A stretch of 64,000 bases of DNA from contig CALXMW010000004.1 of the NCBI GenBank assembly GCA_944389585.1, positions 62,001 through 126,000 of the forward strand. The letters run 5' to 3'. Position 1 is the stretch's first letter; every line of letters begins with the position of its first letter. The notes under the pieces were generated by a model. That model was given only the letters and a program-made list of their open reading frames with translations. It was not told the DNA's origin and searched no databases. A program made the position numbers and the translations under genes. Shown piece after piece: positions 1 to 64,000 of the stretch. The DNA is from an uncultured Kiritimatiellota bacterium (GTDB lineage Bacteria > Verrucomicrobiota > Kiritimatiellia > RFP12 > DVOR01).

Positions 1-2
1 TG

Positions 3-890
3 GAGACGGTGGACGGCGGGGTGGGGCTCGGGGCCTTGCCGGAAGACGCGGAGCGGAACCTGGCGGTGCGCGCGGCGCGGCTCTTGGAGCGCGCGGCGGG
101 GCGGCCCCTGCCCACGCGCATCCGGATCGTGAAGCGCATCCCGCTGGGCGGGGGGCTCGGGGGGGGGAGCACGGACGCGGCGGCGGTGCTGCGGGGGATG
201 AACGACCTTTGGGGCCTGGGCCTCTCCCGCGGGCGGCTGTGCGCGCTGGGGGCGGAGTTGGGGTCGGACGTGCCGCTCTTCGTGCTGGACGGGACGGTGC
301 GGATGACGGGGCGCGGGGAAACCGTCGAGCGCCTGCCGATGGCCGGGGCCAAGCCGCTCTGGCTCGTCCTCGCCAACGACGGCACGCACTGCCCCACGCC
401 GCAGGTCTACAAGGCCTGGGACGCGGGGCGCCCGGCGGCGCCGCCCGCCGCAGGGGCGTGCGGCGCCGCCAATCCAATCAGCCCATCTGCCCATCCGCCA
501 CGCCACGCCCCGCCCGGCTTGACAAAAGGGGGCGAATTATGGGATACTTTGTGTTTCTTCCTCCGGATGGGAGGGCCTTCGGACGTGGCCGGGGCGGTCG
601 TGAACGACCTGTCGGCGCCGTGCCTGGGGCTGTTCCCCGGGGTCGCCCGGACGGCCGAGGCCTTGCGGGCGGCGGGTTGCAGAGGGGTGACCCTGTGCGG
701 CAGCGGCGCGACGGTTTTCGGGCTGGTCGGGTCCCGTGCGGAGGGGGAAGGCGTGCTCGCGCACCCGGCTTTGGCCGGCTGTTGGCGGGCGTGCGCACAG
801 ACGCTGCCCGATGGTGTAATGGCAGCACACGGGCCTTTGACGCCCATAGTCATGGTTCGAATCCATGTCGGGCAACCATGCAGCGTCTGA
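3..890 (+). CDS. ispE: 4-diphosphocytidyl-2-C-methyl-D-erythritol kinase, 5' end outside window
   Basis: GHMP kinase of the MEP isoprenoid pathway; phosphorylates CDP-methylerythritol in the cytosol. The N-terminal roughly 80 residues lie before the window. The ATP-binding glycine motif PLGGGLGGGSTDAAA, a TPQVYKAW segment and the C-terminal GCRGVTLCGSGATVFGLV motif are visible. Two oddities. Between TPQVYKAW and VVNDLSAPC there is a Pro-rich stretch (about bases 455-585) some 25-30 residues longer than usual, which reads like translated intergenic DNA. The expected stop near base 808 is missing, so the frame runs through the whole tRNA-Gln gene and ends at 888-890. Identity is secure; whether the extended protein is functional is not. 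Confidence 0.85.
   Translation, partial: ETVDGGVGLGALPEDAERNLAVRAARLLERAAGRPLPTRIRIVKRIPLGGGLGGGSTDAAAVLRGMNDLWGLGLSRGRLCALGAELGSDVPLFVLDGTVRMTGRGETVERLPMAGAKPLWLVLANDGTHCPTPQVYKAWDAGRPAAPPAAGACGAANPISPSAHPPRHAPPGLTKGGELWDTLCFFLRMGGPSDVAGAVVNDLSAPCLGLFPGVARTAEALRAAGCRGVTLCGSGATVFGLVGSRAEGEGVLAHPALAGCWRACAQTLPDGVMAAHGPLTPIVMVRIHVGQPCSV
805..878 (+). tRNA. tRNA-Gln (anticodon UUG)
   Basis: Complete cloverleaf with encoded CCA. The acceptor arms are TGCCCGA and TCGGGCA, followed by discriminator A and CCA at 876-878. The anticodon loop is CTTTGAC with anticodon TTG, and the T arm is CATGG-TTCGAAT-CCATG. The base pair at 27-43 is a C/A mismatch. The tRNA lies wholly inside the unterminated ispE frame and 28 bases upstream of prs, so it is probably processed from a longer transcript. 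Confidence 0.95.
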
Positions 891-906
891 GAAAGGGAAC
901 GGCGAG

Positions 907-1857
907 ATGGAAAACCTGCAGGTCTTCTCCGGAAGCGCGAATCGGCCCTTGGCCGAGAAGATTGCGGCGTGCATGGGCACGACGCTCGGGGCGATCGACA
1001 TCCGGCATTTCCCGGACGGCGAGACGTTCGTGAAGTACAGCGACAACGTGCGCGGGGCGGACCTCTTCCTGGTGCAGCCGATCTGCAAGCGGCCCAACGA
1101 GATGTTCATGGAGCTGCTGATCATGATCGACGCCGCGCGCCGCGGCTCGGCCGACCGCATCACCGCCGTGCTCCCCTATTACGGCTACGCGCGCCAGGAC
1201 CGCAAGGATCAGCCGCGCGTGCCGATCACCGCCAAGCTGGTGGCCAACCTGTTGGTGGCCGCCGGGGCGAACCGCGTGCTGACGATGGACCTGCACGCGC
1301 AGCAGATTCAAGGCTTTTTCGATATTCCCGTGGATCACCTTCACGCCGCGCCGGTAATGGTGAAATACCTGCGCGAGATGAAGCTGGATAAGCCGCTTGT
1401 GGTTTCCCCCGATACCGGCGGGGTCAAGACGGCTTACGCTTATTCGCAGATGCTGGGCACCGGCCTGGCCATCGTGGCGAAGCAGCGTCTGGGTGCCGCG
1501 GAAGTGGATGCGTTCAGCGTCGTCGGCGACGTCGACGGCTGTGACGTGGTGATGGTGGATGACATGACGACGACGTGCGGGACGCTCTGCGCCGCGGCGA
1601 AGTTGCTGAAGTCGCACGGGGCCAAGAGCGTGCGCGCCGTCGTCAGCCACATCCCCCTCACGCAGGTGGGCATCGACCGCCTGCGCGCCAACGACGGGCT
1701 CATCGAGGAGCTCATCACGACCGACTCCATCCCGCTCGACGAGACCATCGCCGGGCTGCCGTCGATCAAGGTGCTCTCCGTCGCGCCCCTCCTGGCCGAG
1801 GCCATCACCCGCATCCATAACAACCAGTCCGTCTCCTCGCTCTTCCGCCTGTCGTGA
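907..1857 (+). CDS. prs: Ribose-phosphate pyrophosphokinase
   Basis: Makes PRPP from ribose 5-phosphate and ATP for purine, pyrimidine, His, Trp and NAD synthesis. The 316 residues match the family length. The catalytic flexible loop YARQDRKDQPR is near residues 93-103 and the PRPP-binding loop VMVDDMTTTCGTL near 212-224. That loop has T-T-T-C where families usually show acidic/Thr-Gly or TETAG. The start at 907 was chosen over an in-frame ATG inside the tRNA because MENLQVFSGS is the normal N-terminus and GAAAGGGAA lies upstream. It heads a run of closely spaced translation genes. Confidence 0.96.
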   Translation: MENLQVFSGSANRPLAEKIAACMGTTLGAIDIRHFPDGETFVKYSDNVRGADLFLVQPICKRPNEMFMELLIMIDAARRGSADRITAVLPYYGYARQDRKDQPRVPITAKLVANLLVAAGANRVLTMDLHAQQIQGFFDIPVDHLHAAPVMVKYLREMKLDKPLVVSPDTGGVKTAYAYSQMLGTGLAIVAKQRLGAAEVDAFSVVGDVDGCDVVMVDDMTTTCGTLCAAAKLLKSHGAKSVRAVVSHIPLTQVGIDRLRANDGLIEELITTDSIPLDETIAGLPSIKVLSVAPLLAEAITRIHNNQSVSSLFRLS

Positions 1858-1895
1858 GGGGCCGGGCTTTTTCGCAGAACCAAGGACACACATCC

Positions 1896-2564
1896 ATGAA
1901 CCAGATCACACTCACCGCCCAAGTGCGCACCGAGCAGGGATCCAAGGCCGCCGGCCGCCTGCGCCGCGCCGGGAAGATCCCCGGCATCATCAAGCGCATG
2001 AACGGCGAGCCCACCCTCATCGAGCTCGACGCGCACGACTACGAGATGGCCATGCGCGGCCACCACGGCGACCAGCTCCTCGTGGCCATCGACCTGGGCG
2101 CCACCAAGCTCTCGGCCCTCCTGCGCGAGCTCCAGCACGACGTCATCAGCGGCAAGGTCATCCACGCCGACTTCGGCGAGGTCGACATGGGCCACACCGT
2201 CCGCGTCGAGATCGCCCTCAACCTCGTCGGCGTCCCCGACGGCGTCAAGAACGCCAACGGCGTCCTCGAGCAAGACCTCCGCGCCGTCCACGTCGACTGC
2301 CTGCCCGGCGACATCGTCGAAAGCTTCGACGTCGACGTCTCGGCCATGAAGATCGGCGACAAGCTCCTGGCCTCCCAGCTCAACCTCGGCGACAAGTACC
2401 ACGTCACCACCCACGGCGACGCCGTCGTCGCCTCCTGCGTCGCCGCCGACGAGGAAATCGAGCTGCCGCCCGCCGCCGACGGGGCCGCCCCCGCCGCCGA
2501 GCCCGAAGTCATCGGCGCCAAGAAGGACGACGCCGCGGCCCCCGCCGCCGACGCCAAGAAGTAA
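1896..2564 (+). CDS. rplY: 50S ribosomal protein L25, long CTC/TL5 form
   Basis: Binds 5S rRNA in the large subunit. At 222 residues this is the two-domain form: an L25 beta-barrel over about residues 1-90 (TLTAQVRTEQGSKAAGRLRR), a TL5-type C-terminal beta domain over about 95-190, and an Ala/Pro/Asp-rich tail. The start at 1896 (MNQITLTAQ) replaces an earlier in-frame ATG at 1854 that overlaps the prs stop. It lies 38 bases after prs and 32 before pth, the common prs-rplY-pth order. Confidence 0.95.
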   Translation: MNQITLTAQVRTEQGSKAAGRLRRAGKIPGIIKRMNGEPTLIELDAHDYEMAMRGHHGDQLLVAIDLGATKLSALLRELQHDVISGKVIHADFGEVDMGHTVRVEIALNLVGVPDGVKNANGVLEQDLRAVHVDCLPGDIVESFDVDVSAMKIGDKLLASQLNLGDKYHVTTHGDAVVASCVAADEEIELPPAADGAAPAAEPEVIGAKKDDAAAPAADAKK

Positions 2565-2596
2565 GCACCGGCCGCGGGCCCCACCAGGCAAGGGAA

Positions 2597-3187
2597 ATGA
2601 AAGCGATCGCAGGACTCGGGAACCCCGGCGCCGAATACGCCCAGACCCCGCACAACCTCGGCTTCATGGCCGCGGACGCCCTCTGCGAACGCCTCGGCGC
2701 CGGCCCCTGGAAGCAGGAGAAGCGCTTCAAGACCCTCGCCGCCAAGGCCACGCGCAACGGCGAGACCCTCTGGCTGCTCAAGCCGCAGACCTACATGAAC
2801 GCCTCCGGCGACGCCGTCGGCCCGTTCCTGCGCTACCACGGCGGCCAGCCCGGCGACCTCCTCGTCCTCAGCGACGACTGCGACCTCCCCCCCGGCCGCA
2901 TCCGCGTGCGCCCCTCCGGCGGCGCCGGCGGCCACAACGGCCTCAAAAGCATCATCGCCAACCTTGGCACCGAGGCCTTCGCCCGCGTCCGCATCGGCGC
3001 CGGGCGCGCACCCGGGGAACGCCGCGCCCTCGCCGGCTACGTCCTCCACCGCTACGCCGGCAAGGAGCTCGAAGCCGCCCAAGAGGCCGCCCAAGAAGCC
3101 GCCGAGGCCGCCCTCTGCTGGGTCGACCACGGCCTCGCCGAAGCCCAGAACCGCCACAACGCGGCCCGCACCGAAAACACCCTCTAG
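2597..3187 (+). CDS. pth: Peptidyl-tRNA hydrolase
   Basis: Cleaves peptidyl-tRNA released by stalled ribosomes and recycles the tRNA. 196 residues, typical of bacterial Pth. The catalytic signature GLGNPGAEY...PHNLG puts the key Asn near residue 9 and His near 19. The SDDCDLPPGRIRVRPSGG and GGHNGLKS segments carry the conserved Asp and the second His-Asn pair. It has its own AAGGGAA site before the ATG and ends 12 bases before rpsF. Confidence 0.97.
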   Translation: MKAIAGLGNPGAEYAQTPHNLGFMAADALCERLGAGPWKQEKRFKTLAAKATRNGETLWLLKPQTYMNASGDAVGPFLRYHGGQPGDLLVLSDDCDLPPGRIRVRPSGGAGGHNGLKSIIANLGTEAFARVRIGAGRAPGERRALAGYVLHRYAGKELEAAQEAAQEAAEAALCWVDHGLAEAQNRHNAARTENTL

Positions 3188-3199
3188 GAACACCTCACC

Positions 3200-3586
3200 A
3201 TGAAGCAGTACGACGCACACTTCATCTTCGTCCAAACCGGCCGCGAAGAGGCCTGGGCGAAAACCATCGAACGGATGCAGGGCGAGATCGCCCGCATCGG
3301 CGGCAAAGTCCTCGGCACCGAAGACCTCGGCAAGAAGACCTTCGCCCGCCCCCAGCAGAAGAAGGAATCGGGCACCTACCTCACCATCCGCTTCGAGCTG
3401 GACCCCGCCAAGGTCAACGAGCTCCGCGCCCGCTACGCCCTCATCGAGGAAATCTTCCGCCTCCAGATCCTGGCCATCGACCCCATCGTCGAGATGAAGC
3501 TCTCCAAGCAGGCCGCCGAGAAGAAGGCCCGCGAGGAAGCCGCCGCCCAGGCCGCCGCCCAAGAGGCCCCGCAGCCCGAGGCCTAA
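3200..3586 (+). CDS. rpsF: 30S ribosomal protein S6
   Basis: Small-subunit protein that pairs with S18. 128 residues: a compact alpha/beta domain (YDAHFIFVQTGREEAW at the start, LTIRFELDPAKVNELRARY in the middle), then an Ala/Glu/Lys-rich tail from about residue 100. It begins the classical rpsF-ssb-rpsR-rplI order, 12 bases after pth, with AGGAACACCTCACC before the ATG. I could not recognise a convincing S6:S18 leader motif in the short gap. Confidence 0.95.
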   Translation: MKQYDAHFIFVQTGREEAWAKTIERMQGEIARIGGKVLGTEDLGKKTFARPQQKKESGTYLTIRFELDPAKVNELRARYALIEEIFRLQILAIDPIVEMKLSKQAAEKKAREEAAAQAAAQEAPQPEA

Positions 3587-3607
3587 CCCACCCAACGGAG
3601 AGCTTCC

Positions 3608-4114
3608 ATGGCCGCCACCCTCAACAAAGTCTTCCTCATGGGCAACCTCACGCGGGACCCTGACATGCGCCAGACCCCCATCGGCGAGACCGTCGCCGAG
3701 CTCGGCCTGGCCGTCAGCGAGCAATTCCGCAGCCGCACCACCGGGGAGACCCGCGAGGTGGTCACCTTCGTCGACATCACCGTGTGGGGCAAGGTCGCGG
3801 AAAACTGCGGCCAATACCTCACCAAAGGCCGCCCCATCTTCGTCGAGGGGCGCCTCGTGCTCGACACCTGGGAAGACAAGGCCACCGGCCAGAAGCGCAG
3901 CCGCCTGCGCGTCCGCGCCGACCGCGTCCAATTCCTCTACGCCCCCGAGCGCGCCCGCCGCGACACCAACGGCGCCTCCATGGGCGGGGACTGGGCCCCG
4001 GCCAACACCCCTCCCCAGCCCCCCCGCGCCGCCCAGGCGCAGCCCGCGCCCCAAGCGCCCGCCCCCGCCGAGCCCAACCCCGAAGGCCGCGACCTCGAAG
4101 ACCTCCCCTTCTAA
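3608..4114 (+). CDS. ssb: Single-stranded DNA-binding protein
   Basis: Coats ssDNA in replication and repair and recruits partners through its C-terminal tip. 168 residues: an OB fold over about 1-115 (NKVFLMGNLTRDPDMRQTPI at the start, FVDITVWGKVAENC, GRPIFVEGRL), a Pro/Ala/Gln-rich linker over about 125-158, and the acidic tip DLEDLPF, a variant of the usual DDDIPF. It sits between rpsF and rpsR as in many bacteria, 21 bases after rpsF. Confidence 0.96.
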   Translation: MAATLNKVFLMGNLTRDPDMRQTPIGETVAELGLAVSEQFRSRTTGETREVVTFVDITVWGKVAENCGQYLTKGRPIFVEGRLVLDTWEDKATGQKRSRLRVRADRVQFLYAPERARRDTNGASMGGDWAPANTPPQPPRAAQAQPAPQAPAPAEPNPEGRDLEDLPF

Positions 4115-4140
4115 CACTCTGAACCGCAAGGAACACCACC

Positions 4141-4383
4141 ATGCCTATCAAACCCAAACGCCCCGGCACCCGCAAGCCCAAGGCCGACATCCTGCCCCGC
4201 AAGCGCCAAGCCGCCCTCGAGCCCACCGAGCTCGTCGACATCAACGACATCGAGCTCCTCCGCCGCTTCGTCACCGAATACGGCAAAATCATCCCCGCCC
4301 GAGTCACCGGCGTCACCGCCCTCCAGCAGCGCCACATCAAAAAAGGCATCCGCCGCGCCCGCAACATGGGCCTCCTCGCCTAA
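4141..4383 (+). CDS. rpsR: 30S ribosomal protein S18
   Basis: Small-subunit platform protein, partner of S6. 80 residues with the diagnostic block VDINDIELLRRFVTEYGKI and the C-terminal QQRHIKKGIRRARNMGLL. AAGGAACACCACC precedes the ATG. It lies between ssb (26 bases upstream) and rplI (18 bases downstream) in the same transcription unit. Confidence 0.96.
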   Translation: MPIKPKRPGTRKPKADILPRKRQAALEPTELVDINDIELLRRFVTEYGKIIPARVTGVTALQQRHIKKGIRRARNMGLLA

Positions 4384-4401
4384 CCCGAAAGGACAACACC
4401 C

Positions 4402-4860
4402 ATGTCCCAGCAAGTCATTCTCATGGACGACGTCGCCCACCTCGGCAAGATCGGCGACACCGTGCACGTCCGCGACGGCTACGCCCGCAACTACCTCCTC
4501 CCCAAAGGCCTCGCCGAGCCCGTCACCAAAAACGCCCTCCGCAAGCTCGAGAAAATCCGCAAGGAACGCGAGGAACTCCTCAAGATCCGCCGCGCCGAGG
4601 CCATGGACAAAGCCTCCAAGCTCCGCGGGCAGACCCTCACCATCGCCGTCAAGGCCATCGAAGGCGACGAAGAGGGCAAACTCTACGGCTCCGTCACCGC
4701 CGCCGACATCGCCAAGGCCCTCACCGAGGCCGGCGTCGCCGTCGACCCCGCCATGGTCAAACTCGCCGAGCCCATCAAAAACCTCGGCACCAACGACCTC
4801 ACCATCGCCCTCATGGCCGGCGTCGAAGTCACCCTCCGCCTCGCCATCGTCGCCGAATAA
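4402..4860 (+). CDS. rplI: 50S ribosomal protein L9
   Basis: Large-subunit protein with an N-terminal rRNA-binding domain, a connecting helix and a C-terminal domain. 152 residues, normal for L9. The N-terminal signature runs LIMDDVAHLGKIGDTVHV as VILMDDVAHLGKIGD and continues RDGYARNYLLPKGLA. The Lys/Glu-rich helix is at about 45-75 and the GKLYGSVTAADIAKAL block starts the C-terminal domain. It is the last gene of the operon, followed by a strong terminator. Confidence 0.96.
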   Translation: MSQQVILMDDVAHLGKIGDTVHVRDGYARNYLLPKGLAEPVTKNALRKLEKIRKEREELLKIRRAEAMDKASKLRGQTLTIAVKAIEGDEEGKLYGSVTAADIAKALTEAGVAVDPAMVKLAEPIKNLGTNDLTIALMAGVEVTLRLAIVAE

Positions 4861-4883
4861 CCCCGGCACGCGAGACCCCAAAA

Positions 4884-4912
4884 GCCCCGGCCCCGCCGGG
4901 GCCTTTTTTTTT
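4884..4912 (+). terminator. Rho-independent terminator after rplI
   Basis: Seven-base-pair GC stem GCCCCGG (4884-4890) with CCGGGGC (4896-4902), loop CCCCG, followed by a run of nine T. It closes the prs-rplI gene run. Confidence 0.93.
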
Positions 4913-4917
4913 GCCCC

Positions 4918-5505
4918 AAAAGAAAGATCACGGAGGGCACAGAGAACACACACAGGCACACAGAGATTGAAACCACAAAGGACACACCGGGCACAAAGAA
5001 CGGAGAACGCCCCTGCGGGGCGATGGGCGGACGTTCGCTGCGCGGGCTATCACAAAGGCACAAAGAACCACAAAGGGCGCAAGGTCTTTTGGGGCGCCCC
5101 GGAAGGGGCGCGTCGCAGTGGTCCCAGAAGTCCCAGTGGTCCCAGACCGGCAGTTTTGACGGCGCAAGATGGGACCACTGAGACCACTGGGACAACTGGG
5201 ACGGGCAACGCCCCCCGGCCCGTCCTCCTTTCTGCCCCACACTCCCTCGTCGCCCGCTTGGCGGGCGTTGGCACGCCCGGCAGGCGTGCCGCGGGTGCAG
5301 GGGGCGCTTCCCCCTGCCGGGGTTCAAGGGGCGGCGCCCCTTGCCCCAATTTCCCATTCCCCTTTCCCCCTGTGTTCTTTGTGATGTCCCATTCTCCGTG
5401 TTCCTCTGCGAGGCCTCTGTGCCCTCTGTGGTCTCCCTGCGTCGAGCAAGCCTTCGTGTCCGTTGTGTCCGTTGTGATCTCTCCCGCGGCGTGCGGGGCG
5501 GGGTG
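4918..5505. repeat. Extragenic composite repeat array 1
   Basis: This gap holds no credible gene. The left part (to about 5090) is a degenerate purine-side array of CACAAAG/CACAGAG units. The middle (5113-5210) has GGGACCACT/GGTCCCAG minisatellite units in both orientations. Next come hairpins CGCCCGC-TTG-GCGGGCG and GGCACGCC-CGGCA-GGCGTGCC and a REP-like block. The right part (from about 5360) is a pyrimidine-side CTCTGTG/CTTTGTG array that inverts the left arm and contains the shared core CCCTGCGTCGAGCAAGCC. Frames open across it only because the units are short and G/C-biased. Confidence 0.8.
5289..5347 (+). repeat. REP-like double-hairpin block, copy 1
   Basis: Starts CCGCGGGTGCAG and contains two hairpins: GCAGGGGG/CCCCCTGC around a short loop, and CAAGGGGC-GGC-GCCCCTTG. 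The block recurs at 46211-46268 (inverted) and 54848-54906. It is always preceded by a GGCACG...CGTGCC hairpin and lies inside a CACAAAG/CTTTGTG array. Confidence 0.75.
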
Positions 5506-5508
5506 GGG

Positions 5509-5520
5509 TTTTGGTATACT
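5509..5520 (+). promoter_or_regulatory. Extended -10 promoter of the malic enzyme gene
   Basis: TTTTGGTATACT, with the -10 hexamer TATACT at 5515-5520 and TG one base upstream. This leaves a leader of roughly 22 bases with AGAAAGGA before the ATG at 5550. It matches the TTTGnTAYAMT form seen at many other starts in this window. Confidence 0.7.
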
Positions 5521-5549
5521 AGGCGGGATTTTCAGAAAGGACTGGGCAG

Positions 5550-6839
5550 ATGGCCATCGAGATTTCCAAGGAAGAGGTGTTTGCGTTCCATGACGGCGGC
5601 AAGGTGGGGGTGGCGCTTCGGCGGCCCTTGGCGACGCAGAAGGATCTGTGCCTGGCGTACACGCCCGGCGTGGCGCAGGCGGTGAAGGCCATCGCGGCGG
5701 AGCCTCGGGCGGCGTTCGACCTCAGCGCGAAGCGCAACCTGGTGGCCGTGGTCTCCGACGGCACGGCCATCCTGGGGCTGGGCGACTTGGGCGCGGCGGC
5801 CTCCATCCCGGTGATGGAGGGCAAGGCGGCGCTCTTCAAGGCCTTTGCGGGGGTGGATGCCTGGCCGGTGCCGGTGGGCCATTGCCGCCAGGGCGGCGCC
5901 GACACGGGCAAGACCGACCCGCGGCGCGTCATCGAGGTCTGCCGCGCCATCGCGCCGATGTACGGCGGCATCAACCTGGAGGACATCGCCGCGCCCGCGT
6001 GCTTTGAGATCGAGCGCGTGCTCGACGAGGAGCTCGACATCCCCGTCTTCCACGACGACCAGTGGGGCACGGCCGTCATCACCGTGGCCGGGCTCATCAA
6101 CTACGCGGCCATCGCCAAGCGCGCGCTGGGCGAGCTGCGCGTGGTCGTCAACGGCGCCGGGGCCGCGGGCATCCGCATCGCCGACATGTGCAAGGCCGCC
6201 GGCGTCAAAGACCTGACGATGTGCGACTCCAAGGGCATCCTCCGCGCCGACCGCGCCGACCTCACCGAGCACAAGCGCCGCCACGCCGTGGCCACCGACA
6301 AGCGCACGCTGCAGGAGGCCCTCGCCGGGGCGCACGTCTTCATCGGCGTCTCCGCCGCGGGCGTGCTCTCGGGCGCGGACGTGCAGGCGATGGCCGACTT
6401 CCCGGCCATCTTCGCGATGGCCAACCCCGACCCCGAGATCGACCCCGCCGAGGTGGCCAAAGCCCTCGCCGGGCGCCCCTACGTCATGGCCACGGGCCGC
6501 TCGGACTACCCCAACCAGATCAACAACGTCCTGGGCTTCCCCTTCCTCTTCCGCGGCGCGCTGGACGTGCGCGCCCGCACCATCAACACCGAGATGAAGG
6601 TGGCCGCCAGCCGGGCGCTGGCTGAGCTCGCCCGCGAGAGCGTCCCGCCCGAGGTGCAGGCCCTCTACCCCGCCGAGAAGCTGGCCTTCGGCCCCGGCTA
6701 CATCATCCCCAAGGCCTTCGACAAACGCCTCTACGCGCGCGTCTCCTACGCCGTGGCCGAGGCCGCGGTGAAATCCGGCGCCGCCCCGGCGGACACGGAT
6801 CTCGCCGCCGTCAAGGCGCGTCTGGAGGCCGGGCTCTGA
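5550..6839 (+). CDS. NAD(P)-dependent malic enzyme, short form
   Basis: Oxidative decarboxylation of malate to pyruvate, supplying pyruvate and NAD(P)H. 429 residues, so it is the short form without the phosphotransacetylase-like domain of E. coli MaeB. The malic domain covers about 1-160 (YTPGVAQAVKAI, DGTAILGLGDLGA, FHDDQWGTAVI with metal-binding acidic residues). The Rossmann domain follows with VVNGAGAAGIRIADMC near 190 and ANPDPEIDP near 290. Monocistronic start from an extended -10 promoter. The next gene starts one base after its stop, so co-transcription with the transporter pair is likely. Cofactor preference cannot be read from the sequence. Confidence 0.93.
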   Translation: MAIEISKEEVFAFHDGGKVGVALRRPLATQKDLCLAYTPGVAQAVKAIAAEPRAAFDLSAKRNLVAVVSDGTAILGLGDLGAAASIPVMEGKAALFKAFAGVDAWPVPVGHCRQGGADTGKTDPRRVIEVCRAIAPMYGGINLEDIAAPACFEIERVLDEELDIPVFHDDQWGTAVITVAGLINYAAIAKRALGELRVVVNGAGAAGIRIADMCKAAGVKDLTMCDSKGILRADRADLTEHKRRHAVATDKRTLQEALAGAHVFIGVSAAGVLSGADVQAMADFPAIFAMANPDPEIDPAEVAKALAGRPYVMATGRSDYPNQINNVLGFPFLFRGALDVRARTINTEMKVAASRALAELARESVPPEVQALYPAEKLAFGPGYIIPKAFDKRLYARVSYAVAEAAVKSGAAPADTDLAAVKARLEAGL

Positions 6840-6840
6840 G

Positions 6841-7443
6841 ATGGGCGCCGGGGCGGAGGGGCAGGTCTCGCTGGGCAGGCGCCTCTGGGCGCTGACGCTG
6901 ACCTTCGGGAAGTTCGGGGGCATCACTTTCGGCGGCGGCTACGCCATCGTGGCGCTGCTGGAGGAGGAGCTCGTGCGCAAGAAAGGCTGGCTGACGCAGG
7001 ACGAGCTCTTCAACATCATCACCATCGGCGAGAGCACGCCCGGGCCCATCGCCGTGAACACCGCCACCTTCGTGGGCTACCGCCTGGCGGGGGTGCTCGG
7101 CGGGGTGGTGGCCACGGCCGCGCTCGTCTTCCCCGCGTGGCTGGTCATCGTGGTGGTGAGCGGCTTCTACCTGGCCTTCCGCGAGAACACGTGGGTGGCC
7201 GCGGCGTTGGCGGGCATCCGCGTGGCGGCCATCGTGCTCATCGCGCGGGCCTTCCTGCGGATGGGGCAGGGCGTGCCGCGCACGGCGGTGAACGCCGCGG
7301 CGTGCGCGCTGGCCTTCGCGCTGGTGGCCCTCCTGGGGTGCAACGCGCTCTGGGTGGTGGTCGGCGGGTTGCTCTTCGGGGTGCTCTGGCACGGCGTGCT
7401 GCCGCGCCTGCGCGGCCGCCGCGCGGAAGGGGGCGCGCGATGA
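6841..7443 (+). CDS. Chromate transporter family (CHR) protein, first half-size subunit
   Basis: Six-helix half of a CHR-type anion transporter. 200 residues, about half of a full-length ChrA. The family signature FGKFGGITFGGGYAIVALLEEE is near residues 22-43 and ITIGESTPGPIAVNTATFVG near 60-79. The next gene is the other half with the same signatures, and the stop and start overlap as ATGA, so the two are probably made together as a heterodimer. Physiological substrate unknown; chromate is only the family name. Confidence 0.88.
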   Translation: MGAGAEGQVSLGRRLWALTLTFGKFGGITFGGGYAIVALLEEELVRKKGWLTQDELFNIITIGESTPGPIAVNTATFVGYRLAGVLGGVVATAALVFPAWLVIVVVSGFYLAFRENTWVAAALAGIRVAAIVLIARAFLRMGQGVPRTAVNAAACALAFALVALLGCNALWVVVGGLLFGVLWHGVLPRLRGRRAEGGAR

Positions 7444-8012
7444 TTTACCTGACGCTTTTCTGGACCTTCGCCAAGGTGGGGCTCTTCACCATCGGCGGCG
7501 GCTACGCCATGATCCCGCTCATCCAGCAGCAGCTCATCGAGCGCCACGGGTGGGTCACGCCCGAGCAGTTCACCGACTTCGTGGGCATCGCCGAGAGCAC
7601 GCCCGGCCCCTTCGCCATCAACATCGCCACCTTCGCCGGCATCCACGTGGCCGAGCAGCACGGCCTCAGCCCCCTGCTCGGGAGCGTCTGCAGCACCGGC
7701 GGCGTGGTGTTGCCTTCGCTGGTCATCATCCTGCTCATCGCCGGGGCCTTCCACTACGCCATGCGCCACTGGGCCGTCCGCGCCGCGCTCGAAGGCGCCA
7801 AGCCCGTGGTCGTCGGGCTCATCGGCTCGGCGGCCTTCACGCTGCTGGGGCACACGCTCCTGCCCGCGGGCGAGCCCTTCCACTGGGCCGCCGCCGGCTT
7901 CGCCGTCGCCCTCTTTGCCCTCACGCACTGGGTCAGGATCGGTGCCGTCTCCCTCATCCTCCTGGGCGGGGCGCTGGGCTTGGTGCTGCGATGCTTCGGC
8001 GTCTCGCTCTGA
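7440..8012 (+). CDS. Chromate transporter family (CHR) protein, second half-size subunit
   Basis: 190 residues. It repeats the CHR signatures of its neighbour: FAKVGLFTIGGGYAMIPLIQ near residues 9-28 and FVGIAESTPGPFAINIATFA near 51-70, followed by further hydrophobic helices. The start at 7440 overlaps the upstream stop by four bases (ATGA), typical of translational coupling; a start at 7137 would be out of frame with the family. It overlaps comF by 22 bases at its 3' end. Confidence 0.88.
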   Translation: MIYLTLFWTFAKVGLFTIGGGYAMIPLIQQQLIERHGWVTPEQFTDFVGIAESTPGPFAINIATFAGIHVAEQHGLSPLLGSVCSTGGVVLPSLVIILLIAGAFHYAMRHWAVRAALEGAKPVVVGLIGSAAFTLLGHTLLPAGEPFHWAAAGFAVALFALTHWVRIGAVSLILLGGALGLVLRCFGVSL

Positions 8013-8743
8013 CCTTGCGCAAGTGGGCCGGCTGGGCGCTCGACGCGCTCTACCCGCGCGACTGCCTCTTCTGCGGCCGCCCCTCCGGCGATGGCTATGT
8101 CTGCCTGGACTGCCTGGGGCGCCTGCCCCTGCGGCGCAACCCCTCCTGCCTGATCTGCGGCGCCGAGTCGGCCATGCCGGAGGGGCCCGACTTCGTCTGC
8201 TCGGACTGCCTCCGCCACCGCCCCGCCTTCGAGCGCGCCTTCGTCGCCGCCCGCTACGAGGGCGACGTCCGCCGGCTTGTCCACGACTTCAAATACCACG
8301 GCGGCATCTGGCTCACCCGCGACCTCGCGCGCCTGCTCGTGGCCCTCTACCTTGACCGCCTCGCCCCCCTGCGCCCCCGCATCGACGCCGTCGTCCCCAT
8401 CCCCATGCTCCGGCGCAAACGCGGCGCCCGCGGCTACAACCAGGCCGAGCTGCTCGCCCGCGAGCTGGCCCGCCAGCTCCACCTCCCCTGCCGCGCCGGG
8501 CTCCTGCGCCGCGTCGCCACCGGCGTCCCCTCGCAGACGCGCCTGGGCCGCGCCGAGCGCCTGCGCAACGCCGAGGCCGCCTTCCGCCCCGCCCATCCCC
8601 GGCACCTGCGCGGCAAGACGCTGCTCCTGGTGGACGACGTCCTCACCACCGGCGCGACGTGCGACGCCTGCGCCCGCCTGCTCCGCCGCGCCGGCGCCAA
8701 GCGCGTCTACGTCCTTGCCCTTGCCCGCCCCCTGCGCGTTTGA
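7991..8743 (+). CDS. comF: ComF family phosphoribosyltransferase-like protein
   Basis: Related to the competence protein ComFC/GntX. 250 residues with two N-terminal zinc-binding CxxC pairs (CLFCGRPSGDGYVCLDC, then CLICG and CSDC within residues 20-80). The C-terminal PRT domain shows RGYNQAELLA, PSQTRLGRAERLRN and the PRPP loop VLLVDDVLTTGATCDAC as LLLVDDVLTTGAT. ComF proteins are linked to DNA uptake, but the catalytic role is unsettled in the family. The ATG at 7991 overlaps the transporter gene, and the TGA doubles as part of the next promoter's -35 box. Confidence 0.88.
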   Translation: MLRRLALTLRKWAGWALDALYPRDCLFCGRPSGDGYVCLDCLGRLPLRRNPSCLICGAESAMPEGPDFVCSDCLRHRPAFERAFVAARYEGDVRRLVHDFKYHGGIWLTRDLARLLVALYLDRLAPLRPRIDAVVPIPMLRRKRGARGYNQAELLARELARQLHLPCRAGLLRRVATGVPSQTRLGRAERLRNAEAAFRPAHPRHLRGKTLLLVDDVLTTGATCDACARLLRRAGAKRVYVLALARPLRV

Positions 8744-8769
8744 CACGCCCGGGCGGTTTGGCGTATACT
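8740..8769 (+). promoter_or_regulatory. Promoter of the restriction-methylase operon
   Basis: Consensus -35 TTGACA (8740-8745), 18-base spacer and -10 TATACT (8764-8769). The -35 overlaps the comF stop codon. It drives the methyltransferase gene, whose probable start at 8796 is preceded by GAAGGGG. Confidence 0.75.
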
Positions 8770-8795
8770 CCCCCCATCAAATGAAGGGGATGAGC

Positions 8796-9806
8796 ATGGC
8801 AGTTTCCACGGTCGAGGCATTGACGACGGGTTTTTCGCGGGAGAACGCGGAACGGTGGTTGCGGGGGACGTTTGCGTCTTTTGCCGGGGATCCGTTGGGG
8901 TTGGACGTGGGGGAGCCTGTGTTTGACCGGGCGGGGGTGAGCGAGGCCAAGCGCCTGGGTTATGTGACGTTGGCGCGGGCGGCGGACGACCCGCGCGAGG
9001 TGGAGCTGCCGGTCTTCCTGGTGCGGATGGCGCGGATGGGGATGGGGCCGCAGCGCCGGGCGCAGTTCGCCTGCGCCAAGCAAATCCTGAAGGGGTGGGG
9101 GGCCGGCCGCGGCGAGCGGGACGTGCCGGGGGCGCTCTTCTTCTTCCATGCGCAGGGGCGCACGCGGCTCTCTTTGGTGACGCCGCGCGACCAGGCCGCC
9201 ACGGACTACAAACGTCAGTCCTTCCTGCTGACGCCGGGCGAAGGGCGGAACCAGACCTTCCTCAAGTATTTCGATGGCACGCGGGTGGCCTGCTTTGGCC
9301 GGCCGGGCGAGAAGGTGCGGGGGGCGCGCTCGCTCCTGGCCCGCTTCTCCGTCGAGGCGCTCACCAAGGCGTTCTACACCGAGCTCTTTGCGTGGTATGA
9401 GTGGGCCGCCGACCCCAAGACCGGCGTCCGCTTCCCCGATGCGGCGGGCGATTTGGCCAAGACCAAAGAGCACCTCATCCGCCTGATCACCCGCCTGATG
9501 TTCGTGTGGTTCGTCCGCGAGCGCGGACTGGTCCCCGACGAGCTCTTCGACGCCAAGTGGTTGGGCGAGCGCCTGTTGCGCGACTTCGACCCGCACGCGG
9601 ACGACGAGGGCACCTACTACAACGCCGTCCTCCAGAACCTCTTCTTCGCCACGCTCAACCAGCCCGTGGAGGAACGCCGCTTCACGGATGAGCGTTCCTA
9701 TCACGGGAAGAACGCCTCCTATGGCGTGAACACGCTCTTTAGGGACAAGGGTACACGGGGGGGGGGCAGAGTATCTGGTTTCTGCCGTCGCATGATGGCG
9801 TCCTAA
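8796..9806 (+). CDS. Type IIG-like restriction-modification methyltransferase, N-terminal part before a G10 frameshift
   Basis: First part of a protein that would be about 1093 residues if the frame were continuous. As read, translation from 8796 ends at 9806 after entering the wrong frame in the run of ten G at 9757-9766. Eight or eleven G would rejoin the downstream frame at CAG (9767). The N-terminus shows FFFHAQGRTRLSLVTP, YKRQSFLL, FLKYFDG and LFAWYEWA, as in large Eco57I/type IIG-like proteins ahead of the methylase domain. Three in-frame ATGs (8781, 8790, 8796) exist; 8796 best fits the AAGGGG site. Probably an OFF phase of a variable gene; an assembly error in the homopolymer is the main alternative. 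Confidence 0.8.
   Translation: MAVSTVEALTTGFSRENAERWLRGTFASFAGDPLGLDVGEPVFDRAGVSEAKRLGYVTLARAADDPREVELPVFLVRMARMGMGPQRRAQFACAKQILKGWGAGRGERDVPGALFFFHAQGRTRLSLVTPRDQAATDYKRQSFLLTPGEGRNQTFLKYFDGTRVACFGRPGEKVRGARSLLARFSVEALTKAFYTELFAWYEWAADPKTGVRFPDAAGDLAKTKEHLIRLITRLMFVWFVRERGLVPDELFDAKWLGERLLRDFDPHADDEGTYYNAVLQNLFFATLNQPVEERRFTDERSYHGKNASYGVNTLFRDKGTRGGGRVSGFCRRMMAS
9757..9766 (+). repeat. Homopolymeric G10 tract inside the methyltransferase gene
   Basis: Ten consecutive G between ACAC and CAGAG, at the exact point where the two halves of the methyltransferase change frame. Long poly(G) tracts in R-M and surface genes are a classic substrate for slipped-strand phase variation. Confidence 0.85.
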
Positions 9807-10162
9807 AAGTCTTCGCTTCCGTTCCCTATCTCAACGGCGGCCTCTTCGAGTGCCTGGACGGGGAAGACGAGGCCGACGGCAACCGCAAGGTCTACCGCGA
9901 CGGCTTCTCCCGCCGCGCCGACAGGCGCGCCTTCCTCCCCAACCGCCTCTTCTTCGATGCGGAGCGCGGACTGCTCCCCCTGCTGAAGCGCTACGACTTC
10001 ACCATCGACGAGAACCACGCCACCGACGCCGACATCGCCCTCGACCCCGAGCTCCTCGGTAAGGTCTTCGAGAACCTCCTCGCCTCCTACAACCCCGAGA
10101 CCGGCGTCTCCGCCCGTAAGGCCTCCGGCTCCTTCTACACCCCGCGCGAGATCGTCGACTAC

Positions 10163-12076
10163 ATGGTCGACCAATCCCTCCGCGCCGCCCTCGCCCCCGT
10201 GGCCGACGCCGCGACCCTCGATGTCCTCTTCGGCGACGATGCCGAGGCCATCGTCCAGTTGCCCGCCGCCACCAAGGCCACGCTCCGCGAACGCCTCCGG
10301 GCCCTCAAGACCATCGACCCCGCCTGCGGCTCCGGCGCCTTCCCTATGGGCCTGCTCAACCGCATGGTGGGCCTCCTCGCGGACCTGGGCGAAGGAAACG
10401 CCTATCAGAGCAAGCTCCACCTCATCGAGCAGGGCATCTACGGCGTGGACATCCAGCCCATCGCCATCCAGATCTCCAAGCTCCGCTTCTTCATCTCCCT
10501 CCTCTGCGACCAAACCCCTGACCCCTCCAAACCCAACGCCGGCCTCGACCAACTCCCCAACCTCGAAACCCACCTCGTCATCGCCAACTCCCTCATCGGC
10601 TTCAACGACGGGGGAAACTACATCATCCCCAAGCACATTGAGGCCCTGCGTGAGGAACTCAAAACCCTGCGCGCCAAGTATGTCCAGGCCCACACCCGCG
10701 CGGAGAAGCTGAAACTCCGAGCCCAGGACCGCGCGCTCCGCAACCAAATCCAGGATCACTTCCGCGATATGCGCCTCTCCGGCGTGGACCTCCTCTCGGC
10801 GTGGAACCCCTACGACCCCACCGTCGCCTCCCCCTTCTTCGACCCCCAGTGGATGTTCGGCATCGACACCTTCGACATCGTCATCGGCAACCCGCCGTAT
10901 GTGCAGGTGGGCAAGGGTGAAGTTTCTGACAGACAATTCCCTTGGTCGGAAGGAAAAGATAAACGTCGTCAGAACCTTTACAAGGTCTTTGTTGAGCATG
11001 GTTATAATCTTGCCAAGCGAAATGGTGCAGTGTGTTTCATTGTTCAGAGTTCCCTAATGTGTGATGTTTCTGCTACTGCTACTAGAGAGCTCTTACTGCG
11101 TCACACTACTCTTTTGCAGGTTATTGAGTTTCCAAAGGACACGAATGATCCAGAAGTAAAGGTCTTTAAGAGCGTTCTCACTGGAACTTGTATTGTACTT
11201 TTCCTTAAAAGGCCTCCGTTAGATGCAAGTTTTGTTCTTTCCATTCACAACACGTTGGCTACTATTATGGCACCACGATTCGCACGACTCCCGCAGGCCG
11301 TCGTGTTACAAGGCGGTGGCAATCTTGAATTCCCGCTTTTGAGAGCCGAAGAAGGAACACTTTTCACCAAAATGCGGACGAAGTTCCGCTCACTTACTTC
11401 TATCTTTTCCGCGAAACGTAAAGGCAATATTGGCTCAGAACGTCTCAGCCATATCGTTTCTTATTCTCCGTCCACAATCTCGATTGTCAAAGGAGAGCAT
11501 GTCCATCGCTACCATCTTGACCTAGGGATGATGTATGGGAAGAACCAAAGTTCAGTACGTGATCTTGCTCATGAGAATAGGGTAGGTGATGCGGTCGTCT
11601 GCCAGAATATAACAGGGACAACGGACAAGTATCGGATTCATGCATGCAGAGCGGAGTGCAAAGAGAAGGAAATAGTTTTTTTGGATTCTGTGAACATCAT
11701 TTACTTAAGGCGTGCAAGAGATGCGTCTGTTGTGGTGGGCCTCCTTAATTCTCGCCTTTTAGACTGGACATTTAGGACAACCTCTACAAATAATCACGTC
11801 AATCTCTACGAGCTAGTGACACTTCCCATTCCGTCTGCGGAGGCGTTGTCTTCTGCGGATGGAGATAGGTTGGTGGCGTTGGTGAGACGGGCGGAAGCAG
11901 GAGAGGATGTGCAGGCGGAGATTGACGCAGTGGTCTACCGTTTGTATGGGCTGACGACGGAAGAGATTGCGCTGGTGGAGCGTTCGTTTGAGCGCTCGGA
12001 GAAACGGTCTGGTGCGGCGGCGCAGGGTGTGTCCGCCGGCGTGGTTTCTGAAGACGACGACGAGGAGGATGCGTAA
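10163..12076 (+). CDS. Type IIG-like N6-adenine methyltransferase, catalytic and target-recognition part after the frameshift
   Basis: The frame is open from the G tract; 10163 is the first ATG. Across 9767-10162 it already encodes VFASVPYLNGGLFE and SGSFYTPREIVDYM, the usual entry to an Eco57I-type methylase. SAM motif I is DPACGSGAFPMG and the adenine-methylase motif IV is IGNPPYVQ (bases 10883-10906). The following target-recognition part (about 10915-11830) is strikingly AT-richer than the rest of the gene, about 45 percent GC in a sampled line. The stop is one base from the next gene. Predicted role: methylate a specific site and, with the helicase, restrict unmethylated DNA. An N-terminal nuclease motif was not identified. 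Confidence 0.82.
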   Translation: MVDQSLRAALAPVADAATLDVLFGDDAEAIVQLPAATKATLRERLRALKTIDPACGSGAFPMGLLNRMVGLLADLGEGNAYQSKLHLIEQGIYGVDIQPIAIQISKLRFFISLLCDQTPDPSKPNAGLDQLPNLETHLVIANSLIGFNDGGNYIIPKHIEALREELKTLRAKYVQAHTRAEKLKLRAQDRALRNQIQDHFRDMRLSGVDLLSAWNPYDPTVASPFFDPQWMFGIDTFDIVIGNPPYVQVGKGEVSDRQFPWSEGKDKRRQNLYKVFVEHGYNLAKRNGAVCFIVQSSLMCDVSATATRELLLRHTTLLQVIEFPKDTNDPEVKVFKSVLTGTCIVLFLKRPPLDASFVLSIHNTLATIMAPRFARLPQAVVLQGGGNLEFPLLRAEEGTLFTKMRTKFRSLTSIFSAKRKGNIGSERLSHIVSYSPSTISIVKGEHVHRYHLDLGMMYGKNQSSVRDLAHENRVGDAVVCQNITGTTDKYRIHACRAECKEKEIVFLDSVNIIYLRRARDASVVVGLLNSRLLDWTFRTTSTNNHVNLYELVTLPIPSAEALSSADGDRLVALVRRAEAGEDVQAEIDAVVYRLYGLTTEEIALVERSFERSEKRSGAAAQGVSAGVVSEDDDEEDA

Positions 12077-12077
12077 G

Positions 12078-15000
12078 ATGTTGTTGTTCCGTGAAGGCGC
12101 GGGGGTGCTGAGGGACCGCTTTGAGGCGGCGCTGAAGTATGTGGACCGGGTGGATGTGCTGGTGGGGTTCTTCTGGTTCTCGGGGCTGAAGGTGTTCGAG
12201 GAGGCGTTGCGGGCGCACCCGGGGGTGAGGCTTCGGGTGTTGGTGGGGATGGCGGCGGATGTGTGGGAGGCGCGGGGGCAGGTGGCGGAGTTGGCGCCGG
12301 TGACGCGGGGGAAGGACGACGCGGCGGTGGCGGCGGAGGCGTATGAGCGCCTGGGGCGGGTGCTGAAGAGCGGGATCGGGGAGACGCGCCAGGACGCGGC
12401 GCGGCAGGCGTTCTTCGCGGAGCTGTTGGAGGCGGGGCGGCTGGAGGTTCGGCAGACGCGGCGGCCGAACCACGCGAAGGTGTGGCTCTTCCACAATGCG
12501 CCGGAGCACCGGGCGGGGTTCGGCGAGGGGCGGTTGATCACGGGGAGCAGCAACTTCTCGCGGGCGGCGCTGAAGGGGGAGACGCAGGACGAGCTGGACG
12601 TGGAGCTGTTGGACTGGGGCTATCCGGAGGCGCAGGGGTGGTTCGACGCGCTGTGGGCGGACTCGGTGCCGTTGGACGCGGCGCGTCTGGCGGGGTGTCT
12701 GCGGGCGCGTGAGGCGCTGACGCCCTTCGAGGCCTTTGCGCTGGCGTTGGACACGGTGGTGCGGGCCGAGCCGGAGAAGCCGAGCCTGTCGGCGAAGATC
12801 CGGCGGGCGCTGAAGGAGGCGAAGTTCCAGGAGTTCGCCTATCAGCGCGACGCGGTGGCGCAGGCGTGCGAGATGTTGGAGGCCTATGGCGGGGCGTTAG
12901 TGGCGGACGTGGTGGGGCTGGGCAAGAGCGTCATCGCGATGTTGGTGGCGTCGGCCTCGGACTTTGGGCACACGGGGCTGATTTTGTGCCCGCCCGGGCT
13001 GGTCGAGAACTGGAAGGGGTATCGGAAGGCCTTTGGGTTGGGGCCGACGCGGTGGCCGGTGCTCTCCAGCGGGGACTTGGGAAAGGCGAAGGAGCTCTTG
13101 CAGGAGGATGCGGGCTTCCAGATGGTAATCGTGGACGAGGCGCACCGTTTCCGCAACGCCGAGGGCCAGCAGTATGCCGACCTGCAGGCCATCTGCCGGG
13201 GGCGGCGCGTGCTGCTGCTGACGGCGACGCCGCTGAACAACCGGTTGGACGACTTGGCGGCGCTGTTGGGGCTCTTCCTGCCGACGAAGAACAACCCGAT
13301 GGTCTACGGCGGCGACCTGACGGGTTACCTGAAGGGGCTTGGGCGGCGGCTGAAGGATTGTCAGGATGCGTTGCGTCAGGCGCGGACGTTGGGGCCGGAT
13401 GAGTTGGCCAAGGCGGCCCTCGATGTGGGGGCGCTGGTGGCGGCGGGCGTGGACTGGGCGCAGGCGCTGAACCTGCGGGGACGGGAGGCGACGCTGAAGG
13501 TGGTCGAGGCCTGCCACAAGCAAGCGTTGGGGAAGGTGCGCGAGCTGTTGGAGAAGGTGACCATCCGCCGGAACCGTCTGGACCTGTTGGAGGACCCCAT
13601 CTACAGCAAGAGCCTGCCGCCGCTCTCGCGGGTGTGCGATCCGGGGCGGGCCTTCTTTGCGCTGGACGACGCGCAGGACGCCTTTTACGACCGCATCATC
13701 ACCGAGGAGTTCGGCGGGCTGGCGCCGCGTTGGGCGGGGCCGGTGTATCAGCCTGAGCGGTATCTCTTTTCCAAGAAGAAGATCGGCGGCGCCACGCAGG
13801 GGAACATCCTTGAGAATATGAGGCGGATGTTGGTGCGGCGCTTCGAGAGTTCCTTCGCGGCCTTCGCGCAGTCGCTGGAGAATATGCGGGTGATGTATCG
13901 CAAGGCCGAGGACTTCGCGCTGCGTCAGCGAAAGTTCCTCTACGCACGGCAGGAGATGGCCAAGTTGCTGGACATCACCGACCCGGAGGCGTTCCAAGAG
14001 GCGTATGAGGCCGTCCTCGAGGAACTGACGCAGCGCAGCGAGGAAGAGGGCAAGGCCTACGTCTACGACTTCGATGACCCCGACTTCAACGACAAGGCCT
14101 TCCTGGCCGACCTGCGCGCGGACATCGCGTTGATCGAGCGCCTGCAGAAGGAGATGAAGGCCCTCAAGCTGGTGGAGAGCGACCCGAAGTCCGCCCGGCT
14201 CATCGAGGTCTGCCGCGACATCCTCGCCGGCGAGGCGCTCAAGGACCCCAACCCCGCCGCGCCGCGGCGCAAAATCCTCATCTTCAGCGAATTCGCCGAC
14301 ACCGTCGCCTTTTTGGGCAAGCGGTTGGAGAAGGCCTTCCCCGGGCGCGTCTGCGTGGTGAGGGATTTGGGGCGCGAGAAGCGCGACGAGTTGCGCGCGA
14401 ACTTCGATTTCTCTTGTCCCAAGGCCGTGCAGCGTGACGATTACGACATCCTGGTGGGCACGGACAAAATCAGTGAAGGGCTGAACCTCAACCGTGCCGG
14501 CGTGGCGGTCAATTACGACATCCCCTGGAATCCCACGCGCGTCTTGCAGCGCTTGGGCCGCATCAACCGCATCGGCGGGAAGGTCTTCGACGAGCTCCAC
14601 ACGCTCAACTTCTTCCCCACCCGCCGCGGCGCGGACGTGGTGGGCAACGAGCGCATCGCCAAGGAGAAGCTCTTCAACATCCAGAAAACCCTCGGCGAGG
14701 ACGTCAAACTCTTCGAGGAGGGCGAGGAGCCCTCCGCCGCCGAACTCTGGGAACGTCTCAACGGCGACAAGGAAGAGTCCAGCGCAATCACCAAGTGGCG
14801 TGGGCTCCATGCGGAATTGGCCCAGCGCTACCCTAATCTCTTCGAGCAGGTTGCCAAGCGAGCGCCGAACGCAAAGAGCGCTCGTGCCGCCGTCGGCAAC
14901 GCCTTGCCCGGCACTTATCAGTTGCGTACGTTGGGCGCCTTGCCGCAGGCTCTCGCGCGAATCAATGGTGAGGTCATCCCCATCGCCCCCACCGCCCTTC

Positions 15001-15419
15001 TCGAGGCCCTCCGCTGCGAACCCGACGAACCGTTGCAGGGGGAGGCCGTGCGCGGCAAACCCTTCTGGGACGACCTCGCCGCCTTGACGAAATACCGCGA
15101 CGCCTCACCCGCTTGGACGACCCCTTCGCTCGCCGCCGCGCGCGACAACCTGGCGCGGATGGAACAGATCGCCCCCGCGCACGCCGAGGCCGTCCGCGCC
15201 GTGCGCAAGGCCCTTAACGAAGGCCGCCTGGCCGCCTGGTGGGTCAAGCGCCTGGCCGAGCGCGTCTTCGCCCACGACACGGCGACCGAGGCCGAGATTG
15301 CGACCTACGCGAAGACCCTCCGCGCCGTCCTGGCCGACCTTCGCCTCGCCGGCGCCGGCACCCCGCCCCCGCCCCTTGTCACCCAACTCACCGCCGCCCT
15401 CATTGGGGCAACCAAGTAA
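12078..15419 (+). CDS. Phospholipase D-like nuclease fused to SNF2-family helicase
   Basis: 1113 residues. The N-terminal PLD-like domain (about 1-190) has NHAKVWLF (HxK near 132) and GSSNFSRAAL near 155. A SNF2/HepA-type motor follows: Walker A-like ADVVGLGKS near 275-283, DEAH box IVDEAHRFRN near 350, LLLTATPLNN near 381, motifs V/VI SEGLNLNRAG near 800 and QRLGRINRIG near 823. With the upstream methyltransferase it resembles methylase/PLD/SNF2 combinations seen in DISARM-like defence loci, but drmA, drmB and drmC are absent here. Expected to translocate on DNA and cut invading DNA; this is inference. The start at 12078 is one base after the methylase stop. Confidence 0.85.
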   Translation: MLLFREGAGVLRDRFEAALKYVDRVDVLVGFFWFSGLKVFEEALRAHPGVRLRVLVGMAADVWEARGQVAELAPVTRGKDDAAVAAEAYERLGRVLKSGIGETRQDAARQAFFAELLEAGRLEVRQTRRPNHAKVWLFHNAPEHRAGFGEGRLITGSSNFSRAALKGETQDELDVELLDWGYPEAQGWFDALWADSVPLDAARLAGCLRAREALTPFEAFALALDTVVRAEPEKPSLSAKIRRALKEAKFQEFAYQRDAVAQACEMLEAYGGALVADVVGLGKSVIAMLVASASDFGHTGLILCPPGLVENWKGYRKAFGLGPTRWPVLSSGDLGKAKELLQEDAGFQMVIVDEAHRFRNAEGQQYADLQAICRGRRVLLLTATPLNNRLDDLAALLGLFLPTKNNPMVYGGDLTGYLKGLGRRLKDCQDALRQARTLGPDELAKAALDVGALVAAGVDWAQALNLRGREATLKVVEACHKQALGKVRELLEKVTIRRNRLDLLEDPIYSKSLPPLSRVCDPGRAFFALDDAQDAFYDRIITEEFGGLAPRWAGPVYQPERYLFSKKKIGGATQGNILENMRRMLVRRFESSFAAFAQSLENMRVMYRKAEDFALRQRKFLYARQEMAKLLDITDPEAFQEAYEAVLEELTQRSEEEGKAYVYDFDDPDFNDKAFLADLRADIALIERLQKEMKALKLVESDPKSARLIEVCRDILAGEALKDPNPAAPRRKILIFSEFADTVAFLGKRLEKAFPGRVCVVRDLGREKRDELRANFDFSCPKAVQRDDYDILVGTDKISEGLNLNRAGVAVNYDIPWNPTRVLQRLGRINRIGGKVFDELHTLNFFPTRRGADVVGNERIAKEKLFNIQKTLGEDVKLFEEGEEPSAAELWERLNGDKEESSAITKWRGLHAELAQRYPNLFEQVAKRAPNAKSARAAVGNALPGTYQLRTLGALPQALARINGEVIPIAPTALLEALRCEPDEPLQGEAVRGKPFWDDLAALTKYRDASPAWTTPSLAAARDNLARMEQIAPAHAEAVRAVRKALNEGRLAAWWVKRLAERVFAHDTATEAEIATYAKTLRAVLADLRLAGAGTPPPPLVTQLTAALIGATK

Positions 15420-15438
15420 CCGAAGGAAAGGAAACGCC

Positions 15439-15954
15439 ATGGCTTATTCCCTGTATGATACCGTTTTGAACTCCTTAGTTGATTCCAAGGAATACAAAGA
15501 AGCGTGTGAACGAGAAGAAAAAGCGATGGAGAAGTGGAAGAGCACTCTGGGATCGTACTCTAGGGAGGAGGATAACCCCGCTTACAGAGAGGTTTGTGCG
15601 GCGACGGATGCCAAGCTTGAAGTGCTTGGCACGGTATTGGCAAGATTGGATCCTGACATGGTGCAGAGTTTACAGATAATAGCGGAAATGGAGGAGGCCA
15701 AAGCCGAACAAGCCTATCAGGAAGCCGAACAAGATAGTCGATGCGCTTACATGAAAGTTCTCTGTGTTGGGACTATTGAAAAACTAGAAAAACTAGAAAA
15801 GACGCTCTCTACATTGGAGGACATACGGCAGACAGAAGGGGAAACGGCCATTGTTGAATGGCTTGATGAATTAGAGGAGTCCATTGCGTCTTTGCGGCAA
15901 ACCGTGGACGTGCTTTCTAAGAACCTTGTCGTCCTTCGCAAACTGCTTGTGTAA
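15439..15954 (+). CDS. Small coiled-coil protein of the defence operon, unknown function
   Basis: 171 residues, not recognised. Highly charged with heptad-like stretches (EACEREEKAMEKWK, TIEKLEKLEKTLSTLEDI, ELEESIASLRQTVDVL), so largely helical coiled coil; no signal peptide or membrane segment. AAAGGAAA precedes the ATG. The DNA is clearly AT-richer than its neighbours, suggesting separate acquisition. Its TAA overlaps the ATG of the next gene as TAATG, implying coupled translation and a functional partnership, possibly as an adaptor or inhibitor. Confidence 0.7.
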   Translation: MAYSLYDTVLNSLVDSKEYKEACEREEKAMEKWKSTLGSYSREEDNPAYREVCAATDAKLEVLGTVLARLDPDMVQSLQIIAEMEEAKAEQAYQEAEQDSRCAYMKVLCVGTIEKLEKLEKTLSTLEDIRQTEGETAIVEWLDELEESIASLRQTVDVLSKNLVVLRKLLV

Positions 15955-17153
15955 TGGGTCGTGACACATGGACGCGCGGCGGAACCCGCAAAACGGGGAG
16001 TCTGAACTTCGGGAAAACCAAAGACGGCGAGACGTGGCTCCCGACGGCGTTGGAAGACGTCGTAGCGAAATACGCCGATGATAGTCTTGGCGCACGGAAA
16101 AGCAGGACGCAGGAGTTCTTGCGCCGGGAGTATCTCGACATCATCCAAGAGCATGACATCCGCGACGTCGAGGCCTACAAGAAGGTGGTGCGTCCACGAC
16201 GGTATGGAAACCTGTCCGAAAAAATACGCGAGCAACTGTGGCCGCTTTTCGAGGAGATGAACGCCCAACTTGACGGCTTGGGGCGTTACAAGTCCCAGCC
16301 CCGCGTGGTTGCGTTGAACCGACTGACCCAGGAACTGACCTCGCCCGGGCCGAACGCGGACAAGGCCTATCTGCTTGGGCGCTACGGCGCGGTGGTGGTG
16401 GACGAGGCGCAGGATTTCGGCGCCTCGGAGTACCGCTTCCTGGCGGCATTGACGGGGAACACCTTCGACCACCCCCAACCTACGCTCTATCTGGCCGGCG
16501 ACGGCCATCAGCGTATCTATGGGCGCATCGGGGCGTTCAACCAGTGCAATATCAACGTGGTCAACCGTTCCCACAAGCTGACGGTGTGCTACCGCTCGAC
16601 GGGGGCCATCCGGGAGTTCGCGGAGAAACTGCTGAAGGGCGCCGCAGTCAAGGGGCTTGACGATGAGGTCGAGACCTTCGGGGGCAAATCGCTTGTGCAG
16701 GGCGAGCCGCCGGAGGAACGGTATGTCTCGAACTACACGACCGAAAACGACGCCATCGCAGAAGCCATCCAAACGTGGAGGGGGAAGGCTTCCAAGAATT
16801 ACGGTAATTATGCCGTGCTGTTGCGTGGCAACAAGCGTAAGCTCTATGCCGTCACCAAGGCGCTTGAGGAGCGCGGCATCCCAGCGGCCTTGGTGACCAG
16901 TGAGGAGGAGCTTGACTTGAAGGACGGCAAGGTGAAGGTAATGACGATGCATCGCGCCAAGGGACTTCAGTTCATCGGCGTGGTGCTGGTGCTGGACGAT
17001 TGGCCGACCATCCCCAAATCCATTGATAGTTCGGACACGGACGCAATCGAGGAACAGATGGTGACGGAGCGGCAGTTGCTCTACATGGCCGCCATGCGCG
17101 CGCAGCGGTTCCTGCTCCTCACCTCCTCCAACGGCCACCGCGCCGATGCCTGA
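15954..17153 (+). CDS. UvrD/Rep-type helicase lacking the Walker A region
   Basis: 399 residues that match only the C-terminal two thirds of an SF1A helicase. Present: motif II VVVDEAQDF near 145-153, motif III LAGDGHQRIYGR near 180-191, motif IV region LTVCYRST, motif V VKVMTMHRAKGLQF near 327-340 and motif VI RQLLYMAAMRAQRFLLL. Absent: the Q motif and the GxGKT Walker A loop, so it should not hydrolyse ATP like a normal UvrD. It could be a truncated remnant or a helicase-derived sensor/partner of the coiled-coil protein. Its start codon overlaps that gene by one base. Confidence 0.8.
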   Translation: MGRDTWTRGGTRKTGSLNFGKTKDGETWLPTALEDVVAKYADDSLGARKSRTQEFLRREYLDIIQEHDIRDVEAYKKVVRPRRYGNLSEKIREQLWPLFEEMNAQLDGLGRYKSQPRVVALNRLTQELTSPGPNADKAYLLGRYGAVVVDEAQDFGASEYRFLAALTGNTFDHPQPTLYLAGDGHQRIYGRIGAFNQCNINVVNRSHKLTVCYRSTGAIREFAEKLLKGAAVKGLDDEVETFGGKSLVQGEPPEERYVSNYTTENDAIAEAIQTWRGKASKNYGNYAVLLRGNKRKLYAVTKALEERGIPAALVTSEEELDLKDGKVKVMTMHRAKGLQFIGVVLVLDDWPTIPKSIDSSDTDAIEEQMVTERQLLYMAAMRAQRFLLLTSSNGHRADA

Positions 17154-17154
17154 A

Positions 17155-17172
17155 GGCGCGGGAACCCGCGCC
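17155..17172. other. Inverted repeat between convergent genes
   Basis: GGCGCGGG and CCCGCGCC separated by AA, immediately after the helicase stop and facing the convergent GNAT gene. It has no T run on either side, so it is only a weak terminator candidate. Confidence 0.35.
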
Positions 17173-17207
17173 CCGTCCGCTCTGCTCCCTGCCGCCCTCG
17201 CGGGCGG

Positions 17208-17699
17208 TCAGCGGAGGGGGAGGGCCATGGCGATCTCGGGGCAGGTGAAAGGGTTGGTGTGTTTGGTGCAGTAGACGCAGCCGCGGTAGATTTTGTGGAT
17301 GATCTGGGTCTTGGGGACCTCGCGGAAGCCGAGGGAGCCGAAGAACTCGGGCTGGAAGGTGAGGACGAGGGCTTGGGCGGGCTTGAAGCCGTCGATGCGT
17401 TGGAGGACGAAGCGGACGAGGCGCTTGCCGATGCCGCGGCCGCGCCAGGCTTGGGCGACGGCGACGGATTGGAGCTCGACGGTGGCGCCTTCGGGGCAGC
17501 CGATCTCGGGGAGGATCTGCCAGGCGGCGCAGGCGATGAGCTCGCGGCCGCGGACGGCGACGGTGAAGCGGTCGATGTTCTCGACGATGTTGTTGACGGG
17601 TCGGAGGATGAGCTCGTGGGGGTAGCTTTGGATGAGGCGGTGGATGGGGAACACGTCTTGGAGGGTGGCGCGGCGGATGACGACTTCCTCGGCTTCCAT
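17208..17699 (-). CDS. GNAT N-acetyltransferase, ArgA-like
   Basis: 163 residues. Single GNAT domain: IRRATLQDVFPIHRLIQ at the N-terminus, the acetyl-CoA loop VAQAWRGRGIGKRLV near 78-92, and FFGSLGFREVPK. The C-terminal CVYCTKHTNPFTCPEIAM resembles the C..C...CpE.AM ending of N-acetylglutamate synthase-type GNATs. That hints at an arginine-biosynthesis acetylation, but the substrate is not proven. It starts 14 bases after the TrkA gene and is probably co-transcribed with it. Confidence 0.8.
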   Translation of the reverse strand: MEAEEVVIRRATLQDVFPIHRLIQSYPHELILRPVNNIVENIDRFTVAVRGRELIACAAWQILPEIGCPEGATVELQSVAVAQAWRGRGIGKRLVRFVLQRIDGFKPAQALVLTFQPEFFGSLGFREVPKTQIIHKIYRGCVYCTKHTNPFTCPEIAMALPLR

Positions 17700-17713
17700 G
17701 GGGATCCCTTTCG

Positions 17714-18382
17714 TTAGGCTTGGGCGAAGGCGTCGATTTTGTCGGAGGGTCCGCAGACGAGGAGGTGGTCGTCGCCGCGGATGGGGGTGTCGGCCTGGGG
17801 GATGAGGAGGCGGCGGGGGGCGGCGGGGTCGGCGTCGTCGAGGCGGCGGATGGCCAGGACGGTGACGCCGTGGGCGCGGCGGATGTCGGCCTCGGCGAGG
17901 GTCTTGTCGGCGACGGCGTCGGGGGCGGGGATCTCGGCGGCGCAGAGGCCGTCGGCAATCTCGAAGAGGTCGACCTGGCTGACGGTGAGGAGGCTCCGCG
18001 CGAGGCGCTGGGCGCGGTCGCGGTTGGGGAAGATGACGACGTCGGCGCCGACGCGGCGCAGGACGCGGCCGTGGACGTCGGTGGAGGCCTTGGCGACGAC
18101 GGTGCGGACGCCGAGGTCCTTGCAGTTCACCGTGGCCATGATGGAGCCTTCGACGTTCTCGCCGATGGCGACGACGACGGTGTCGCAGCTGCCGAAGCCG
18201 GCCTCCTCGAGGGCGTGGATGTTCGTGGCGTCGCCCTCGATGGCCTTGGTGACGTACTCGGAGAGCTCCTGGATCTTGCTGCGGTCGGTGTCCATGAGGA
18301 GGACTTCCGCGCCTTGGGCCGCGAGCGCCTGCACGAGGGCCTCGCCGAAGCGGCCCGAGCCGATGATGCCGATGCGTTTCAT
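17714..18382 (-). CDS. TrkA/KtrA-type potassium-uptake regulatory protein
   Basis: 222 residues: an RCK_N Rossmann domain (IGIIGSGRFGEALVQALA, the NAD-binding GxGxxG near residues 6-11, and GDATNIHALEEAGF) followed by an RCK_C domain from about residue 140. Such subunits gate TrkH/KtrB potassium channels at the membrane in response to nucleotides. No channel gene is in this window. The predicted -10 box lies only six bases before the ATG, so the message may be leaderless. Confidence 0.88.
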   Translation of the reverse strand: MKRIGIIGSGRFGEALVQALAAQGAEVLLMDTDRSKIQELSEYVTKAIEGDATNIHALEEAGFGSCDTVVVAIGENVEGSIMATVNCKDLGVRTVVAKASTDVHGRVLRRVGADVVIFPNRDRAQRLARSLLTVSQVDLFEIADGLCAAEIPAPDAVADKTLAEADIRRAHGVTVLAIRRLDDADPAAPRRLLIPQADTPIRGDDHLLVCGPSDKIDAFAQA

Positions 18383-18388
18383 GCGCCC

Positions 18389-18399
18389 ATTGTACCAAA
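18389..18399 (-). promoter_or_regulatory. Extended -10 promoter of the TrkA-GNAT pair
   Basis: On the minus strand, TTTGGTACAAT with the -10 hexamer TACAAT at 18394-18389. Only GGGCGC separates the hexamer from the ATG, so transcription should start at or next to the start codon. No obvious -35 box. Confidence 0.6.
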
Positions 18400-18441
18400 C
18401 CGCGGGGCGGGGCGGGGGCGGTTTGGCGCGGGCGGGGGCGG

Positions 18442-18452
18442 TGTGGTATGAT
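18442..18452 (+). promoter_or_regulatory. Extended -10 promoter of the lipoprotein-lpxB unit
   Basis: TGTGGTATGAT with the -10 hexamer TATGAT at 18447-18452, followed by AAAGGGG and the ATG at 18462. The hexamer lies only nine bases from the start codon, so the leader would be a few bases at most unless a further upstream promoter is used. Confidence 0.5.
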
Positions 18453-18461
18453 AAAGGGGCT

Positions 18462-18914
18462 ATGAAAAGAATGCTTCCATTGCTGGCCATCGGGGCGTTG
18501 CTTTCGGGCTGCGCCACGGTTTCGTATGAGAACGTCGCGCCGTTGCCGGGGGAGACGCTGTCGCTCCACCGGACGGTGGCGCGGTACGAGGGGACGGTGG
18601 AGGTGCCGTGCCGTTTCCGGACGGCGCTGTGCCCGGAGCGGTGCGACCACGGGGGGGCGTATGCGCGCTTCGCCATCGTGGAATACACGGGCTACGAGAA
18701 GCCGGGGGAGTACGGCGACGGGCGCCAGGAGGCGTTCCTGGTGCGCGTGGCGCACAAGGACGGCTCGCCGGACGCGGCGACGCCGGAGGCCTTGCGCCTG
18801 GCCATCGCGGCGTTGGAGCCGGGGCAGGTGGTGGGGCTGGATTGGGCGCACGTCTACGTGAGCGCGGGCGGGGTGAGCGCGCCTGAGCGGATCGTCACGC
18901 GGTTGGCGGAATGA
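18462..18914 (+). CDS. Putative lipoprotein
   Basis: 150 residues, not recognised by function. A type II signal peptide with lipobox LLSGC (MKRMLPLLAIGALLSGCATV) puts the lipidated Cys at residue 17. The mature part is a small beta-rich globular domain with CRFRTALCPERCDHG, three closely spaced Cys that could bind metal or form disulfides. Its stop overlaps the lpxB start as ATGA, suggesting coupled expression with lipid A synthesis and an envelope role. Confidence 0.8.
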   Translation: MKRMLPLLAIGALLSGCATVSYENVAPLPGETLSLHRTVARYEGTVEVPCRFRTALCPERCDHGGAYARFAIVEYTGYEKPGEYGDGRQEAFLVRVAHKDGSPDAATPEALRLAIAALEPGQVVGLDWAHVYVSAGGVSAPERIVTRLAE

Positions 18915-20071
18915 GCGGCGCGCCGCTGAAGGTGATGGTGGCCGCCGGGGAGGTCTCCGGCGACATGTACGGGGGGGCCTTGGTGCGGGCCCTGCGGGCG
19001 CGTTTCCCGGGGCGGGAGATCGAGGTGCGGGGGATGGGGGGCGACGCGCTGCGGGCCGAGGGGGCGAAGCTGCTGTACCACACCGACGCGCTGGGGGCGA
19101 TGGGGTTGGTGGAGGTGGTGGCGAGGCTGCGCTTCTTCCGGAAGGCGTTGGCGGACATGGTGGCGTTGGCGGCGGCGTGGCGGCCGGATCTGCTGGTGAC
19201 GCTGGATTATTATTCGTTCAACGTGGCGCTGGCCGAGCGGGTGCGGGCGTTGGGGGTGCGGACGGCGCATTACATCTCGCCGAAGGTGTGGGTGTGGCGG
19301 CGGGGGCGCGTGCGGCGCGTGGCGCGGGCGTTCGACCTGCTGCTGTGCATCTTCCCGTTCGAGCCGGCGCTTTACGCGGGGACGGGCCTGCGGGCGGTGT
19401 ACGTGGGGCACCCGCTGGTGGAGCAGGCGGCGGCCACGCGGGCCGAGCCGCCGGCGGCATTGCCGTGGGGGCCTGGGCGGCGGGTGGCGATCTTGCCGGG
19501 GAGCCGGGCGGGGGAGATCCGGGCGTTGCTGCCGATTTTCCTGGAGGCGGCGCGGCGGGTGGAGGCGGCGCTGGGGGGGGAGGTCTCCTTCGTCTTGCCG
19601 GCGCCGACGCCGCGGATGCGGGCGCTGGCGGGGTCGATCTTGGCGCGCCATCCCGGGCCGGGGCGCCTGGCGGTGGTGGAGGGGCGCGCGCGCCACGTGC
19701 TGGCGCAGGCGGGGGCGGCGATGATCGCCAGCGGGACGGCGACGCTCGAGGCGTGCCTGATGGATTGCCCGGCGGTGCTGGCCTATCGGGTGAGCCTGCC
19801 GACGGAGCTGGTGGCGCGCCTGGTGACGTTGCGCGCGGCCTTCCGGTGGGCGGGGCTGGTGAACATCGTGGCGGGGCGCCTGGCGATGCCGGAGCTGCTG
19901 CAGCGCGACTGCACGGCGGCGAACGCCGCGCGCCTGACGTTGGCGTTCCTGGGCGACACGCCGGCGCGGCGGGAGCTGCTGGAGGCGTATGCGCAGGTGC
20001 GCGGGCGCCTGGGGCCGCCCGGGGCGACGGGGCGCGCGGCGGAGGCGTTGGCGGGGCTTTTGGGGGCCTAG
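18911..20071 (+). CDS. lpxB: Lipid-A-disaccharide synthase
   Basis: Glycosyltransferase that joins UDP-diacylglucosamine and lipid X at the inner membrane surface. 386 residues. The family N-terminus MVAAGEVSGDMYGGALVRAL is clear, followed by GMGGDALRAEGAKLLYH, YISPKVWVWRRGRVRRVA, VGHPLVE, VAILPGSRAGEIRALLP and the donor-site IASGTATLEACLM. It marks the organism as an LPS producer and fits kdsA and the lpt genes further on. Confidence 0.96.
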   Translation: MSGAPLKVMVAAGEVSGDMYGGALVRALRARFPGREIEVRGMGGDALRAEGAKLLYHTDALGAMGLVEVVARLRFFRKALADMVALAAAWRPDLLVTLDYYSFNVALAERVRALGVRTAHYISPKVWVWRRGRVRRVARAFDLLLCIFPFEPALYAGTGLRAVYVGHPLVEQAAATRAEPPAALPWGPGRRVAILPGSRAGEIRALLPIFLEAARRVEAALGGEVSFVLPAPTPRMRALAGSILARHPGPGRLAVVEGRARHVLAQAGAAMIASGTATLEACLMDCPAVLAYRVSLPTELVARLVTLRAAFRWAGLVNIVAGRLAMPELLQRDCTAANAARLTLAFLGDTPARRELLEAYAQVRGRLGPPGATGRAAEALAGLLGA

Positions 20072-20085
20072 GGCACGGGGGCGGT

Positions 20086-20096
20086 TTTGGTATAAT
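20086..20096 (+). promoter_or_regulatory. Extended -10 promoter of the Na+ symporter gene
   Basis: TTTGGTATAAT with a perfect TATAAT at 20091-20096, in the short gap after lpxB. GGAAAGAGGAG before the ATG at 20121 is the ribosome-binding site. Confidence 0.72.
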
Positions 20097-20120
20097 GCGG
20101 GGAACGGAAAGAGGAGCGGC

Positions 20121-21671
20121 ATGACGCGCGAGAATTGGACTTCGTCGATCGGTTTCATCTTGGCTTCCGCGGGCTCGGCCATCGGGCTGGGGAACATTTG
20201 GAAGTTCCCGTACATGGCCGGTGAGAACGGCGGGGGGACGTTCGTGCTGGTGTACGTGCTGTGCGTGGCGTTCATCGGCCTGCCGGTGATGTGCGCGGAG
20301 ATGTTGATTGGGCGGCACACGCGGCGCAACATCATCAACGCGATGGGCAAGGTGGAGCGGCTCTCGGGGAGCGTGGGGGCGCGCTTCGTGCTGAGCACGC
20401 TCTCGGCGGGGATGGCGGTGGCCTTCGCGACGATGGAGGCGTGGCTGCCGGTGGCGCTGGCGCTGGCGGGGGTCTTCCTCTTCGCGAAGAAGGGATTCTC
20501 GGTGCTGGGGTGGGTGTGCACCGTCGTGGCGCTGGCGATCTTGTCGTACTACGCGGTGATCGGGGGGTGGATCGTGGAGTACATCCGACTGGCGCTGACG
20601 GGGACGCTGGTGCCCGAGGCGGCCGGGGGCGTGGCGGCGGTGGAGGTGGCCAAGACGTCGCAGACGGCCTTCGCGGCGTACGTGGCCAGCCCGTGGCGGG
20701 TGCTGTGGGGCTTTGGCGTCTTCATGGCGGTGACGGGGGCGATGCTGCTGGGCGGCATCCGCGCGGGCATCGAGCGGATGAGCAAAATCCTGATGCCGCT
20801 GCTCTTCGTGCTGCTGCTGGTGGTGATCGCGCGCAGCGTGACGCTGCCCGGGGCGGGCGAGGGCATCGCCTTTTTGCTGAGGCCGACGCTGGACGCCTTC
20901 ACGCCCAAGGTGGTGCTGATGGCGCTGGGGCAGGTCTTCTTCTCGCTCTCGCTGGGCATGGCCATCACCGTCACCTACGGCTCGTACCTGCACAAGGAGC
21001 ACAACATCCTGCGCGCCGCGGGGTGGGTGGGCGTGCTGGACACGTGCGCGGCGCTCCTGGCGGGGCTGGCCATCTTCCCGGCGGTCTTCGCGGTGGGGCT
21101 TTCGCCCAGCGCGGGGCCGGGGCTCATCTTCGGGGCCCTGCCGGCGGTCTTCGACACGATGTGGTGGGGGCCCTTCTGGGCGGCGTGCTTCTTCTTCATG
21201 CTGTTCATCGCGGCGGTCACCAGCTCGGTGGCGCTGCTGGAGTGCGGGGCGACGGTCTTCATCGAGCGCCTGCGGCGCGGGCACAAGCGCGGGAGCCGCC
21301 GCACGGCGGTGCTCATCGGCTTCGCGCTCTGCACGCTGATGGGCCTGCTCTCGGTCTTCTCCACGGCCGATTGGGGCCACCTGCCGTGGCTGGGGCGCGC
21401 CGCCGAGGCCTGCATGGGCGACCTGTACCGCGGGAACTGGCTGGACACGCTCGACAACTTCGCCAGCAACTGGTGCCTGCCCTTCACCGCGCTCTCCACC
21501 GCGCTCCTGGTGGGCTGGGCCTGGACGCCGCGCCGCGCCGCGCCCGAGCTGCTCGCCGCCGGGGAGGATTGGCGCGCGCTGCCGGCGCTGTGGGGCTTCC
21601 TCGTCCGGTGGGTCTCGCCCGTGGGCATCCTGCTGGTCTTCCTCTACGTCTCGGGCTTCCTGGGGCTCTGA
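20121..21671 (+). CDS. Sodium-dependent neurotransmitter-symporter family transporter
   Basis: LeuT-fold (NSS/SNF) symporter in the inner membrane, usually moving amino acids with Na+. 516 residues, about 11-12 helices. The N-terminal unwound TM1 motif SAGSAIGLGNIWKFPYMAG is near 17-35 with GGGTFVLVYVL following. ITVTYGSYL and the TM8 Na+-site stretch AAVTSSVALLE are also visible. Substrate cannot be assigned. The ATG at 20121 was chosen on MTRENWTSS and its RBS. Its last base is the first base of the next ATG. Confidence 0.93.
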   Translation: MTRENWTSSIGFILASAGSAIGLGNIWKFPYMAGENGGGTFVLVYVLCVAFIGLPVMCAEMLIGRHTRRNIINAMGKVERLSGSVGARFVLSTLSAGMAVAFATMEAWLPVALALAGVFLFAKKGFSVLGWVCTVVALAILSYYAVIGGWIVEYIRLALTGTLVPEAAGGVAAVEVAKTSQTAFAAYVASPWRVLWGFGVFMAVTGAMLLGGIRAGIERMSKILMPLLFVLLLVVIARSVTLPGAGEGIAFLLRPTLDAFTPKVVLMALGQVFFSLSLGMAITVTYGSYLHKEHNILRAAGWVGVLDTCAALLAGLAIFPAVFAVGLSPSAGPGLIFGALPAVFDTMWWGPFWAACFFFMLFIAAVTSSVALLECGATVFIERLRRGHKRGSRRTAVLIGFALCTLMGLLSVFSTADWGHLPWLGRAAEACMGDLYRGNWLDTLDNFASNWCLPFTALSTALLVGWAWTPRRAAPELLAAGEDWRALPALWGFLVRWVSPVGILLVFLYVSGFLGL

Positions 21672-22453
21672 TGAAGGCGCCGCTGCTGCTCTGCCTGGCC
21701 GCGCCGCTGGCCCTCGCGCAAGGGGAGGCCGGGCGCGGGCGCTACCAGCCGATCATCGACGCCAAGCCCTTCGGCGACATGGCCCAGCAGGTCTCCGCCG
21801 AGGCCGCCGCCGACGCCGCCGAGCAGCAACGCCAGCGCGAGGAGATCGCCCAGAAGTTCCGCATGGTCGGCATCACCGACCTGCCCGACGGCTCGCGCAA
21901 GATCGCCTTTCTCGACGAGACGGGCGGGGCCTTCGCCAGCTATCTGCTGGGCGTGGGCGAGACGCAGAACGGCTTCACCCTCGTCGAGGCCGACTACGAC
22001 GCCGAATGGGCCACCCTCGCCAAGGACGGCCTCACCTTCACCCTCGGCCTCGGCAAAGGCCTCATCGAGAAGCCCGCCCCCGCCGCCTCCTCCGCCGCCC
22101 CCGCCGCGCCGCGCCCCGCCCTCCGCGCCCAGGCCCCCGCGCAGGGTTCCTTCCGCGACCGCCTGCTCCGTCGCGAGGCCGCCAAGGCCCAGGCCGAGGC
22201 CAAGCGCCGCGAGGCCATCGGCAACGAGATCGCCGCCGAGAACGCCAAGATCATCGAGGCCCAGACCCAGGCCGCCGCGCGCCGCCTGCAGATCGAGCGC
22301 ATCAAGCAGGGCCTGCCGCCCACCCGCCCCATCACCCTCACCGCCGAGGAGGACGCCGAGCTCGAGGCCGCCGGCGTCTTCGACCGCCCGCAGGCCGCCC
22401 CCGCCGCCCAACCGGAGCCCCCCGATGAAGCCTTACCCCCAGCCAACCCCTGA
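21671..22453 (+). CDS. Exported Ala/Glu-rich coiled-coil protein, unknown
   Basis: 260 residues, not recognised. Short hydrophobic signal peptide (MKAPLLLCLAAPLALAQG), a small domain over about 50-115 with SRKIAFLDETGGAFASYLLG and GFTLVEADYDAEWATL, then a Pro/Ala linker and a charged helical C-terminus. It begins with a one-base overlap with the symporter stop (TGATG) and overlaps the parvulin gene by 29 bases, so it sits in a coupled cell-envelope cluster. Confidence 0.72.
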   Translation: MKAPLLLCLAAPLALAQGEAGRGRYQPIIDAKPFGDMAQQVSAEAAADAAEQQRQREEIAQKFRMVGITDLPDGSRKIAFLDETGGAFASYLLGVGETQNGFTLVEADYDAEWATLAKDGLTFTLGLGKGLIEKPAPAASSAAPAAPRPALRAQAPAQGSFRDRLLRREAAKAQAEAKRREAIGNEIAAENAKIIEAQTQAAARRLQIERIKQGLPPTRPITLTAEEDAELEAAGVFDRPQAAPAAQPEPPDEALPPANP

Positions 22454-23129
22454 GGCCGTCGCCGCCGAGGCCGAGCGCCTCCGCCCCCGCTACGAGGCCT
22501 TCCTGCGCGCCAACGGCGAGGAGCCGAGCGACGCACAGCTGCGCGAGTGGGCCGCCGAGAACCTCCGCGAGCGCATCATCCTGGAGACCGACGCCAAGGC
22601 CGCGGGCAAGAGCGTCGAGCAACTCATGAAAGACGTGGCCGAGGCCGCGCCCGAGCCGACCGTGGAGGAGGCCCGCGCCGCCTTCAAGGCCCACCCCGAG
22701 CGCTTCGTCGCCCCCGAGCGCGTCCACGCGCGCCACATCGTCATCCACCGCGGCCCGGGCGTGGACCCGGCCGAGGCCGTGACCGCGCTCCTCAACCTGC
22801 GCGCGGATCTCCTGGCGGGCCGAACGACGTGGGAGGAGGCCGCCGCGGCGCGCTCCTCCTGCCCCGGCAACGACGACCTGGGCTTCTTCCCGCGCGGGGC
22901 GATGGTGCAGGCCTTCGAGGACGCGGCCTTCGCCGCCGAGGAGGGCGCGCTCACCGACGTGGTGGAGACGGCGTTCGGCTGGCACCTCATCCAGGTGCTG
23001 GCCCACCTGCCCGAGGAGCCGATGCTCTTCGAGGAGGCCAAGGAGGGGCTCCTGGCCGCGCTCCGCGAGGAACGCGCCCGCGCCGCGCTCGAGGCCTATG
23101 TGGACGCGCGCAAGGGCCGCTTCGCCTGA
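22425..23129 (+). CDS. Parvulin-type peptidyl-prolyl isomerase
   Basis: 234 residues. The rotamase domain covers about 95-200: VHARHIVIHRG, DDLGFFPRGAMVQAFEDAAF and ETAFGWHLIQVLAH are the SurA/PpiC signatures. An N-terminal helical region (about 1-90) resembles the chaperone arm of SurA-like proteins. No signal peptide is visible at the chosen ATG, so the location is uncertain. Overlaps the upstream exported-protein gene by 29 bases. Confidence 0.88.
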   Translation: MKPYPQPTPEAVAAEAERLRPRYEAFLRANGEEPSDAQLREWAAENLRERIILETDAKAAGKSVEQLMKDVAEAAPEPTVEEARAAFKAHPERFVAPERVHARHIVIHRGPGVDPAEAVTALLNLRADLLAGRTTWEEAAAARSSCPGNDDLGFFPRGAMVQAFEDAAFAAEEGALTDVVETAFGWHLIQVLAHLPEEPMLFEEAKEGLLAALREERARAALEAYVDARKGRFA

Positions 23130-23155
23130 GGCGGCCGGCTTCTTTTATCCTTTTT

Positions 23156-24136
23156 TCAGAGCATCCAGGGCTCGAAGGCCTCGCGCGGGAGCGGTTCGGC
23201 GGCGAACTCCGTCTGGCCCTCGGGGGTCAGGTGGCGGACGGTGATTTGCGGGAGGCCGCCGCGGTCGCCATAGTGCGCGACGATGCCGGCGGCCAGGCGC
23301 AGGTCCTCCGGGCCGATGGGGCCGAGGATGGCGGCGGTGGGGCCCGGGACGTTGACGGTGTGCAGGAGGGCGCGGCCGCGCGCGGCGAGGGCCTTGAGGG
23401 CCTGGTTGTCGGCGCGGTTGCGCCCCACGATGATGCGGCCGCCGCCGGGCAGGCGGAAGTGACGCGAGAAGCGCAGGAGCGCGACGTCCTCGGCGGCGGG
23501 GATGCCCTCGGTGTGGTCGAAGAGGTCGCGCAGCTTGCGGCAGTAGCCCTTCTCGGTGAGGAGGCAGCCGCCGGCGGGGGAGGGGAAGGTCTTCAGGCCG
23601 AAGCGCTTGGCCAGGGCCAGCTGCTCGACGCGCTGGCGGCCCTGGATGGCGCAGAGGCGCGCGCGGTCGACGCGGCCCTCGAGCTCGGGCTCGGTGGGGT
23701 CGAGGAGCTGGGCCGAGAGGGGGCGCAGGAGGCGGCCGGGGAGGCCGGAGGCCTGGGCCACCGTCTCCAGGCTCTTGCGGTTTTGGGACATGGGGCGCTG
23801 GCCCAGCACCTCGCCGGTGGAGACGAAGTCGTAGCCGCCCTGGCGCATGAACGCGCCGGCGCGGCGGATCATGGCGGCGTGGCAGTCGATGCAGGGGTTC
23901 ATCGCGCCGCCGAAGCCGTGGGGCGGGTCGCGCACCAGCGCCAGGATGTCGGCGGTGAAGTCCAGCTCGTGGAGGCGCACGCCCAGCTGCGCGGCGGCCT
24001 GGCGCGCGGATTTCGCGTCGAAGAAGGGGCTGACGAAGACCACGCCCTCCATCTCGATGCCCTGGTCGCGCAAGACGCAAATGGCGAGCATGGAATCGAG
24101 CCCGCCGGAAAGAAGGGAGATGCCGCGTGTCTGCAT
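23156..24136 (-). CDS. PP-loop thiouridylase-like protein (MnmA/ThiI-related)
   Basis: 326 residues. The N-terminal PP-loop ATP pyrophosphatase motif is ISLLSGGLDSMLAICVL. A Cys pair MNPCIDCHAAM lies near 80-90, followed by STGEVLGQRPMSQN, as in tRNA-thiolation enzymes often annotated as thiouridylate methyltransferases. The C-terminal part (LPGGGRIIVGRNRADNQAL) resembles an NFACT-R-type RNA-binding segment. Likely role: sulfur modification of tRNA; the exact position is unknown. Convergent with the parvulin gene, divergent from the M42 peptidase. Confidence 0.75.
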   Translation of the reverse strand: MQTRGISLLSGGLDSMLAICVLRDQGIEMEGVVFVSPFFDAKSARQAAAQLGVRLHELDFTADILALVRDPPHGFGGAMNPCIDCHAAMIRRAGAFMRQGGYDFVSTGEVLGQRPMSQNRKSLETVAQASGLPGRLLRPLSAQLLDPTEPELEGRVDRARLCAIQGRQRVEQLALAKRFGLKTFPSPAGGCLLTEKGYCRKLRDLFDHTEGIPAAEDVALLRFSRHFRLPGGGRIIVGRNRADNQALKALAARGRALLHTVNVPGPTAAILGPIGPEDLRLAAGIVAHYGDRGGLPQITVRHLTPEGQTEFAAEPLPREAFEPWML

Positions 24137-24181
24137 GGGTGGTGCGCCCCGAATGGTTGCCGAAGTGACGAAACGCCGCAC

Positions 24182-24192
24182 ATTGTAGCAAA
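24182..24192 (-). promoter_or_regulatory. Extended -10 promoter of the PP-loop gene
   Basis: Minus-strand TTTGCTACAAT with the -10 hexamer TACAAT at 24187-24182, about 45 bases before the ATG at 24136. It is one half of a divergent promoter pair. Confidence 0.62.
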
Positions 24193-24224
24193 CCGGGCGG
24201 TGCGGGGAGACAGCCGCGCGCGGA

Positions 24225-24235
24225 TTTGCTACACT
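24225..24235 (+). promoter_or_regulatory. Extended -10 promoter of the M42 peptidase-nadC unit
   Basis: TTTGCTACACT with the -10 hexamer TACACT at 24230-24235. TTTTAGGAGCG provides the ribosome-binding site before the ATG at 24259. Confidence 0.65.
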
Positions 24236-24258
24236 GGGGAAGATTTTAGGAGCGCGCG

Positions 24259-25341
24259 ATGTTGGACAAGCAGGCAATGGGTTTTCTCAAGGCGTTGGTG
24301 GCGTGCCGGGCCCCGAGCGGGTTCGAGCAGGACGGCCAGCGGCTGATGGCAAGGCACCTGGCGCTCGCCGGCGTGGCGTGCGCCTTTGACGTGCACGGCA
24401 ACCTCCACGCCGTGCTCAACGAGGGCGCCCCCACCAAGGTCATGCTCGAGGCGCACTGCGACGAGATCGGCTTCCTCGTCTCCTACATCGACGATTCCGG
24501 ATTCCTTTACCTCATCCCCAACGGCGGCGTCACCCCCCAGACCGTCGCCGGCGAGCGCGTCGTCATCCAGGGTCGGGAGGGCCCCGTCAACGGCGTCTTC
24601 GGCGTGCGCCCGCCCCACCTCATGGGCCCCAAGGAGCGCGAGAACGTCGCCCCCAAGGAGCTCGCCGAGGCGCCGGTGGACATCGGCGCGCGCTCCAAGG
24701 CCGAGGCCGAGGCCCTCGTCGCCCTCGGCGCCCCGGCGGTGGTGGACGCGGGCTGGCGGCCGCTCGCCGGCAGCCGCGTCTCCTGCCGCGGGTTGGACAA
24801 CCGCATCGGCGCCTTCATCGCCACGGAGGTCGTCCGCCGCCTGGCCGAGGAACCCCTCGCGCCGCTGAACGTGGCGCTCCACCTCGTCGGCAGCGTGCAG
24901 GAGGAGCTCGGGCTCGTCGGCGGGCAGACGGCGGCCTATGCGGTGGCGCCGGATATCGGGATCTGCCTCGACGTCGGCTTCGCCACGGACGCGACCCCCG
25001 CCGACCGCCGGAAGATGGGCGACGTGCGCCTCGGCGGCGGCCCCATCCTGGGCGTGGGCCCGCTCTACAACCCCAAGCTCCGCGCGATGCTCGAGGCCAC
25101 CGCCCGCCTCGAGGAGATCCCCCTCCAGCCGCAGGTGCGCGCCCGCGCCTCGGGCAACAACGCCTATTCCATGCGCCTGCAGCGCGGCGGCGCGGCCGTC
25201 GCCCTCATCTCCATCCCCCTGCGCTACATGCACAGCCCCGTCGAGGTCGTCGACCTCGACGACGTGGAGCGGATCATCCGCCTGCTGTGCGCCTTCATCG
25301 GCGGCCTGCCGGCCAACCCCGAGCTGACGCCCGAACTCTGA
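24259..25341 (+). CDS. M42 family metallo-aminopeptidase
   Basis: Cytosolic dinuclear metallopeptidase (FrvX/glutamyl aminopeptidase/TET type). 360 residues. CRAPSGFEQDGQRLM at the start, first metal His in MLEAHCDEIGFLV near 61-73, metal Asp in RGLDNRIGAF, catalytic Glu-Glu in GSVQEELGLVGGQTAA near 214-229 and the late metal His in RYMHSPVEVVD. Probably assembles into a tetrahedral dodecamer and trims peptides. First gene of the unit that continues with nadC 15 bases downstream. Confidence 0.92.
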   Translation: MLDKQAMGFLKALVACRAPSGFEQDGQRLMARHLALAGVACAFDVHGNLHAVLNEGAPTKVMLEAHCDEIGFLVSYIDDSGFLYLIPNGGVTPQTVAGERVVIQGREGPVNGVFGVRPPHLMGPKERENVAPKELAEAPVDIGARSKAEAEALVALGAPAVVDAGWRPLAGSRVSCRGLDNRIGAFIATEVVRRLAEEPLAPLNVALHLVGSVQEELGLVGGQTAAYAVAPDIGICLDVGFATDATPADRRKMGDVRLGGGPILGVGPLYNPKLRAMLEATARLEEIPLQPQVRARASGNNAYSMRLQRGGAAVALISIPLRYMHSPVEVVDLDDVERIIRLLCAFIGGLPANPELTPEL

Positions 25342-25356
25342 TCGGAGGACGAACCC

Positions 25357-26247
25357 ATGCACCCGAACCCCGAAACCCTCCCCGACATCACCAAAGACCC
25401 CCGCGCCGTCCTCGCCATCAAGGCCGCGCTCAAGGAGGACATCGGCCCCGGCGACGCCACCACCCTCGCCCTCGTCGGCCCCGACGTCATGGCCACCGGC
25501 GAGATCCAGGCCCGCGAGGAATGCTGCGTCGCCGGCCTCAACGTCGCCCTCTTCACCCTCGGCCTGCTCGACCCCACCCTCACCAGCGAGATCCTCATCC
25601 CCAACGGCGCCCTCGCCCCCAAAGGCAGCGTCCTGGCCCGCTTCACCGGCCGCGCCTGCGCCATCCTCACCGCCGAGCGCACCGCCCTCAACTTCATCCA
25701 GCGCATGTGCGGCACCGCCACGCTCACCCACCGCTTCGTCGAGGCCGTCAAGCCCCACGACTGCCTTGTCCTCGACACCCGCAAGACCACCCCCTGCCTG
25801 CGCGTCTTCGAGAAGTTCGCCGTCCGTTGCGGCGGCGGCGCCAACCACCGCTTCGGCCTCTACGACCGCATCCTCATGAAAGACAACCACCGCCGCCTCT
25901 GGGCCGGCGGCGACCCCGACCGCCTCGACCTCGCCGTCGAGGCCGCCCGCAAGGCCTATCCCCTCCTCGCCGTCGAGATCGAGGTCGAAAGCATGGCCGA
26001 GCTCGAATCCGCCCTCCGCGCCGAGCCCGAGTGGATCATGCTCGACAACATGCCCCTGGATCTCATGCGCGCGTGCGTCCAGACCGTCCGCGCCTCCGGC
26101 AAGAAGACCAAGCTCGAGGCCTCCGGCGGCATCAACCTTCAGACCGCCAACGCCATCGCCGCCACCGGCGTCGACGCGCTGAGCGTGGGCGCGCTGACGC
26201 ATTCGGCCCCGAGCGTGGACCTGGCCTTGGAGTGGAGCGTCATCTGA
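25357..26247 (+). CDS. nadC: Nicotinate-nucleotide pyrophosphorylase (carboxylating)
   Basis: Converts quinolinate and PRPP to nicotinate mononucleotide in de novo NAD synthesis. 296 residues. Signatures: LKEDIGPGDATTLAL, RTALNFIQRMCGTATLTHRF, LDTRKTTPCLRVFEKFAVRC as DTRKTTPCLRVFEKFAV, GGGANHRFGLYDRILMKDNH and VEIEVESMAELESAL, ending in ASGGINLQTANAIAATGVD. In many bacteria nadC is followed by birA and coaX; here a restriction-modification pair lies between nadC and coaX, its first ATG overlapping the nadC stop by one base. Confidence 0.97.
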   Translation: MHPNPETLPDITKDPRAVLAIKAALKEDIGPGDATTLALVGPDVMATGEIQAREECCVAGLNVALFTLGLLDPTLTSEILIPNGALAPKGSVLARFTGRACAILTAERTALNFIQRMCGTATLTHRFVEAVKPHDCLVLDTRKTTPCLRVFEKFAVRCGGGANHRFGLYDRILMKDNHRRLWAGGDPDRLDLAVEAARKAYPLLAVEIEVESMAELESALRAEPEWIMLDNMPLDLMRACVQTVRASGKKTKLEASGGINLQTANAIAATGVDALSVGALTHSAPSVDLALEWSVI

Positions 26248-27212
26248 TGTCGGCCTACTCCAGTATTGAGTTGTGCGCGGGCGGCGGAGGCCAGGCGCTT
26301 GGCTTGGAGATGGCCGGGTTCCGCCATGTTTGCCTGTTGGAGTATGAGCCGGATTTCTGCAAGACATTGCTTCTGAACCGGCCGGATTGGGATGTTCGCT
26401 GCGGGGACATCCGCAATGTGGATTTCGGAGCCTTCCCACATTGCGACTTACTGGCCGGTGGGGTGCCATGCCCGCCATTCTCAATCGCGGGCAAACAGGA
26501 GGGGGAACGAGATGAGCGGAACATGTTTCCCGCCGCGTTGGCAATCGCCAGGGCGACCCGTCCCAGAGGCGTGCTTTTCGAGAACGTGAAAGGACTTGCC
26601 TCGGCCAAATTCGCGGACTATCGCCAACGTATCCTTGATGAGTTACGGGACATGGGGTATGAGGTCGCGTGCCGCGTGTTGGAGGCGTCGGACTTCGGGG
26701 TGCCGCAATTGCGGCCGCGGTTCTTCATCGTTGCGTTGCGCCCAGAGGATATGCGACATTTCCGTTGGCCGGGTGGCGTAAGGAAGAGGGATTTGGCGGA
26801 GACGTTTGCCGATTTGTTGCGTGCCGACGGATGGGGGGGGGCCAAGGAGACGACGGCGCGGCTTGTGGGCAAGATTGCGCCGACATTGGTCGGCGGCTCC
26901 AAAAAGCATGGGGGGCCGGATTTGGGGCCGACACGGGCAAAGCGCGCGTGGGCCGAGCTTGGGTTCCAAGGCAATGGAATCGCCGATGTGCTTCCTTCTG
27001 GCGCGGATGATGCGGATTGCCGCCCTAAGCTGACTTTGCGGATGGCCGCCCGTGTCCAAGGCTTCCCGGATGATTGGCGCTTTTGGGGGACGAAGACTGT
27101 TCAGTATAGGCAAATCGGCAATGCTTTGCCTCCTCCGGTTGCCTTCGCCGTCGGGAGAGCAATCATTGGGGCTTTCGAGAGGAGTGATTATGCCCAGGAA
27201 GAAAAGCTCTAA
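26247..27212 (+). CDS. C5-cytosine DNA methyltransferase (type II R-M)
   Basis: 321 residues. Motif I is SSIELCAGGGGQALGLEMAG, the catalytic Pro-Cys of motif IV is GGVPCPPFSIAG near 70-81, motif VI is FENVKGLAS near 111, motif VIII is QLRPRFFIVAL, and the C-terminal motifs are RVQGFPDDW and YRQIGNALPPPVA. The target-recognition region (about 170-260) is short. Protects DNA against the nuclease encoded next. Clearly less GC-rich than nadC and coaX, indicating transfer. It shares one base with the nadC stop and overlaps the nuclease gene by 23 bases. Confidence 0.93.
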   Translation: MSAYSSIELCAGGGGQALGLEMAGFRHVCLLEYEPDFCKTLLLNRPDWDVRCGDIRNVDFGAFPHCDLLAGGVPCPPFSIAGKQEGERDERNMFPAALAIARATRPRGVLFENVKGLASAKFADYRQRILDELRDMGYEVACRVLEASDFGVPQLRPRFFIVALRPEDMRHFRWPGGVRKRDLAETFADLLRADGWGGAKETTARLVGKIAPTLVGGSKKHGGPDLGPTRAKRAWAELGFQGNGIADVLPSGADDADCRPKLTLRMAARVQGFPDDWRFWGTKTVQYRQIGNALPPPVAFAVGRAIIGAFERSDYAQEEKL

Positions 27213-27786
27213 GGCGCTCATTTTGGATTATCTGCTGGCCCACATCGGCCAAGTCGTCTCTTCCGATGAGTTGCAGGAAGCCTCCGGGTTCGCCTCGGAA
27301 TGGGCGCGGCGTGTTCGGGAGTTGCGCGATGAGGAGGGGTGGCGCATCCTCTCGAACAAAGACCGGGCGGATCTCAAACCCGGTCAGTATGTCTTGGAGA
27401 GCGATCACCGCCGTCCCGCCTTCAAGCGTGGGCTTTCCAAAGAGACGCGGGCGATTGTGTTGGAACGGAATGGTTACACGTGTCAGATGTGTGGCGCGGC
27501 GGCGGGCGACCCTGATCCTTATCATCCCGGACGCACCATTCGTCTCACGATCGGTCACATCATAGACAAGAGCAAGGGGGGGGATGACTCCCCACAAAAT
27601 CTTCGAGCCGTCTGTTCGAATTGCAACGAAGGGTTGCAGAACGCCGCCCCGCCCAAGCCCGACTTGGTGCTTTTGTTGGCTCAGGTGCGTCGTGCGACGA
27701 TTGGCGACCAGCGCGCGGTGTTGGATTGGCTGTGCAAGAAGTTCAAGCTGTCCGTTGTCCCTGACGACGGGAAGGAGACGCGTTGA
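27190..27786 (+). CDS. HNH endonuclease, partner of the C5 methyltransferase
   Basis: 198 residues. A helical N-terminal DNA-binding region (about 1-85, with a winged-helix-like ILDYLLAHIGQVVSSDELQE) is followed by an HNH domain: YTCQMCGAA, the catalytic IGHIIDKSKGGDDSPQNLRA and VCSNCNEG, two CxxC pairs that should bind zinc. Such HNH enzymes are common type II restriction nucleases. Its TGA overlaps the coaX ATG by one base, so the cassette fits the host operon without a gap. Confidence 0.85.
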   Translation: MPRKKSSKALILDYLLAHIGQVVSSDELQEASGFASEWARRVRELRDEEGWRILSNKDRADLKPGQYVLESDHRRPAFKRGLSKETRAIVLERNGYTCQMCGAAAGDPDPYHPGRTIRLTIGHIIDKSKGGDDSPQNLRAVCSNCNEGLQNAAPPKPDLVLLLAQVRRATIGDQRAVLDWLCKKFKLSVVPDDGKETR

Positions 27787-28541
27787 TGCGCCTGGTCTGC
27801 GTCGACGTCGGGAACACCTCCACCACCCTCGGCCTTTACGAGGACGGGGCGGTCTCGCGCGTGGCCCGCGTCGAGGGCGGCGCGCTGGCCAACCCGGAGG
27901 CCTGCGCAGACCTCCTGCGCCTCATCGCCTCGGGCGGCGTCGAGGGCGTCTCCATCGCCTCCGTCGTCCCGAAGGCCGATGCCAGGTGGCGCGCCCTGAC
28001 GCGCGAGACGCTCGGGTGCCGGCCGCGCTTCGTGACGCACGAGAGCCCGTTGGGCTTCGCCCTGGATTATCCCAATCCCGAGCGTGTCGGCGCGGACCGC
28101 CTGGCCGACGCCGCGGGCGGGCTGGCGCGTTACGGCGCGCCGCTCATCGTGGTGGACTTCGGCACGGCGCTCAACTTCGAGGTGCTCGACGCCCGCCCGG
28201 CCTACGTGGGCGGCGTCATCACCCCGGGCCTGCCGCTCATGACCTCCTACCTCCACGAGAAGACCGCCCTTTTGCCCGAGGTCGCCCTCGGCGGCGAGAC
28301 GCCCGACATCGGCAAGAGCACCGAGGAGGCCATCGCCCTCGGCGCGCGCGTCGGTTACCGCGGCATCGTCCGTGAGCTGGTCGACCATCTTCAGCGCCCC
28401 TTCGGCGGCCGGGCCAGGGTCGTCGCCACCGGCGGCTATGCCGCGTGGGTGCTCGAGGGCGCGGGCCTGGACTACGCCATCGACCCCACGCTCACCCTTT
28501 TCGGCCTGGGCAGGATCTTCGAGAACGGGGGCGCCGACTGA
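27786..28541 (+). CDS. coaX: Type III pantothenate kinase
   Basis: First step of CoA synthesis. 251 residues. The ASKHA-type phosphate loop VDVGNTSTTLGLYEDG is at the N-terminus, followed by NPERVGADRLADAAGG near 98-113, VDFGTALNFEVLD near 122 and GGVITPGLPLM. The ATG at 27786 is preferred over TTG at 27783. Upstream it overlaps the HNH gene, downstream it shares one base with the YggT-like gene. Confidence 0.95.
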   Translation: MRLVCVDVGNTSTTLGLYEDGAVSRVARVEGGALANPEACADLLRLIASGGVEGVSIASVVPKADARWRALTRETLGCRPRFVTHESPLGFALDYPNPERVGADRLADAAGGLARYGAPLIVVDFGTALNFEVLDARPAYVGGVITPGLPLMTSYLHEKTALLPEVALGGETPDIGKSTEEAIALGARVGYRGIVRELVDHLQRPFGGRARVVATGGYAAWVLEGAGLDYAIDPTLTLFGLGRIFENGGAD

Positions 28542-29461
28542 TGGCCGCCCTGCTCCTGGCCCTCCTGCATCCGCTGGCGCTCATCCTTCTGGTGCGCCTG
28601 ACGCTCCCGGCGCGATACGCCCTCCTCAACCCCTACGCCGCCGCCGCCGATGCGCTCCTTGGGCGGTTGCTGGCCTTTGTGCGCCCCGCCCTGCGCTTGG
28701 GCGACCGCGCCCTCTGCGTCGTGCTGCTGGCGCTTGACCTGGCGGCCTGCGCCGCCGTCCTCACCCGCCTGGGCGGGCCCCAGCTGGTCTTGGCCGGGGC
28801 GGCCGTGGCCACCTTCCCCGCCTCCGGCTTCCTTGGGTGGTTCGGGCTGGCGGCGCTCGACTTCGCGGGCTTCTATTTGGCGCTCCTCGCGGGGAACTTT
28901 CTGCTGCGCCTGTGGCATCTCGGGCGGCCGCTCCCGGGCTATTCGGGCGACCTGCTGGCCCTGGCCACGCGGCCCTTTTCGGGGCTTCGGCTGTGGGCCC
29001 AGGCGGCCGCGCTGGCCGTGCTGGCGTGCCTCTACGTGGCGCTCGCCTTCGTCTGCGCGGACAGCGTGCGCTATCCGCTCTTCGAGGCGCTGGCGCCGCT
29101 GGCCGAGAAGATGTCCGCCCCGGTCGCCTTCCTGCGGGCCCAATCCTACCCCGTGCCCCTGCAGGCCCTCCTGCTCGCGGGCATGACGGTGCTCAACGTC
29201 CTTGGGCAGCTCCGCGACTACATCTTCCTCTTCTGGGTCATCCTCGCGCTCGCCGCGCTCATGGGCTCGCGGCAGATGGGCTTTTTCCTGCGCGACGTCC
29301 TGCGCCTGCTCTGCGGCCGCCTCCCGCCCCTGCGCCTGGGCCCGCTCGACCTCTCGCCGCTGGCGGCGATGGCCGCGCTGGCGGTGGCGCACGGCGTTTT
29401 GGGCGGGCTCTTCCTCTTCCTCGTCGGCCTGCTTGCCGGGGGCTTCGCCCATGTGGTGTGA
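28541..29461 (+). CDS. YggT-like integral membrane protein
   Basis: 306 residues with roughly seven hydrophobic segments. The C-terminal repeat LRLGPLDLSPLAAMAALAV matches the YggT-family motif (PxxGxxDLSPLV), and the central region VPLQALLLAGMTVLNVLGQL looks like a second divergent repeat. YggT proteins are linked to osmotic stress and membrane-division factors, with no defined activity. The neighbouring DUF167/YggU gene supports the call, because yggT-yggU is a conserved pair. Coupled to coaX by a one-base overlap. Confidence 0.72.
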   Translation: MAALLLALLHPLALILLVRLTLPARYALLNPYAAAADALLGRLLAFVRPALRLGDRALCVVLLALDLAACAAVLTRLGGPQLVLAGAAVATFPASGFLGWFGLAALDFAGFYLALLAGNFLLRLWHLGRPLPGYSGDLLALATRPFSGLRLWAQAAALAVLACLYVALAFVCADSVRYPLFEALAPLAEKMSAPVAFLRAQSYPVPLQALLLAGMTVLNVLGQLRDYIFLFWVILALAALMGSRQMGFFLRDVLRLLCGRLPPLRLGPLDLSPLAAMAALAVAHGVLGGLFLFLVGLLAGGFAHVV

Positions 29462-29738
29462 GCCCTGGAAGGGGGGCTGCGCCCTCACCGTCAAGGTCAC
29501 CCCCCGCGCCTCCAAGGACGCCGTCCTGGGCGCGGAGGAGGGCTGGCTCCGCCTGGCCCTCACCGCCCCGCCCGTAGACGGCAAGGCCAATGAGGCCGCC
29601 CGCCGCTTCCTTGCCGAGGCCCTCGGCCTGCCCCGCGCCGCCGTCAAGCTGCTCTCCGGGCAGACCGCCCGCCTCAAGCGCTTCGCCGCCGCCGGCCTCT
29701 CCCCCGCCGAGGCCCAGGCGCGCCTCCTGCCCCGCTGA
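29451..29738 (+). CDS. DUF167/YggU family protein
   Basis: 95 residues. Signatures LTVKVTPRASKDAV, APPVDGKANEAARRFLAE and VKLLSGQTARLKRF define the YggU family, a small alpha/beta protein of unknown function. Overlaps the YggT-like gene by 11 bases and ends the cluster ahead of tRNA-Leu. Confidence 0.9.
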   Translation: MWCEPWKGGCALTVKVTPRASKDAVLGAEEGWLRLALTAPPVDGKANEAARRFLAEALGLPRAAVKLLSGQTARLKRFAAAGLSPAEAQARLLPR

Positions 29739-29765
29739 CCCTCAGTCTGCGGCGCCGGGGGGCGA

Positions 29766-29776
29766 TGTGGTATACT
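29766..29776 (+). promoter_or_regulatory. Promoter of tRNA-Leu
   Basis: TGTGGTATACT with the -10 hexamer TATACT at 29771-29776, thirteen bases before the tRNA 5' end. Same extended -10 form as the protein-coding units. Confidence 0.65.
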
Positions 29777-29789
29777 GGTGCGCGATTTC

Positions 29790-29874
29790 GGGCCCGTGGT
29801 GGAATTGGCAGACACGCAGGATTTAGGTTCCTGTGCCGCACGGCGCGAGGGTTCGACCCCCTCCGGGCCCACCA
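29790..29874 (+). tRNA. tRNA-Leu (anticodon UAG)
   Basis: Class II tRNA with a long variable arm and encoded CCA. Acceptor arms GGGCCCG and CGGGCCC, discriminator A, CCA at 29872-29874. Anticodon stem CAGGA/TCCTG with loop TTTAGGT, anticodon TAG. T arm AGGGTTCGACCCCCT. Confidence 0.95.
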
Positions 29875-29885
29875 AAAACAAGAAC

Positions 29886-29917
29886 GGCCCGAGCGGGAAA
29901 CCGCGCGGGCCTTCTCT
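29886..29917 (+). terminator. Probable terminator after tRNA-Leu
   Basis: Outer stem GGCCCG/CGGGCC (29886-29891 with 29906-29911) and inner stem GCGG-GAAA-CCGC, followed by TTCTCTGTCTC. The T run is impure, so strength is uncertain. It also faces the convergent BatD-like gene. Confidence 0.6.
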
Positions 29918-29934
29918 GTCTCAGGGCCCCTGCC

Positions 29935-30900
29935 TCAGCCCCGTTGCGCCCTGACGGCGGCGTCGGCCTCGATGAGGGCGCCGGCGGCCTGGGCGGAGGC
30001 CTCGGCCTGGGCGGGGGTGGCCTGCGCGCCGGCGTATTTGACGCGGTCGGCGGCTTGGAGGAAGGCGGCGAGGGCGTCTTTGGAGGCTTGGGGGACGCCG
30101 GGGGCCTGGGCGAGGCCGGCGAGGAACTCCTCGGTGGTCTGGCGGGTGGCGCGGAGGGCGTGGGCGCGCTCGAAGTAGCGGCGGACGACGCCGGTGAGGG
30201 CGTAGTAGAAGCGTTTGAGGCGGCCTTGGGCGGGGAGGCCTTCGGCGAGGAGGCGGGCGAGCTCCAGGCGGGCGCGTTCCTCGGGGCTGAGGGCGCGCTC
30301 GCGGAGGGCGCGGCGGAGGCGCCGGAGCAGGGGCAGGAGGGCGGCGGCGAGCCCGGCGACGAGGGCGGCGGCGAGGGCCCAGAGGCCGAGGTCGCGCCAG
30401 GTGGGGGGCTGCCAGAGGGGGGAGAGGTCGACCTCGGGGGCGCCGTCGGCGGCGGGGAGGGGCGGGGGCGGGGGGAAGTCCGCGGCGCGGGTGGCGAGCT
30501 GGCGGGTGGCGCCGGTCTGCCGGTCGCGGAGGGTGAGGGCCATGGGCAGGATGCGCCAGGGGCCTTCGGGGGCGGGGGTGAGGCGGAGCCGCCAGCGGGT
30601 TTGGGCGCGGTCGGCGGCCTCTTGGCGGCCTTCGGGAAAGTCTTCGACGAGGGTGAAGCCGCGGAGGCGGTCGCGGAGGTCGGGGAGGGTGGGGGTCTCG
30701 GCGGCGGGGGTTTCGAGGCGGAGGGTGGCGAGGAGGGGGGCTTCGCGGGAGAGGGCGTCGGCCTCGGCGGTGAGGGTGGCCTTGACGCCGCCTTCGTCGA
30801 GGAGGGGCAGCTCCATCGCGCGGAGGCCGGGGCAGAGGGCGGCGGCGAGGAGGAGGGCGAGGAGGGGGCGGCGGGGGGCGGCGTTTGGGGTGCGCTTCAT
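29935..30900 (-). CDS. BatD-like membrane-anchored protein
   Basis: 321 residues. Signal peptide (PLLALLLAAALCPGLRA), a periplasmic beta domain to about residue 165, one transmembrane helix near 175-200 (LGLWALAAALVAGLAAALL) and a cytosolic helical domain with LKRFYYALTGVVRRYFERA and TTEEFLAGL. That layout is typical of BatD/DUF4381-like proteins of MoxR-VWA operons. No MoxR or VWA gene is in this window. Last gene of the long minus-strand series, 38 bases after def. Confidence 0.65.
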   Translation of the reverse strand: MKRTPNAAPRRPLLALLLAAALCPGLRAMELPLLDEGGVKATLTAEADALSREAPLLATLRLETPAAETPTLPDLRDRLRGFTLVEDFPEGRQEAADRAQTRWRLRLTPAPEGPWRILPMALTLRDRQTGATRQLATRAADFPPPPPLPAADGAPEVDLSPLWQPPTWRDLGLWALAAALVAGLAAALLPLLRRLRRALRERALSPEERARLELARLLAEGLPAQGRLKRFYYALTGVVRRYFERAHALRATRQTTEEFLAGLAQAPGVPQASKDALAAFLQAADRVKYAGAQATPAQAEASAQAAGALIEADAAVRAQRG

Positions 30901-30938
30901 GGTGTTGCGCCTTGGCGGGTGCCCGCGCGGCGTCCGTG

Positions 30939-31499
30939 TCAGAGGCCGAGTCTCCGTTTGGTTTTGGCCTCGAGTTTGTCGAGCTTTTGGGCGATGGGGG
31001 TTTTGTCGGGGAGGTTGTCGATGAAGACGTGGCCTTCGAGGTGTTCGAGCTCGTGCTGGACGGCGCGGGCGAGGAGGCCGTGGGCGGTGTAGGTGCGGCG
31101 CTCGCCGTGTTGGTCGAGGAAGGTGAAGGAGACTTTGTCGGCGCGGGTGACGGGGGCGTGGATGGAGGGGAAGGAGAGGCAGCCTTCTTCGTCGGTCTGC
31201 TCGCCTTCGCGGGCGAGGATCTCGGGGTTGACGAGGACCAGGGGCATGGGGATGGCGGCGTTGGCCTCGACGTATTCCTCCTTTTCGGCGTCTGCGGGGA
31301 CGTCGATGACGCAGAGGCGCTCGTCGCGGCCGACCTGGGGCGCGGCGAGGCCGACGCCGTTGGCGTTGTACATCGTCTCGAGCATGTCCAGGGCCAGGCG
31401 GCGGAGGGCGTCGTCGATGGCGGCGACGGGGCGGCAGGGGCGGCGGAGGGCGGGGTCGCCCCACAGGCGCATCTCAAGGGGGCCGGTGCGTTTGGGCAT
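30939..31499 (-). CDS. def: Peptide deformylase
   Basis: Removes the N-formyl group from new proteins. 186 residues with all three motifs: GVGLAAPQVG (48-57), EGCLSFPS (105-112, metal Cys) and QHELEHLEG (148-156, HExxH). Motif 3 has Glu-His where Asp-His is usual, which keeps the HExxH chemistry. It starts three bases before the serS stop on the minus strand and is co-oriented with it. Confidence 0.96.
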   Translation of the reverse strand: MPKRTGPLEMRLWGDPALRRPCRPVAAIDDALRRLALDMLETMYNANGVGLAAPQVGRDERLCVIDVPADAEKEEYVEANAAIPMPLVLVNPEILAREGEQTDEEGCLSFPSIHAPVTRADKVSFTFLDQHGERRTYTAHGLLARAVQHELEHLEGHVFIDNLPDKTPIAQKLDKLEAKTKRRLGL

Positions 31500-31502
31500 G
31501 GG

Positions 31503-32780
31503 TCACCTCGCGGGCGTGAGGCGCTCGGCGCCGAAGTAGGGGCGGATGGCCTCGGGCAGGAGGACGGAGCCGTCGGCCTGCTGGCATTGCTCGAGGATGG
31601 CGATCATGAGGCGGGGGAGGGCGACGCCCGAGCCGTTGAGGGTGTGGACGAAGTCGGGCTTGCCGTCCGCCCGGCGGTAGCGGATGTTGGCGCGGCGGGC
31701 CTGGAAGCTCTCGAAGTTGGAGCAGCTGGAGACCTCGAGCCAGGCCTGCTGGCCGGGGGCCCAGAGCTCGAGGTCGTAGCACTTGGCCGCGGAGAAGGAG
31801 ATGTCGCCGGAGCAGAGCTCGAGGACGCGGAAGTGCAGGCCCAGGCCGGTGAGGACGTCCTCGGCATCCTTGACCAGCTTCTCGAGCTCGTCGTAGGAGG
31901 TCTCGGGGGCGACGAACTTGACCATCTCGACCTTGTCGAACTGGTGGACGCGGAGGATGCCGCGGGTGTCCTTGCCCGCGCTGCCGGCCTCGCGGCGGAA
32001 GCAGGGGGTGTAGGCGGTGAGCTTGATGGGGAGCTGGGCGGCGTCGAGGACGTCGTCGCGGTAATAGTTCGTCACCGGCACCTCGGCGGTGGGGATCAGC
32101 CAGAAATCGTCCACCTCGCAATGGTACATGTCGTCCTTCATCTTCGGCAGCTGGCCGGTGCCGACCATCGAGGCGGTGTTCACCACGAAGGGCGGGAGCA
32201 TCTCGGTGTAGCCCTGGCGCTGGGTGTGCAGGTCGAGCATATACTGGATGAGCGCGCGCTGGAGCCTCGCGCCCTGGCCCAGGAGGATGGGGAAGCCCGT
32301 GCCCGTCAGCTTCACGCCGCGCGGGAAGTCGAAGATGCCCAGCCTCTCGCCCAAGGCGATGTGGTCCAGCGGCTTGAAGTCGAAGCGCGGCATCTCGCCC
32401 ACGTGGCGCACGTCGCGGTTGGCGGAGCTGTCGGGGCCGGTGGCGATGTCTTTGTTGGGCACGTTGGGGATGCGCAGCATGGCCTCGCGGAAGGCCTGCT
32501 CGGTCTCGCGGATCTCCACGTCCTTGGCGGCGATGGCGTCGCCCACCGCGCGCATCTCGGCCTTCACGGCCTCGACGTCCTCGCCGGCCTTGACGCGCGC
32601 GCCGATGGATTTGGAGACTTCGTTGCGCTTGGCCTTGAGCGCGTCGGTCTCGGTGACCAAGGCCCGGCGCCTGGCGTCGAGCGCCAACACGTCGTCCACG
32701 AGCGCGGTGTCCATCCACCGGCGCCTCAAACCCTCGCGCACCTCGTCGGGCCGCTCACGAATCCGCTTGATATCGAGCAT
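31503..32780 (-). CDS. serS: Seryl-tRNA synthetase
   Basis: Charges tRNA-Ser in the cytosol. 425 residues, normal length. The N-terminal coiled-coil arm covers about 1-110 (IRERPDEVREGLRRR, DALKAKRNEVSKSIG). The class II core shows motif 2 region YTPCFRREAGSAGKDTRGI and HQFDKVEM, the SerRS-specific SSCSNFESFQARRANIRYR region and motif 3 SGVALPRLMIAILEQ. The ATG at 32780 gives MLDIKRIRERP, the usual beginning. Upstream spacer of about 60 bases contains TGTGGTTAAAT, a possible weak promoter. Confidence 0.97.
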   Translation of the reverse strand: MLDIKRIRERPDEVREGLRRRWMDTALVDDVLALDARRRALVTETDALKAKRNEVSKSIGARVKAGEDVEAVKAEMRAVGDAIAAKDVEIRETEQAFREAMLRIPNVPNKDIATGPDSSANRDVRHVGEMPRFDFKPLDHIALGERLGIFDFPRGVKLTGTGFPILLGQGARLQRALIQYMLDLHTQRQGYTEMLPPFVVNTASMVGTGQLPKMKDDMYHCEVDDFWLIPTAEVPVTNYYRDDVLDAAQLPIKLTAYTPCFRREAGSAGKDTRGILRVHQFDKVEMVKFVAPETSYDELEKLVKDAEDVLTGLGLHFRVLELCSGDISFSAAKCYDLELWAPGQQAWLEVSSCSNFESFQARRANIRYRRADGKPDFVHTLNGSGVALPRLMIAILEQCQQADGSVLLPEAIRPYFGAERLTPAR

Positions 32781-32841
32781 GGTAGCCTCTCTGCTAAAAC
32801 GCCCTTTATTTAACCACATTTCCCCCCGCCCTGCAAAAACC

Positions 32842-33684
32842 TCACCGCGGGGTTGGGGGGGCGAGGCCGGCGGGGGGCTGGGGGGCGGCGTTTTGGGGGC
32901 CGGCGGGGCGGGCGGAGCCGGTGCCTTGGAAGCCGCCGCCGGCGGAGGGGCGGGAGGCGCCTTCGGTGGAGGTTTTGTTGGCGGAGGCGCCGAGGGTGGG
33001 GTTTTGGGAGAGCTCGGCGAGGGGGATTTCGACGATGCGTTTGGTCTCGGTGGGGTCTTCGCCGTCTTCGGCGGGGCGCATGAGGAGGGTGAGCTCGAGG
33101 GCGGCGGGGAGGGTGTTGGTCTTGGCCCAGTCGTCGGCCCAGTTGAGGGTGTCGTCGGCGTTGCGTTCTTGGTCGGGGTCGAGGACGCGGCAGTTGAGGC
33201 CGATGACGCGGGGCGAGAGGGTGAGCTCGACGGTGTCGAGCTCGGGGTCGAAGTCGTCGAGCTGGAGGGCTTGGCGCCAGGCGCGGACGGTGAAGCCGCC
33301 GGGGAAGTCGCCGTCGGGCGGGGTGACGAAGACGCGGACGCGGTGGGGGACGGGGGCGAATTCGGCGTCTTCGCCGACGAGGGCGGGGCCGACTTTGCAC
33401 CATTCGATGGCGTCGTTGTCGTCGCCGTCGTCGGTGAGGATGAGGCCGTAGTCCTCGCCTTGGCCGGGGCAGTAGGCGGAGCGGAGGGCGGCGACGAGCT
33501 GGTCCATGAGGTAGTCCGCGTGGCCGGCGTTGTCGATGGCGGCGCGGCCGGCCTCCCAGGAGCGGACGACGGCGTGGAAGGAGCCGAAGAGCATGACGGA
33601 GAGGAGGCCCAGGAGGGTGAGGGCGAGGAGGAGCTCGACGAGGGTGAGGCCGCGGCGGGGGCGTTTGGCGTGGGGGGCGTTCAT
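32842..33684 (-). CDS. GspJ-like type II secretion/type IV pseudopilin
   Basis: 280 residues. Prepilin-peptidase site and N-methylation helix RGLTLVELLLALTLLGLLS near residues 11-29, cleavage expected after Gly12, then a periplasmic beta domain. The length and SFHAVVRSWEAGRAAIDNA favour a minor pseudopilin of GspJ type. The C-terminal 60 residues are Pro/Ala/Gly-rich and low in complexity. Coupled to the preceding pseudopilin through an ATGA overlap; no secretion ATPase or secretin is in this window. Confidence 0.78.
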   Translation of the reverse strand: MNAPHAKRPRRGLTLVELLLALTLLGLLSVMLFGSFHAVVRSWEAGRAAIDNAGHADYLMDQLVAALRSAYCPGQGEDYGLILTDDGDDNDAIEWCKVGPALVGEDAEFAPVPHRVRVFVTPPDGDFPGGFTVRAWRQALQLDDFDPELDTVELTLSPRVIGLNCRVLDPDQERNADDTLNWADDWAKTNTLPAALELTLLMRPAEDGEDPTETKRIVEIPLAELSQNPTLGASANKTSTEGASRPSAGGGFQGTGSARPAGPQNAAPQPPAGLAPPTPR

Positions 33685-34070
33685 GGGGCGGCGCGGACGT
33701 AGCGGACGGTTTCCTGGCGTTGGCGCCCGGCGTCCCAGGTGACGCTGGTGCGCAGGACGTAGAGGCCGTCGTCCTGGACGCCTTCGGGGGGGTCTTCCTT
33801 GTCGTCGAGGGTGCGTTCGTAGACGTAGCCTTCGAGGAGGGAGGGGTCTGGGTCGACGGGGCCGTCTTCCTCGATGTCCTCGACGTCGCGCAGGGGGTGG
33901 GCGAGCTCGCCGAGGGAGAAGACGTAGGCGACGGCCTCGCGTTCGCGCGAGACGATGACCATGCGGGCGCTGACGAGGATGGAGCGGTAGAGGACGGCGA
34001 GGGAGGCGCCCAGGATGACGATGGCCAGGACGAGCTCGACGAGGGTGAGGCCGGCGCGGGGGTTGGTCAT
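33681..34070 (-). CDS. GspI-like pseudopilin
   Basis: 129 residues. N-methylation motif RAGLTLVELVLAIVILGASL near residues 5-24 and a short periplasmic domain with the WDAGRQRQETVRYVRA ending. Size and position directly before a GspJ-like gene suggest a GspI-type minor pseudopilin. Both ends overlap neighbours by four bases, so it is translated with yihY upstream and the GspJ-like gene downstream. Confidence 0.75.
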   Translation of the reverse strand: MTNPRAGLTLVELVLAIVILGASLAVLYRSILVSARMVIVSREREAVAYVFSLGELAHPLRDVEDIEEDGPVDPDPSLLEGYVYERTLDDKEDPPEGVQDDGLYVLRTSVTWDAGRQRQETVRYVRAAP

Positions 34071-35491
34071 GGGGCGGCGGGGGGGCGCGCGCGGGCGCGT
34101 TTGAGGACGTCGGCGAGGGGTTGGGCGAAGCGTTCGTCGAGGACGGCGGCGAGGCCGCGGTCGATCTGCACGAGGATGGGGTGGAGGGGGGCGAGGGGGG
34201 CGGTGCGCGCGAGGAGGTCCTCGCCGGGGGCGTCGTCGAGGCAGGCGTTGATGACGTCGGCGACGGTGAGGACGGTGGCGCAGCGCGCGAGGACGTAGCC
34301 GGCGGGGAGGGTGGAGGCGGGGTCGGCGATGGGCAGGAGGATGCGGTTGCGCTCGAGGATGGCGGCCACGCGCGTGACGTCGCGCTCGGAGAGGGAGAGG
34401 GCGCGGGCGAAGTCGCGCAGGGCGAGGGGGGCGGTGCCGGCCTCGGTGGCGTGGGCGGCGCCGAGGGCGAGGGCGAGGGCGAGGGTGAGGGTGTCGCGTT
34501 GGGCGGGGTGGGAGAAGGCGGATTGGAGCGTGAGCTCGGCGCGGTGTTGGTGGACGTAGCAGATCTCGGCGCCGACGAGGACGATCTGCCAGCTGGAGTA
34601 GATCCAGAAGAGGAGGACGGGGAGGGCGACGAGCGAGCCGTAGAGGGCGCTGTAGTTGGCGATGCCGACTTGGAGGACGAAGCAGACCTTGAAGAAGAGG
34701 GCGAGGGCCAGGACGGTGAGGAAGCCGCCGAGGAAGCAGCTGGGGAGGGCGACCTTGGTGTTGGGGAGGAAGCCGAAGAGGAAGGCGAAGAGGAGCGTGC
34801 CCAGGAGCAGGGGGACGAGGGAGCCGAGGATGCCGATGGCCTCGAGGAAGGTGCGCAGGCCGAAGAGGTCGGGGATGAGGTGGGTGAGGCCGTCGAGGAT
34901 GGGCAGGGTGGTGGCCGCGAGGACGAGGAGGGGGGCGATGATGATGACGCTGAGGTAGTCGGTGAACTTGCGCCAGAGGGGGCGGGCCTTGCGGACGCCC
35001 CAGATGGCGTTGAAGCTGTTCTCGATCTTGCCCAGCACGCCGATGACCATGAAGATGAGGGCGACGGCGCCGACGGCGCCGATCTGGGCGAAGTTGATGG
35101 AGTTGATCTGGTCGAAGACGGCGACGCAGACGTCGTTGAGGGCGCTGACGGCCTGGTCGGCGGCGGCGGTGCCCTCGGCGCCGGCCTGGGGGGCCTCGGC
35201 CTCGAGGCCGCCGACGAAGCTTTCGATGGAGCCCAGGAGCTTGCGCTCGGCCAGGTCGCCGGCGCCGAAGGCCTTGAGGGAGGTGAGGCCGAGGGTGAGG
35301 ACGGGGACGATGGCGAGCATCGTGATGTAGGTGAGGGCCGAGGCGTGGAGCATCGCGCCGTCGCGCACGCAGCAGCGGGCGGTGAGCAGGGCGAAGCGCA
35401 GGGGCTTGAGGGCCAGGGCCTGCCAGCGGGTGGGTGCGGGGCCCAGGCGCCAGAGGGTTTCGTCGCAGAACCGGCAGAGTCTTTGGAACAT
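34067..35491 (-). CDS. YihY/BrkB family inner-membrane protein
   Basis: 474 residues. Six or so transmembrane helices in the first 330 residues with family landmarks ASALTYITMLAIVPVL, NSFNAIWGVRKARPLWRKFT and LFWIYSSWQIVLVGAEICY. The C-terminal about 120 residues form a winged-helix-like cytosolic region (ALRDFARALSLSERDVTRVA). The family is often mislabelled ribonuclease BN; its true role is unknown. It follows ptsI by five bases. Confidence 0.88.
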   Translation of the reverse strand: MFQRLCRFCDETLWRLGPAPTRWQALALKPLRFALLTARCCVRDGAMLHASALTYITMLAIVPVLTLGLTSLKAFGAGDLAERKLLGSIESFVGGLEAEAPQAGAEGTAAADQAVSALNDVCVAVFDQINSINFAQIGAVGAVALIFMVIGVLGKIENSFNAIWGVRKARPLWRKFTDYLSVIIIAPLLVLAATTLPILDGLTHLIPDLFGLRTFLEAIGILGSLVPLLLGTLLFAFLFGFLPNTKVALPSCFLGGFLTVLALALFFKVCFVLQVGIANYSALYGSLVALPVLLFWIYSSWQIVLVGAEICYVHQHRAELTLQSAFSHPAQRDTLTLALALALGAAHATEAGTAPLALRDFARALSLSERDVTRVAAILERNRILLPIADPASTLPAGYVLARCATVLTVADVINACLDDAPGEDLLARTAPLAPLHPILVQIDRGLAAVLDERFAQPLADVLKRARARPPAAP

Positions 35492-35496
35492 GGCTT

Positions 35497-37266
35497 CTAG
35501 GCGTTGAGGACGTCGGGGGCGTAGCGGCTGATGACGGCGCGGGAGCGCGCGGCCACCTCGGCGGCGGTGGAGGGGTCTTCGCGCCGGAGGGTGTCCGCCA
35601 GGCGCTGCATGTCGAAGTAGGCGACGCGGCAGATGAGCTCCTTGACGCGGGGGATGAGGTTGGCGGACATGCTCAGGCGCCGGATGCCCAGGCCCACGAG
35701 GATGAGCGCCGCGAGCGGGTCGGAGGCCATCTCGCCGCAGACGCAGACGGGGATGTCGTGGCGGCGCGCGGCCTGCACGACGCCGTCGATGAGGCGCAGG
35801 ACGGCGGGGTGGAGCGGCTGGTAGAGGTGCGCGACGGCCTCGTTGCCGCGGTCCACCGCGAAGGTGTACTGCACCAGGTCGTTGGTGCCCAGCGAGAAGA
35901 AGTCGCACGCCGCGGCGAGTTTGTCGGCCTGGAGCGCGGCGGCGGGGATCTCGATCATCACGCCCTCGGGGACGTTGCGGCGGAAGGGGACGCCCTCCTC
36001 CTCGAGCTCGCGCTTGCACTCGGCCACGAAGGCGCGGCAGGCGAGGAGCTCCTCGAGGGTGGTGATCATGGGGTACATGAGCGAGCAGTCGCCCATGACG
36101 GCGGCGCGGAGGATGGCGCGGACCTGCGCGCGGAAGGTGGCGCGGTTGTTGAGGAGGTAGCGGACGGAGCGGTTGCCGAGGAAGGGGTTGGCCTCGTGGG
36201 CGTGGCTGCGGCCGACCATCTTGTCGCCGCCGATGTCCAGCACGCGCAGGGTGACGGGCTTGCCGGCGCAGGCGCAGAGCACCTCGGCGTAGGCGCGGAA
36301 CTGCTCCTCCTCGGTGGGCTCGCGCCCCAGGCCGATCCAGAGGTACTCGGTGCGGTAGAGCCCGATGCCCTGCGCGCCGTGCTCGCCGATGCCCTCGAAG
36401 CCGACGCTGTGGTCGGCGTTGGCCAGGAGGGCGACCTCCACGCCGTCGCTGGTGCGCGCGGGGCGGTCGGCCAGGCTGCGGCGGTGCTCCTGGGTGGCGC
36501 GCTGCTGGGCGGTGGAGGCCAGGAGCTCGGCCTTGATGGCGTCGGTGGGCAGGTGCCAGAGCAGGCCGTGGAAGCCGTCGAGGGCCACCTCGTCGCCGGC
36601 GCGGATGGCCTCGAGGCTCTGTCCGATGCCGACGACCGCCGGCACGCCGAGGGCGCGCGCCAGGATGGTGACGTGGGCGGTGAGGGAGCCTTGCTCGGTG
36701 GCCATGCCGCGGATGTAGCGGCGGGGGAGGGCGACGGCGTCGGAGGGCGAGATGTTGTCCGCGACGATGACCGAGGGCCGGTCGATGGCCGGGACGGCGC
36801 GTTGGCCGCCGTCGCCCAGCAGGTTGCCGATGATGCGGTTGCGCACGTCCAGCAGGTCGGCCTCGCGCTCGCGCAGGTATTCGTCGCCCATGTTGCGCAT
36901 CATGGCGGCGAGGGCCTCGAAGGCCAGGTGGGTGGCCCACTCGGCGTTGACGTGGTCGTTGCGGATGTCTTTGACGACGCGGTCGATGAGGAAGGTGTCG
37001 GAGAGGAGCATGAGGTGGCCGTCGAAGATGCCGGCCTCGGCGCTGGAGGCGTGGCTCTCGGTGGCCTTGGCCAGCTCGGCGAGCTCCTTGCGCGCCTTGT
37101 CGAGCGCGGTGTAGAAGCGGGCGATCTCGGCGTTGGCCTCCTCGGGGGGGACGTCGTGGCGGGGCGCCTCGCGCACCTTCTTGGCCTCGAAGCGCACGAC
37201 GGCGGCGAAGACCAGGCCGCCGGAGGCCGCGAGGCCGCGGTAGAGCGTTGGGGCGCGTTCCTCCAT
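35497..37266 (-). CDS. ptsI: Phosphoenolpyruvate-protein phosphotransferase (PTS enzyme I)
   Basis: Transfers phosphate from PEP to HPr. 589 residues. The phosphorylated His lies in GSLTAHVTILARALGVPAVV near residue 194; the PEP-binding domain shows GIGLYRTEYLWIG, VTLRVLDIGGDK and the catalytic Cys in VCVCGEMASDPLAAL near 510. The start MEERAPTLYRGLAAS has GAGGAGG upstream. ptsH and hprK lie just before it. No sugar-specific EII gene is present, so the system here may be regulatory, as in many bacteria that keep HPr kinase. Confidence 0.96.
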   Translation of the reverse strand: MEERAPTLYRGLAASGGLVFAAVVRFEAKKVREAPRHDVPPEEANAEIARFYTALDKARKELAELAKATESHASSAEAGIFDGHLMLLSDTFLIDRVVKDIRNDHVNAEWATHLAFEALAAMMRNMGDEYLREREADLLDVRNRIIGNLLGDGGQRAVPAIDRPSVIVADNISPSDAVALPRRYIRGMATEQGSLTAHVTILARALGVPAVVGIGQSLEAIRAGDEVALDGFHGLLWHLPTDAIKAELLASTAQQRATQEHRRSLADRPARTSDGVEVALLANADHSVGFEGIGEHGAQGIGLYRTEYLWIGLGREPTEEEQFRAYAEVLCACAGKPVTLRVLDIGGDKMVGRSHAHEANPFLGNRSVRYLLNNRATFRAQVRAILRAAVMGDCSLMYPMITTLEELLACRAFVAECKRELEEEGVPFRRNVPEGVMIEIPAAALQADKLAAACDFFSLGTNDLVQYTFAVDRGNEAVAHLYQPLHPAVLRLIDGVVQAARRHDIPVCVCGEMASDPLAALILVGLGIRRLSMSANLIPRVKELICRVAYFDMQRLADTLRREDPSTAAEVAARSRAVISRYAPDVLNA

Positions 37267-37283
37267 GCCGCCTCCTCGGGGGC

Positions 37284-37565
37284 TCACTCGTCGGGCAGGT
37301 CGAACTTCCGCTCCACCAGCGCCTCGAGCTCGGCGACGGCCTTTTGGGCTTCCTCGCCGGTGGCGCGGATGGTGAGGGCGGTGCCGTTGACGGCCTCGAG
37401 GGTCATCAGGGCCATGATGCTCTTGCCGGGGACGACGACGCCGTCCTTTTCCACGGTGACGTCGGCGCGGTAGCGCGCGGCGGTTTTGGCGAAGAGCCCG
37501 GCGGGGCGCACGTGCATGCCATACTTGTTTTTGAGGACGACTGTCACGGTTGCTTCATTGCTCAT
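37284..37565 (-). CDS. ptsH: Phosphocarrier protein HPr
   Basis: 93 residues. Phosphorylatable His18 in NKYGMHVRPAGLFAKTA and regulatory Ser49 in VVPGKSIMALMTLEAV, the target of HPr kinase. The hprK gene overlaps its start by 11 bases and ptsI follows 17 bases later, so the phosphorelay is encoded as one block. Confidence 0.97.
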   Translation of the reverse strand: MSNEATVTVVLKNKYGMHVRPAGLFAKTAARYRADVTVEKDGVVVPGKSIMALMTLEAVNGTALTIRATGEEAQKAVAELEALVERKFDLPDE

Positions 37566-38553
37566 GGGGAACCTCCAGGGTTTGGTAGTGGGAGACGAGC
37601 TGCTCGTCGAGGACGGCCGCGGCGTCCATGCCCGAGCTTCTCATCTTGTAGGTGGCGGCGGCGGTCTCCACCACGTTCACGAAGTCGCGCCCCGCGGCCA
37701 CGGGGATGACCAGGCGCTGCACGTGCTTGCCCAGCACCTCGCAGGTCTTCACGTCCGAGCCCACGCGGTCGATGTCGTCCTCCGGGCCGCAGCGGCGCAG
37801 CGAGACGATGAGCTCGAGGCGGTTCTCCGGGCGCACGGCGGAGATGCCGAAGAGGGTGGGCACGTGCAGCAGCCCCAGCCCGCGGATCTCCATGAAGCCG
37901 CGCAGGTGCTCGGGGGCCGCGCCCCAGAGCGCGCCGTGGGCGTCCACCCAGAGGCGCGTCACGTCGTCGGCCACCAGGGCGCAGCCGTGGCGCACCAGGC
38001 CCAGGGCCGTCTCGCTCTTGCCGATGCCGGGGGGGCCTTCGAGGAGGACGCCCACGCCGCGCACGTCCACCAGCGTCCCGTGCACGGTGGCGCGGGGGCT
38101 GGTGAGCTCGTGCAGCAGCAGCGAGCCGACGCGGAAGACGGCGAAGGATTTCTGGCGCGTGGCCAGCACGGGCACGCCCATGCGGTCGGCCAGCGCCAGC
38201 AGGTCGCCGTCGAGCGGCTCCTTGTCGGCCGCGCAGAGGATGACGCAGGGCACGTCGCGCCGGAGGAGCTCCTCCCAGCGCGCGCGGCGGCACGCCACCG
38301 CCAGGGTGCGCAGGTAGGCCAGCTCCGAGCGGCCGAAGAGCTGCATCTGGCGCCAGGCGAAGAATTCGTAGAAGCCCGTGAGCGCCAGCCCGGGGCGGTG
38401 CAACACGGGCTCGAGGATGGTGCGCCCCAGCCCGGCCTTGCCGGCCAGCACCTCGAGCCCGAGCGGCTCGAAGGCCGCGTGCAGGAAGCGCCCCACCGTG
38501 AGGGAGTCGGCGGGGACGGTGCTGATGGTGAGCGGGCGGGGGGCCTCGGCCAT
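37555..38553 (-). CDS. hprK: HPr kinase/phosphorylase
   Basis: Phosphorylates and dephosphorylates Ser of HPr. 332 residues: an N-terminal MurF-like domain (about 1-135) and a C-terminal kinase domain with Walker A LLEGPPGIGKSETALGLVR near 157-175, LVADDVTRLW and the HprK signature MEIRGLGLLHVPTLFG near 223-238. Ends overlapping ptsH and begins nine bases after hpf. Outside Firmicutes this gene often controls metabolism in a reduced PTS. Confidence 0.96.
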   Translation of the reverse strand: MAEAPRPLTISTVPADSLTVGRFLHAAFEPLGLEVLAGKAGLGRTILEPVLHRPGLALTGFYEFFAWRQMQLFGRSELAYLRTLAVACRRARWEELLRRDVPCVILCAADKEPLDGDLLALADRMGVPVLATRQKSFAVFRVGSLLLHELTSPRATVHGTLVDVRGVGVLLEGPPGIGKSETALGLVRHGCALVADDVTRLWVDAHGALWGAAPEHLRGFMEIRGLGLLHVPTLFGISAVRPENRLELIVSLRRCGPEDDIDRVGSDVKTCEVLGKHVQRLVIPVAAGRDFVNVVETAAATYKMRSSGMDAAAVLDEQLVSHYQTLEVPHEQ

Positions 38554-38562
38554 GGGCCTTCC

Positions 38563-38892
38563 TTACTTGGCGGCCTCGGCGGCCTGGGCGGCCTTGCGGG
38601 CGGGCTCGACGTAGGCCTTGGCGCGTTTCTTGCGGATCTGGGCCTCGACCTTGGCGGCGGCCATGTCCACGGCCGCGCGCATGGAGGTGTCGGTGTTGGC
38701 GGTGCCCACGAACATCTCGTCCTTGCGCTGGGCGATGATCTCCGCGGCGCAGAGCTTGTTCTGGAAGTCCATCACCACGCGGACGGATTCGACCATGGGG
38801 AAGGCCTCCCCGATCTTCTCGCCGCGCTGCCGGGCGTAGTCCCGGAAGGCCTCGGAAATGTTTTTGTGACGGGCGTTGACTTCTACTGTCAT
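38563..38892 (-). CDS. hpf: Ribosome hibernation-promoting factor, short form
   Basis: 109 residues, so the short HPF/YfiA form without the dimerising C-terminal domain. VEVNARHKNISEAFRDYARQ at the start, then VRVVMDFQNKLCAAEIIAQ and TDTSMRAAVDMAAAKVEAQI; Ala/Lys-rich tail. Blocks ribosomes in stationary phase. Position between lptB and the PTS genes echoes the lptB-(rpoN)-hpf-ptsN order of proteobacteria, here without rpoN. Confidence 0.93.
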   Translation of the reverse strand: MTVEVNARHKNISEAFRDYARQRGEKIGEAFPMVESVRVVMDFQNKLCAAEIIAQRKDEMFVGTANTDTSMRAAVDMAAAKVEAQIRKKRAKAYVEPARKAAQAAEAAK

Positions 38893-38935
38893 GTTGCACC
38901 TGCCTTTCTGCTTGGTGTGTGGTTGCTCGGCGTCT

Positions 38936-39685
38936 TCACATGCGGAAGTTCTCGCCGAGGTAAGAGTGTCTGGCCTCGGGGTTCTCGATCAGCTCGCGGC
39001 TGGTGCCCTCGCAGAGGACGCGGCCCTCGAAGACGATGTAGGCGCGGTCGACGATGTCGAGCGTCTCGCGCACGTTGTGGTCGGTGATGATGACGCCCAG
39101 GCCCTGGGCCTTGAGGCCGCGGACGATGTTCTGGATGTCGTCCACCGCCAGCGGGTCGACGCCCGCGAAGGGCTCGTCGAGCATCAGGATGGCGGGGCGG
39201 CGCACCAGGGCGCGGGCGATTTCCAGCTTGCGCCGCTCGCCGCCCGAGAGGGTGTAGGCCGGCTGCTTGGCCACCTTCGTCAGGCCCAGGCTCTCGAGGA
39301 GCTCCTCCAGGCGGGCCTTCTTCTCGGCGCGGGTGGGGCGCATCGTCTCGAGGATGGCCAGCACGTTGTCCTCCACGCTCAGGCGGCGGAAGACGCTCGG
39401 CTCCTGCGCCAGGTAGCCCAGGCCGATGCGGGCGCGTTTGTAGACGGGCATCCGGGTGATGTCCTGCCCGCGGAAGCGCACCGTGCCGCCGTCGGGGCGC
39501 ACCAGGCCCACGACCATGTAGAAGGTCGTGGTCTTGCCCGCGCCGTTGGGGCCCAGCAGGCCCACGCATTCGCCGCAGCGCGCGTTGATGGAGATGCCGT
39601 CGACCACCGTGCGCGTGCCGTAGACCTTCTTGAGGCCCTCGGCCACCACGTCGGGCGCCTGCTCCTGCTCGGGGGCTTCCGTCAT
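38936..39685 (-). CDS. lptB: LPS export ABC transporter ATP-binding protein
   Basis: Cytosolic ATPase that powers LPS extraction with LptFG. 249 residues. Walker A LLGPNGAGKTTTFYMVVGLV near 43-62, Q loop YLAQEPSVFRRLSVEDN, signature YTLSGGERRKLEIARALV and Walker B ILMLDEPFAGVDPLAV, ending HSYLGENFRM as in known LptB. Overlaps the lptA stop by four bases. lptF and lptG are not in this window. Confidence 0.97.
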   Translation of the reverse strand: MTEAPEQEQAPDVVAEGLKKVYGTRTVVDGISINARCGECVGLLGPNGAGKTTTFYMVVGLVRPDGGTVRFRGQDITRMPVYKRARIGLGYLAQEPSVFRRLSVEDNVLAILETMRPTRAEKKARLEELLESLGLTKVAKQPAYTLSGGERRKLEIARALVRRPAILMLDEPFAGVDPLAVDDIQNIVRGLKAQGLGVIITDHNVRETLDIVDRAYIVFEGRVLCEGTSRELIENPEARHSYLGENFRM

Positions 39686-40236
39686 TGCCGCAGGCCCTCC
39701 AGGTCCTTCGCCGCGCCGGCGGGGAAGGTGAGCTCGGGGTTCGGGTAGACCTCCATGCGCTCCTCGTTCGTCCAGATGGTGATCTTGTCGCCCTTCACGT
39801 CGCGGGTCGAGCCGTCGGGCTCGAGGCTGGAGAGCTTGGCGCGGCCCACCATCACCAGGCGCCCGTCGGCGTGGGTGTAGACGGCCTTGTCGCAGTAGGC
39901 GCGGCGGTTTTCGTTGGAGACGGCCACGTTGCCCAGCACCACCAGCTGGCTGAGGCTGTTGGTGCCGTCGAGGAAGACGAAGAGGCGGTCGGAGGTGAGG
40001 CGGAAGCGCGCGTCGTCCACCACCACGTCGTCGGTGAGGATGGCCACCGCCTCCTTGTAGTTGTACTCCATGCGCTTGGCCGTGATCTTCGTGTCGGGCA
40101 GGGCCAGCTGGGGGGCGGGCTTGGCGGGGGCCAGGAGGACCTCGCGCGCGGCGGCCATCCCGTCGTCGTCCGGGGCCCCCGCGGCGGATGCCGCCGCGCA
40201 CCAGGCCGCCATCGTCAAAAGCAGAATCGGTTTCAT
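39682..40236 (-). CDS. lptA: LPS transport periplasmic protein LptA
   Basis: 184 residues. Signal peptide (MKPILLLTMAAWCAAASAAG), then an OstA/LptA beta-jellyroll repeat domain: ITAKRMEYNYKEAVAILTDD, VVVDDARFRLTSDRLFVF, VVLGNVAVSNENRRAYCDKA. It forms the periplasmic bridge carrying LPS to the outer membrane. Located between lptC-like and lptB genes. Confidence 0.88.
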   Translation of the reverse strand: MKPILLLTMAAWCAAASAAGAPDDDGMAAAREVLLAPAKPAPQLALPDTKITAKRMEYNYKEAVAILTDDVVVDDARFRLTSDRLFVFLDGTNSLSQLVVLGNVAVSNENRRAYCDKAVYTHADGRLVMVGRAKLSSLEPDGSTRDVKGDKITIWTNEERMEVYPNPELTFPAGAAKDLEGLRQ

Positions 40237-40246
40237 CGTGTCCTCG

Positions 40247-40795
40247 TCAGAAGATACCGCGTTTGGTCATGTCCACGCCCCGCAGGCGCGCGGTGTCGAT
40301 GCGCGCGCGGCGGAGCACCTTCACGTACTGCGCCTCGAGGTCGGCCAGGGCGCCCACGCCGGTGAGCGTGTCGCCCCCGCGCTCGAGGCGGATGGGCCCT
40401 TTGGCCACGGCCAGCATGGCTGTGCGGTCGACGGCCGCCTCCTCGGCCCAGAGGGTCTCGGCGAGCGCGCCCTCGGCGTCGAAGGCCTCGACGCGCACGC
40501 CCCGCCCCCGCAGGCGCATCATATCCGCGCTCACCCAGGCCGTCTCCGCGTGGAGGAGCACCTCGGGGCGGCCGTCTGGGAAGCTGCGCACGGGGATGCG
40601 CAGGCCCCGCGCCGGCGGGCCCAATTCCTCGGGCGGGGCCTCGAGGCTTTGGGCGAGGGCGGCGTAGCGCGCGGGGTCGCCGGGGGCGGCGTAGCGCGCC
40701 ACGGCCTCGGGGGAGACCTTGGCCCACGCCTCGGCCTCCCCGGCCGTGGCGCAGGCGCATGTCAGCGCCGCCAGTGCCAGGGCGGGGAGTCTCAT
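40247..40795 (-). CDS. LptC-like LPS transport protein
   Basis: 182 residues. Signal/lipobox-like start (LALAALTCACATAGEAEAW), so it may be a lipoprotein instead of carrying the usual single membrane helix. It continues with LptC/OstA-type beta strands (VRSFPDGRPEVLLHAETAWV, LWAEEAAVDRTAMLAVAKG, DTLTGVGALADLEAQYVKV). The position directly before lptA and after kdsA is the main support. Its start overlaps the kdsA stop by four bases. Confidence 0.7.
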   Translation of the reverse strand: MRLPALALAALTCACATAGEAEAWAKVSPEAVARYAAPGDPARYAALAQSLEAPPEELGPPARGLRIPVRSFPDGRPEVLLHAETAWVSADMMRLRGRGVRVEAFDAEGALAETLWAEEAAVDRTAMLAVAKGPIRLERGGDTLTGVGALADLEAQYVKVLRRARIDTARLRGVDMTKRGIF

Positions 40796-41622
40796 CGGGC
40801 GCGCACCGCCTCGTGGATTTTCAGGAGCTTGCCCAGCAGGTCGCCCAACGCGCTGAAGGCGATGGCGTTGGCGGCGTCGGAGAGGGCCTCGGGGGGGTTG
40901 AAGTGGGTTTCCATGAAGACGCCGTCCACGCCGGTGGCCACCGCGGCGCGGGCCAGGGCGGGGGCCCAGCGGCCGTCGCCGCCGCTGCCGGTGCCCAGGC
41001 CGCCGGGGCGTTGGACGCTGTGGGTGGCGTCGAAGACGACGGGGTAGCCCAGCTCGCGCATCACCAGCAGCGAGCGCATGTCCGCCACCAGGTTGTGGTA
41101 GCCGAAGCTGGCGCCGCGCTCGGTGAGGACGATGCGGTCGTTGCCTTCGCTTTCCACCTTGCGCACGACGTTGACCATGTCCTCGGGGGCCAGGAACTGG
41201 CCCTTCTTGATGTTCACCACGCGCCCGGTCTTGGCCGCGGCCACCACCAGGTCCGTCTGGCGGCAGAGGAAGGCGGGGATCTGGAGCACGTCGCAGACTT
41301 CGGCCACGGGGGCGCATTGCCAGGGTTCGTGGACGTCGGTGACGAGGGGCACGCCGAACTTGGCCTTCACCTCGGCCAGGATCTCGAGGCCTTTGTCGAG
41401 GCCCGGCCCGCGGTAGGCCGAGAGGCTCGTGCGGTTGGCCTTGTCGAAGGAGGCCTTGAAGATGTAGGGGATATGCAGCTCGCCAGTGAGCTTGACGAGG
41501 GCCTCGGCCAGCGCCAGGCAGGGTTCGCGCCCTTCGATGACGCAGGGGCCGGCCATCAGCGTCAGCCCGCCATCCCCGAACGACACGCGCCCGTCCACCT
41601 TCACCACTTTGCAATCGGCCAT
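40792..41622 (-). CDS. kdsA: 3-deoxy-8-phosphooctulonate synthase
   Basis: Condenses PEP and arabinose 5-phosphate to Kdo 8-phosphate for the LPS inner core. 276 residues. Landmarks: LMAGPCVIEGREPCLALAE, FKASFDKANRTSLSAYRGPG, VTDVHEPWQCAPVAEVCD, IPAFLCRQTDLV, VNIKKGQFLAPEDM, LTERGASFGYHNLVADMRSL and DATHSVQRPGG. First gene of the long minus-strand series, with AAAGGAGG ahead of the ATG. Confidence 0.97.
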   Translation of the reverse strand: MADCKVVKVDGRVSFGDGGLTLMAGPCVIEGREPCLALAEALVKLTGELHIPYIFKASFDKANRTSLSAYRGPGLDKGLEILAEVKAKFGVPLVTDVHEPWQCAPVAEVCDVLQIPAFLCRQTDLVVAAAKTGRVVNIKKGQFLAPEDMVNVVRKVESEGNDRIVLTERGASFGYHNLVADMRSLLVMRELGYPVVFDATHSVQRPGGLGTGSGGDGRWAPALARAAVATGVDGVFMETHFNPPEALSDAANAIAFSALGDLLGKLLKIHEAVRAR

Positions 41623-41653
41623 TCCGAAGCCTCCTTTTGCTTATTTCGTCCCT

Positions 41654-41664
41654 ACTTTACCACA
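41654..41664 (-). promoter_or_regulatory. Extended -10 promoter of kdsA
   Basis: Minus-strand TGTGGTAAAGT with the -10 hexamer TAAAGT at 41659-41654, about 30 bases before the kdsA ATG. It diverges from the structured-RNA promoter at 41706. Confidence 0.5.
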
Positions 41665-41705
41665 TCTCAACCCAAAAATCCAGCGCTTCCGCGCCTCTGC
41701 GTCTT

Positions 41706-41716
41706 TTTGCTATCAT
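41706..41716 (+). promoter_or_regulatory. Promoter of structured RNA copy A
   Basis: TTTGCTATCAT with the -10 hexamer TATCAT at 41711-41716. The first hairpin of the RNA starts exactly eight bases downstream, as it does in the other two copies. Confidence 0.62.
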
Positions 41717-41724
41717 GGGCGCAC

Positions 41725-41887
41725 GCGGCGGAAGAGTCGTCGCATCGTTGCGCTTTGCGCGAACAGGTTGTCCCAATCGAAACCTAGGAAATTTCATCCG
41801 TGGGCAGCCGGTTTGGTGGGGCGCGCCGTTTTGGCGCGCTCCCCTTGCCGTATCCGCGGATGGGCCGTCCTAGGGCCTCGATTGGGG
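41725..41887 (+). ncRNA. Candidate novel structured RNA leader, copy A
   Basis: 5' UTR of the acyltransferase gene. Predicted: P0 hairpin 41725-41731/41737-41743 with loop AAGAG; invariant mini-hairpin GCGC-TTT-GCGC at 41750-41760 followed by AACAGGT; P1 CCCAATCGA (41772-41780) with TCGATTGGG (41878-41886); P2 CCTAGG (41783-41788) with CCTAGG (41869-41874); P3 CATCCGTGG (41795-41803) with CCGCGGATG (41854-41862); P4 41818-41827/41833-41844 capped by GTTTT. The same stems occur at 55150 and 56287 with different bases. The ribosome-binding site GGAAAGGGGAG follows P1 directly, so folding could affect translation. Confidence 0.75.
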
Positions 41888-41909
41888 TATGGAAAGGGGA
41901 GCGTGTTTT

Positions 41910-42959
41910 ATGCAAGCATCCGTGTCGGCGGGCGTGAGCGCCAGGCTCGCGAACATGGGCATCGTCTGCGCGTGCCTGATCGCCGTGTCCCACTCGGGGT
42001 TCTATGGGCAGATGGACGGGGCCTCGCGGTGGCTCCAGCAGATCATGACGTGGGGGTTCGGCAACCTGCCGGTGCCGTTCTTCTTCCTGGCCTCGGGGTA
42101 TTTCCTCGCGGGGCACGTGGGGGAGGCGGGGTGGTGGGGGCGCGAGGCGCGCAAGCGGGTGCGTTCCCTGCTCGTGCCGTATTTCCTTTGGATGGTCTTG
42201 TGGTCGGCCTTCGCCGGGTGCCTGGCGGCGGCGCGGCACGCGCTGGCGGGCGAGGCGCTCTTCGCGGGTTTCCCGGCGACGCCCAACGCCTGGGCGCGGG
42301 TCTTCGGCGTGGGTTCGTTCGGGCCGCCCGGGCTGTGGGGGCTGTGGTTCGTGCGGACGTTGTTCCTGTTTGTCTTGGCCAGCCCGTTGTTGCTGTGGCC
42401 GATCCGCCGGGGGCGGTGGTGGGGCTTGGCTTTGCTGGCGGCGCTGTGGGGGCTGTATTTGTTCCATCCGTACCCGGCCGCGTGGCGGGAAGTGTTGGGC
42501 GGGACGGCGCTCTTGTCTCTGCGAGGGTTGTTTTGCTTCGCGTTGGGGCTGTGGCTGAGGCTGTGGCCCGTGTCCCTGCGCATTGGGCCGCGGCTGGGGG
42601 CGTGTCTGCTGGCGTTGGGGGTGGTGGGGTTCGCCCTACCGGGGCTGGACGTGCGGTTCATCCGGGCATGGGTGGTGTCTCAGCCGCTGGCGTTGCTGGG
42701 GCTGTGGGGGCTGATTCCGGCGCGGGCGTGGCCGCGGGGGTTCACGGGGCTGGCTTTTCCGTTGTTCCTGACGCACCTGTTCGGGATTTTCCTGGTGCAG
42801 GGGGCATTTTCGGCCGTGCCGGCCTTGGGGCCGCTTCGGGGGACGGCGGCGCAGTGGGCGCTGCACGTGTGCGGGGGGTTGGGCGGGGGGCTGGGGGCGT
42901 CGTGGTTGCTGCGGCGGTTCGCGCCGGGGTTCGCGGCGGTGGCGTTCGGGGGGCGGTGA
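41910..42959 (+). CDS. Acyltransferase 3 family membrane protein
   Basis: Multi-helix inner-membrane O-acyltransferase (OafA/YrhL/WecH type) that modifies surface sugars. 349 residues from the chosen ATG. About ten hydrophobic segments; family landmarks near the N-terminus (MGIVCACLIAVSHSGF, with the conserved His) and PVPFFFLASGYFLAG, then KRVRSLLVPYFLWMVLW. The start at 41910 is favoured over 41889 because GGAAAGGGGAG is correctly spaced for it. It is the only gene after structured RNA copy A and ends at a bidirectional terminator. Confidence 0.85.
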   Translation: MQASVSAGVSARLANMGIVCACLIAVSHSGFYGQMDGASRWLQQIMTWGFGNLPVPFFFLASGYFLAGHVGEAGWWGREARKRVRSLLVPYFLWMVLWSAFAGCLAAARHALAGEALFAGFPATPNAWARVFGVGSFGPPGLWGLWFVRTLFLFVLASPLLLWPIRRGRWWGLALLAALWGLYLFHPYPAAWREVLGGTALLSLRGLFCFALGLWLRLWPVSLRIGPRLGACLLALGVVGFALPGLDVRFIRAWVVSQPLALLGLWGLIPARAWPRGFTGLAFPLFLTHLFGIFLVQGAFSAVPALGPLRGTAAQWALHVCGGLGGGLGASWLLRRFAPGFAAVAFGGR

Positions 42960-42964
42960 GAGCG

Positions 42965-42992
42965 GAAAGCCCCGGCGGGGGCCGGGGCTTTC
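42965..42992. terminator. Bidirectional terminator between acyltransferase and galE
   Basis: Perfect 12-base-pair stem GAAAGCCCCGGC (42965-42976) with GCCGGGGCTTTC (42981-42992) around a GGGG loop. It is flanked by convergent genes; the stem's own A/T ends give a short U stretch in both directions. Confidence 0.85.
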
Positions 42993-43011
42993 GGGCGGGG
43001 TGGGGCGGGAG

Positions 43012-44028
43012 TTAGGCGCCGTAGCCGTTGGGGTTCATGGATTGCCATTTCCAGGAGGAGGCGCACATGTCGTCGAGGGTGTGGGTGGCCTGCCAGCCGA
43101 GGAGTTCCTTGGCGTAGGTGGGGTCGGCGTAGCATTCGGGGGCGTCGCCGGGGCGGCGGGGGGCGATTTCGTAGGGGATGTCTTTGCCGCAGGCGCGGGA
43201 GAAGGCGTGGATCATGTCGAGGACGGAGTAGCCGGTGCCGGTGCCGAGGTTGACGGTGTAGAGGGCGCCGGGCTCCTGCTCGAGTTTCTTGAGGGCGGCG
43301 AGGTGGCCGCGGGCGAGGTCGACGACGTGGATGTAGTCGCGCACGCCGGTGCCGTCTTTGGTGGGGTAGTCGTTGCCGAAGACGCGGACTTTGGGGAGGC
43401 GGCCGACGGCGACCTGGGCGATGTAGGGCATGAGGTTGTTGGGGATGCCGTTGGGGTTTTCGCCGATGCGGCCGCTGGGGTGGGCGCCGACGGGGTTGAA
43501 GTAGCGCAGGAGCATGACGCCGAGGTCGGGCTCGGCCACGTGGGTGTCGGAGAGGACGCGCTCGAGGAAGAGCTTGGTGGCGCCGTAGGGGTTGAGGGCG
43601 CCGGTGGCGCAGTGCTCGTCGAGGGGGACCTTCTCGGGCATGCCGTAGACGGTGGCGGAGGAGGAGAAGACGATGTTGCGGCAGCCGTACTGCTTCATGA
43701 GCTTGAGCAGGTTGAAGGTGCCGGTCATGTTGTTGTGGTAGTAGAAGAGGGGCTTCTGGACGGATTCGCCGACGGCCTTGAGGCCGGCGAAGTGGATGAC
43801 CGCGTCGTAGTGCGCGGCCTTGAAGACGCCCTCGAGCGCGTCGTAGTCCAGCAGGTCGACCTTGTGGAAGATGGGTGCGCGGCCGGCGAGCTCGGCGCCG
43901 CGGCGGACGGCTTCCTCCTGGGAGTTGTAGAGGTTGTCGACGATGGTGACGTCGTAGCCGGCCTGGAGGAGCTCGATGACGGTGTGGGTGCCGATGTAGC
44001 CGGCGCCGCCGGTGACGAGGATGTGCAT
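43012..44028 (-). CDS. galE: UDP-glucose 4-epimerase
   Basis: Interconverts UDP-glucose and UDP-galactose, feeding LPS and exopolysaccharide. 338 residues. NAD-binding MHILVTGGAGYIGTHTVIEL, IHFAGLKAVGESVQKPL, catalytic Ser in VFSSSATVYG and the YxxxK in NPYGATKLFLER, then LRYFNPVGAHPSGRIGE and VRDYIHVVDLARGHL. It follows the kinase gene by 17 bases with AAAGGAACG as RBS, so the toroid-kinase-galE genes look like one operon. Confidence 0.96.
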   Translation of the reverse strand: MHILVTGGAGYIGTHTVIELLQAGYDVTIVDNLYNSQEEAVRRGAELAGRAPIFHKVDLLDYDALEGVFKAAHYDAVIHFAGLKAVGESVQKPLFYYHNNMTGTFNLLKLMKQYGCRNIVFSSSATVYGMPEKVPLDEHCATGALNPYGATKLFLERVLSDTHVAEPDLGVMLLRYFNPVGAHPSGRIGENPNGIPNNLMPYIAQVAVGRLPKVRVFGNDYPTKDGTGVRDYIHVVDLARGHLAALKKLEQEPGALYTVNLGTGTGYSVLDMIHAFSRACGKDIPYEIAPRRPGDAPECYADPTYAKELLGWQATHTLDDMCASSWKWQSMNPNGYGA

Positions 44029-44045
44029 GGTGCGTTCCTTTCGTG

Positions 44046-44951
44046 TTACCATTCCGCGTTGAAGCCGACGGAGCTCTCGCCCGGCTGCAGGGGGGTGGCC
44101 AAGAGTTCCTCGCCGGCGTAGAGGCGGGCGATGTCGGCCTCCAACGTTTCCCAATTAGGATAGCGCAACGCGCGGTCTTTCGCAAGCATCCTGTTGAGCA
44201 TGAGGGCGAGGGCGCGGGGGACGGCGGGGGCCAGGACGCGCGGGTCGCGCGCGAAGTTGGGGCCGATGTGCGCGTCCACCACCTGCTGGTCGGTCTTGCC
44301 GGGGAAGAGGGTGGAGCCGGTGAGCAGGTGGTAGGCCGTGGCGCCGAGGGCGTAGATGTCGGCGCGGCTGTCGAGGTCGGGCAGGTCGTAGATCTGGTCG
44401 GGGCTGATGTAGGCGGGGGTGCCCATGATCTCGCCGGCGGCGTCGGCGCCGGTGTTGCGCGCGGCGGTGAGGAGCGAGCGCGAGATGCCCAGATCCATGA
44501 GCTTGACGGTGCCGTCGGCGTCGACCATGAGGTTGTCGGGCTTCAGGTCGCAGTGCACGACGCGGAACTTCTGCCAGGCGTAGCGGAGCGCGGCGCAGAC
44601 GGCCTCGACGATGATGAGCACGTCCCCCACCGCCACCTGGCCCTTGCGCCGCAGGTAGCTGGCGAAGGTGTAGCCCTCCACCAGCTCCATGACGAAGTAA
44701 TAGGCGCCGCCCTCCTGGCCCACGTCGTAGACGCGCACGATGTTGCGGTGGCGGAAGCGGGCGCAGGCCTTGGCCTCGCGCAGGAAGCGCGCCACGTCCT
44801 CCTCCGTGCGCACGAAGTCGGCGTCGAGCACCTTCACGGCCACCTCGCGCCCGGTGGAGAGCTGGCGCGCGCGGTAGACGGTGGCGGTGCCGCCGCGGCC
44901 GAGCTCGGCCTCCAGCGCCAGGTTCGGCAGGGCGAGGGGCGGCTCACGCAT
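44046..44951 (-). CDS. Serine/threonine protein kinase
   Basis: 301 residues, a kinase domain only with no membrane anchor or sensor. Gly loop LGRGGTATVYRARQ, catalytic Lys40 in VAVKVLD, catalytic loop VVHCDLKPDNLMV (133-140 HCDLKPDN), DLG instead of DFG at 153-155, GTPAYISPDQ in place of the APE segment. All catalytic residues are present, so it should be active. Overlaps the toroid-protein gene upstream by eight bases and precedes galE, linking signalling to an exported protein and sugar metabolism. Confidence 0.92.
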   Translation of the reverse strand: MREPPLALPNLALEAELGRGGTATVYRARQLSTGREVAVKVLDADFVRTEEDVARFLREAKACARFRHRNIVRVYDVGQEGGAYYFVMELVEGYTFASYLRRKGQVAVGDVLIIVEAVCAALRYAWQKFRVVHCDLKPDNLMVDADGTVKLMDLGISRSLLTAARNTGADAAGEIMGTPAYISPDQIYDLPDLDSRADIYALGATAYHLLTGSTLFPGKTDQQVVDAHIGPNFARDPRVLAPAVPRALALMLNRMLAKDRALRYPNWETLEADIARLYAGEELLATPLQPGESSVGFNAEW

Positions 44952-46014
44952 CGCCGAGCACCACCGTCAGCGCCAGGAGCGCGTAGCTGGTGGAGAGCGC
45001 GGGGTCGCCCTCCCAATAGCGGTTGCTCTCGTTCACCCACGAGCCGTCGGGCCGCTGGCGTTTGAGGATGGCGCGGGCCAGCTCCTCGCGCCAATCCACC
45101 TCGCCGCCGCCCTCCAGCGCCAGGCGCTCGACCTGGGCGGCGGAGAGGGCGCGCGCGAGCACGTCGTAGTAAAAGTAGAGGCCCTGGTTGCCCTGGCCGG
45201 CGTTCTCGTCCACCGACCAATGGCGGCCCAGCCACTGGAGGGCCGAGCGCACGCGCGGGTCGTCGCGCCGCAGGTCGCAGTGAAGCATGGCCAGGAGCCC
45301 GGCGTAGGTCATCGAGCCATACGCGCGCAACGGCTCGCCCTCGCGCGGCGTCTCGCGGTTGTACAGGAAGCCGCCGGCGTCGGCCCCCGCCGTCTCCTGC
45401 ATGGAGAGGACGTAGGCGCGGGCCTTGCCCCAATCGATGTCCACGCGCTTCTGGCCGGGGCGCAGCTCCTCCACGTCGGCCGTCAGGCGCATGGCCTCCA
45501 CGGCGTAAAAGGTGTTGTTGAGGTCGGTGTAGGCCCGGGGCGAGCTTTTGTCGTAGCCGAAGCCGCCCTCATGGACGCCCGCGGCCTCGATCTGCGTGCT
45601 GGCGACGTAGGCGCGCGCCCCCAGCAGCACCTGCGCGCGCCGCTCCTTGGCCCCGGCCGCGTGCAGGGCCGTCAGGCACAGGCAGGTGTTGTAGTTGCCC
45701 AGGCCGCTGCCGCGCCGCCCCGGGATGGGCACGTAGAGCCCCCCGTCGGGCTGCGCGCACGAGGCGATGAAGGCCTCCGCCTTCGCCATCGCCCCGGCGT
45801 TCGCCGCGTCCTTCGCGTTGGCCATCGCCCAGAGCGCCAGGGCGCTCATCCCCGGGAAACGGCGATCCGACCACGAGCCGTCCGCCTGCTGCGCCGCGCG
45901 CAACCACGCGAAACCCCGCCCCAGCGCCTCCTGCGCCGCGGCGCGCGTCCCCGCCGTCAGCGCCAACAACGGCCCCGCCGCAACCAAAACCACGCAAAAA
46001 AGTGCCTGTCTCAT
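44944..46014 (-). CDS. Exported alpha/alpha-toroid (prenyltransferase/squalene-cyclase-like repeat) protein
   Basis: 356 residues. Signal peptide (ALFCVVLVAAGPLLALTAG), then repeats with the toroid signature: RAAQQADGSWSDRRF, AQPDGGLYVPI, EGGFGYDKSSPRAYTDLN, AGGFLYNRETP, QRPDGSWVNESNRYWEG. The catalytic DCTAE/DxDD motifs of true terpene cyclases are not visible, so a binding or scaffold role is more likely. Its -10 box lies eight bases before the ATG, suggesting a leaderless message. A second toroid domain occurs in the TonB-like protein at 52569. Confidence 0.8.
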   Translation of the reverse strand: MRQALFCVVLVAAGPLLALTAGTRAAAQEALGRGFAWLRAAQQADGSWSDRRFPGMSALALWAMANAKDAANAGAMAKAEAFIASCAQPDGGLYVPIPGRRGSGLGNYNTCLCLTALHAAGAKERRAQVLLGARAYVASTQIEAAGVHEGGFGYDKSSPRAYTDLNNTFYAVEAMRLTADVEELRPGQKRVDIDWGKARAYVLSMQETAGADAGGFLYNRETPREGEPLRAYGSMTYAGLLAMLHCDLRRDDPRVRSALQWLGRHWSVDENAGQGNQGLYFYYDVLARALSAAQVERLALEGGGEVDWREELARAILKRQRPDGSWVNESNRYWEGDPALSTSYALLALTVVLGDA

Positions 46015-46022
46015 GATGCGGC

Positions 46023-46033
46023 AGTATACCAAA
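46023..46033 (-). promoter_or_regulatory. Extended -10 promoter of the toroid-kinase-galE operon
   Basis: Minus-strand TTTGGTATACT with the -10 hexamer TATACT at 46028-46023. Eight bases (GCCGCATC) separate it from the ATG at 46014, so transcription should begin within a base or two of the start codon. Confidence 0.65.
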
Positions 46034-46210
46034 AAGGGAAAACGGGAACGGAAATCATGAAGGACACAAAGGGAGGGCGACGCAGGGGGAGACCACAGAG
46101 GACACAGAGGACACGCAGAGGGACACAGAGCTTTGGAAATCACAAAGGACACAAAGAACACAAAGGCTTGCACGACGCAGGGGAAAAGGGGAATGGGAAA
46201 GGGGAACTTA

Positions 46211-46268
46211 GGGCAAGGGGCGCCGCCCCTTGAACCCCGGCAGGGGGAAGCTCCCCCTGCACCCGCGG
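46211..46268 (-). repeat. REP-like double-hairpin block, copy 2
   Basis: Reverse-complement copy of the 5289 block: CAAGGGGC-GCC-GCCCCTTG and GCAGGGGG...CCCCCTGC hairpins, ending at CCCGCGG. It joins the GGCACGTC-TGC-GACGTGCC hairpin that begins the 96-base tandem repeat. Confidence 0.75.
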
Positions 46269-46505
46269 CACGTCTGCGACGTGCCTGACAGGCACCCCAA
46301 AAGACTTTGTGCCCTTTGTGGTTCTTTGAGCCTTTGTGATAGCCCGCGCAGCGAAAACCCGCGGCACGTCCGCGACGTGCCTGACAGGCACCCCAAAAGA
46401 CTTTGTGCCCTTTGTGGTTCTTTGGGCCTTTGTGATAGCCCGCGCAGCGAAAACCCGCGGCACGTCCGCGACGTGCCTGACAGGCACCCCAAAAGACTTT
46501 GTGCC
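46261..46505 (+). repeat. 96-base tandem repeat, about 2.5 copies
   Basis: Copies begin at 46261, 46357 and 46453 with a period of 96. Each unit has ACCCGCGGCACGTC, a GACGTGCC palindrome half, CTGACAGGCACCCCAAAAGA, a CTTTGTG array and AGCCCGCGCAGCGAAA. Copies 1 and 2 differ at only a few bases, suggesting recent duplication. Confidence 0.85.
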
Positions 46506-46640
46506 CGTTGTGATTTCCAAATCTCTGTGTCCCCCTGTGTGTCCTCTGTGTCCTCTGTGATCTCCCCTGCGTCGCCCGCCCTTTGTGCCCTTCGTGCCCG
46601 TTGTGATTTCCGTTCTTCCGTTCCTGGGGCGGGAAAGGTC

Positions 46641-46669
46641 TTGACTGGGGGCGCGGATTGCGGTATGCT
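46641..46669 (+). promoter_or_regulatory. Promoter of the TPR-ExbBD gene cluster
   Basis: -35 TTGACT (46641-46646), 17-base spacer and -10 TATGCT (46664-46669). The leader is about 50 bases, with GAAAGGAT ahead of the ATG at 46727. Confidence 0.7.
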
Positions 46670-46726
46670 TCATGGCGTTGAAATCATCTGCGCGGTTGGC
46701 GCGGGTGCCAGACCGAAAGGATCGCT

Positions 46727-49700
46727 ATGAGCTTTGACCGAGTGGGCCGGATGGGGTTTGCGTGGCCGTTGGGCGCGGCGTTGGCGCTGTTGCCGGCGTT
46801 GGCCCCCGCCGAGGACGCCCAGGACGCGGCGTTGCAGCTGGAGGTGCGCTACATCGACGCGCTCTCGAAGAGCGGCTACGCGGACTTCACCGAGCAGGTG
46901 ATCGCCGACGCGCAGAAGCGTTGGCCCGACGCCGGCGGCGTGCTGAAGGCCGCGCAGATCCGCGCCCAGCTGAGCGGCGGCAAGCAGGCCGAGGTGGAGA
47001 AGGAGATCGCCGCGCGCCCCGACCAGAACTCGCTGGACACGTGGCTGCTGAAGCTGGAGCTGGCGCAGAGCTACTACGCCTACTCGAAGTTCACCGAGGC
47101 CGACAAGCTGTACGCGGACTTCTTCAAGCGCTTCACCAAGGTGCCCGCCGCAGCCAAGGAATCCTACGTCAACGCCGCGCTCCTCTACATCCAGATGCTC
47201 GGGAAGATCGGCCGCGCCAAGGACGCCCTGCCGCTCTACAAGCTGGCGATGGAGCAGGCCCCCACCGACGAGGTGCGCTACTTCGTGCGCGCCGACTACC
47301 TCAAGGCCCTCCTCGCCCAGGCCGAGGCCCTCCAGGGCGCCGAGCGCGAGAAGCTCCTCAAAGACGCCGACGCCCTCGCCAACCAGATGGTCTGGCGCCA
47401 AGACGGCTACTTCGGCGACGCCATCAACGGCCTGGCCCACGTCAAGATGCTCCGCGGCGACACCAAAGGCGCCCAGGAGATGATTAACGACTACCTCGAC
47501 ACCCTCATGACCATCCACGAGGAATACAAGCGGATGGACCCCGACGGCGCCAAGGGCGTCCTCCGCCAAAGCCCCCTGCCGCAATGCCGCTACCTCATCG
47601 GCTCCATGCTCCTGCGCGAGGCCCAGGCCGAGATCGCCAAGCCCACCCCCAACGAGGAGACCATCAAGAACCTCCTCCTGGGCGAGCGCGACCCCGAGAC
47701 CAAGAAACGCAACGGCCAGGGCGCCCTCAACCACCTCGTCAACGTCTACGTCAACTACCCCGAAAGCCAATCCGCCGCCAGCGCCGGCGAGATGGCCAGC
47801 GAGATCACCCGCATCATCCTGGCGCGCTACAACACCGCCGTCAAGTTCAACACCACCCCCGAGCAAGACGCCAAAGTGCGCCAGGCCCAATTCGTCGAGG
47901 CCGACGTGAAGTTCGACTCCGGCGACTGGCCGGGCGCCGCCGCCGCCTTCTGCAAGACCATCTCGCGCTACGGCCTCAACGCCGAGGCCCTCCCCCGCCT
48001 CCAGAAACTCGTCGAGGCCACCGTCCGCGCCGGCGTCAAAGGCAACGCCCTCGACCCCATGGCCGCCCTCGACGCCGAGACCGTCATGCTCACCGTCGCC
48101 GAAGGCTTCTCCGGCGTCGCGGACGAAAACCTGCGCACCGAGGCCGGCAACACCCTCGGCAAAATCGCCGACTTCTTCAGCGAAAGCGGCCTGCGCACCC
48201 TCCAAGACAAAACCAACGCCGCCTTCTTCCGCTACTACCCCAAACACCCCGGCGCCGTCTCCCGGCAAGTGCGCATCGCCGAGGAAAAGGCCAAGGCCGG
48301 CGACGCCGACGGCGCCATCCAGCTCTACGAGCAGATCGCCGAGGCCGCCACCGCCGCCTCCCAGCGCGACACCCGCACCAAAGCCCTCAGCGAACTCGTC
48401 AAAATCTACGCCCCCAACGGCGTCAAGCCCGACCCCGAGGCCGAGCTCCGCGCCGCCCAGGCCTTCGCCGACCACTTCGCCGACATCGAACGCCCCGGCA
48501 TTAACGGCGCCCTCGCCCAATTCGCCCTCGCCGGCGCCTACCAACACCGCGCCGACTCCATGCGCCGACTGAAAGACGAGGACTCCCTCCGCTCCGTCCG
48601 CGGCGACTACGCCCAGGCCGCCAAGCTCTACACCGCCCTCGGCGCCGCCCTGGCCAAGGAAGACAACATCTACGCCGCCACCCGCGCCGAACGCGACCAG
48701 CTCGAAAAGGCCGGCATCGCCCAAGCCGCCCTCTTCCAGCGCGCCCTCTGCCTCCAGCGCATCCCCGCCACCGGCAACGACAAGGCCGACGCCGCCCTCA
48801 AGAAGAGCGCCCAAGCCTCCTACGAAGCCTACCTCAAACGCTTCCCCAAAGGCTCCTTCGCCCCCACCGCCCTCCTCCAGATCGCCACCATCCAGGTCGC
48901 CGCCGGCGACGTCGAAGGCTCCCAGGCCACCCTCACCCGCCTGGCCAAGGACTTCCCCGACTCCGACCAGGCCAAGAACGCCATCCCGATGCAGGCCGCC
49001 TCCCTCCTCAGCATGGGGATGCGCGGCGCCGCCGTCCAAGCCTACAAAGACATGTTCAAGGCCGGCGGCACCTACACCCCCGCCCAATACATGGACGCGG
49101 CCAAGGCCCTCCTCGACGAAGGCGAGGCCGACCTGGCCATCGAAGGCTGCGACAGCGTCCTCAAAGGCTCCGTCAAGGGCTACTACCCCCAGGCCATGCT
49201 CCTGCGCGCCCGCGCCCTCCTCGTCGCCGGCCGCCCCGAGGACGCCTACAAGCAGGTCGAGGAACTGAAGGAGAAATACGGCCGCACCACCGTCGCCATC
49301 GACACCCAGCTCCTCCTCGTCGACGTCGCCGGCGAGATGATCCTCGTGGCCAAAGACCAAGACGCCCGCAACGCCCTCATCAGCGAGGTCAAGGACGCCG
49401 TCGGCTTCGTCACCGCCCAGCGCAAAGACCCCGGCACCGCCGCGCGCCTGAACCTGGCCGTCGCCGAGGTCGCCCGCAAAGGCTACGAGGCCGCGCAGAA
49501 GGGCGGCGCCGACACCGCCACCCTCGCCCAGGCCGCGGGCTCGGCCCTCAACGCCTACCGCGTCGCCATGTCCGCCGGCGCCGTCGCCCCCAACGACCCG
49601 GCCGTCGCCCGCTACATCGAGGACGCCTACCTCGGCTACATCAGCCTGGCGCAGATCCGCGCCGAGCTCGCCCCGACCCCCGAGGAAGCCGCCGGCTTCT

Positions 49701-49819
49701 ACGGCGACATCGTCGAGTTCGGCGAGGAATACCTCAGCGACGCCTATTTCCCGCAGGGCAAATACCGCACCGAGATCCTCACCGCCGTCAACCAGGCCCG
49801 CAACCGCGCCCGCAAGTGA
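46727..49819 (+). CDS. Large exported TPR-repeat protein of the ExbBD cluster
   Basis: 1030 residues. Signal peptide (WPLGAALALLPALAPAED) followed almost entirely by helical tetratricopeptide-like repeats, for example LAQSYYAYSKFTEADKLYAD, VKFDSGDWPGAAAAFCKTIS, LYEQIAEAATAASQRDTRTK and YEAYLKRFPKGSFAPTALLQ. Likely a periplasmic scaffold. It precedes a second exported repeat protein, ExbB, two ExbD and a TonB-like protein, all co-oriented. The layout recalls TolQ-R-A systems with their TPR partner (YbgF/CpoB), but the protein is far longer. Function inferred from context only. Confidence 0.82.
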   Translation: MSFDRVGRMGFAWPLGAALALLPALAPAEDAQDAALQLEVRYIDALSKSGYADFTEQVIADAQKRWPDAGGVLKAAQIRAQLSGGKQAEVEKEIAARPDQNSLDTWLLKLELAQSYYAYSKFTEADKLYADFFKRFTKVPAAAKESYVNAALLYIQMLGKIGRAKDALPLYKLAMEQAPTDEVRYFVRADYLKALLAQAEALQGAEREKLLKDADALANQMVWRQDGYFGDAINGLAHVKMLRGDTKGAQEMINDYLDTLMTIHEEYKRMDPDGAKGVLRQSPLPQCRYLIGSMLLREAQAEIAKPTPNEETIKNLLLGERDPETKKRNGQGALNHLVNVYVNYPESQSAASAGEMASEITRIILARYNTAVKFNTTPEQDAKVRQAQFVEADVKFDSGDWPGAAAAFCKTISRYGLNAEALPRLQKLVEATVRAGVKGNALDPMAALDAETVMLTVAEGFSGVADENLRTEAGNTLGKIADFFSESGLRTLQDKTNAAFFRYYPKHPGAVSRQVRIAEEKAKAGDADGAIQLYEQIAEAATAASQRDTRTKALSELVKIYAPNGVKPDPEAELRAAQAFADHFADIERPGINGALAQFALAGAYQHRADSMRRLKDEDSLRSVRGDYAQAAKLYTALGAALAKEDNIYAATRAERDQLEKAGIAQAALFQRALCLQRIPATGNDKADAALKKSAQASYEAYLKRFPKGSFAPTALLQIATIQVAAGDVEGSQATLTRLAKDFPDSDQAKNAIPMQAASLLSMGMRGAAVQAYKDMFKAGGTYTPAQYMDAAKALLDEGEADLAIEGCDSVLKGSVKGYYPQAMLLRARALLVAGRPEDAYKQVEELKEKYGRTTVAIDTQLLLVDVAGEMILVAKDQDARNALISEVKDAVGFVTAQRKDPGTAARLNLAVAEVARKGYEAAQKGGADTATLAQAAGSALNAYRVAMSAGAVAPNDPAVARYIEDAYLGYISLAQIRAELAPTPEEAAGFYGDIVEFGEEYLSDAYFPQGKYRTEILTAVNQARNRARK

Positions 49820-49841
49820 CCCTTCCCATCCGCCCCCCCGA

Positions 49842-49852
49842 TTTGATACACT
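49842..49852 (+). promoter_or_regulatory. Extended -10 promoter within the ExbBD cluster
   Basis: TTTGATACACT with the -10 hexamer TACACT at 49847-49852, followed by AAGGAACAG before the ATG at 49867. It could give extra transcription of the second half of the cluster. Confidence 0.55.
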
Positions 49853-49866
49853 AAGGAACAGATGCC

Positions 49867-50673
49867 ATGAAAACGCTTCGCGAAACCTTCGGCGCCGTGT
49901 GCGCCCTGATGCTGGCGGCCACCGTCGGCGCCGCCGCGGCCAAACCCACCGGCACGGTCTACACCACCGCAGGCGGCTCGGCCACCGGCGAGATCCAGTG
50001 GCGCAACTCCGCCAAGGAATACGTCGTCACCACCTCGCGCGGCAGCATCACCTATCCCGCCGACGACGTCGAGCGCGTGGACATCACCCCGCCCGCCCAA
50101 TTCGCCGCCGCCGCCAAGGCCGTCCAAACCGGCGCCAACCTCGCCTCCGCGACCAAGACGCTCGAGGAAATCGCCAAGGAATACCGCCGCCTCACCTACG
50201 ACGTCGAGGCCACGCGCTGGCTCGCCGAGGCCTACCTCAAGCAAGGCAACGCCGCCAAGGCCGTCAGCGCCTGCGAGGCCGTCATCCGCGACGACCCCGC
50301 CGCCGCCTACACCGGCCAGATGGCCGTGCAATACTGGCAGGCCCTCATCAAGGCCAACAAAACCTCCGGCCTCGAGCGCCTCCTCGAAAAGGCCATCGCC
50401 TCCGGCGACCAAGCCGCCGCCGCCGAGGCCCTCGTCGCCCGCGGCGACAGCGTCATGGCCCGCGGCAACTCCCGCGCCAACTGCGAGGAAGCCCTGCGCG
50501 ACGGCTACCTGCGCGTCATCCTCCTCTACGCCGACCCCGCCTCCGGCGCCTATCCCGCCGCCCTCTACAAAGGCGCGCAGGCCTTCGACGGCATGGGCCA
50601 GCCCAGCCGCGCCGGCCAGCTCCGCGACAAGCTGAAAGCCGAGTGCCCCGGCTCCGAATGGGCCCGCAAGTAA
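49867..50673 (+). CDS. Exported repeat protein of the ExbBD cluster
   Basis: 268 residues, not assigned to a known family. Signal peptide (TFGAVCALMLAATVGAAAA); a small N-terminal beta domain (TVYTTAGGSATGEIQWRNSA, TTSRGSITYPADDVERVDI) that resembles short domains recognising surface or RNA ligands; then helical TPR-like repeats (RWLAEAYLKQGNAAKAVSAC, YPAALYKGAQAFDGMGQPSR). Lies 44 bases before exbB. Confidence 0.75.
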   Translation: MKTLRETFGAVCALMLAATVGAAAAKPTGTVYTTAGGSATGEIQWRNSAKEYVVTTSRGSITYPADDVERVDITPPAQFAAAAKAVQTGANLASATKTLEEIAKEYRRLTYDVEATRWLAEAYLKQGNAAKAVSACEAVIRDDPAAAYTGQMAVQYWQALIKANKTSGLERLLEKAIASGDQAAAAEALVARGDSVMARGNSRANCEEALRDGYLRVILLYADPASGAYPAALYKGAQAFDGMGQPSRAGQLRDKLKAECPGSEWARK

Positions 50674-50717
50674 TCCCCCCTTAACCACCCTTTCCCAACC
50701 CAACCGAGGAAACAACG

Positions 50718-51500
50718 ATGAAGAAGATGATGATGGCTCTGGCGGTCTCCGCCCTTCTGTTCGGCGCGGTCTTCACCGCGGGCTCCGCCTATGCCCAAGA
50801 CCCGGCGCAACCCGCCGAGGCCCAAGTCGCCAACGCCGCCGGCGCCGAGGACGAGGGCCCGGGCGAGACGACGTTCTGGATGGTCGTGTTCGGCTCCGGC
50901 TGGGTCGGCGTCATCCTCTGGGCCGCCCTCTTCGCCTCCGGCGGCTTCGCGATTTACTTCATCATCGACGGCTTCATCCTGGTGCGCCCCGCCAAGATCA
51001 TGCCCCAGGGCCTGATTGACCAGGTCAAGGAAGCGATGGACCAGGGCGACGTGATGAAGGCCATCGAGATCTGCGACCAAGATCCCTCCTCCATGGCCAA
51101 GATCCTCAAGGCCGGCTTCGCCCACGTCGAGGAAGGCTTCGACGTGATCGACGAGGCCATCGGCGGCGCGGCCGACATCGAGATCGAGCAGATGATGCAG
51201 CGCCTCAACTGGATCTCCGTCTGCTCCGCCCTCGCCCCGATGCTCGGGCTGCTGGGCACGGTGCAAGGCATGATCCTGACCTTCGCCACCATCGCCATCC
51301 AGGGCGTCGAGATCTCCTCGCTCTCCATGACGATCTCCCAGGCGCTCTACACCACCGCCGGCGGCCTCGTCGTCGCCATCCCGGCCATCACCTTCTTCTA
51401 CGCGCTGCGCAACACCGCCAACCGCCTCGTCCTGCGCATGCAGGTCGTCACCAGCGACCTGATCAAGAACCTGCGCAACGTCGAAGTCGTCGAGGAGTGA
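50718..51500 (+). CDS. exbB: MotA/TolQ/ExbB family proton channel protein
   Basis: 260 residues. Unusual N-terminal signal-like segment plus a periplasmic stretch (to about residue 50), then TM1 (WVGVILWAALFASGGFAIYF), a cytosolic domain, and the TolQ/ExbB signature LNWISVCSALAPMLGLLGTV QGMI region near 160-185 followed by TTAGGLVVAIPAITFFYAL. Forms a pentameric channel with ExbD that turns proton flow into force on a TonB/TolA-type protein. Two exbD genes and a TonB-like gene follow. Confidence 0.93.
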   Translation: MKKMMMALAVSALLFGAVFTAGSAYAQDPAQPAEAQVANAAGAEDEGPGETTFWMVVFGSGWVGVILWAALFASGGFAIYFIIDGFILVRPAKIMPQGLIDQVKEAMDQGDVMKAIEICDQDPSSMAKILKAGFAHVEEGFDVIDEAIGGAADIEIEQMMQRLNWISVCSALAPMLGLLGTVQGMILTFATIAIQGVEISSLSMTISQALYTTAGGLVVAIPAITFFYALRNTANRLVLRMQVVTSDLIKNLRNVEVVEE

Positions 51501-51577
51501 GCGGCGGGAAGCCGGGGCGGCGCGCCGAACACGCCCGCCCCGCCCCCCCCCAAGCGTCCACACCCGGAGGCACTCCC

Positions 51578-52096
51578 ATGGCGAAAAAGAAGAAAAACTC
51601 ACGCGAGAACGACGGCGCCTCGCTTGACATGACGCCGATGATCGACGTCGTCTTCCAGCTCATCATCTTCTTCGTCGTGACGTTGAAGACGGCCGACACC
51701 ATCAACCCCGACATCAAGCTGGAATACGGCAAGAACGGCCCCGACCTCCAAGACATGCTCAAGGAGAACCAGGCCACGCCCCCCATCACCATCGAAGTGC
51801 GCACCTACACCACGGTCACCGACTTCCTGAAGACGGCCTTCGCCAGCCGCGGCGAGCCCGTGCGCACCGGGTGCGTCATCTCCGTCAACGGCAGCATCCT
51901 CAACCGCTCCCAGCTGCTGGGCATGCTCCGCAACATCCGCCGCCAGCGCGGGCAGAACTGCCCCGTCCTCATCCGCGCGGACAAGGACACCCTCCACGAG
52001 CACGTCCGCCAGGTCATGAACATCGCCGGCGAGGCCGGGCTCTGGAAGCTCTCCTTCATCGCCATGGTCAAGGAAGGCGATTCCGCCACCAAATAA
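51578..52096 (+). CDS. exbD: ExbD/TolR family protein 1
   Basis: 172 residues. Lys-rich start, then the membrane helix with the essential Asp in LDMTPMIDVVFQLIIFFVV near residues 16-34. The periplasmic domain is longer than in typical ExbD and ends VLIRADKDTLHEHVRQVMNI. The start at 51578 has CCGGAGGCACTCCC ahead. Twelve bases before the second exbD. Confidence 0.93.
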   Translation: MAKKKKNSRENDGASLDMTPMIDVVFQLIIFFVVTLKTADTINPDIKLEYGKNGPDLQDMLKENQATPPITIEVRTYTTVTDFLKTAFASRGEPVRTGCVISVNGSILNRSQLLGMLRNIRRQRGQNCPVLIRADKDTLHEHVRQVMNIAGEAGLWKLSFIAMVKEGDSATK

Positions 52097-52108
52097 AAGG
52101 AGCGCGCA

Positions 52109-52531
52109 ATGGCAAAAAGCAAACGGAGCAACTCCGGCGACGGCGCCGCGCTCGACATGACGCCGATGATCGACGTCGTCTTCCAGCTCATCATCTTCTT
52201 CGTGGTGACCATGCGCCAGGAGGACATCCTCTCGCACCTCGACGCGATGGCCCCCGCCGGGCAGACCAACGCCAACCCGCAGGAACAGCTCGAGCTCATC
52301 ACCATCGACATCTACAACCCCAAAAAGCAGGCCGGCGAAGGCTTCCTCTTCAACAAGCGCGCCGTCCGCTACGAGCAGCTTGACCGCGAGATCGAGCGCG
52401 CCGCGCGCAACAGCAAGACCTCCACGGTCATGTTCCGCTGCACCAAGGATTCCCCGCACTCCCTGCTCATCAAGGCACTTGACCTCTGCGCCAAGCACGG
52501 CATGACCAACTTGGCCATCTTCACCATTTGA
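52109..52531 (+). CDS. exbD: ExbD/TolR family protein 2
   Basis: 140 residues. Membrane helix ALDMTPMIDVVFQLIIFFVV with the same Asp. The coding sequence around this helix is nearly identical to that of the first exbD, implying duplication, while the periplasmic domains have diverged (ends FRCTKDSPHSLLIKALDLCA). A heteromeric ExbD1/ExbD2 rotor is plausible. Confidence 0.93.
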   Translation: MAKSKRSNSGDGAALDMTPMIDVVFQLIIFFVVTMRQEDILSHLDAMAPAGQTNANPQEQLELITIDIYNPKKQAGEGFLFNKRAVRYEQLDREIERAARNSKTSTVMFRCTKDSPHSLLIKALDLCAKHGMTNLAIFTI

Positions 52532-52568
52532 CGTGGCCGCGGCCCTGCGCCGCACTGGAGGATTTCCG

Positions 52569-54452
52569 ATGGCAGACATCGACGAGACGACCCCGCCCCT
52601 TGACCCCTCGAGCCTCTCCAGGGACGAGCTCATCAAGATGATCGACGAGGAGGAGCGCTCCTACCCCCGCCGCATCATCGACATGTGCAAGGGCCTCGGC
52701 CAGCCCAAGGACTCGCTCGACTACAAGAAGGCGATCATCGAGCTCCAGCGCCTGGGCGCGCCCCTCGGCGCCATCCTCATCCTCGCCGTCGCCCTCGTCG
52801 CGATGAGCCTCATGAAGATCACCGCAGAGGAGAAGCCCCCCGTCGTCGTCACTGAGCTCGTCCAGGCCGAGGAGACCGAGCAGCTCGAGGAGCCCCCGGA
52901 AGAGCCCCCGGAGCCGCCGGAGGAAATCCCCGAGATGGAAGAGTTCGTCGAGACCGACGTCGTCGTCGACATCGACGCCCCGCCCACCACCTCCTCCGTC
53001 CAATCCCCCTCCCCCGCCCCCGTCGACGCCGTCGCCATCACCCCCTCCCCCAAAGTCATGGTCGGCGTCTACGCCAGCCGCTCCTCCGGCACCCGCGGCG
53101 CCGCCATCGGCCGCTACGGCGTCAAGACCGAGCAATACGTCTACGGCTTCCTGCGCTACCTCAAGAAAACCCAAAGCCCCAACGGCATGTGGGATGCCGA
53201 CCGCAAGGAAGTCTCCACCGGCGCCACCGCCCTCGCCCTCCTCTGCTTCCTCGCCCACGGCGAGCTCCCCGGCCAAAGCGCCGAGTTCGGCGACACCGTC
53301 GAAAAAGCCATCCGCGGCCTCATCAACGACCAAATCAAGACCGAGGCCGAGATCGACCACCGCGACGCCCCCCGCAAAGGCGGCACCTATGCCTGGCGCC
53401 GCGGCGAAATCGGCTACTTCAAGGGCCGCGACACCTGCAACTACGCCCACCTCATCGCCGTCTACGCCCTCTCCGAAGCCTACGCCATGACCCGCATCCC
53501 CGATGTCAAGGCCGCCGTCGAACGCGCCCTCCCGCACATCATCAACGGCCAAAACGCCCAGGGCGGTTGGTACTACAACATGGACGCCTCCTGCCCCGTC
53601 ATCGACACCTCCTACGCCAGCTGGGCCGTCCAGGCCCTCAAGGCCGCCAAGCTCGCCCACGTCGGCGACTCCAAGGCCATCGTCGCCGCGCTCAAGAAAG
53701 CCTCCCGCGGCATCAAGGCCCTTTCCCACCCCGACGGCTCCTTCGGCTACACCACCAAAAACAAAAACGAGGAACGCCTCTACCCCGGCCTCACCGCCCC
53801 CTGCGCCCTCATCCTCCAGATGCTCGACGAAAGCGACACCGAGCTCTGCCGCAAAGCCATCCAATACATGAGCTCCTGGGAGCCCACCTTCAAGCGCAAC
53901 TTCACCGCCTCGCGCAGCGGCGCCATCCCCATGAAGGGCGCCTCCCCCCAATACTACTGCTACTACCTCTCCCAAGTCCGCTTCAACCTCGGCGACGCCC
54001 ACCCCTCCTGGAAAGCCTGGAACGCCCAGCAACAAGCCATCTACTCCGCCGCCGCCATCAACATCCCCGCCGAAAAATCCGGCTACAAAGACCAAAACGG
54101 CAAACCCCAATACATCACCTTCTGGCCCCGCAAAGGCGCCAAACACCGCTTCGGCGGGGACTCCGCCGCCATCCCCGACGAGCAACGCCTCGCCCAGCAA
54201 GGCGGCACCCGCAACGGCATGCGCGGCAAATGGCCCGTCGCCGACCTCGTCAACGGCGACGCCGCCACCAGCGAATGGCAAGGCGCCGGCTCCGACATCA
54301 TCTCCAGCTGCTTCACCGCCCTCCAACTCATGGTCTACTACCGCAACAGCCCCCTCTCCAAAGGCGCCCTCACCGCCATCGAGGAAGAGACCGAAGTCAA
54401 AGTCGACGAGGGCGGCGGCAACGAGGTCGAGCTCGACTTCGGCGACCTCTAA
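52569..54452 (+). CDS. TonB-like membrane protein with a C-terminal alpha/alpha-toroid domain
   Basis: 627 residues. A cytosolic N-terminus of about 62 residues, one membrane helix (APLGAILILAVALVAMSLM), then a TonB/TolA-style Pro/Glu spacer (EEPPEEPPEPPEEIPEMEE, about 95-125) and a Pro/Ser/Thr linker. From about 175 onward is a prenyltransferase/squalene-oxidase-like toroid: KKTQSPNGMWDADRK, GGWYYNMDASCPVIDTSYAS, HPDGSFGYTTKNKNEERLYP. No TonB C-terminal fold is visible. The two ExbD genes and ExbB directly upstream make it the likely force-transducing partner. Unusual architecture; ligand unknown. Confidence 0.82.
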   Translation: MADIDETTPPLDPSSLSRDELIKMIDEEERSYPRRIIDMCKGLGQPKDSLDYKKAIIELQRLGAPLGAILILAVALVAMSLMKITAEEKPPVVVTELVQAEETEQLEEPPEEPPEPPEEIPEMEEFVETDVVVDIDAPPTTSSVQSPSPAPVDAVAITPSPKVMVGVYASRSSGTRGAAIGRYGVKTEQYVYGFLRYLKKTQSPNGMWDADRKEVSTGATALALLCFLAHGELPGQSAEFGDTVEKAIRGLINDQIKTEAEIDHRDAPRKGGTYAWRRGEIGYFKGRDTCNYAHLIAVYALSEAYAMTRIPDVKAAVERALPHIINGQNAQGGWYYNMDASCPVIDTSYASWAVQALKAAKLAHVGDSKAIVAALKKASRGIKALSHPDGSFGYTTKNKNEERLYPGLTAPCALILQMLDESDTELCRKAIQYMSSWEPTFKRNFTASRSGAIPMKGASPQYYCYYLSQVRFNLGDAHPSWKAWNAQQQAIYSAAAINIPAEKSGYKDQNGKPQYITFWPRKGAKHRFGGDSAAIPDEQRLAQQGGTRNGMRGKWPVADLVNGDAATSEWQGAGSDIISSCFTALQLMVYYRNSPLSKGALTAIEEETEVKVDEGGGNEVELDFGDL

Positions 54453-54481
54453 GCGCCACCCCCTTTCCTTCCCCCACCCAA

Positions 54482-54508
54482 GGCCCGGCACCCCCGGGCC
54501 TTTTTTTT
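54482..54508 (+). terminator. Terminator after the ExbBD cluster
   Basis: Stem GGCCCGG (54482-54488) with CCGGGCC (54494-54500), loop CACCC, followed by eight T. Confidence 0.92.
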
Positions 54509-54511
54509 CCC

Positions 54512-55088
54512 CTTCTTCCCCTTTGTGTCCTTCGTGTCCTTCGTGATTTTTCCCTGCGTCGTGCAAGCCTCTGTGTCCCTCTGCGTGCCCTCCGTGCTCT
54601 CTGTGATCTCTCCTTGCGCCATGCCTGCCGTGCTGGGACCACTGGGACGGCTGGGACAACTGGGACGCTCAACGCCCCCAACCCGTCCGTCTTTCTGCCC
54701 ATCCCTCATCCGTCGCCCGCTTGGCGGGCGCCACGCCGTGCCGCGGGTGCAGGGGCAAGGGGAAGCTTGGAAGTTTAGAGGTTTGGAGGCTTGGCTCGCT
54801 CTTTGCAGGGTCTGGGGTCGCCGAAACAGGCACGTCCGGCGGACGTGCCGCGGGTGCAGGGGGAGCTTCCCCCTGCCGGGGTTCAAGGGGCAGCGCCCCT
54901 TGCCCCTCCCTTCCCCTTTCCCTTTGTGTTCTTCGTGTCCTTTGTGATTTTTCCCTGCGTCGTGCAAGCCTTTGTGCCCTTAGCCGTGGAAGGTGGCCGT
55001 GGAAGGTTCGCCTTCGGCTCACGGTGTCCGTTGTGATTTCAATCTCCGTGTCCCTCTGCGTGTCCTCCGAGCCCTCTGTGATCTAAAG
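54512..55088. repeat. Extragenic composite repeat array 3
   Basis: No credible gene. Two CTTTGTG/CTCTGTG arrays in the same orientation (54515-54610 and 54920-55085) share a direct repeat of about 45 bases with the core CCCTGCGTCGTGCAAGCC. Between them are GGGACCACT-type minisatellite units (54633-54668), CGCCCGC-TTG-GCGGGCG, a truncated and a full REP-like block and a GGCACGTCC-GGC-GGACGTGCC hairpin. Same building blocks as arrays 1 and 2 in a different order. Confidence 0.8.
54848..54906 (+). repeat. REP-like double-hairpin block, copy 3
   Basis: CCGCGGGTGCAG start, GCAGGGGG/CCCCCTGC hairpin, CAAGGGGC-AGC-GCCCCTTG hairpin. Differs from the 5289 copy at few positions, all in loops or the first stem's edge. 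Confidence 0.75.
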
Positions 55089-55135
55089 AGAACCGTCGGT
55101 GCAGAAAAAGCTTGCGTTGGGTGGGGCAAAGGGTG

Positions 55136-55141
55136 TATTTT
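55136..55141 (+). promoter_or_regulatory. Promoter of structured RNA copy C
   Basis: -10 TATTTT at 55136-55141 with a TTGCGT -35-like box 18 bases upstream. The spacer GGGTGGGGCAAAGGGTG closely resembles that of copy B. P0 of the RNA begins eight bases after the hexamer. Confidence 0.55.
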
Positions 55142-55149
55142 ATTGGCAC

Positions 55150-55313
55150 GCCGTGGGAGAGCCGCGGCACCGTTTGCGCTTTGCGCGGACAGGTCGCCCG
55201 TAGAAAACCTGAGAACTTTTCGATTGTCGCGACACGTTCGGCAAAGTGCGTCCGCTTTGGGCGCACTTTCCTTTCCTGTGTGACAGTCTGGCTTTCTCAG
55301 GGCCTTCTACGGG
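55150..55313 (+). ncRNA. Candidate novel structured RNA leader, copy C
   Basis: Same architecture as copies A and B. P0 GCCGTGG (55150-55156) with CCGCGGC (55162-55168), loop GAGAG; GCGC-TTT-GCGC at 55176-55186; ACAGGT; P1 CCCGTAGAA (55197-55205) with TTCTACGGG (55305-55313); P2 CCTGAGAA (55208-55215) with TTCTCAGG (55294-55301); P3 GATTGTC (55222-55228) with GACAGTC (55282-55288); P4 55243-55253/55259-55269 with loop GCTTT. P1 has different bases from copies A and B yet pairs fully. A weak hairpin plus TTTTT follows at 55320-55338. The downstream gene is the PEP-CTERM protein. Confidence 0.75.
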
Positions 55314-55397
55314 CACACGAAGGGCGGTGCGCCTTTTTGTGGCCTGTGCGCGTGGGCGGAACGGAGGCGCACACGGGCGCGTGTCTGTGGCGCAAGA

Positions 55398-55460
55398 CCG
55401 AAGGGGGCCCGCCTTTCCCGCCCCGGTTCCCTTCGGCCATCCGGTGGGGCGGGAAAGGAG
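55398..55460 (+). promoter_or_regulatory. Possible translational switch before the PEP-CTERM gene
   Basis: A perfect 13-base-pair stem CCTTTCCCGCCCC (55412-55424) with GGGGCGGGAAAGG (55446-55458) would occlude the ribosome-binding site AAAGGAG (55454-55460). A competing stem CCGAAGGG (55398-55405) with CCCTTCGG (55429-55436) encloses the first arm of the occluding stem. The two are hard to form together, so they could act as on/off states. Prediction by eye only. Confidence 0.5.
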
Positions 55461-55472
55461 AACGACAACAAC

Positions 55473-56177
55473 ATGAAGAAAGCATGCTTCATGGCGGCCC
55501 TTGCCGCCCTCGCCCTTGGCTCCGCCCAAGCGGTGACGGTGGACTGGGACAATGCCTGGACGGAGAACATCGGCGCGATCAACGAATCGATCGGCGCCTC
55601 GTACTCCGACAGCACCACGCTCGCGCTCTCGGTGACCATCACCACGCCTGAGACCGTCGGCACCAACATCAACCTGGTTGGGCTCGTCAACGGCAATGGC
55701 GGGCTTGGCGCCGCGCGCAACTACGTCAAGGTCAAGACCGATGCCAACGGCGCTCTCGTGATTGAGGCCAAGGGCAACAGCGGCGACGCCAAGACGAAGA
55801 CCTCCACCACGACGCTCACGGGCGGCTCGGAGTATACCCTCTCCCTGGTCGTCAACCGTGGGAACAACGGCTGGGTGCAGGGGCAAGGCTCCGTCGCCGC
55901 GGATCCCTCCGATGTCTATACGCTTTATCTCAACGGTAAGGCGATTGCGACTTTGGAGGGGATGGACTACAACATCGGCGGCAACATCGACCATGTCGCC
56001 TTCGCCAACAACGCCGATTTCGTTTATTCGAATGCCGGCGTTTACACCGGCGAGGCCGCCGATGTGGTGAACGTTGCCACGACGTACTCCTCGGACGGCG
56101 TGCTCCCCGAGCCGACGGCGCTGGCGTTGCTGGCGCTGGGCGTGGCGGGGGTGGCGCTCCGCCGCCGCGTGGCGTAA
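55473..56177 (+). CDS. PEP-CTERM exported protein
   Basis: 234 residues. Signal peptide (CFMAALAALALGSAQA), a beta-sandwich-like body rich in Thr/Asn/Gly that resembles a lectin/LamG-type domain (VKVKTDANGALVIEAKGNSG, YTLSLVVNRGNNGW, DVYTLYLNGKAIATLEGMDY), and the C-terminal sorting signal LPEPTALALLALGVAGVALR followed by RRRVA. Exosortase would cleave this tail at the membrane in organisms making exopolysaccharide. The exosortase gene is outside the window. Downstream of structured RNA copy C and its own leader hairpin. Confidence 0.85.
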   Translation: MKKACFMAALAALALGSAQAVTVDWDNAWTENIGAINESIGASYSDSTTLALSVTITTPETVGTNINLVGLVNGNGGLGAARNYVKVKTDANGALVIEAKGNSGDAKTKTSTTTLTGGSEYTLSLVVNRGNNGWVQGQGSVAADPSDVYTLYLNGKAIATLEGMDYNIGGNIDHVAFANNADFVYSNAGVYTGEAADVVNVATTYSSDGVLPEPTALALLALGVAGVALRRRVA

Positions 56178-56198
56178 GCGGCCTTTCGGCCTTAAAGG

Positions 56199-56225
56199 GG
56201 GCCCCGGGTTGCCGGGGCCCTTTTT
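56199..56225 (+). terminator. Terminator after the PEP-CTERM gene
   Basis: GGGCCCCGG (56199-56207), loop GTTG, CCGGGGCCC (56212-56220), five T. It is the first part of a 60-base sequence repeated exactly at 57544. Confidence 0.92.
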
Positions 56226-56258
56226 CGCGGGGCGGGGGAAGATTTCGCTTGCGGCGGG
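56199..56258 (+). repeat. 60-base direct repeat (terminator plus promoter upstream part), copy 1
   Basis: Identical to 57544-57603: the terminator hairpin, TTTTTCGCGGGGCGGGGGAA, and GATTTCGCTTGCGGCGGG, which carries a TTGCGG -35-like box. In both places a -10 hexamer lies 18 bases beyond that box. Confidence 0.85.
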
Positions 56259-56272
56259 ATGGGGAAAGGGTG

Positions 56273-56278
56273 TATTCT
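56273..56278 (+). promoter_or_regulatory. Promoter of structured RNA copy B
   Basis: -10 TATTCT at 56273-56278 with TTGCGG 18 bases upstream. P0 of the RNA begins eight bases downstream. Confidence 0.55.
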
Positions 56279-56286
56279 ATTGGCAC

Positions 56287-56443
56287 GCCGTGGGAGAGCC
56301 GCGGCGGACTTGCGCTTTGCGCAAACAGGTTGTTCACATCGAACCTGAGAAATTCGTATCCAGGGCAACGTGTTTGGCAAGGCACACCGATTTGGTGTGC
56401 CTTCTTGCACGTATCTGGATGGGCTTCTCAGGGCCTGATGTGA
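56287..56443 (+). ncRNA. Candidate novel structured RNA leader, copy B
   Basis: P0 GCCGTGG (56287-56293) with CCGCGGC (56299-56305), loop GAGAG; GCGC-TTT-GCGC at 56312-56322 followed by AAACAGGT; P1 TCACATC (56334-56340) with GATGTGA (56437-56443); P2 CCTGAGAA (56344-56351) with TTCTCAGG (56425-56432); P3 ATCCAG (56358-56363) with CTGGAT (56415-56420); P4 AAGGCACACC (56379-56388) with GGTGTGCCTT (56394-56403), loop GATTT. P1, P3 and P4 bases differ completely from copies A and C while pairing is kept. About 140 bases lie between it and the next start codon. Confidence 0.75.
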
Positions 56444-56580
56444 GACGTGCGAGAGGGCACATTTTCATGTCTTTGCGCATGGGCCTGGGGGCGGGCGCGG
56501 GTCGTGGGAAGGCGTGGCGCGGGGTTCCGCCGCCGGGCTTTCCCGGAAACCTGTCGTTGGATCCCGTTGGAGGAGTGGAT

Positions 56581-57516
56581 ATGAAGGTGTCGTTGAAGGT
56601 GTGCCGTGCGGCGTGTGCCGTTTTTGCCGTTGGTTGGTGCGCGGCGGCTTTGCCGTTGCGCGCGCAGACGTATCGTGGGGTGTACGGGCCGGGTTTGGAG
56701 GAGGGTGCGCGAAAGGAGAAGGCGAGCAACGAGAGCCGGGCGGAGGAGATGTTGCGGGATTCTTTCGAGAGCCCGCGGGCGAAGCGCGGCAAGATCCCGC
56801 CCCGGGTGTTCTTGCAATTGTGGGAGCAGGGGGTGAAGGATCTTTTCGCGAAGGATGGGAAGGGTGGGGTGGTGCAGGTGCGTGAGTATGATTTGGATGG
56901 CACCTTGCGTGACGTCGGGGAGGGGGATGGGGAATCGGGGGGCGGGGAGGAGGTCTCCACGCAGTCGGCCGTCATCGTGCGGCAGTTGGATGAGGGGTTG
57001 TATCTTGGGACGTTTTCCAATGCGTATTCGCGGACGTGCGCCTTCCGTCTGCCGGGGATGCTGTTGGCGGATGGGGACGTCGTGAGCGGGCAGTTCAAGC
57101 GCGTGGGCGTTTACCGTTATGGGACGCAGAACCTGGCGCAGTATGCGCTGGGGCCCGAGGTGGGCGCCGGGGAAGGGGAGGCGACGGGTGCGGCGGGCGA
57201 GGCGGCGGGCGTCAAGGAGGTTTACAAGGCGTTCCATGAGGGGAAGGTGACGTTTGTCATGCCGGGGACGGTTCAGATGGAGTGCCTGACGTGCGAGGGC
57301 ACGGGGCGTGAGTACGACGAGGCGGCGCTTCAGGTGGAGGCGGAGGCGGCGTATCGAAGCAAGTATAATCGTTATGAATATGGGACGCCCCGTCGTCCTT
57401 ACTCTTATTTTTACTCGCGGGCCAAGAAGAAGACGATGAATTACAGCATCTGCGACGATTGCCGGGGCAAGAAGAAGGTGCCGGTGCGTGTGTTTGTCCG
57501 TTACGCGCTTCGGTGA
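56581..57516 (+). CDS. Exported protein with DnaJ-like CxxCxGxG zinc motifs
   Basis: 311 residues, function unknown. Signal peptide (VCRAACAVFAVGWCAAALPL, cleavage near RAQ). The middle region has no recognised fold (VFLQLWEQGVKDLFA, YLGTFSNAYSRTCAFRLPG). The C-terminal part has MECLTCEGTGREYD and, about 60 residues later, ICDDCRGKKKVPV, a split four-Cys arrangement like one zinc site of DnaJ. Zinc or disulfide binding outside the cytosol would be unusual. The start at 56581 follows TGGAGGAGTGGAT. It lies after structured RNA copy B. Confidence 0.75.
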   Translation: MKVSLKVCRAACAVFAVGWCAAALPLRAQTYRGVYGPGLEEGARKEKASNESRAEEMLRDSFESPRAKRGKIPPRVFLQLWEQGVKDLFAKDGKGGVVQVREYDLDGTLRDVGEGDGESGGGEEVSTQSAVIVRQLDEGLYLGTFSNAYSRTCAFRLPGMLLADGDVVSGQFKRVGVYRYGTQNLAQYALGPEVGAGEGEATGAAGEAAGVKEVYKAFHEGKVTFVMPGTVQMECLTCEGTGREYDEAALQVEAEAAYRSKYNRYEYGTPRRPYSYFYSRAKKKTMNYSICDDCRGKKKVPVRVFVRYALR

Positions 57517-57543
57517 GGCGTGCGCGTGCCATCCGCGCCGGTC

Positions 57544-57570
57544 GGGCCCCGGGTTGCCGGGGCCCTTTTT
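57544..57570 (+). terminator. Terminator after the CxxC exported-protein gene
   Basis: GGGCCCCGG (57544-57552), loop GTTG, CCGGGGCCC (57557-57565), five T; identical to the one at 56199. Confidence 0.92.
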
Positions 57571-57603
57571 CGCGGGGCGGGGGAAGATTTCGCTTGCGGC
57601 GGG
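57544..57603 (+). repeat. 60-base direct repeat, copy 2
   Basis: Exact copy of 56199-56258. After it the sequences diverge: here a -10 TATCAT (57618-57623) serves hydG and no structured RNA follows. Confidence 0.85.
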
Positions 57604-57617
57604 GGGGCGGGGCGTTG

Positions 57618-57623
57618 TATCAT
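57618..57623 (+). promoter_or_regulatory. Promoter of hydG
   Basis: -10 TATCAT with TTGCGG 18 bases upstream inside the duplicated 60-base block. The leader is about 75 bases. Confidence 0.5.
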
Positions 57624-57705
57624 ATTCGGGTTTTGCCCCACGGTGGCGCGCGGCACGTCCGCAGGAAGCAGGAAAAGGCGCGCCCAGGGCAGGGAGAGAG
57701 CAAGC

Positions 57706-59130
57706 ATGTATCGGATGGACACGACATTGCCGTCGGACGCGACGGATTTCATCGACGACGCGCGGTTGGAGGCGTTGGTCGCGGGGCTCAAGGAGGACCC
57801 CGCGGCGGTGCGCGCCGTGATCGCGAAGAGCCTGCGCAAGGAGGCGCTGAGCGTCGAGGAGACGGCGGTGTTGCTGGGGGCGGAGAGCCCGGGGCTGGTG
57901 GAGGAGATCTTCGAGGCGGCGCGGACGTTGAAGCGGGAGGTGTACGGGAACCGCATCGTCTTCTTCGCGCCGCTGTACGTGGGGAACCATTGCTGCAACG
58001 ACTGCAGGTATTGCGGGTTCCGCCGGTCGCTGAAGACGGCGGTGCGGCGGACGCTCTCGGACGAGGAGCTGGTGCGCGAGGTGGAGGCGCTGGAGGATCA
58101 GGGGCACAAGCGCCTGATCTTGGTCTACGGCGAGAGCCCGGAGTATGACCCCGCGTTCATCGCGCACACGGCGCGCACGGTCTATGCCACGAAGAAGGGG
58201 CGCGGGGAGATCCGCCGGGTGAACATCAACGCCGCGCCGCTCGACGAGGCGGGCTTCCGGACGGTGAAGGCCGCGGGCATCGGCACCTACCAGATTTTCC
58301 AGGAGACGTACCACAAGAAGACCTACGCGCAGTGGCACCCGGCCGGCACGCGGAAGGCCGATTACCTGTGGCGCCTGAACGCCTTCGACCGGGCCTTCCG
58401 CGCGGGCATCGACGACATGGGGCTGGGCGTGCTCTTCGGGCTTTACGACTGGCGCTTCGAGGTGCTGGCGATGGTGACGCACGCGCTTTACCTGCAGCGG
58501 AAGTTCGGGGTGGGGCCGCACACGCTCAGCTTCCCGCGGATCAAGCCGGCCGAGGGGCTGGACCTGAACCTGGAATACCAGGTGACGGACGCGCAGTACA
58601 AGCGCCTGGTGGCCATCCTGCGCCTGGCGGTGCCCTACACGGGGCTGATCATGACCGCGCGCGAGCCGGCGGCCCTGCGGCGCGAGGTGCTGGCCTTCGG
58701 CGTCTCGCAGATCGACGCGGGCACGAAGCTGGAGATCGGCGGCTACAACCAGGCGCGCAAGGCCGGCGAGCAGACGCTCAACCGCGAGCAGTTCCAGGTG
58801 GGCGACACGCGCAGCCTCGACGAGGTGATCGGCGAGATCCTCGAGGGCGGCTACATCCCCAGCTTCTGCACCAGCTGCTACCGCCTGGGGCGCACCGGCG
58901 AGCACTTCATGGAATACGCCATCCCCGGCTTCATCGGCAAGTTCTGCACCCCCAACGCGATCCTGACGCTGGCCGAGTACCTGACCGACTACGCCGGCGC
59001 CGAGACCGCCCGCAAAGGCTGGGACGCCGTTGCCCGCGAGACGGCGCGCCTCGCCGACCCCACGCTCCGCGCCGAGGTGGAGGCCCGCCTGGGCCGCATC
59101 AAGGCCGGCGAACGAGACCTTTACTTTTAA
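57706..59130 (+). CDS. hydG: [FeFe]-hydrogenase H-cluster radical SAM maturase HydG
   Basis: Splits tyrosine to supply CO and CN ligands for the H cluster. 474 residues. The radical SAM cluster is CX3CX2C with Cys96, Cys100 and Cys103 (HCCNDCRYCGF). The C-terminal CX2CX22C (about 388, 391, 414; SFCTSCYRLGRTGEHF and GKFCTPN) holds the auxiliary cluster and separates HydG from ThiH. Other HydG landmarks: VNINAAPLDEAGFRTVKAAG, YQIFQETYHKKTYAQWHP and SFPRIKPAEG. Implies hydrogen metabolism in an anaerobe; hydE, hydF and the hydrogenase are not here. Confidence 0.94.
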   Translation: MYRMDTTLPSDATDFIDDARLEALVAGLKEDPAAVRAVIAKSLRKEALSVEETAVLLGAESPGLVEEIFEAARTLKREVYGNRIVFFAPLYVGNHCCNDCRYCGFRRSLKTAVRRTLSDEELVREVEALEDQGHKRLILVYGESPEYDPAFIAHTARTVYATKKGRGEIRRVNINAAPLDEAGFRTVKAAGIGTYQIFQETYHKKTYAQWHPAGTRKADYLWRLNAFDRAFRAGIDDMGLGVLFGLYDWRFEVLAMVTHALYLQRKFGVGPHTLSFPRIKPAEGLDLNLEYQVTDAQYKRLVAILRLAVPYTGLIMTAREPAALRREVLAFGVSQIDAGTKLEIGGYNQARKAGEQTLNREQFQVGDTRSLDEVIGEILEGGYIPSFCTSCYRLGRTGEHFMEYAIPGFIGKFCTPNAILTLAEYLTDYAGAETARKGWDAVARETARLADPTLRAEVEARLGRIKAGERDLYF

Positions 59131-59145
59131 CCAAAGGAACACACC

Positions 59146-59856
59146 ATGGACATCCAAGCCCTCCTTGCCCTCCAAGAGGAAGACGGCCGCCTGCGCGACC
59201 TGCAGCGCGAGCTCAAGACCCTCCTGCCCAACCGCCGCAAGGCCGCCCAGGCGCGCCTGGCCGCGGCCCGCGAGAAGGTCAAGGCCGCCGAGGCCGAGAA
59301 CCTCCAGGCCTCGAAGGAGTACGACCGCTTCCTGCGCCAGTTCCAGCGCGACCGCGACCGCATGGCCCGCGCCGAGCGCAACGCCATGGGCCAGACCGGC
59401 GCCCGCGCCCTGGCCGCCGCCGACCAGGAACACCGCGACGCCTCCGCCGGCGCCGCCGCCGCCGAGGCCGGCCTGGCCGAGGCCGACAAAAACCGCACCC
59501 CCACCGAGCGCAAGCTCGACGAGGCCCGCCAGGCCGAGGCCGACGAGGAGCTCGCCGTCCAGGAGATCTACGACGCCATCGAGGCGCGCAAGGCCCTCGT
59601 CGAGGCCGAGAGCGAGAAGGTCAAGGCCCGGCGCGACGCGCTGGTGGCCGAGGTGCCCGCCGCGCAACTGCGCTACTACGACCGCCTGAAGCTCACGCGC
59701 TGGCCCTGCGCGGTGCCGTACAACCGCGCCGAGGGCGTCTGCACCGGCTGCAACCTCGTCCAGCCGCCCTCCGTCACCCAGGCGGTGCTCCACGCCGACA
59801 AGACGCCCGACGCGCCGCTCGTCACCTGCCCGGCGTGCGGCCGCATCCTGATTTGA
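59146..59856 (+). CDS. Coiled-coil protein with C-terminal zinc ribbon
   Basis: 236 residues. A long charged coiled coil over about 1-180 (MDIQALLALQEEDGRLRDLQ at the start) and a C4 zinc ribbon at the end (GVCTGCNLVQPP...LVTCPACGRILI). This is the bacterial zf-RING_7/YbgI-neighbour type often annotated as a nucleic-acid-binding C4-type zinc ribbon protein. It typically sits immediately before the RNase P RNA gene, as here. Function not established. Confidence 0.85.
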   Translation: MDIQALLALQEEDGRLRDLQRELKTLLPNRRKAAQARLAAAREKVKAAEAENLQASKEYDRFLRQFQRDRDRMARAERNAMGQTGARALAAADQEHRDASAGAAAAEAGLAEADKNRTPTERKLDEARQAEADEELAVQEIYDAIEARKALVEAESEKVKARRDALVAEVPAAQLRYYDRLKLTRWPCAVPYNRAEGVCTGCNLVQPPSVTQAVLHADKTPDAPLVTCPACGRILI

Positions 59857-59862
59857 CGCTTT

Positions 59863-60212
59863 GTGCCGGGGCGGCCAATCGCCCGCCGCAGGCGGGAGGA
59901 AAGTCCGGACTCCGCAGAGCGGGAAGGCCGCCTGCAATGGGCGGCGGGCGCGGGGCAAACCCGCGCGACGGAAAGTGCCACAGAGACAAACCGCCGCCTT
60001 CGGGCGGCAAGGGTGAAAAGGCGGTGTAAGAGACCACCGGCGGCCGGCGCAAGCCGCCGCGCAAGGCAAACCCCTTCCGGAGCAAGCCCAAATAGGCGGA
60101 GAGGCGCTGCTCGCGCCGCCAGCGGCCCCCCGGGGCCGAATCCGCGGGTTGGGTGCTTAGTTTGATGATTGGCGCCCGCAAGGGTACAGAAATCGGCTTA
60201 CAGCCCCGGCAC
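59863..60212 (+). ncRNA. rnpB: RNase P RNA, bacterial type A
   Basis: Catalytic RNA that matures tRNA 5' ends. Terminal helix P1 GTGCCGGGGC (59863-59872) with GCCCCGGCAC (60203-60212). The universal blocks are present: GAGGAAAGTCCGGACTCC (about 59896-59913), AGTGCCACAGAGACA, GGTGAAAAGGCGGTGTAAGA with GACCACCGG, GGAGCAAGCCCAAATAGGC and the 3' GGGTACAGAAATCGGCTTAC. The length of about 350 nt is normal. Confidence 0.96.
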
Positions 60213-60213
60213 G

Positions 60214-60245
60214 CCCCGGCGGGTCCCCCCGCCGGGGATTTTTTT
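60214..60245 (+). terminator. Terminator after rnpB
   Basis: CCCCGGCGGG (60214-60223) with CCCGCCGGGG (60228-60237), a short C-rich loop, then ATTTTTTT. Confidence 0.92.
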
Positions 60246-60325
60246 GGCTGATCGGCCGATGGCCGCGGCTGGGACGCCCGGCTTGCCAAGCCACCAAACA
60301 TCCAAGCCTCCAAACTTCCAGGGAC

Positions 60326-60336
60326 TATGGTATAAT
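60326..60336 (+). promoter_or_regulatory. Promoter of gmd-fcl
   Basis: CTATGGTATAAT with a perfect TATAAT at 60331-60336. AAAGAAAAAGGAG before the ATG at 60378 is the ribosome-binding site. The short gap from rnpB (60246-60325) shows nothing else recognisable. Confidence 0.65.
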
Positions 60337-60377
60337 AAGGGTTCATTGGCTGTGGCCAGGAAAGAAAAAGGAGTGTT

Positions 60378-61412
60378 ATGGGCAAGACCGCTTTCATCAC
60401 GGGCATCACGGGGCAGGATGGGTCGTATTTGGCAGAGCTGCTGTTGGACAAGGGCTATGAGGTGCATGGGCTGATCCGGCGCTCGTCGAGCTTCAACACG
60501 CAGCGCATCGACCATTTGTACCAGGATCCGCATGAGCGCGGGGTGCGCCTGCATCTGCATTACGGCGACGTGACGGACGGCGGGGGCTTGGCGCGCCTGA
60601 TCTACGAGACGCAGCCCGACGAGGTCTACCACCTGGCGGCGCAGAGCCACGTGCGCGTCTCCTTCGACGCGCCGGACTACACGGGTGACGTGGTGGCGCT
60701 GGGGACGATGCGGCTGTTGGAGGCCATCCGCCTGACGGGGATGGGCAAGAAGACGCGCTTTTACCAGGCCTCGACCTCGGAGCTCTTCGGGAAGGTGCAG
60801 GAGGTGCCCCAGCGCGAGACGACGCCCTTTTACCCGCGCTCGCCCTACGCGGTGGCGAAGCTCTACGGCTTCTGGGCGGTGAAGAACTACCGCGAGGCCT
60901 ACGGGATGTTCGCGGCGAACGGGATTTTGTTCAACCATGAGAGCCCGCGCCGCGGGCCGACCTTCGTGACGCGCAAGATCACGATGGCCGCCGCGCGCAT
61001 CAAGCTGGGCCTGCAGGACAAGCTCTATCTGGGCAACGTGAACGCGCTGCGCGACTGGGGCTTCGCCGGGGACTACGTTGAGGGCATGTGGCGCATCCTG
61101 CAGCAGGAGCGGCCGGACGACTTCGTGCTCGCCACCGGCGAGATGCACTCCGTCAAGGAGTTCTGCCAGGAGGCCTTCGGCCTGCTGGGCCTGGACTGGG
61201 AGCGCTACGTGGAGCACGATTCGCGCTACGACCGGCCCTCGGAGGTGGAGCAGCTGCTCGGCGACCCCTCGAAGGCGAAGCGCGTGCTGGGCTGGGAGCC
61301 CAAGGTCACCTTCAAGGGCCTCGTCAAGATGATGGTGGAGGCCGACCTGGCCGTGGCCCGGCAGGACGCGGCCGCCGCCAAGGAGGGGCGCGTCATCGAG
61401 CGCGCGGAGTAA
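60378..61412 (+). CDS. gmd: GDP-mannose 4,6-dehydratase
   Basis: First step from GDP-mannose to GDP-L-fucose. 344 residues. NADP-binding [20 protein letters not shown] near residues 7-26, [36 protein letters not shown], catalytic [18 protein letters not shown] and the YxxxK in [13 protein letters not shown], then [15 protein letters not shown]. Followed by fcl after four bases, so the pair makes GDP-fucose for surface polysaccharide. Confidence 0.97.
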
Positions 61413-61416
61413 GGCC

Positions 61417-62370
61417 ATGGACACGAAGCTGAGCTATTACGTGGCCGGCCACCGCGGCATGGTGGGCTCGGCCGTCGTGCGGGCGCTCCGCCGGCACGGG
61501 TGCGAGCGCATCCTCACGGCCACGCACCGCGAGCTGGATTTGACGGATCAGGCGGCGGCGCGCGCGTGGTTCGCCGCGAACAAGCCCGACGTGGCCGTCA
61601 TCGCCGCGGCGCGCGTGGGCGGCATCGGCGCGAACAGCGCGGCCAACGCCACCTTCCTCTACGAGAACGTCATGATCGCGGCCAACGCCGTCGAGGCGGC
61701 CTTCCGCGCCGGCGTGCGGCGCCTGCTCTTCCTGGGCTCCTCGTGCATCTACCCGCGCCTGGCGCCCCAGCCCATCCCCGAGGGCGCGCTCCTCTCCGGG
61801 CCGCTGGAGAAGACCAACGAAGGCTACGCGCTGGCGAAGATCGCCGGGCTCAAGCTCTGCGAGTTCTACCGGCGCGACTTCGGCGTGTGCTACCACGCGC
61901 TCATGCCCACGAACCTCTACGGCACGGGCGACAATTACGACGTGGTGGGCGGACACGTCCTGCCCACGATGATCCGCAAGTTCGAGGTCGCCCGCACCAC
62001 GGGCGCGCCCTTCGTGGAGCTGTGGGGCTCCGGCACGCCGCTGCGCGAGTTCCTGCACGTGGACGACCTGGCCGAGGCGTGCCTCCACGCGCTGGGGCTG
62101 GAGAACCCGCCGGACCTGATGAACGTGGGTTCCGGGCGCGAGGTGACCATCCGCCAGCTCGCCGAGATGATCCGCACGGCCACCGGCTGCCAGGCCGAGA
62201 TCCGCTGGGACGCCTCGAAGCCGGACGGGACGCCGCGCAAGCTCTGCGACTCCTCGCTCCTGCGCTCCTTCGGCTGGGAGCCGAAGATCGGCCTGGAGGA
62301 GGGCATCTCGCGGACGGTGGCCGAATACCGCGCGGCGCTCGCCTCGGGCGACGTCCGCCTGGGGCATTGA
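61417..62370 (+). CDS. fcl: GDP-L-fucose synthase
   Basis: 3,5-epimerase/4-reductase that finishes GDP-L-fucose. 317 residues. NADPH-binding YYVAGHRGMVGSAVVRAL near 7-24, VAVIAAARVGGIGANS, FLGSSCIYPRLAPQPI, catalytic YxxxK in NEGYALAKIAGLKLC, then MPTNLYGTGDNYD and SGTPLREFLHVDDLAEA. Co-transcribed with gmd. Confidence 0.97.
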   Translation: MDTKLSYYVAGHRGMVGSAVVRALRRHGCERILTATHRELDLTDQAAARAWFAANKPDVAVIAAARVGGIGANSAANATFLYENVMIAANAVEAAFRAGVRRLLFLGSSCIYPRLAPQPIPEGALLSGPLEKTNEGYALAKIAGLKLCEFYRRDFGVCYHALMPTNLYGTGDNYDVVGGHVLPTMIRKFEVARTTGAPFVELWGSGTPLREFLHVDDLAEACLHALGLENPPDLMNVGSGREVTIRQLAEMIRTATGCQAEIRWDASKPDGTPRKLCDSSLLRSFGWEPKIGLEEGISRTVAEYRAALASGDVRLGH

Positions 62371-62383
62371 GGGGGGCGCGGCG

Positions 62384-62815
62384 ATGGACATCGCGGTGGT
62401 TTGGCTGATCGCGGGGCTCGCGCTGATGTTGGCGGAGCTCTTCGTGCCGGGGTTCGTCATCCTCTTCTTCGGGCTGGGCGGGCTGGTCACGGGCGTGGCC
62501 GTGTGGCTCTTCCCGGGGATGGGGGCGGCGGCGCAGGGGCTGTGCTTCGCGGTGAGCTCGGTGCTGACGCTGGCGTTGGGGCGGCGCTATTGCCGCAACC
62601 TGCTGGGCGGGCGCGAGGAGCGCACGGGCGGGGCGGCCTACGACGACGGGTTCGTCGGCGCGACGGTGGTGGTGGCCGAGGCCATCCGCCCGCCGCTGCC
62701 GGGGCGCGTCCTGCTGAACGGGGCGGAGTGGCCGGCCGAGGCCGCGCGGCCCATCGAGAAAGGGGCGACGGCGCGGGTCGTCGCCCGGGACAACATCACG
62801 CTGAAAGTCGAATAA
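62384..62815 (+). CDS. NfeD family membrane protein
   Basis: 143 residues. Three or so membrane helices at the N-terminus (VVWLIAGLALMLAELFVPGF, ILFFGLGGLVTGVAVWLF) and a C-terminal OB fold (LPGRVLLNGAEWPAEA, ARVVARDNITLKVE). These are the short NfeD/YbbK hallmarks. It is paired with the SPFH protein 13 bases downstream, the usual NfeD-stomatin partnership in membrane microdomains. Confidence 0.93.
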   Translation: MDIAVVWLIAGLALMLAELFVPGFVILFFGLGGLVTGVAVWLFPGMGAAAQGLCFAVSSVLTLALGRRYCRNLLGGREERTGGAAYDDGFVGATVVVAEAIRPPLPGRVLLNGAEWPAEAARPIEKGATARVVARDNITLKVE

Positions 62816-62828
62816 ACAGGAGAATGCC

Positions 62829-63746
62829 ATGTCGTTGCCGCTGATTTTGATCGTCGTCCTGATCGTCCTGGTGGTCGTCGCCATCCTGAAGACCGCCGTC
62901 GTGGTGCCGCAGCGCTCGGCCTACATCGTCGAGCGCCTGGGCAAGTACAACGCCACGCTCGACGCGGGCTTCCACATCCTCTTCCCCTTCCTCGACCGCG
63001 TGGCGTACAAGCGCACGCTCAAGGAGACGCCGCTGGACGTGCCGCCGCAGCAGTGCATCACCAAAGACAACATCACCGTCGAGGTCGACGGCATCATCTA
63101 CCTGCAGGTGATGGACCCCGTCAAGGCCTCCTACGGCATCGACAACTACCTCGTCGCCACCACCCAGCTGGCGATGACCACCATGCGCTCGGAAATCGGC
63201 AAGCTGGAGCTCGACACCATCTTCAACGTGCGCGAGACGATGAACGCCGCCATCTGCAACGCCGTCGACGCCGCCGCCAACCCCTGGGGCGTCAAGGTCA
63301 TGCGCTACGAGATCAAATCCATCACCCCGCCCCGCGCCATCCACGACGCCATGGAAAAGCAAATGCGCGCCGAGCGCGAGAAACGCGCCATGATCGCCGA
63401 ATCCGAAGGCGAGCGCCAGGCCAAGATCAACCGCGCCGAAGGCGACAAGCAGGAGGCCATCGCCCGCTCCGAGGGCGAGATGCAGCGCCGCATCAACGAG
63501 GCCCAAGGCCGCGCCGAGGAAATCCGCCTCGTCGCCCAGGCCACCGCCGCCGGCCTCGCCGACATCGCCCAGGCCATCAGCGCCAACGCCGGCGGCGCCG
63601 ACGCCGTCAACCTCCGCCTCGCCGAGCAATACCTCAACGAATTCGGCAAGCTTGCCAAGGAGGGCACCACCATGATCCTCCCCTCCAACCTCGCCGACAT
63701 CGCCTCCGTCCTCAAAGTCGCCACCTCCGTCGTCAAAAAGGACTGA
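62829..63746 (+). CDS. SPFH/band 7 (stomatin-like, QmcA) protein
   Basis: 305 residues. One N-terminal membrane helix (LPLILIVVLIVLVVVAILK), the SPFH domain over about 25-190 (VPQRSAYIVERLGKYNATLD, QQCITKDNITVEVDGIIYLQ, GWG-like PWGVKVMRYEIKSI), then a coiled coil (IAESEGERQAKINRAEGDKQ, RSEGEMQRRINEAQGRAEEI). Scaffold of the inner membrane, expected to oligomerise with the NfeD protein encoded just before it. Confidence 0.94.
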   Translation: MSLPLILIVVLIVLVVVAILKTAVVVPQRSAYIVERLGKYNATLDAGFHILFPFLDRVAYKRTLKETPLDVPPQQCITKDNITVEVDGIIYLQVMDPVKASYGIDNYLVATTQLAMTTMRSEIGKLELDTIFNVRETMNAAICNAVDAAANPWGVKVMRYEIKSITPPRAIHDAMEKQMRAEREKRAMIAESEGERQAKINRAEGDKQEAIARSEGEMQRRINEAQGRAEEIRLVAQATAAGLADIAQAISANAGGADAVNLRLAEQYLNEFGKLAKEGTTMILPSNLADIASVLKVATSVVKKD

Positions 63747-63750
63747 CCCC

Positions 63751-64000
63751 GTGCCGGCGCGCCCGCCCTACGCCTTCCGCGACCCCGCGCTCCTGCGCCG
63801 CGCGCTCACCGTCCCGGCCCCGACGCGCCCCGGCCAAGACAACCAACGCCTCGAGTTCCTCGGCGACGCGGTCCTCGGCCTCCTCGTCGCCGAGCGCCTC
63901 TACCTCGCCCACCCCGAACTCGACGAAGGCGGCCTCACCATCTGGCACGACGCCCTCGTCTCCACCGCCGGCCTCTCCGCGCGCCTCCCGCGCCTCGGCC
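63751..64000 (+). CDS. rnc: Ribonuclease III, 3' end outside window
   Basis: Only the first 83 codons are present. GTG start at 63751, four bases after the SPFH stop. The encoded FRDPALLRRALTVP is followed by the RNase III signature NQRLEFLGDAVLGLLVAERL, which holds the catalytic Glu and Asp of the first signature. The frame is open to the window end. A double-strand RNA-processing role is expected. Confidence 0.88.
   Translation, partial: MPARPPYAFRDPALLRRALTVPAPTRPGQDNQRLEFLGDAVLGLLVAERLYLAHPELDEGGLTIWHDALVSTAGLSARLPRLG

Follow-up and report, generated by a model that had tools for sequence, protein, structure and literature searches.

Known motors of the ExbB/ExbD type work through a small alpha/beta domain, that of TonB or TolA. 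The locus described here raises the question of what such a motor would drive when the last gene of its operon codes for a TonB-like protein that carries a predicted alpha/alpha-toroid in place of such a domain. The locus lies in a window of 64,000 nucleotides, the whole stretch of DNA that was analysed, from an uncultured Kiritimatiellota bacterium. In the preferred reading, to which a probability of about 65% is assigned, the operon encodes a trans-envelope machine driven by the proton-motive force (PMF), with the 627-aa toroid-headed protein as the force transducer of ExbB, ExbD1 and ExbD2. The same motor would then have acquired a very different domain for gripping, in an operon conserved among PVC bacteria. 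Outer-membrane transport and envelope constriction are poorly understood in the lineages that carry this operon, gut Kiritimatiellae among them.

The six-gene operon

By reading of the ORFs, six genes form one tight operon of 7.7 kb on the plus strand (46727-54452), with intergenic gaps of 12-77 bp and the gene order TPR-TPR-ExbB-ExbD-ExbD-toroid. The original prediction had described a cluster of these six genes, and all six ORFs were recovered at the positions and on the strand that it gave. The first gene (46727..49819, plus strand) codes for TPR1030, an exported TPR protein of 1030 aa annotated as periplasmic, with a signal peptide and a TPR_19 match above cut-off. Against the YbgF-like model TIGR02795 this protein scores 54 bits, under the cut-off of 90. 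The second gene (49867..50673, plus strand) codes for TPR268, an exported protein of 268 aa in which a small N-terminal domain is followed by TPRs; its TPR matches are weak and its operon position is kept. Both proteins in the window have Sec-type signal peptides and lack a lipobox. Among orthologues of TPR1030, an N-terminal signal peptide is present in 46/49 and a lipobox in 2/49, and all 49 orthologues of TPR268 have a hydrophobic N-terminal signal. Because Sec-type signals without a lipobox are found in nearly all orthologues, the two TPR proteins are most likely soluble in the periplasm.

The three motor genes pass their Pfam cut-offs well. The ExbB/TolQ-type subunit (50718..51500, plus strand) contains a MotA_ExbB domain (PF01618, 88.8 bits), and equivalents of the pore residues Thr148 and Thr181 and of Pro190 are retained in its orthologues. 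The extra exported N-terminus attributed to this ExbB was also found, as a signal-peptide-like stretch ahead of the first membrane helix. Such an extension is not new in itself, since ExbB proteins lengthened by a periplasmic N-terminal stretch are described in PMC9008036; the window ExbB resembles them in this extra stretch and belongs to a toroid operon. ExbD1 (51578..52096, plus strand; PF02472, 61.8 bits) is a protein of 172 aa with the longer periplasmic domain, and its start was corrected to 51578, where a start codon and ribosome-binding site are present. ExbD2 (52109..52531, plus strand; PF02472, 67.4 bits) has 140 aa, and in both ExbDs the membrane Asp lies within MIDVVFQ. The ExbB and ExbD families form inner-membrane motors, and ExbB would form one here with two non-identical ExbDs.

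Topology and fold of the toroid protein

The last gene (52569..54452, plus strand) starts at the ATG at 52569, which has a good Shine-Dalgarno sequence, and codes for the 627-aa toroid-headed protein. About 60 residues predicted to be cytoplasmic precede its only membrane helix, which spans approximately residues 62-84 (52764..52820, plus strand, for residues 66-84) as judged from hydropathy, an AF2 helix at residues 50-81 and the S-x3-H alignment. A disordered linker of approximately 90 residues connects the helix to the toroid. Most of this linker is a Pro/Glu-rich spacer (residues 85-157; 52821..53039, plus strand), which is predicted to be disordered from its sequence and from AF2 pLDDT values below 50 over residues 85-171. 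The spacer is followed by a pre-head box, TPSPKVMVGVYASRSSGTR (residues 158-176; 53040..53096, plus strand), which is common to other proteins of the genus, and by the head (residues about 177-595; 53097..54353, plus strand). Across the family, the flanks of the helix are on average positive on the N-terminal side and negative on the C-terminal side, the charge before the helix exceeding that after it in 117/130 proteins. This pattern predicts an N-in helix and a periplasmic toroid. The TonB topology originally proposed, a single helix with a Pro/Glu spacer and a membrane-anchored protein with its C-terminus in the periplasm, is thus upheld by hydropathy, flank charges and AF2.

The AF2 model of this protein alone, built on a 50-sequence alignment, is confident over the head (pLDDT about 90, mostly 85-97). 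As modelled, the head is an alpha/alpha toroid, which agrees with the claim that a toroid replaces the TonB C-terminal domain. In Pfam searches, no match to TonB_C (PF03544) or to the TolA C-terminal domain was found in the protein, and no family exceeded its cut-off in the head. In a Foldseek search of the PDB, squalene-hopene cyclase (2sqc, E 2e-5) ranked first for the head, ahead of sugar 2-epimerases and GH76, and TMt against 8paj (342 residues) was 0.62. The head thus resembles squalene-hopene cyclases and prenyltransferase toroids in fold, but the protein differs from the cyclases in being membrane-anchored on a linker, in staying under the family cut-offs and in having no DxDD motif.

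The alpha/alpha-toroid fold hosts enzymes as well as scaffolds, so that the ligand-binding role given to the head in the original prediction is putative. The protein could accordingly be a membrane-anchored enzyme that processes terpenes or sugars, the motor genes being merely co-operonic or energising another partner. The nearest folds are those of enzymes, relatives display weak matches to SQHop_cyclase_C and pectate lyase, and the invariant aromatic residues of the head (W208, Y292, Y336, Y462, Y465, Y466 and W519) could line a pocket. However, the DxDD motif of squalene cyclases is absent from the window protein and present in only 23/156 relatives, which disfavours a terpene cyclase, and the head is without any Pfam family above cut-off. 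An enzyme would also leave unexplained why relatives have the S-x3-H motif and why the toroid strictly co-occurs with an ExbB of its own, both described below. Such an enzymatic role is considered unlikely.

Gene order and co-occurrence

The toroid family was found in 196/388 sampled genomes of the same phylum, and relatives span Kiritimatiellota, Lentisphaerota, Verrucomicrobiota and Planctomycetota; the nearest named relative is Candidatus Spyradenecus. Within the genus, no contig of sufficient length departs from the operon order, and two toroid genes stand in tandem in one genome. The cognate ExbB forms a distinct orthologue group, with 42-60% identity outside the genus, and is separated by a large score gap from paralogues of mostly 30-37% identity. 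Forty cognate ExbB loci outside the genus were sampled at the class level. Two ExbD genes follow ExbB in all 40, and at least one TPR gene precedes it in 39, the remaining locus starting at a contig edge. The toroid gene comes directly after TPR-TPR-ExbB-ExbD-ExbD in 29/40 loci and after an intervening mutL in one, and no toroid gene is within reach in the other 10. The gene order, whose conservation the original prediction had made decisive, is thus conserved throughout the genus and at 29 of the class-level loci. A vWA gene was considered as a substitute for the toroid gene in toroid-less operons; none was seen in its place in those sampled, where mutL and other unrelated genes follow.

At the level of whole genomes, the toroid and the cognate ExbB are both present in 73 and both absent from 11, with four discordant cases (73/75 vs 2/13; Fisher p = 2e-10, with relatedness of the genomes ignored). 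Relatives often have several toroid paralogues, and many of these do not adjoin a motor. An example is a tandem pair, with no ExbB beside it, in a genome that we take to be Akkermansia muciniphila. A direct tie between the toroid and the mucin utilization loci of A. muciniphila was rejected, as the published MUL2 genes (amuc_1099-1102) include no toroid and the toroid pair is not beside ExbB.

The pre-head box, in which T158, S160, P161, G174 and R176 are invariant in A1, extends beyond toroid proteins. Genus member L031 has a protein that matches the toroid protein from the cytosolic segment through the helix and the Pro-rich linker to the pre-head box but has a different, beta-rich head. In some other genus members, the box occurs as APAPVVLRGVHGSRNP, close to the TPSPVVLKGVHGSRNP of the L033 toroid protein, in a secreted protein that combines a vWA-like region (as read from its sequence) with TPRs and DUF2135. 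Its occurrence on otherwise different periplasmic proteins makes the box look like a candidate docking signal for a shared partner.

Probable motor coupling and relation to known systems

In TonB and TolA, the His of the S-x3-H motif in the membrane helix is essential. In Escherichia coli, S16 and H20 of TonB contact S34 and W38 of ExbB (PMC12215075). An S-x3-H or S-x3-N motif was found in the toroid-protein helix of 20/20 Lentisphaerota and 39/40 Planctomycetota sequences, against a background of 20/510 (4%) among ExbB/ExbD membrane helices. Of 29 sequences from the order and genus to which the window belongs, none has it. In the window helix, A68 and L72 stand at the positions of TonB S16 and H20, so that S-x3-H is absent, and the Ser34 equivalent of the window ExbB is Gly. 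Judging from the alignments, the window lineage has lost S-x3-H and the ExbB residue touching the motif has changed too. The window's own copy of the toroid protein therefore lacks the essential His, which tempers the claim of coupling.

The equivalent of ExbB Ser34 is Ser in 22/22 operons with H or N in the helix, and Gly, Ala or Leu in 29/31 operons without. On the tree this covariation amounts to only about two phylogenetically independent pairs and is not significant; it was therefore rejected as proof of coupling, and is suggestive in favour of it. A D-box-like strand, as defined in PMC10907165, follows the helix in 33/53 family members, compared with 19.5 +/- 3.3 in shuffled linkers, and the corresponding stretch in the window protein, VVVTELVQ, is imperfect. 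Taken as sequence evidence, synteny, co-occurrence and the TonB-type helix motif of relatives support a coupling of the toroid protein to the motor. Predictions from pattern and motif, among them the matched ExbB residue, open the system to direct testing.

The loss of S-x3-H in the window lineage would also fit a structural rather than a signalling contact. The toroid protein might then be a static anchor on peptidoglycan or on the TPR proteins, holding or gating the motor as MotB and TolR domains do, and toroids and TPRs are indeed common scaffolds. The MotB/TolR role is, however, already filled by the two ExbDs of the operon, and the disordered linker of approximately 90 residues is better suited to a reach across the periplasm than to a rigid anchor. 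A static role thus appears rather improbable. If the protein is instead a force transducer, as preferred here, its helix would dock on ExbB, as synteny, co-occurrence and the S-x3-H of relatives suggest, its linker would span the periplasm, and the C-terminal toroid would take the place of the TonB or TolA domain. Most likely, the motor pulls or clamps a partner in the periplasm or outer membrane by way of the toroid. Prime candidates for periplasmic partners are the two secreted TPR proteins, through which the head may act on a target located at the cell wall or the outer membrane. The box just before the toroid may dock a shared periplasmic partner.

The toroid system has in common with Ton the ExbB/ExbD motor, the N-in helix and the Pro-rich linker, together with S-x3-H in distant relatives and a D-box-like strand in many relatives. 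It differs from Ton in its toroid head, in its two ExbDs and two TPR proteins, and in the loss of the His in the window lineage. The original prediction had noted that no TonB-dependent receptor is nearby; in the whole 93.6%-complete genome, neither a receptor barrel (PF00593) nor TolB (TolB_N) was detected. A true TonB was sought elsewhere in this genome and was found, as a TonB_C protein with its own ExbB/ExbD (G000:C1:91-93 kb). These three results together make a receptor-type Ton system unlikely, and a Ton receptor system was rejected for lack of a PF00593 match in the genome. The specific proposal of a diverged Ton acting on TonB-dependent receptors would account for the TonB-like topology, but it is hardly credible given the missing barrel, the separate true TonB and a head that is not a TonB_C domain.

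Tol-Pal (TolQ-TolR-TolA-CpoB) likewise combines a motor, a transducer and a TPR protein in a single operon. The toroid system differs in having no TolA domain, no TolB that could be found in the genome, and two TPR and two TolR/ExbD-type genes. It could replace Tol-Pal, with CpoB/YbgF-like TPR proteins, and constrict the outer membrane at division. The undetected TolB_N, the below-cut-off score of TPR1030 on the YbgF model and a TPR, TolQ and TolR order that recalls tol-pal would agree with this. Nevertheless, several toroid paralogues are common in relatives, unlike the single-copy Tol-Pal, and the system is missing from some members of the class; a replacement of Tol-Pal is thus very unlikely. 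A third energised trans-envelope class beside Ton and Tol is a tentative proposal, held at slightly less than even odds. In such a class, a toroid transducer driven by ExbB/ExbD would act on secreted TPR proteins and, by way of a portable box, on other periplasmic proteins; the class would be widespread in PVC bacteria, some of whose lineages yielded no TonB-dependent receptor.

The closest published layout was reported by Williams-Jones et al. (2025; PMC12204202), who described PVC operons with TPR, tolQ and two tolR genes followed by a one-helix transducer with a vWA head. Motor-driven force transduction was proposed for these vWA-headed proteins, and an SHLS motif was reported for many of them (PMC12204202). 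The TPR-TolQ-TolR-TolR-transducer layout, the single helix, the Pro-rich linker and the large head are the same in the toroid operon, but the head is an alpha/alpha-toroid here and a vWA fold there. The original prediction had suggested that a toroid head would be a different way to use PMF. The toroid head and support for its coupling stand, but the kind of machine is not wholly new, given the published vWA-headed layout. The text of PMC12204202 makes no mention of a toroid, squalene or prenyltransferase, and no link between a toroid and ExbD was found in the literature searched, which left out most subscription papers. Next to the vWA type, already proposed for PVC bacteria, the toroid-headed proteins look like a second head class of motor-driven transducer.

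Proteins sharing the linker box or the N-terminal half

The box, a short motif just before the toroid in the linker of the toroid protein, recurs in a secreted vWA-like/TPR/DUF2135 protein of genomes G006 and G004 (e.g. SLAPAPVVLRGVHGSRNP). This protein, encoded at loci L256 (G005), L257 (G006) and L018/L255 (G004), has TPRs and DUF2135 and, judged from its sequence, a vWA-like region. It was found in 4 of the 17 genus genomes; none was found in the window's genome. A 468-aa protein (L031:10436-11839; G015, contig C36) shares with the toroid protein its cytosolic segment, its helix and linker, and the box before the head; its own head is beta-rich, unlike the toroid, and matches PA14 weakly. 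The rest of the surrounding L031 locus contained no ExbB or ExbD matches.

Toroid genes in relatives

The toroid gene is tandemly duplicated at the operon end in G011 (L028:11914-15657). Two membrane-anchored toroid proteins are also encoded in tandem in G124 (L150:7716-10888), presumably Akkermansia muciniphila; their N-termini and linkers are nearly identical, both lack the S-x3-H motor-contact motif, and ExbB is not adjacent. The Planctomycetota-type toroid proteins of L073, L078, L097 and L107 are 1186-1413 aa long with several membrane helices each, and their genes are immediately preceded by ExbB-ExbD.

Other loci in the window's genome

On contig C3 (approximately 115.2-119.7 kb; L180:6258-10659), a gene for an ExbB-like protein that has lost the equivalents of Thr148, Thr181 and Pro190 is followed by genes for two proteins with one helix each, of which the first looks like an ExbD that lacks the membrane Asp, and by one for an exported protein of 754 aa. 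This cluster is possibly a non-motor derivative.

Divergent from the operon, on the reverse strand, lie overlapping genes for a secreted single-toroid protein (44944-46095; SQHop_cyclase_C above cut-off) and a Ser/Thr kinase (44046-44951), a pair not found next to the operon in the closest relative. Directly upstream of the operon is a tandem repeat (46261-46512) comprising 2.6 copies of a 96-bp unit.
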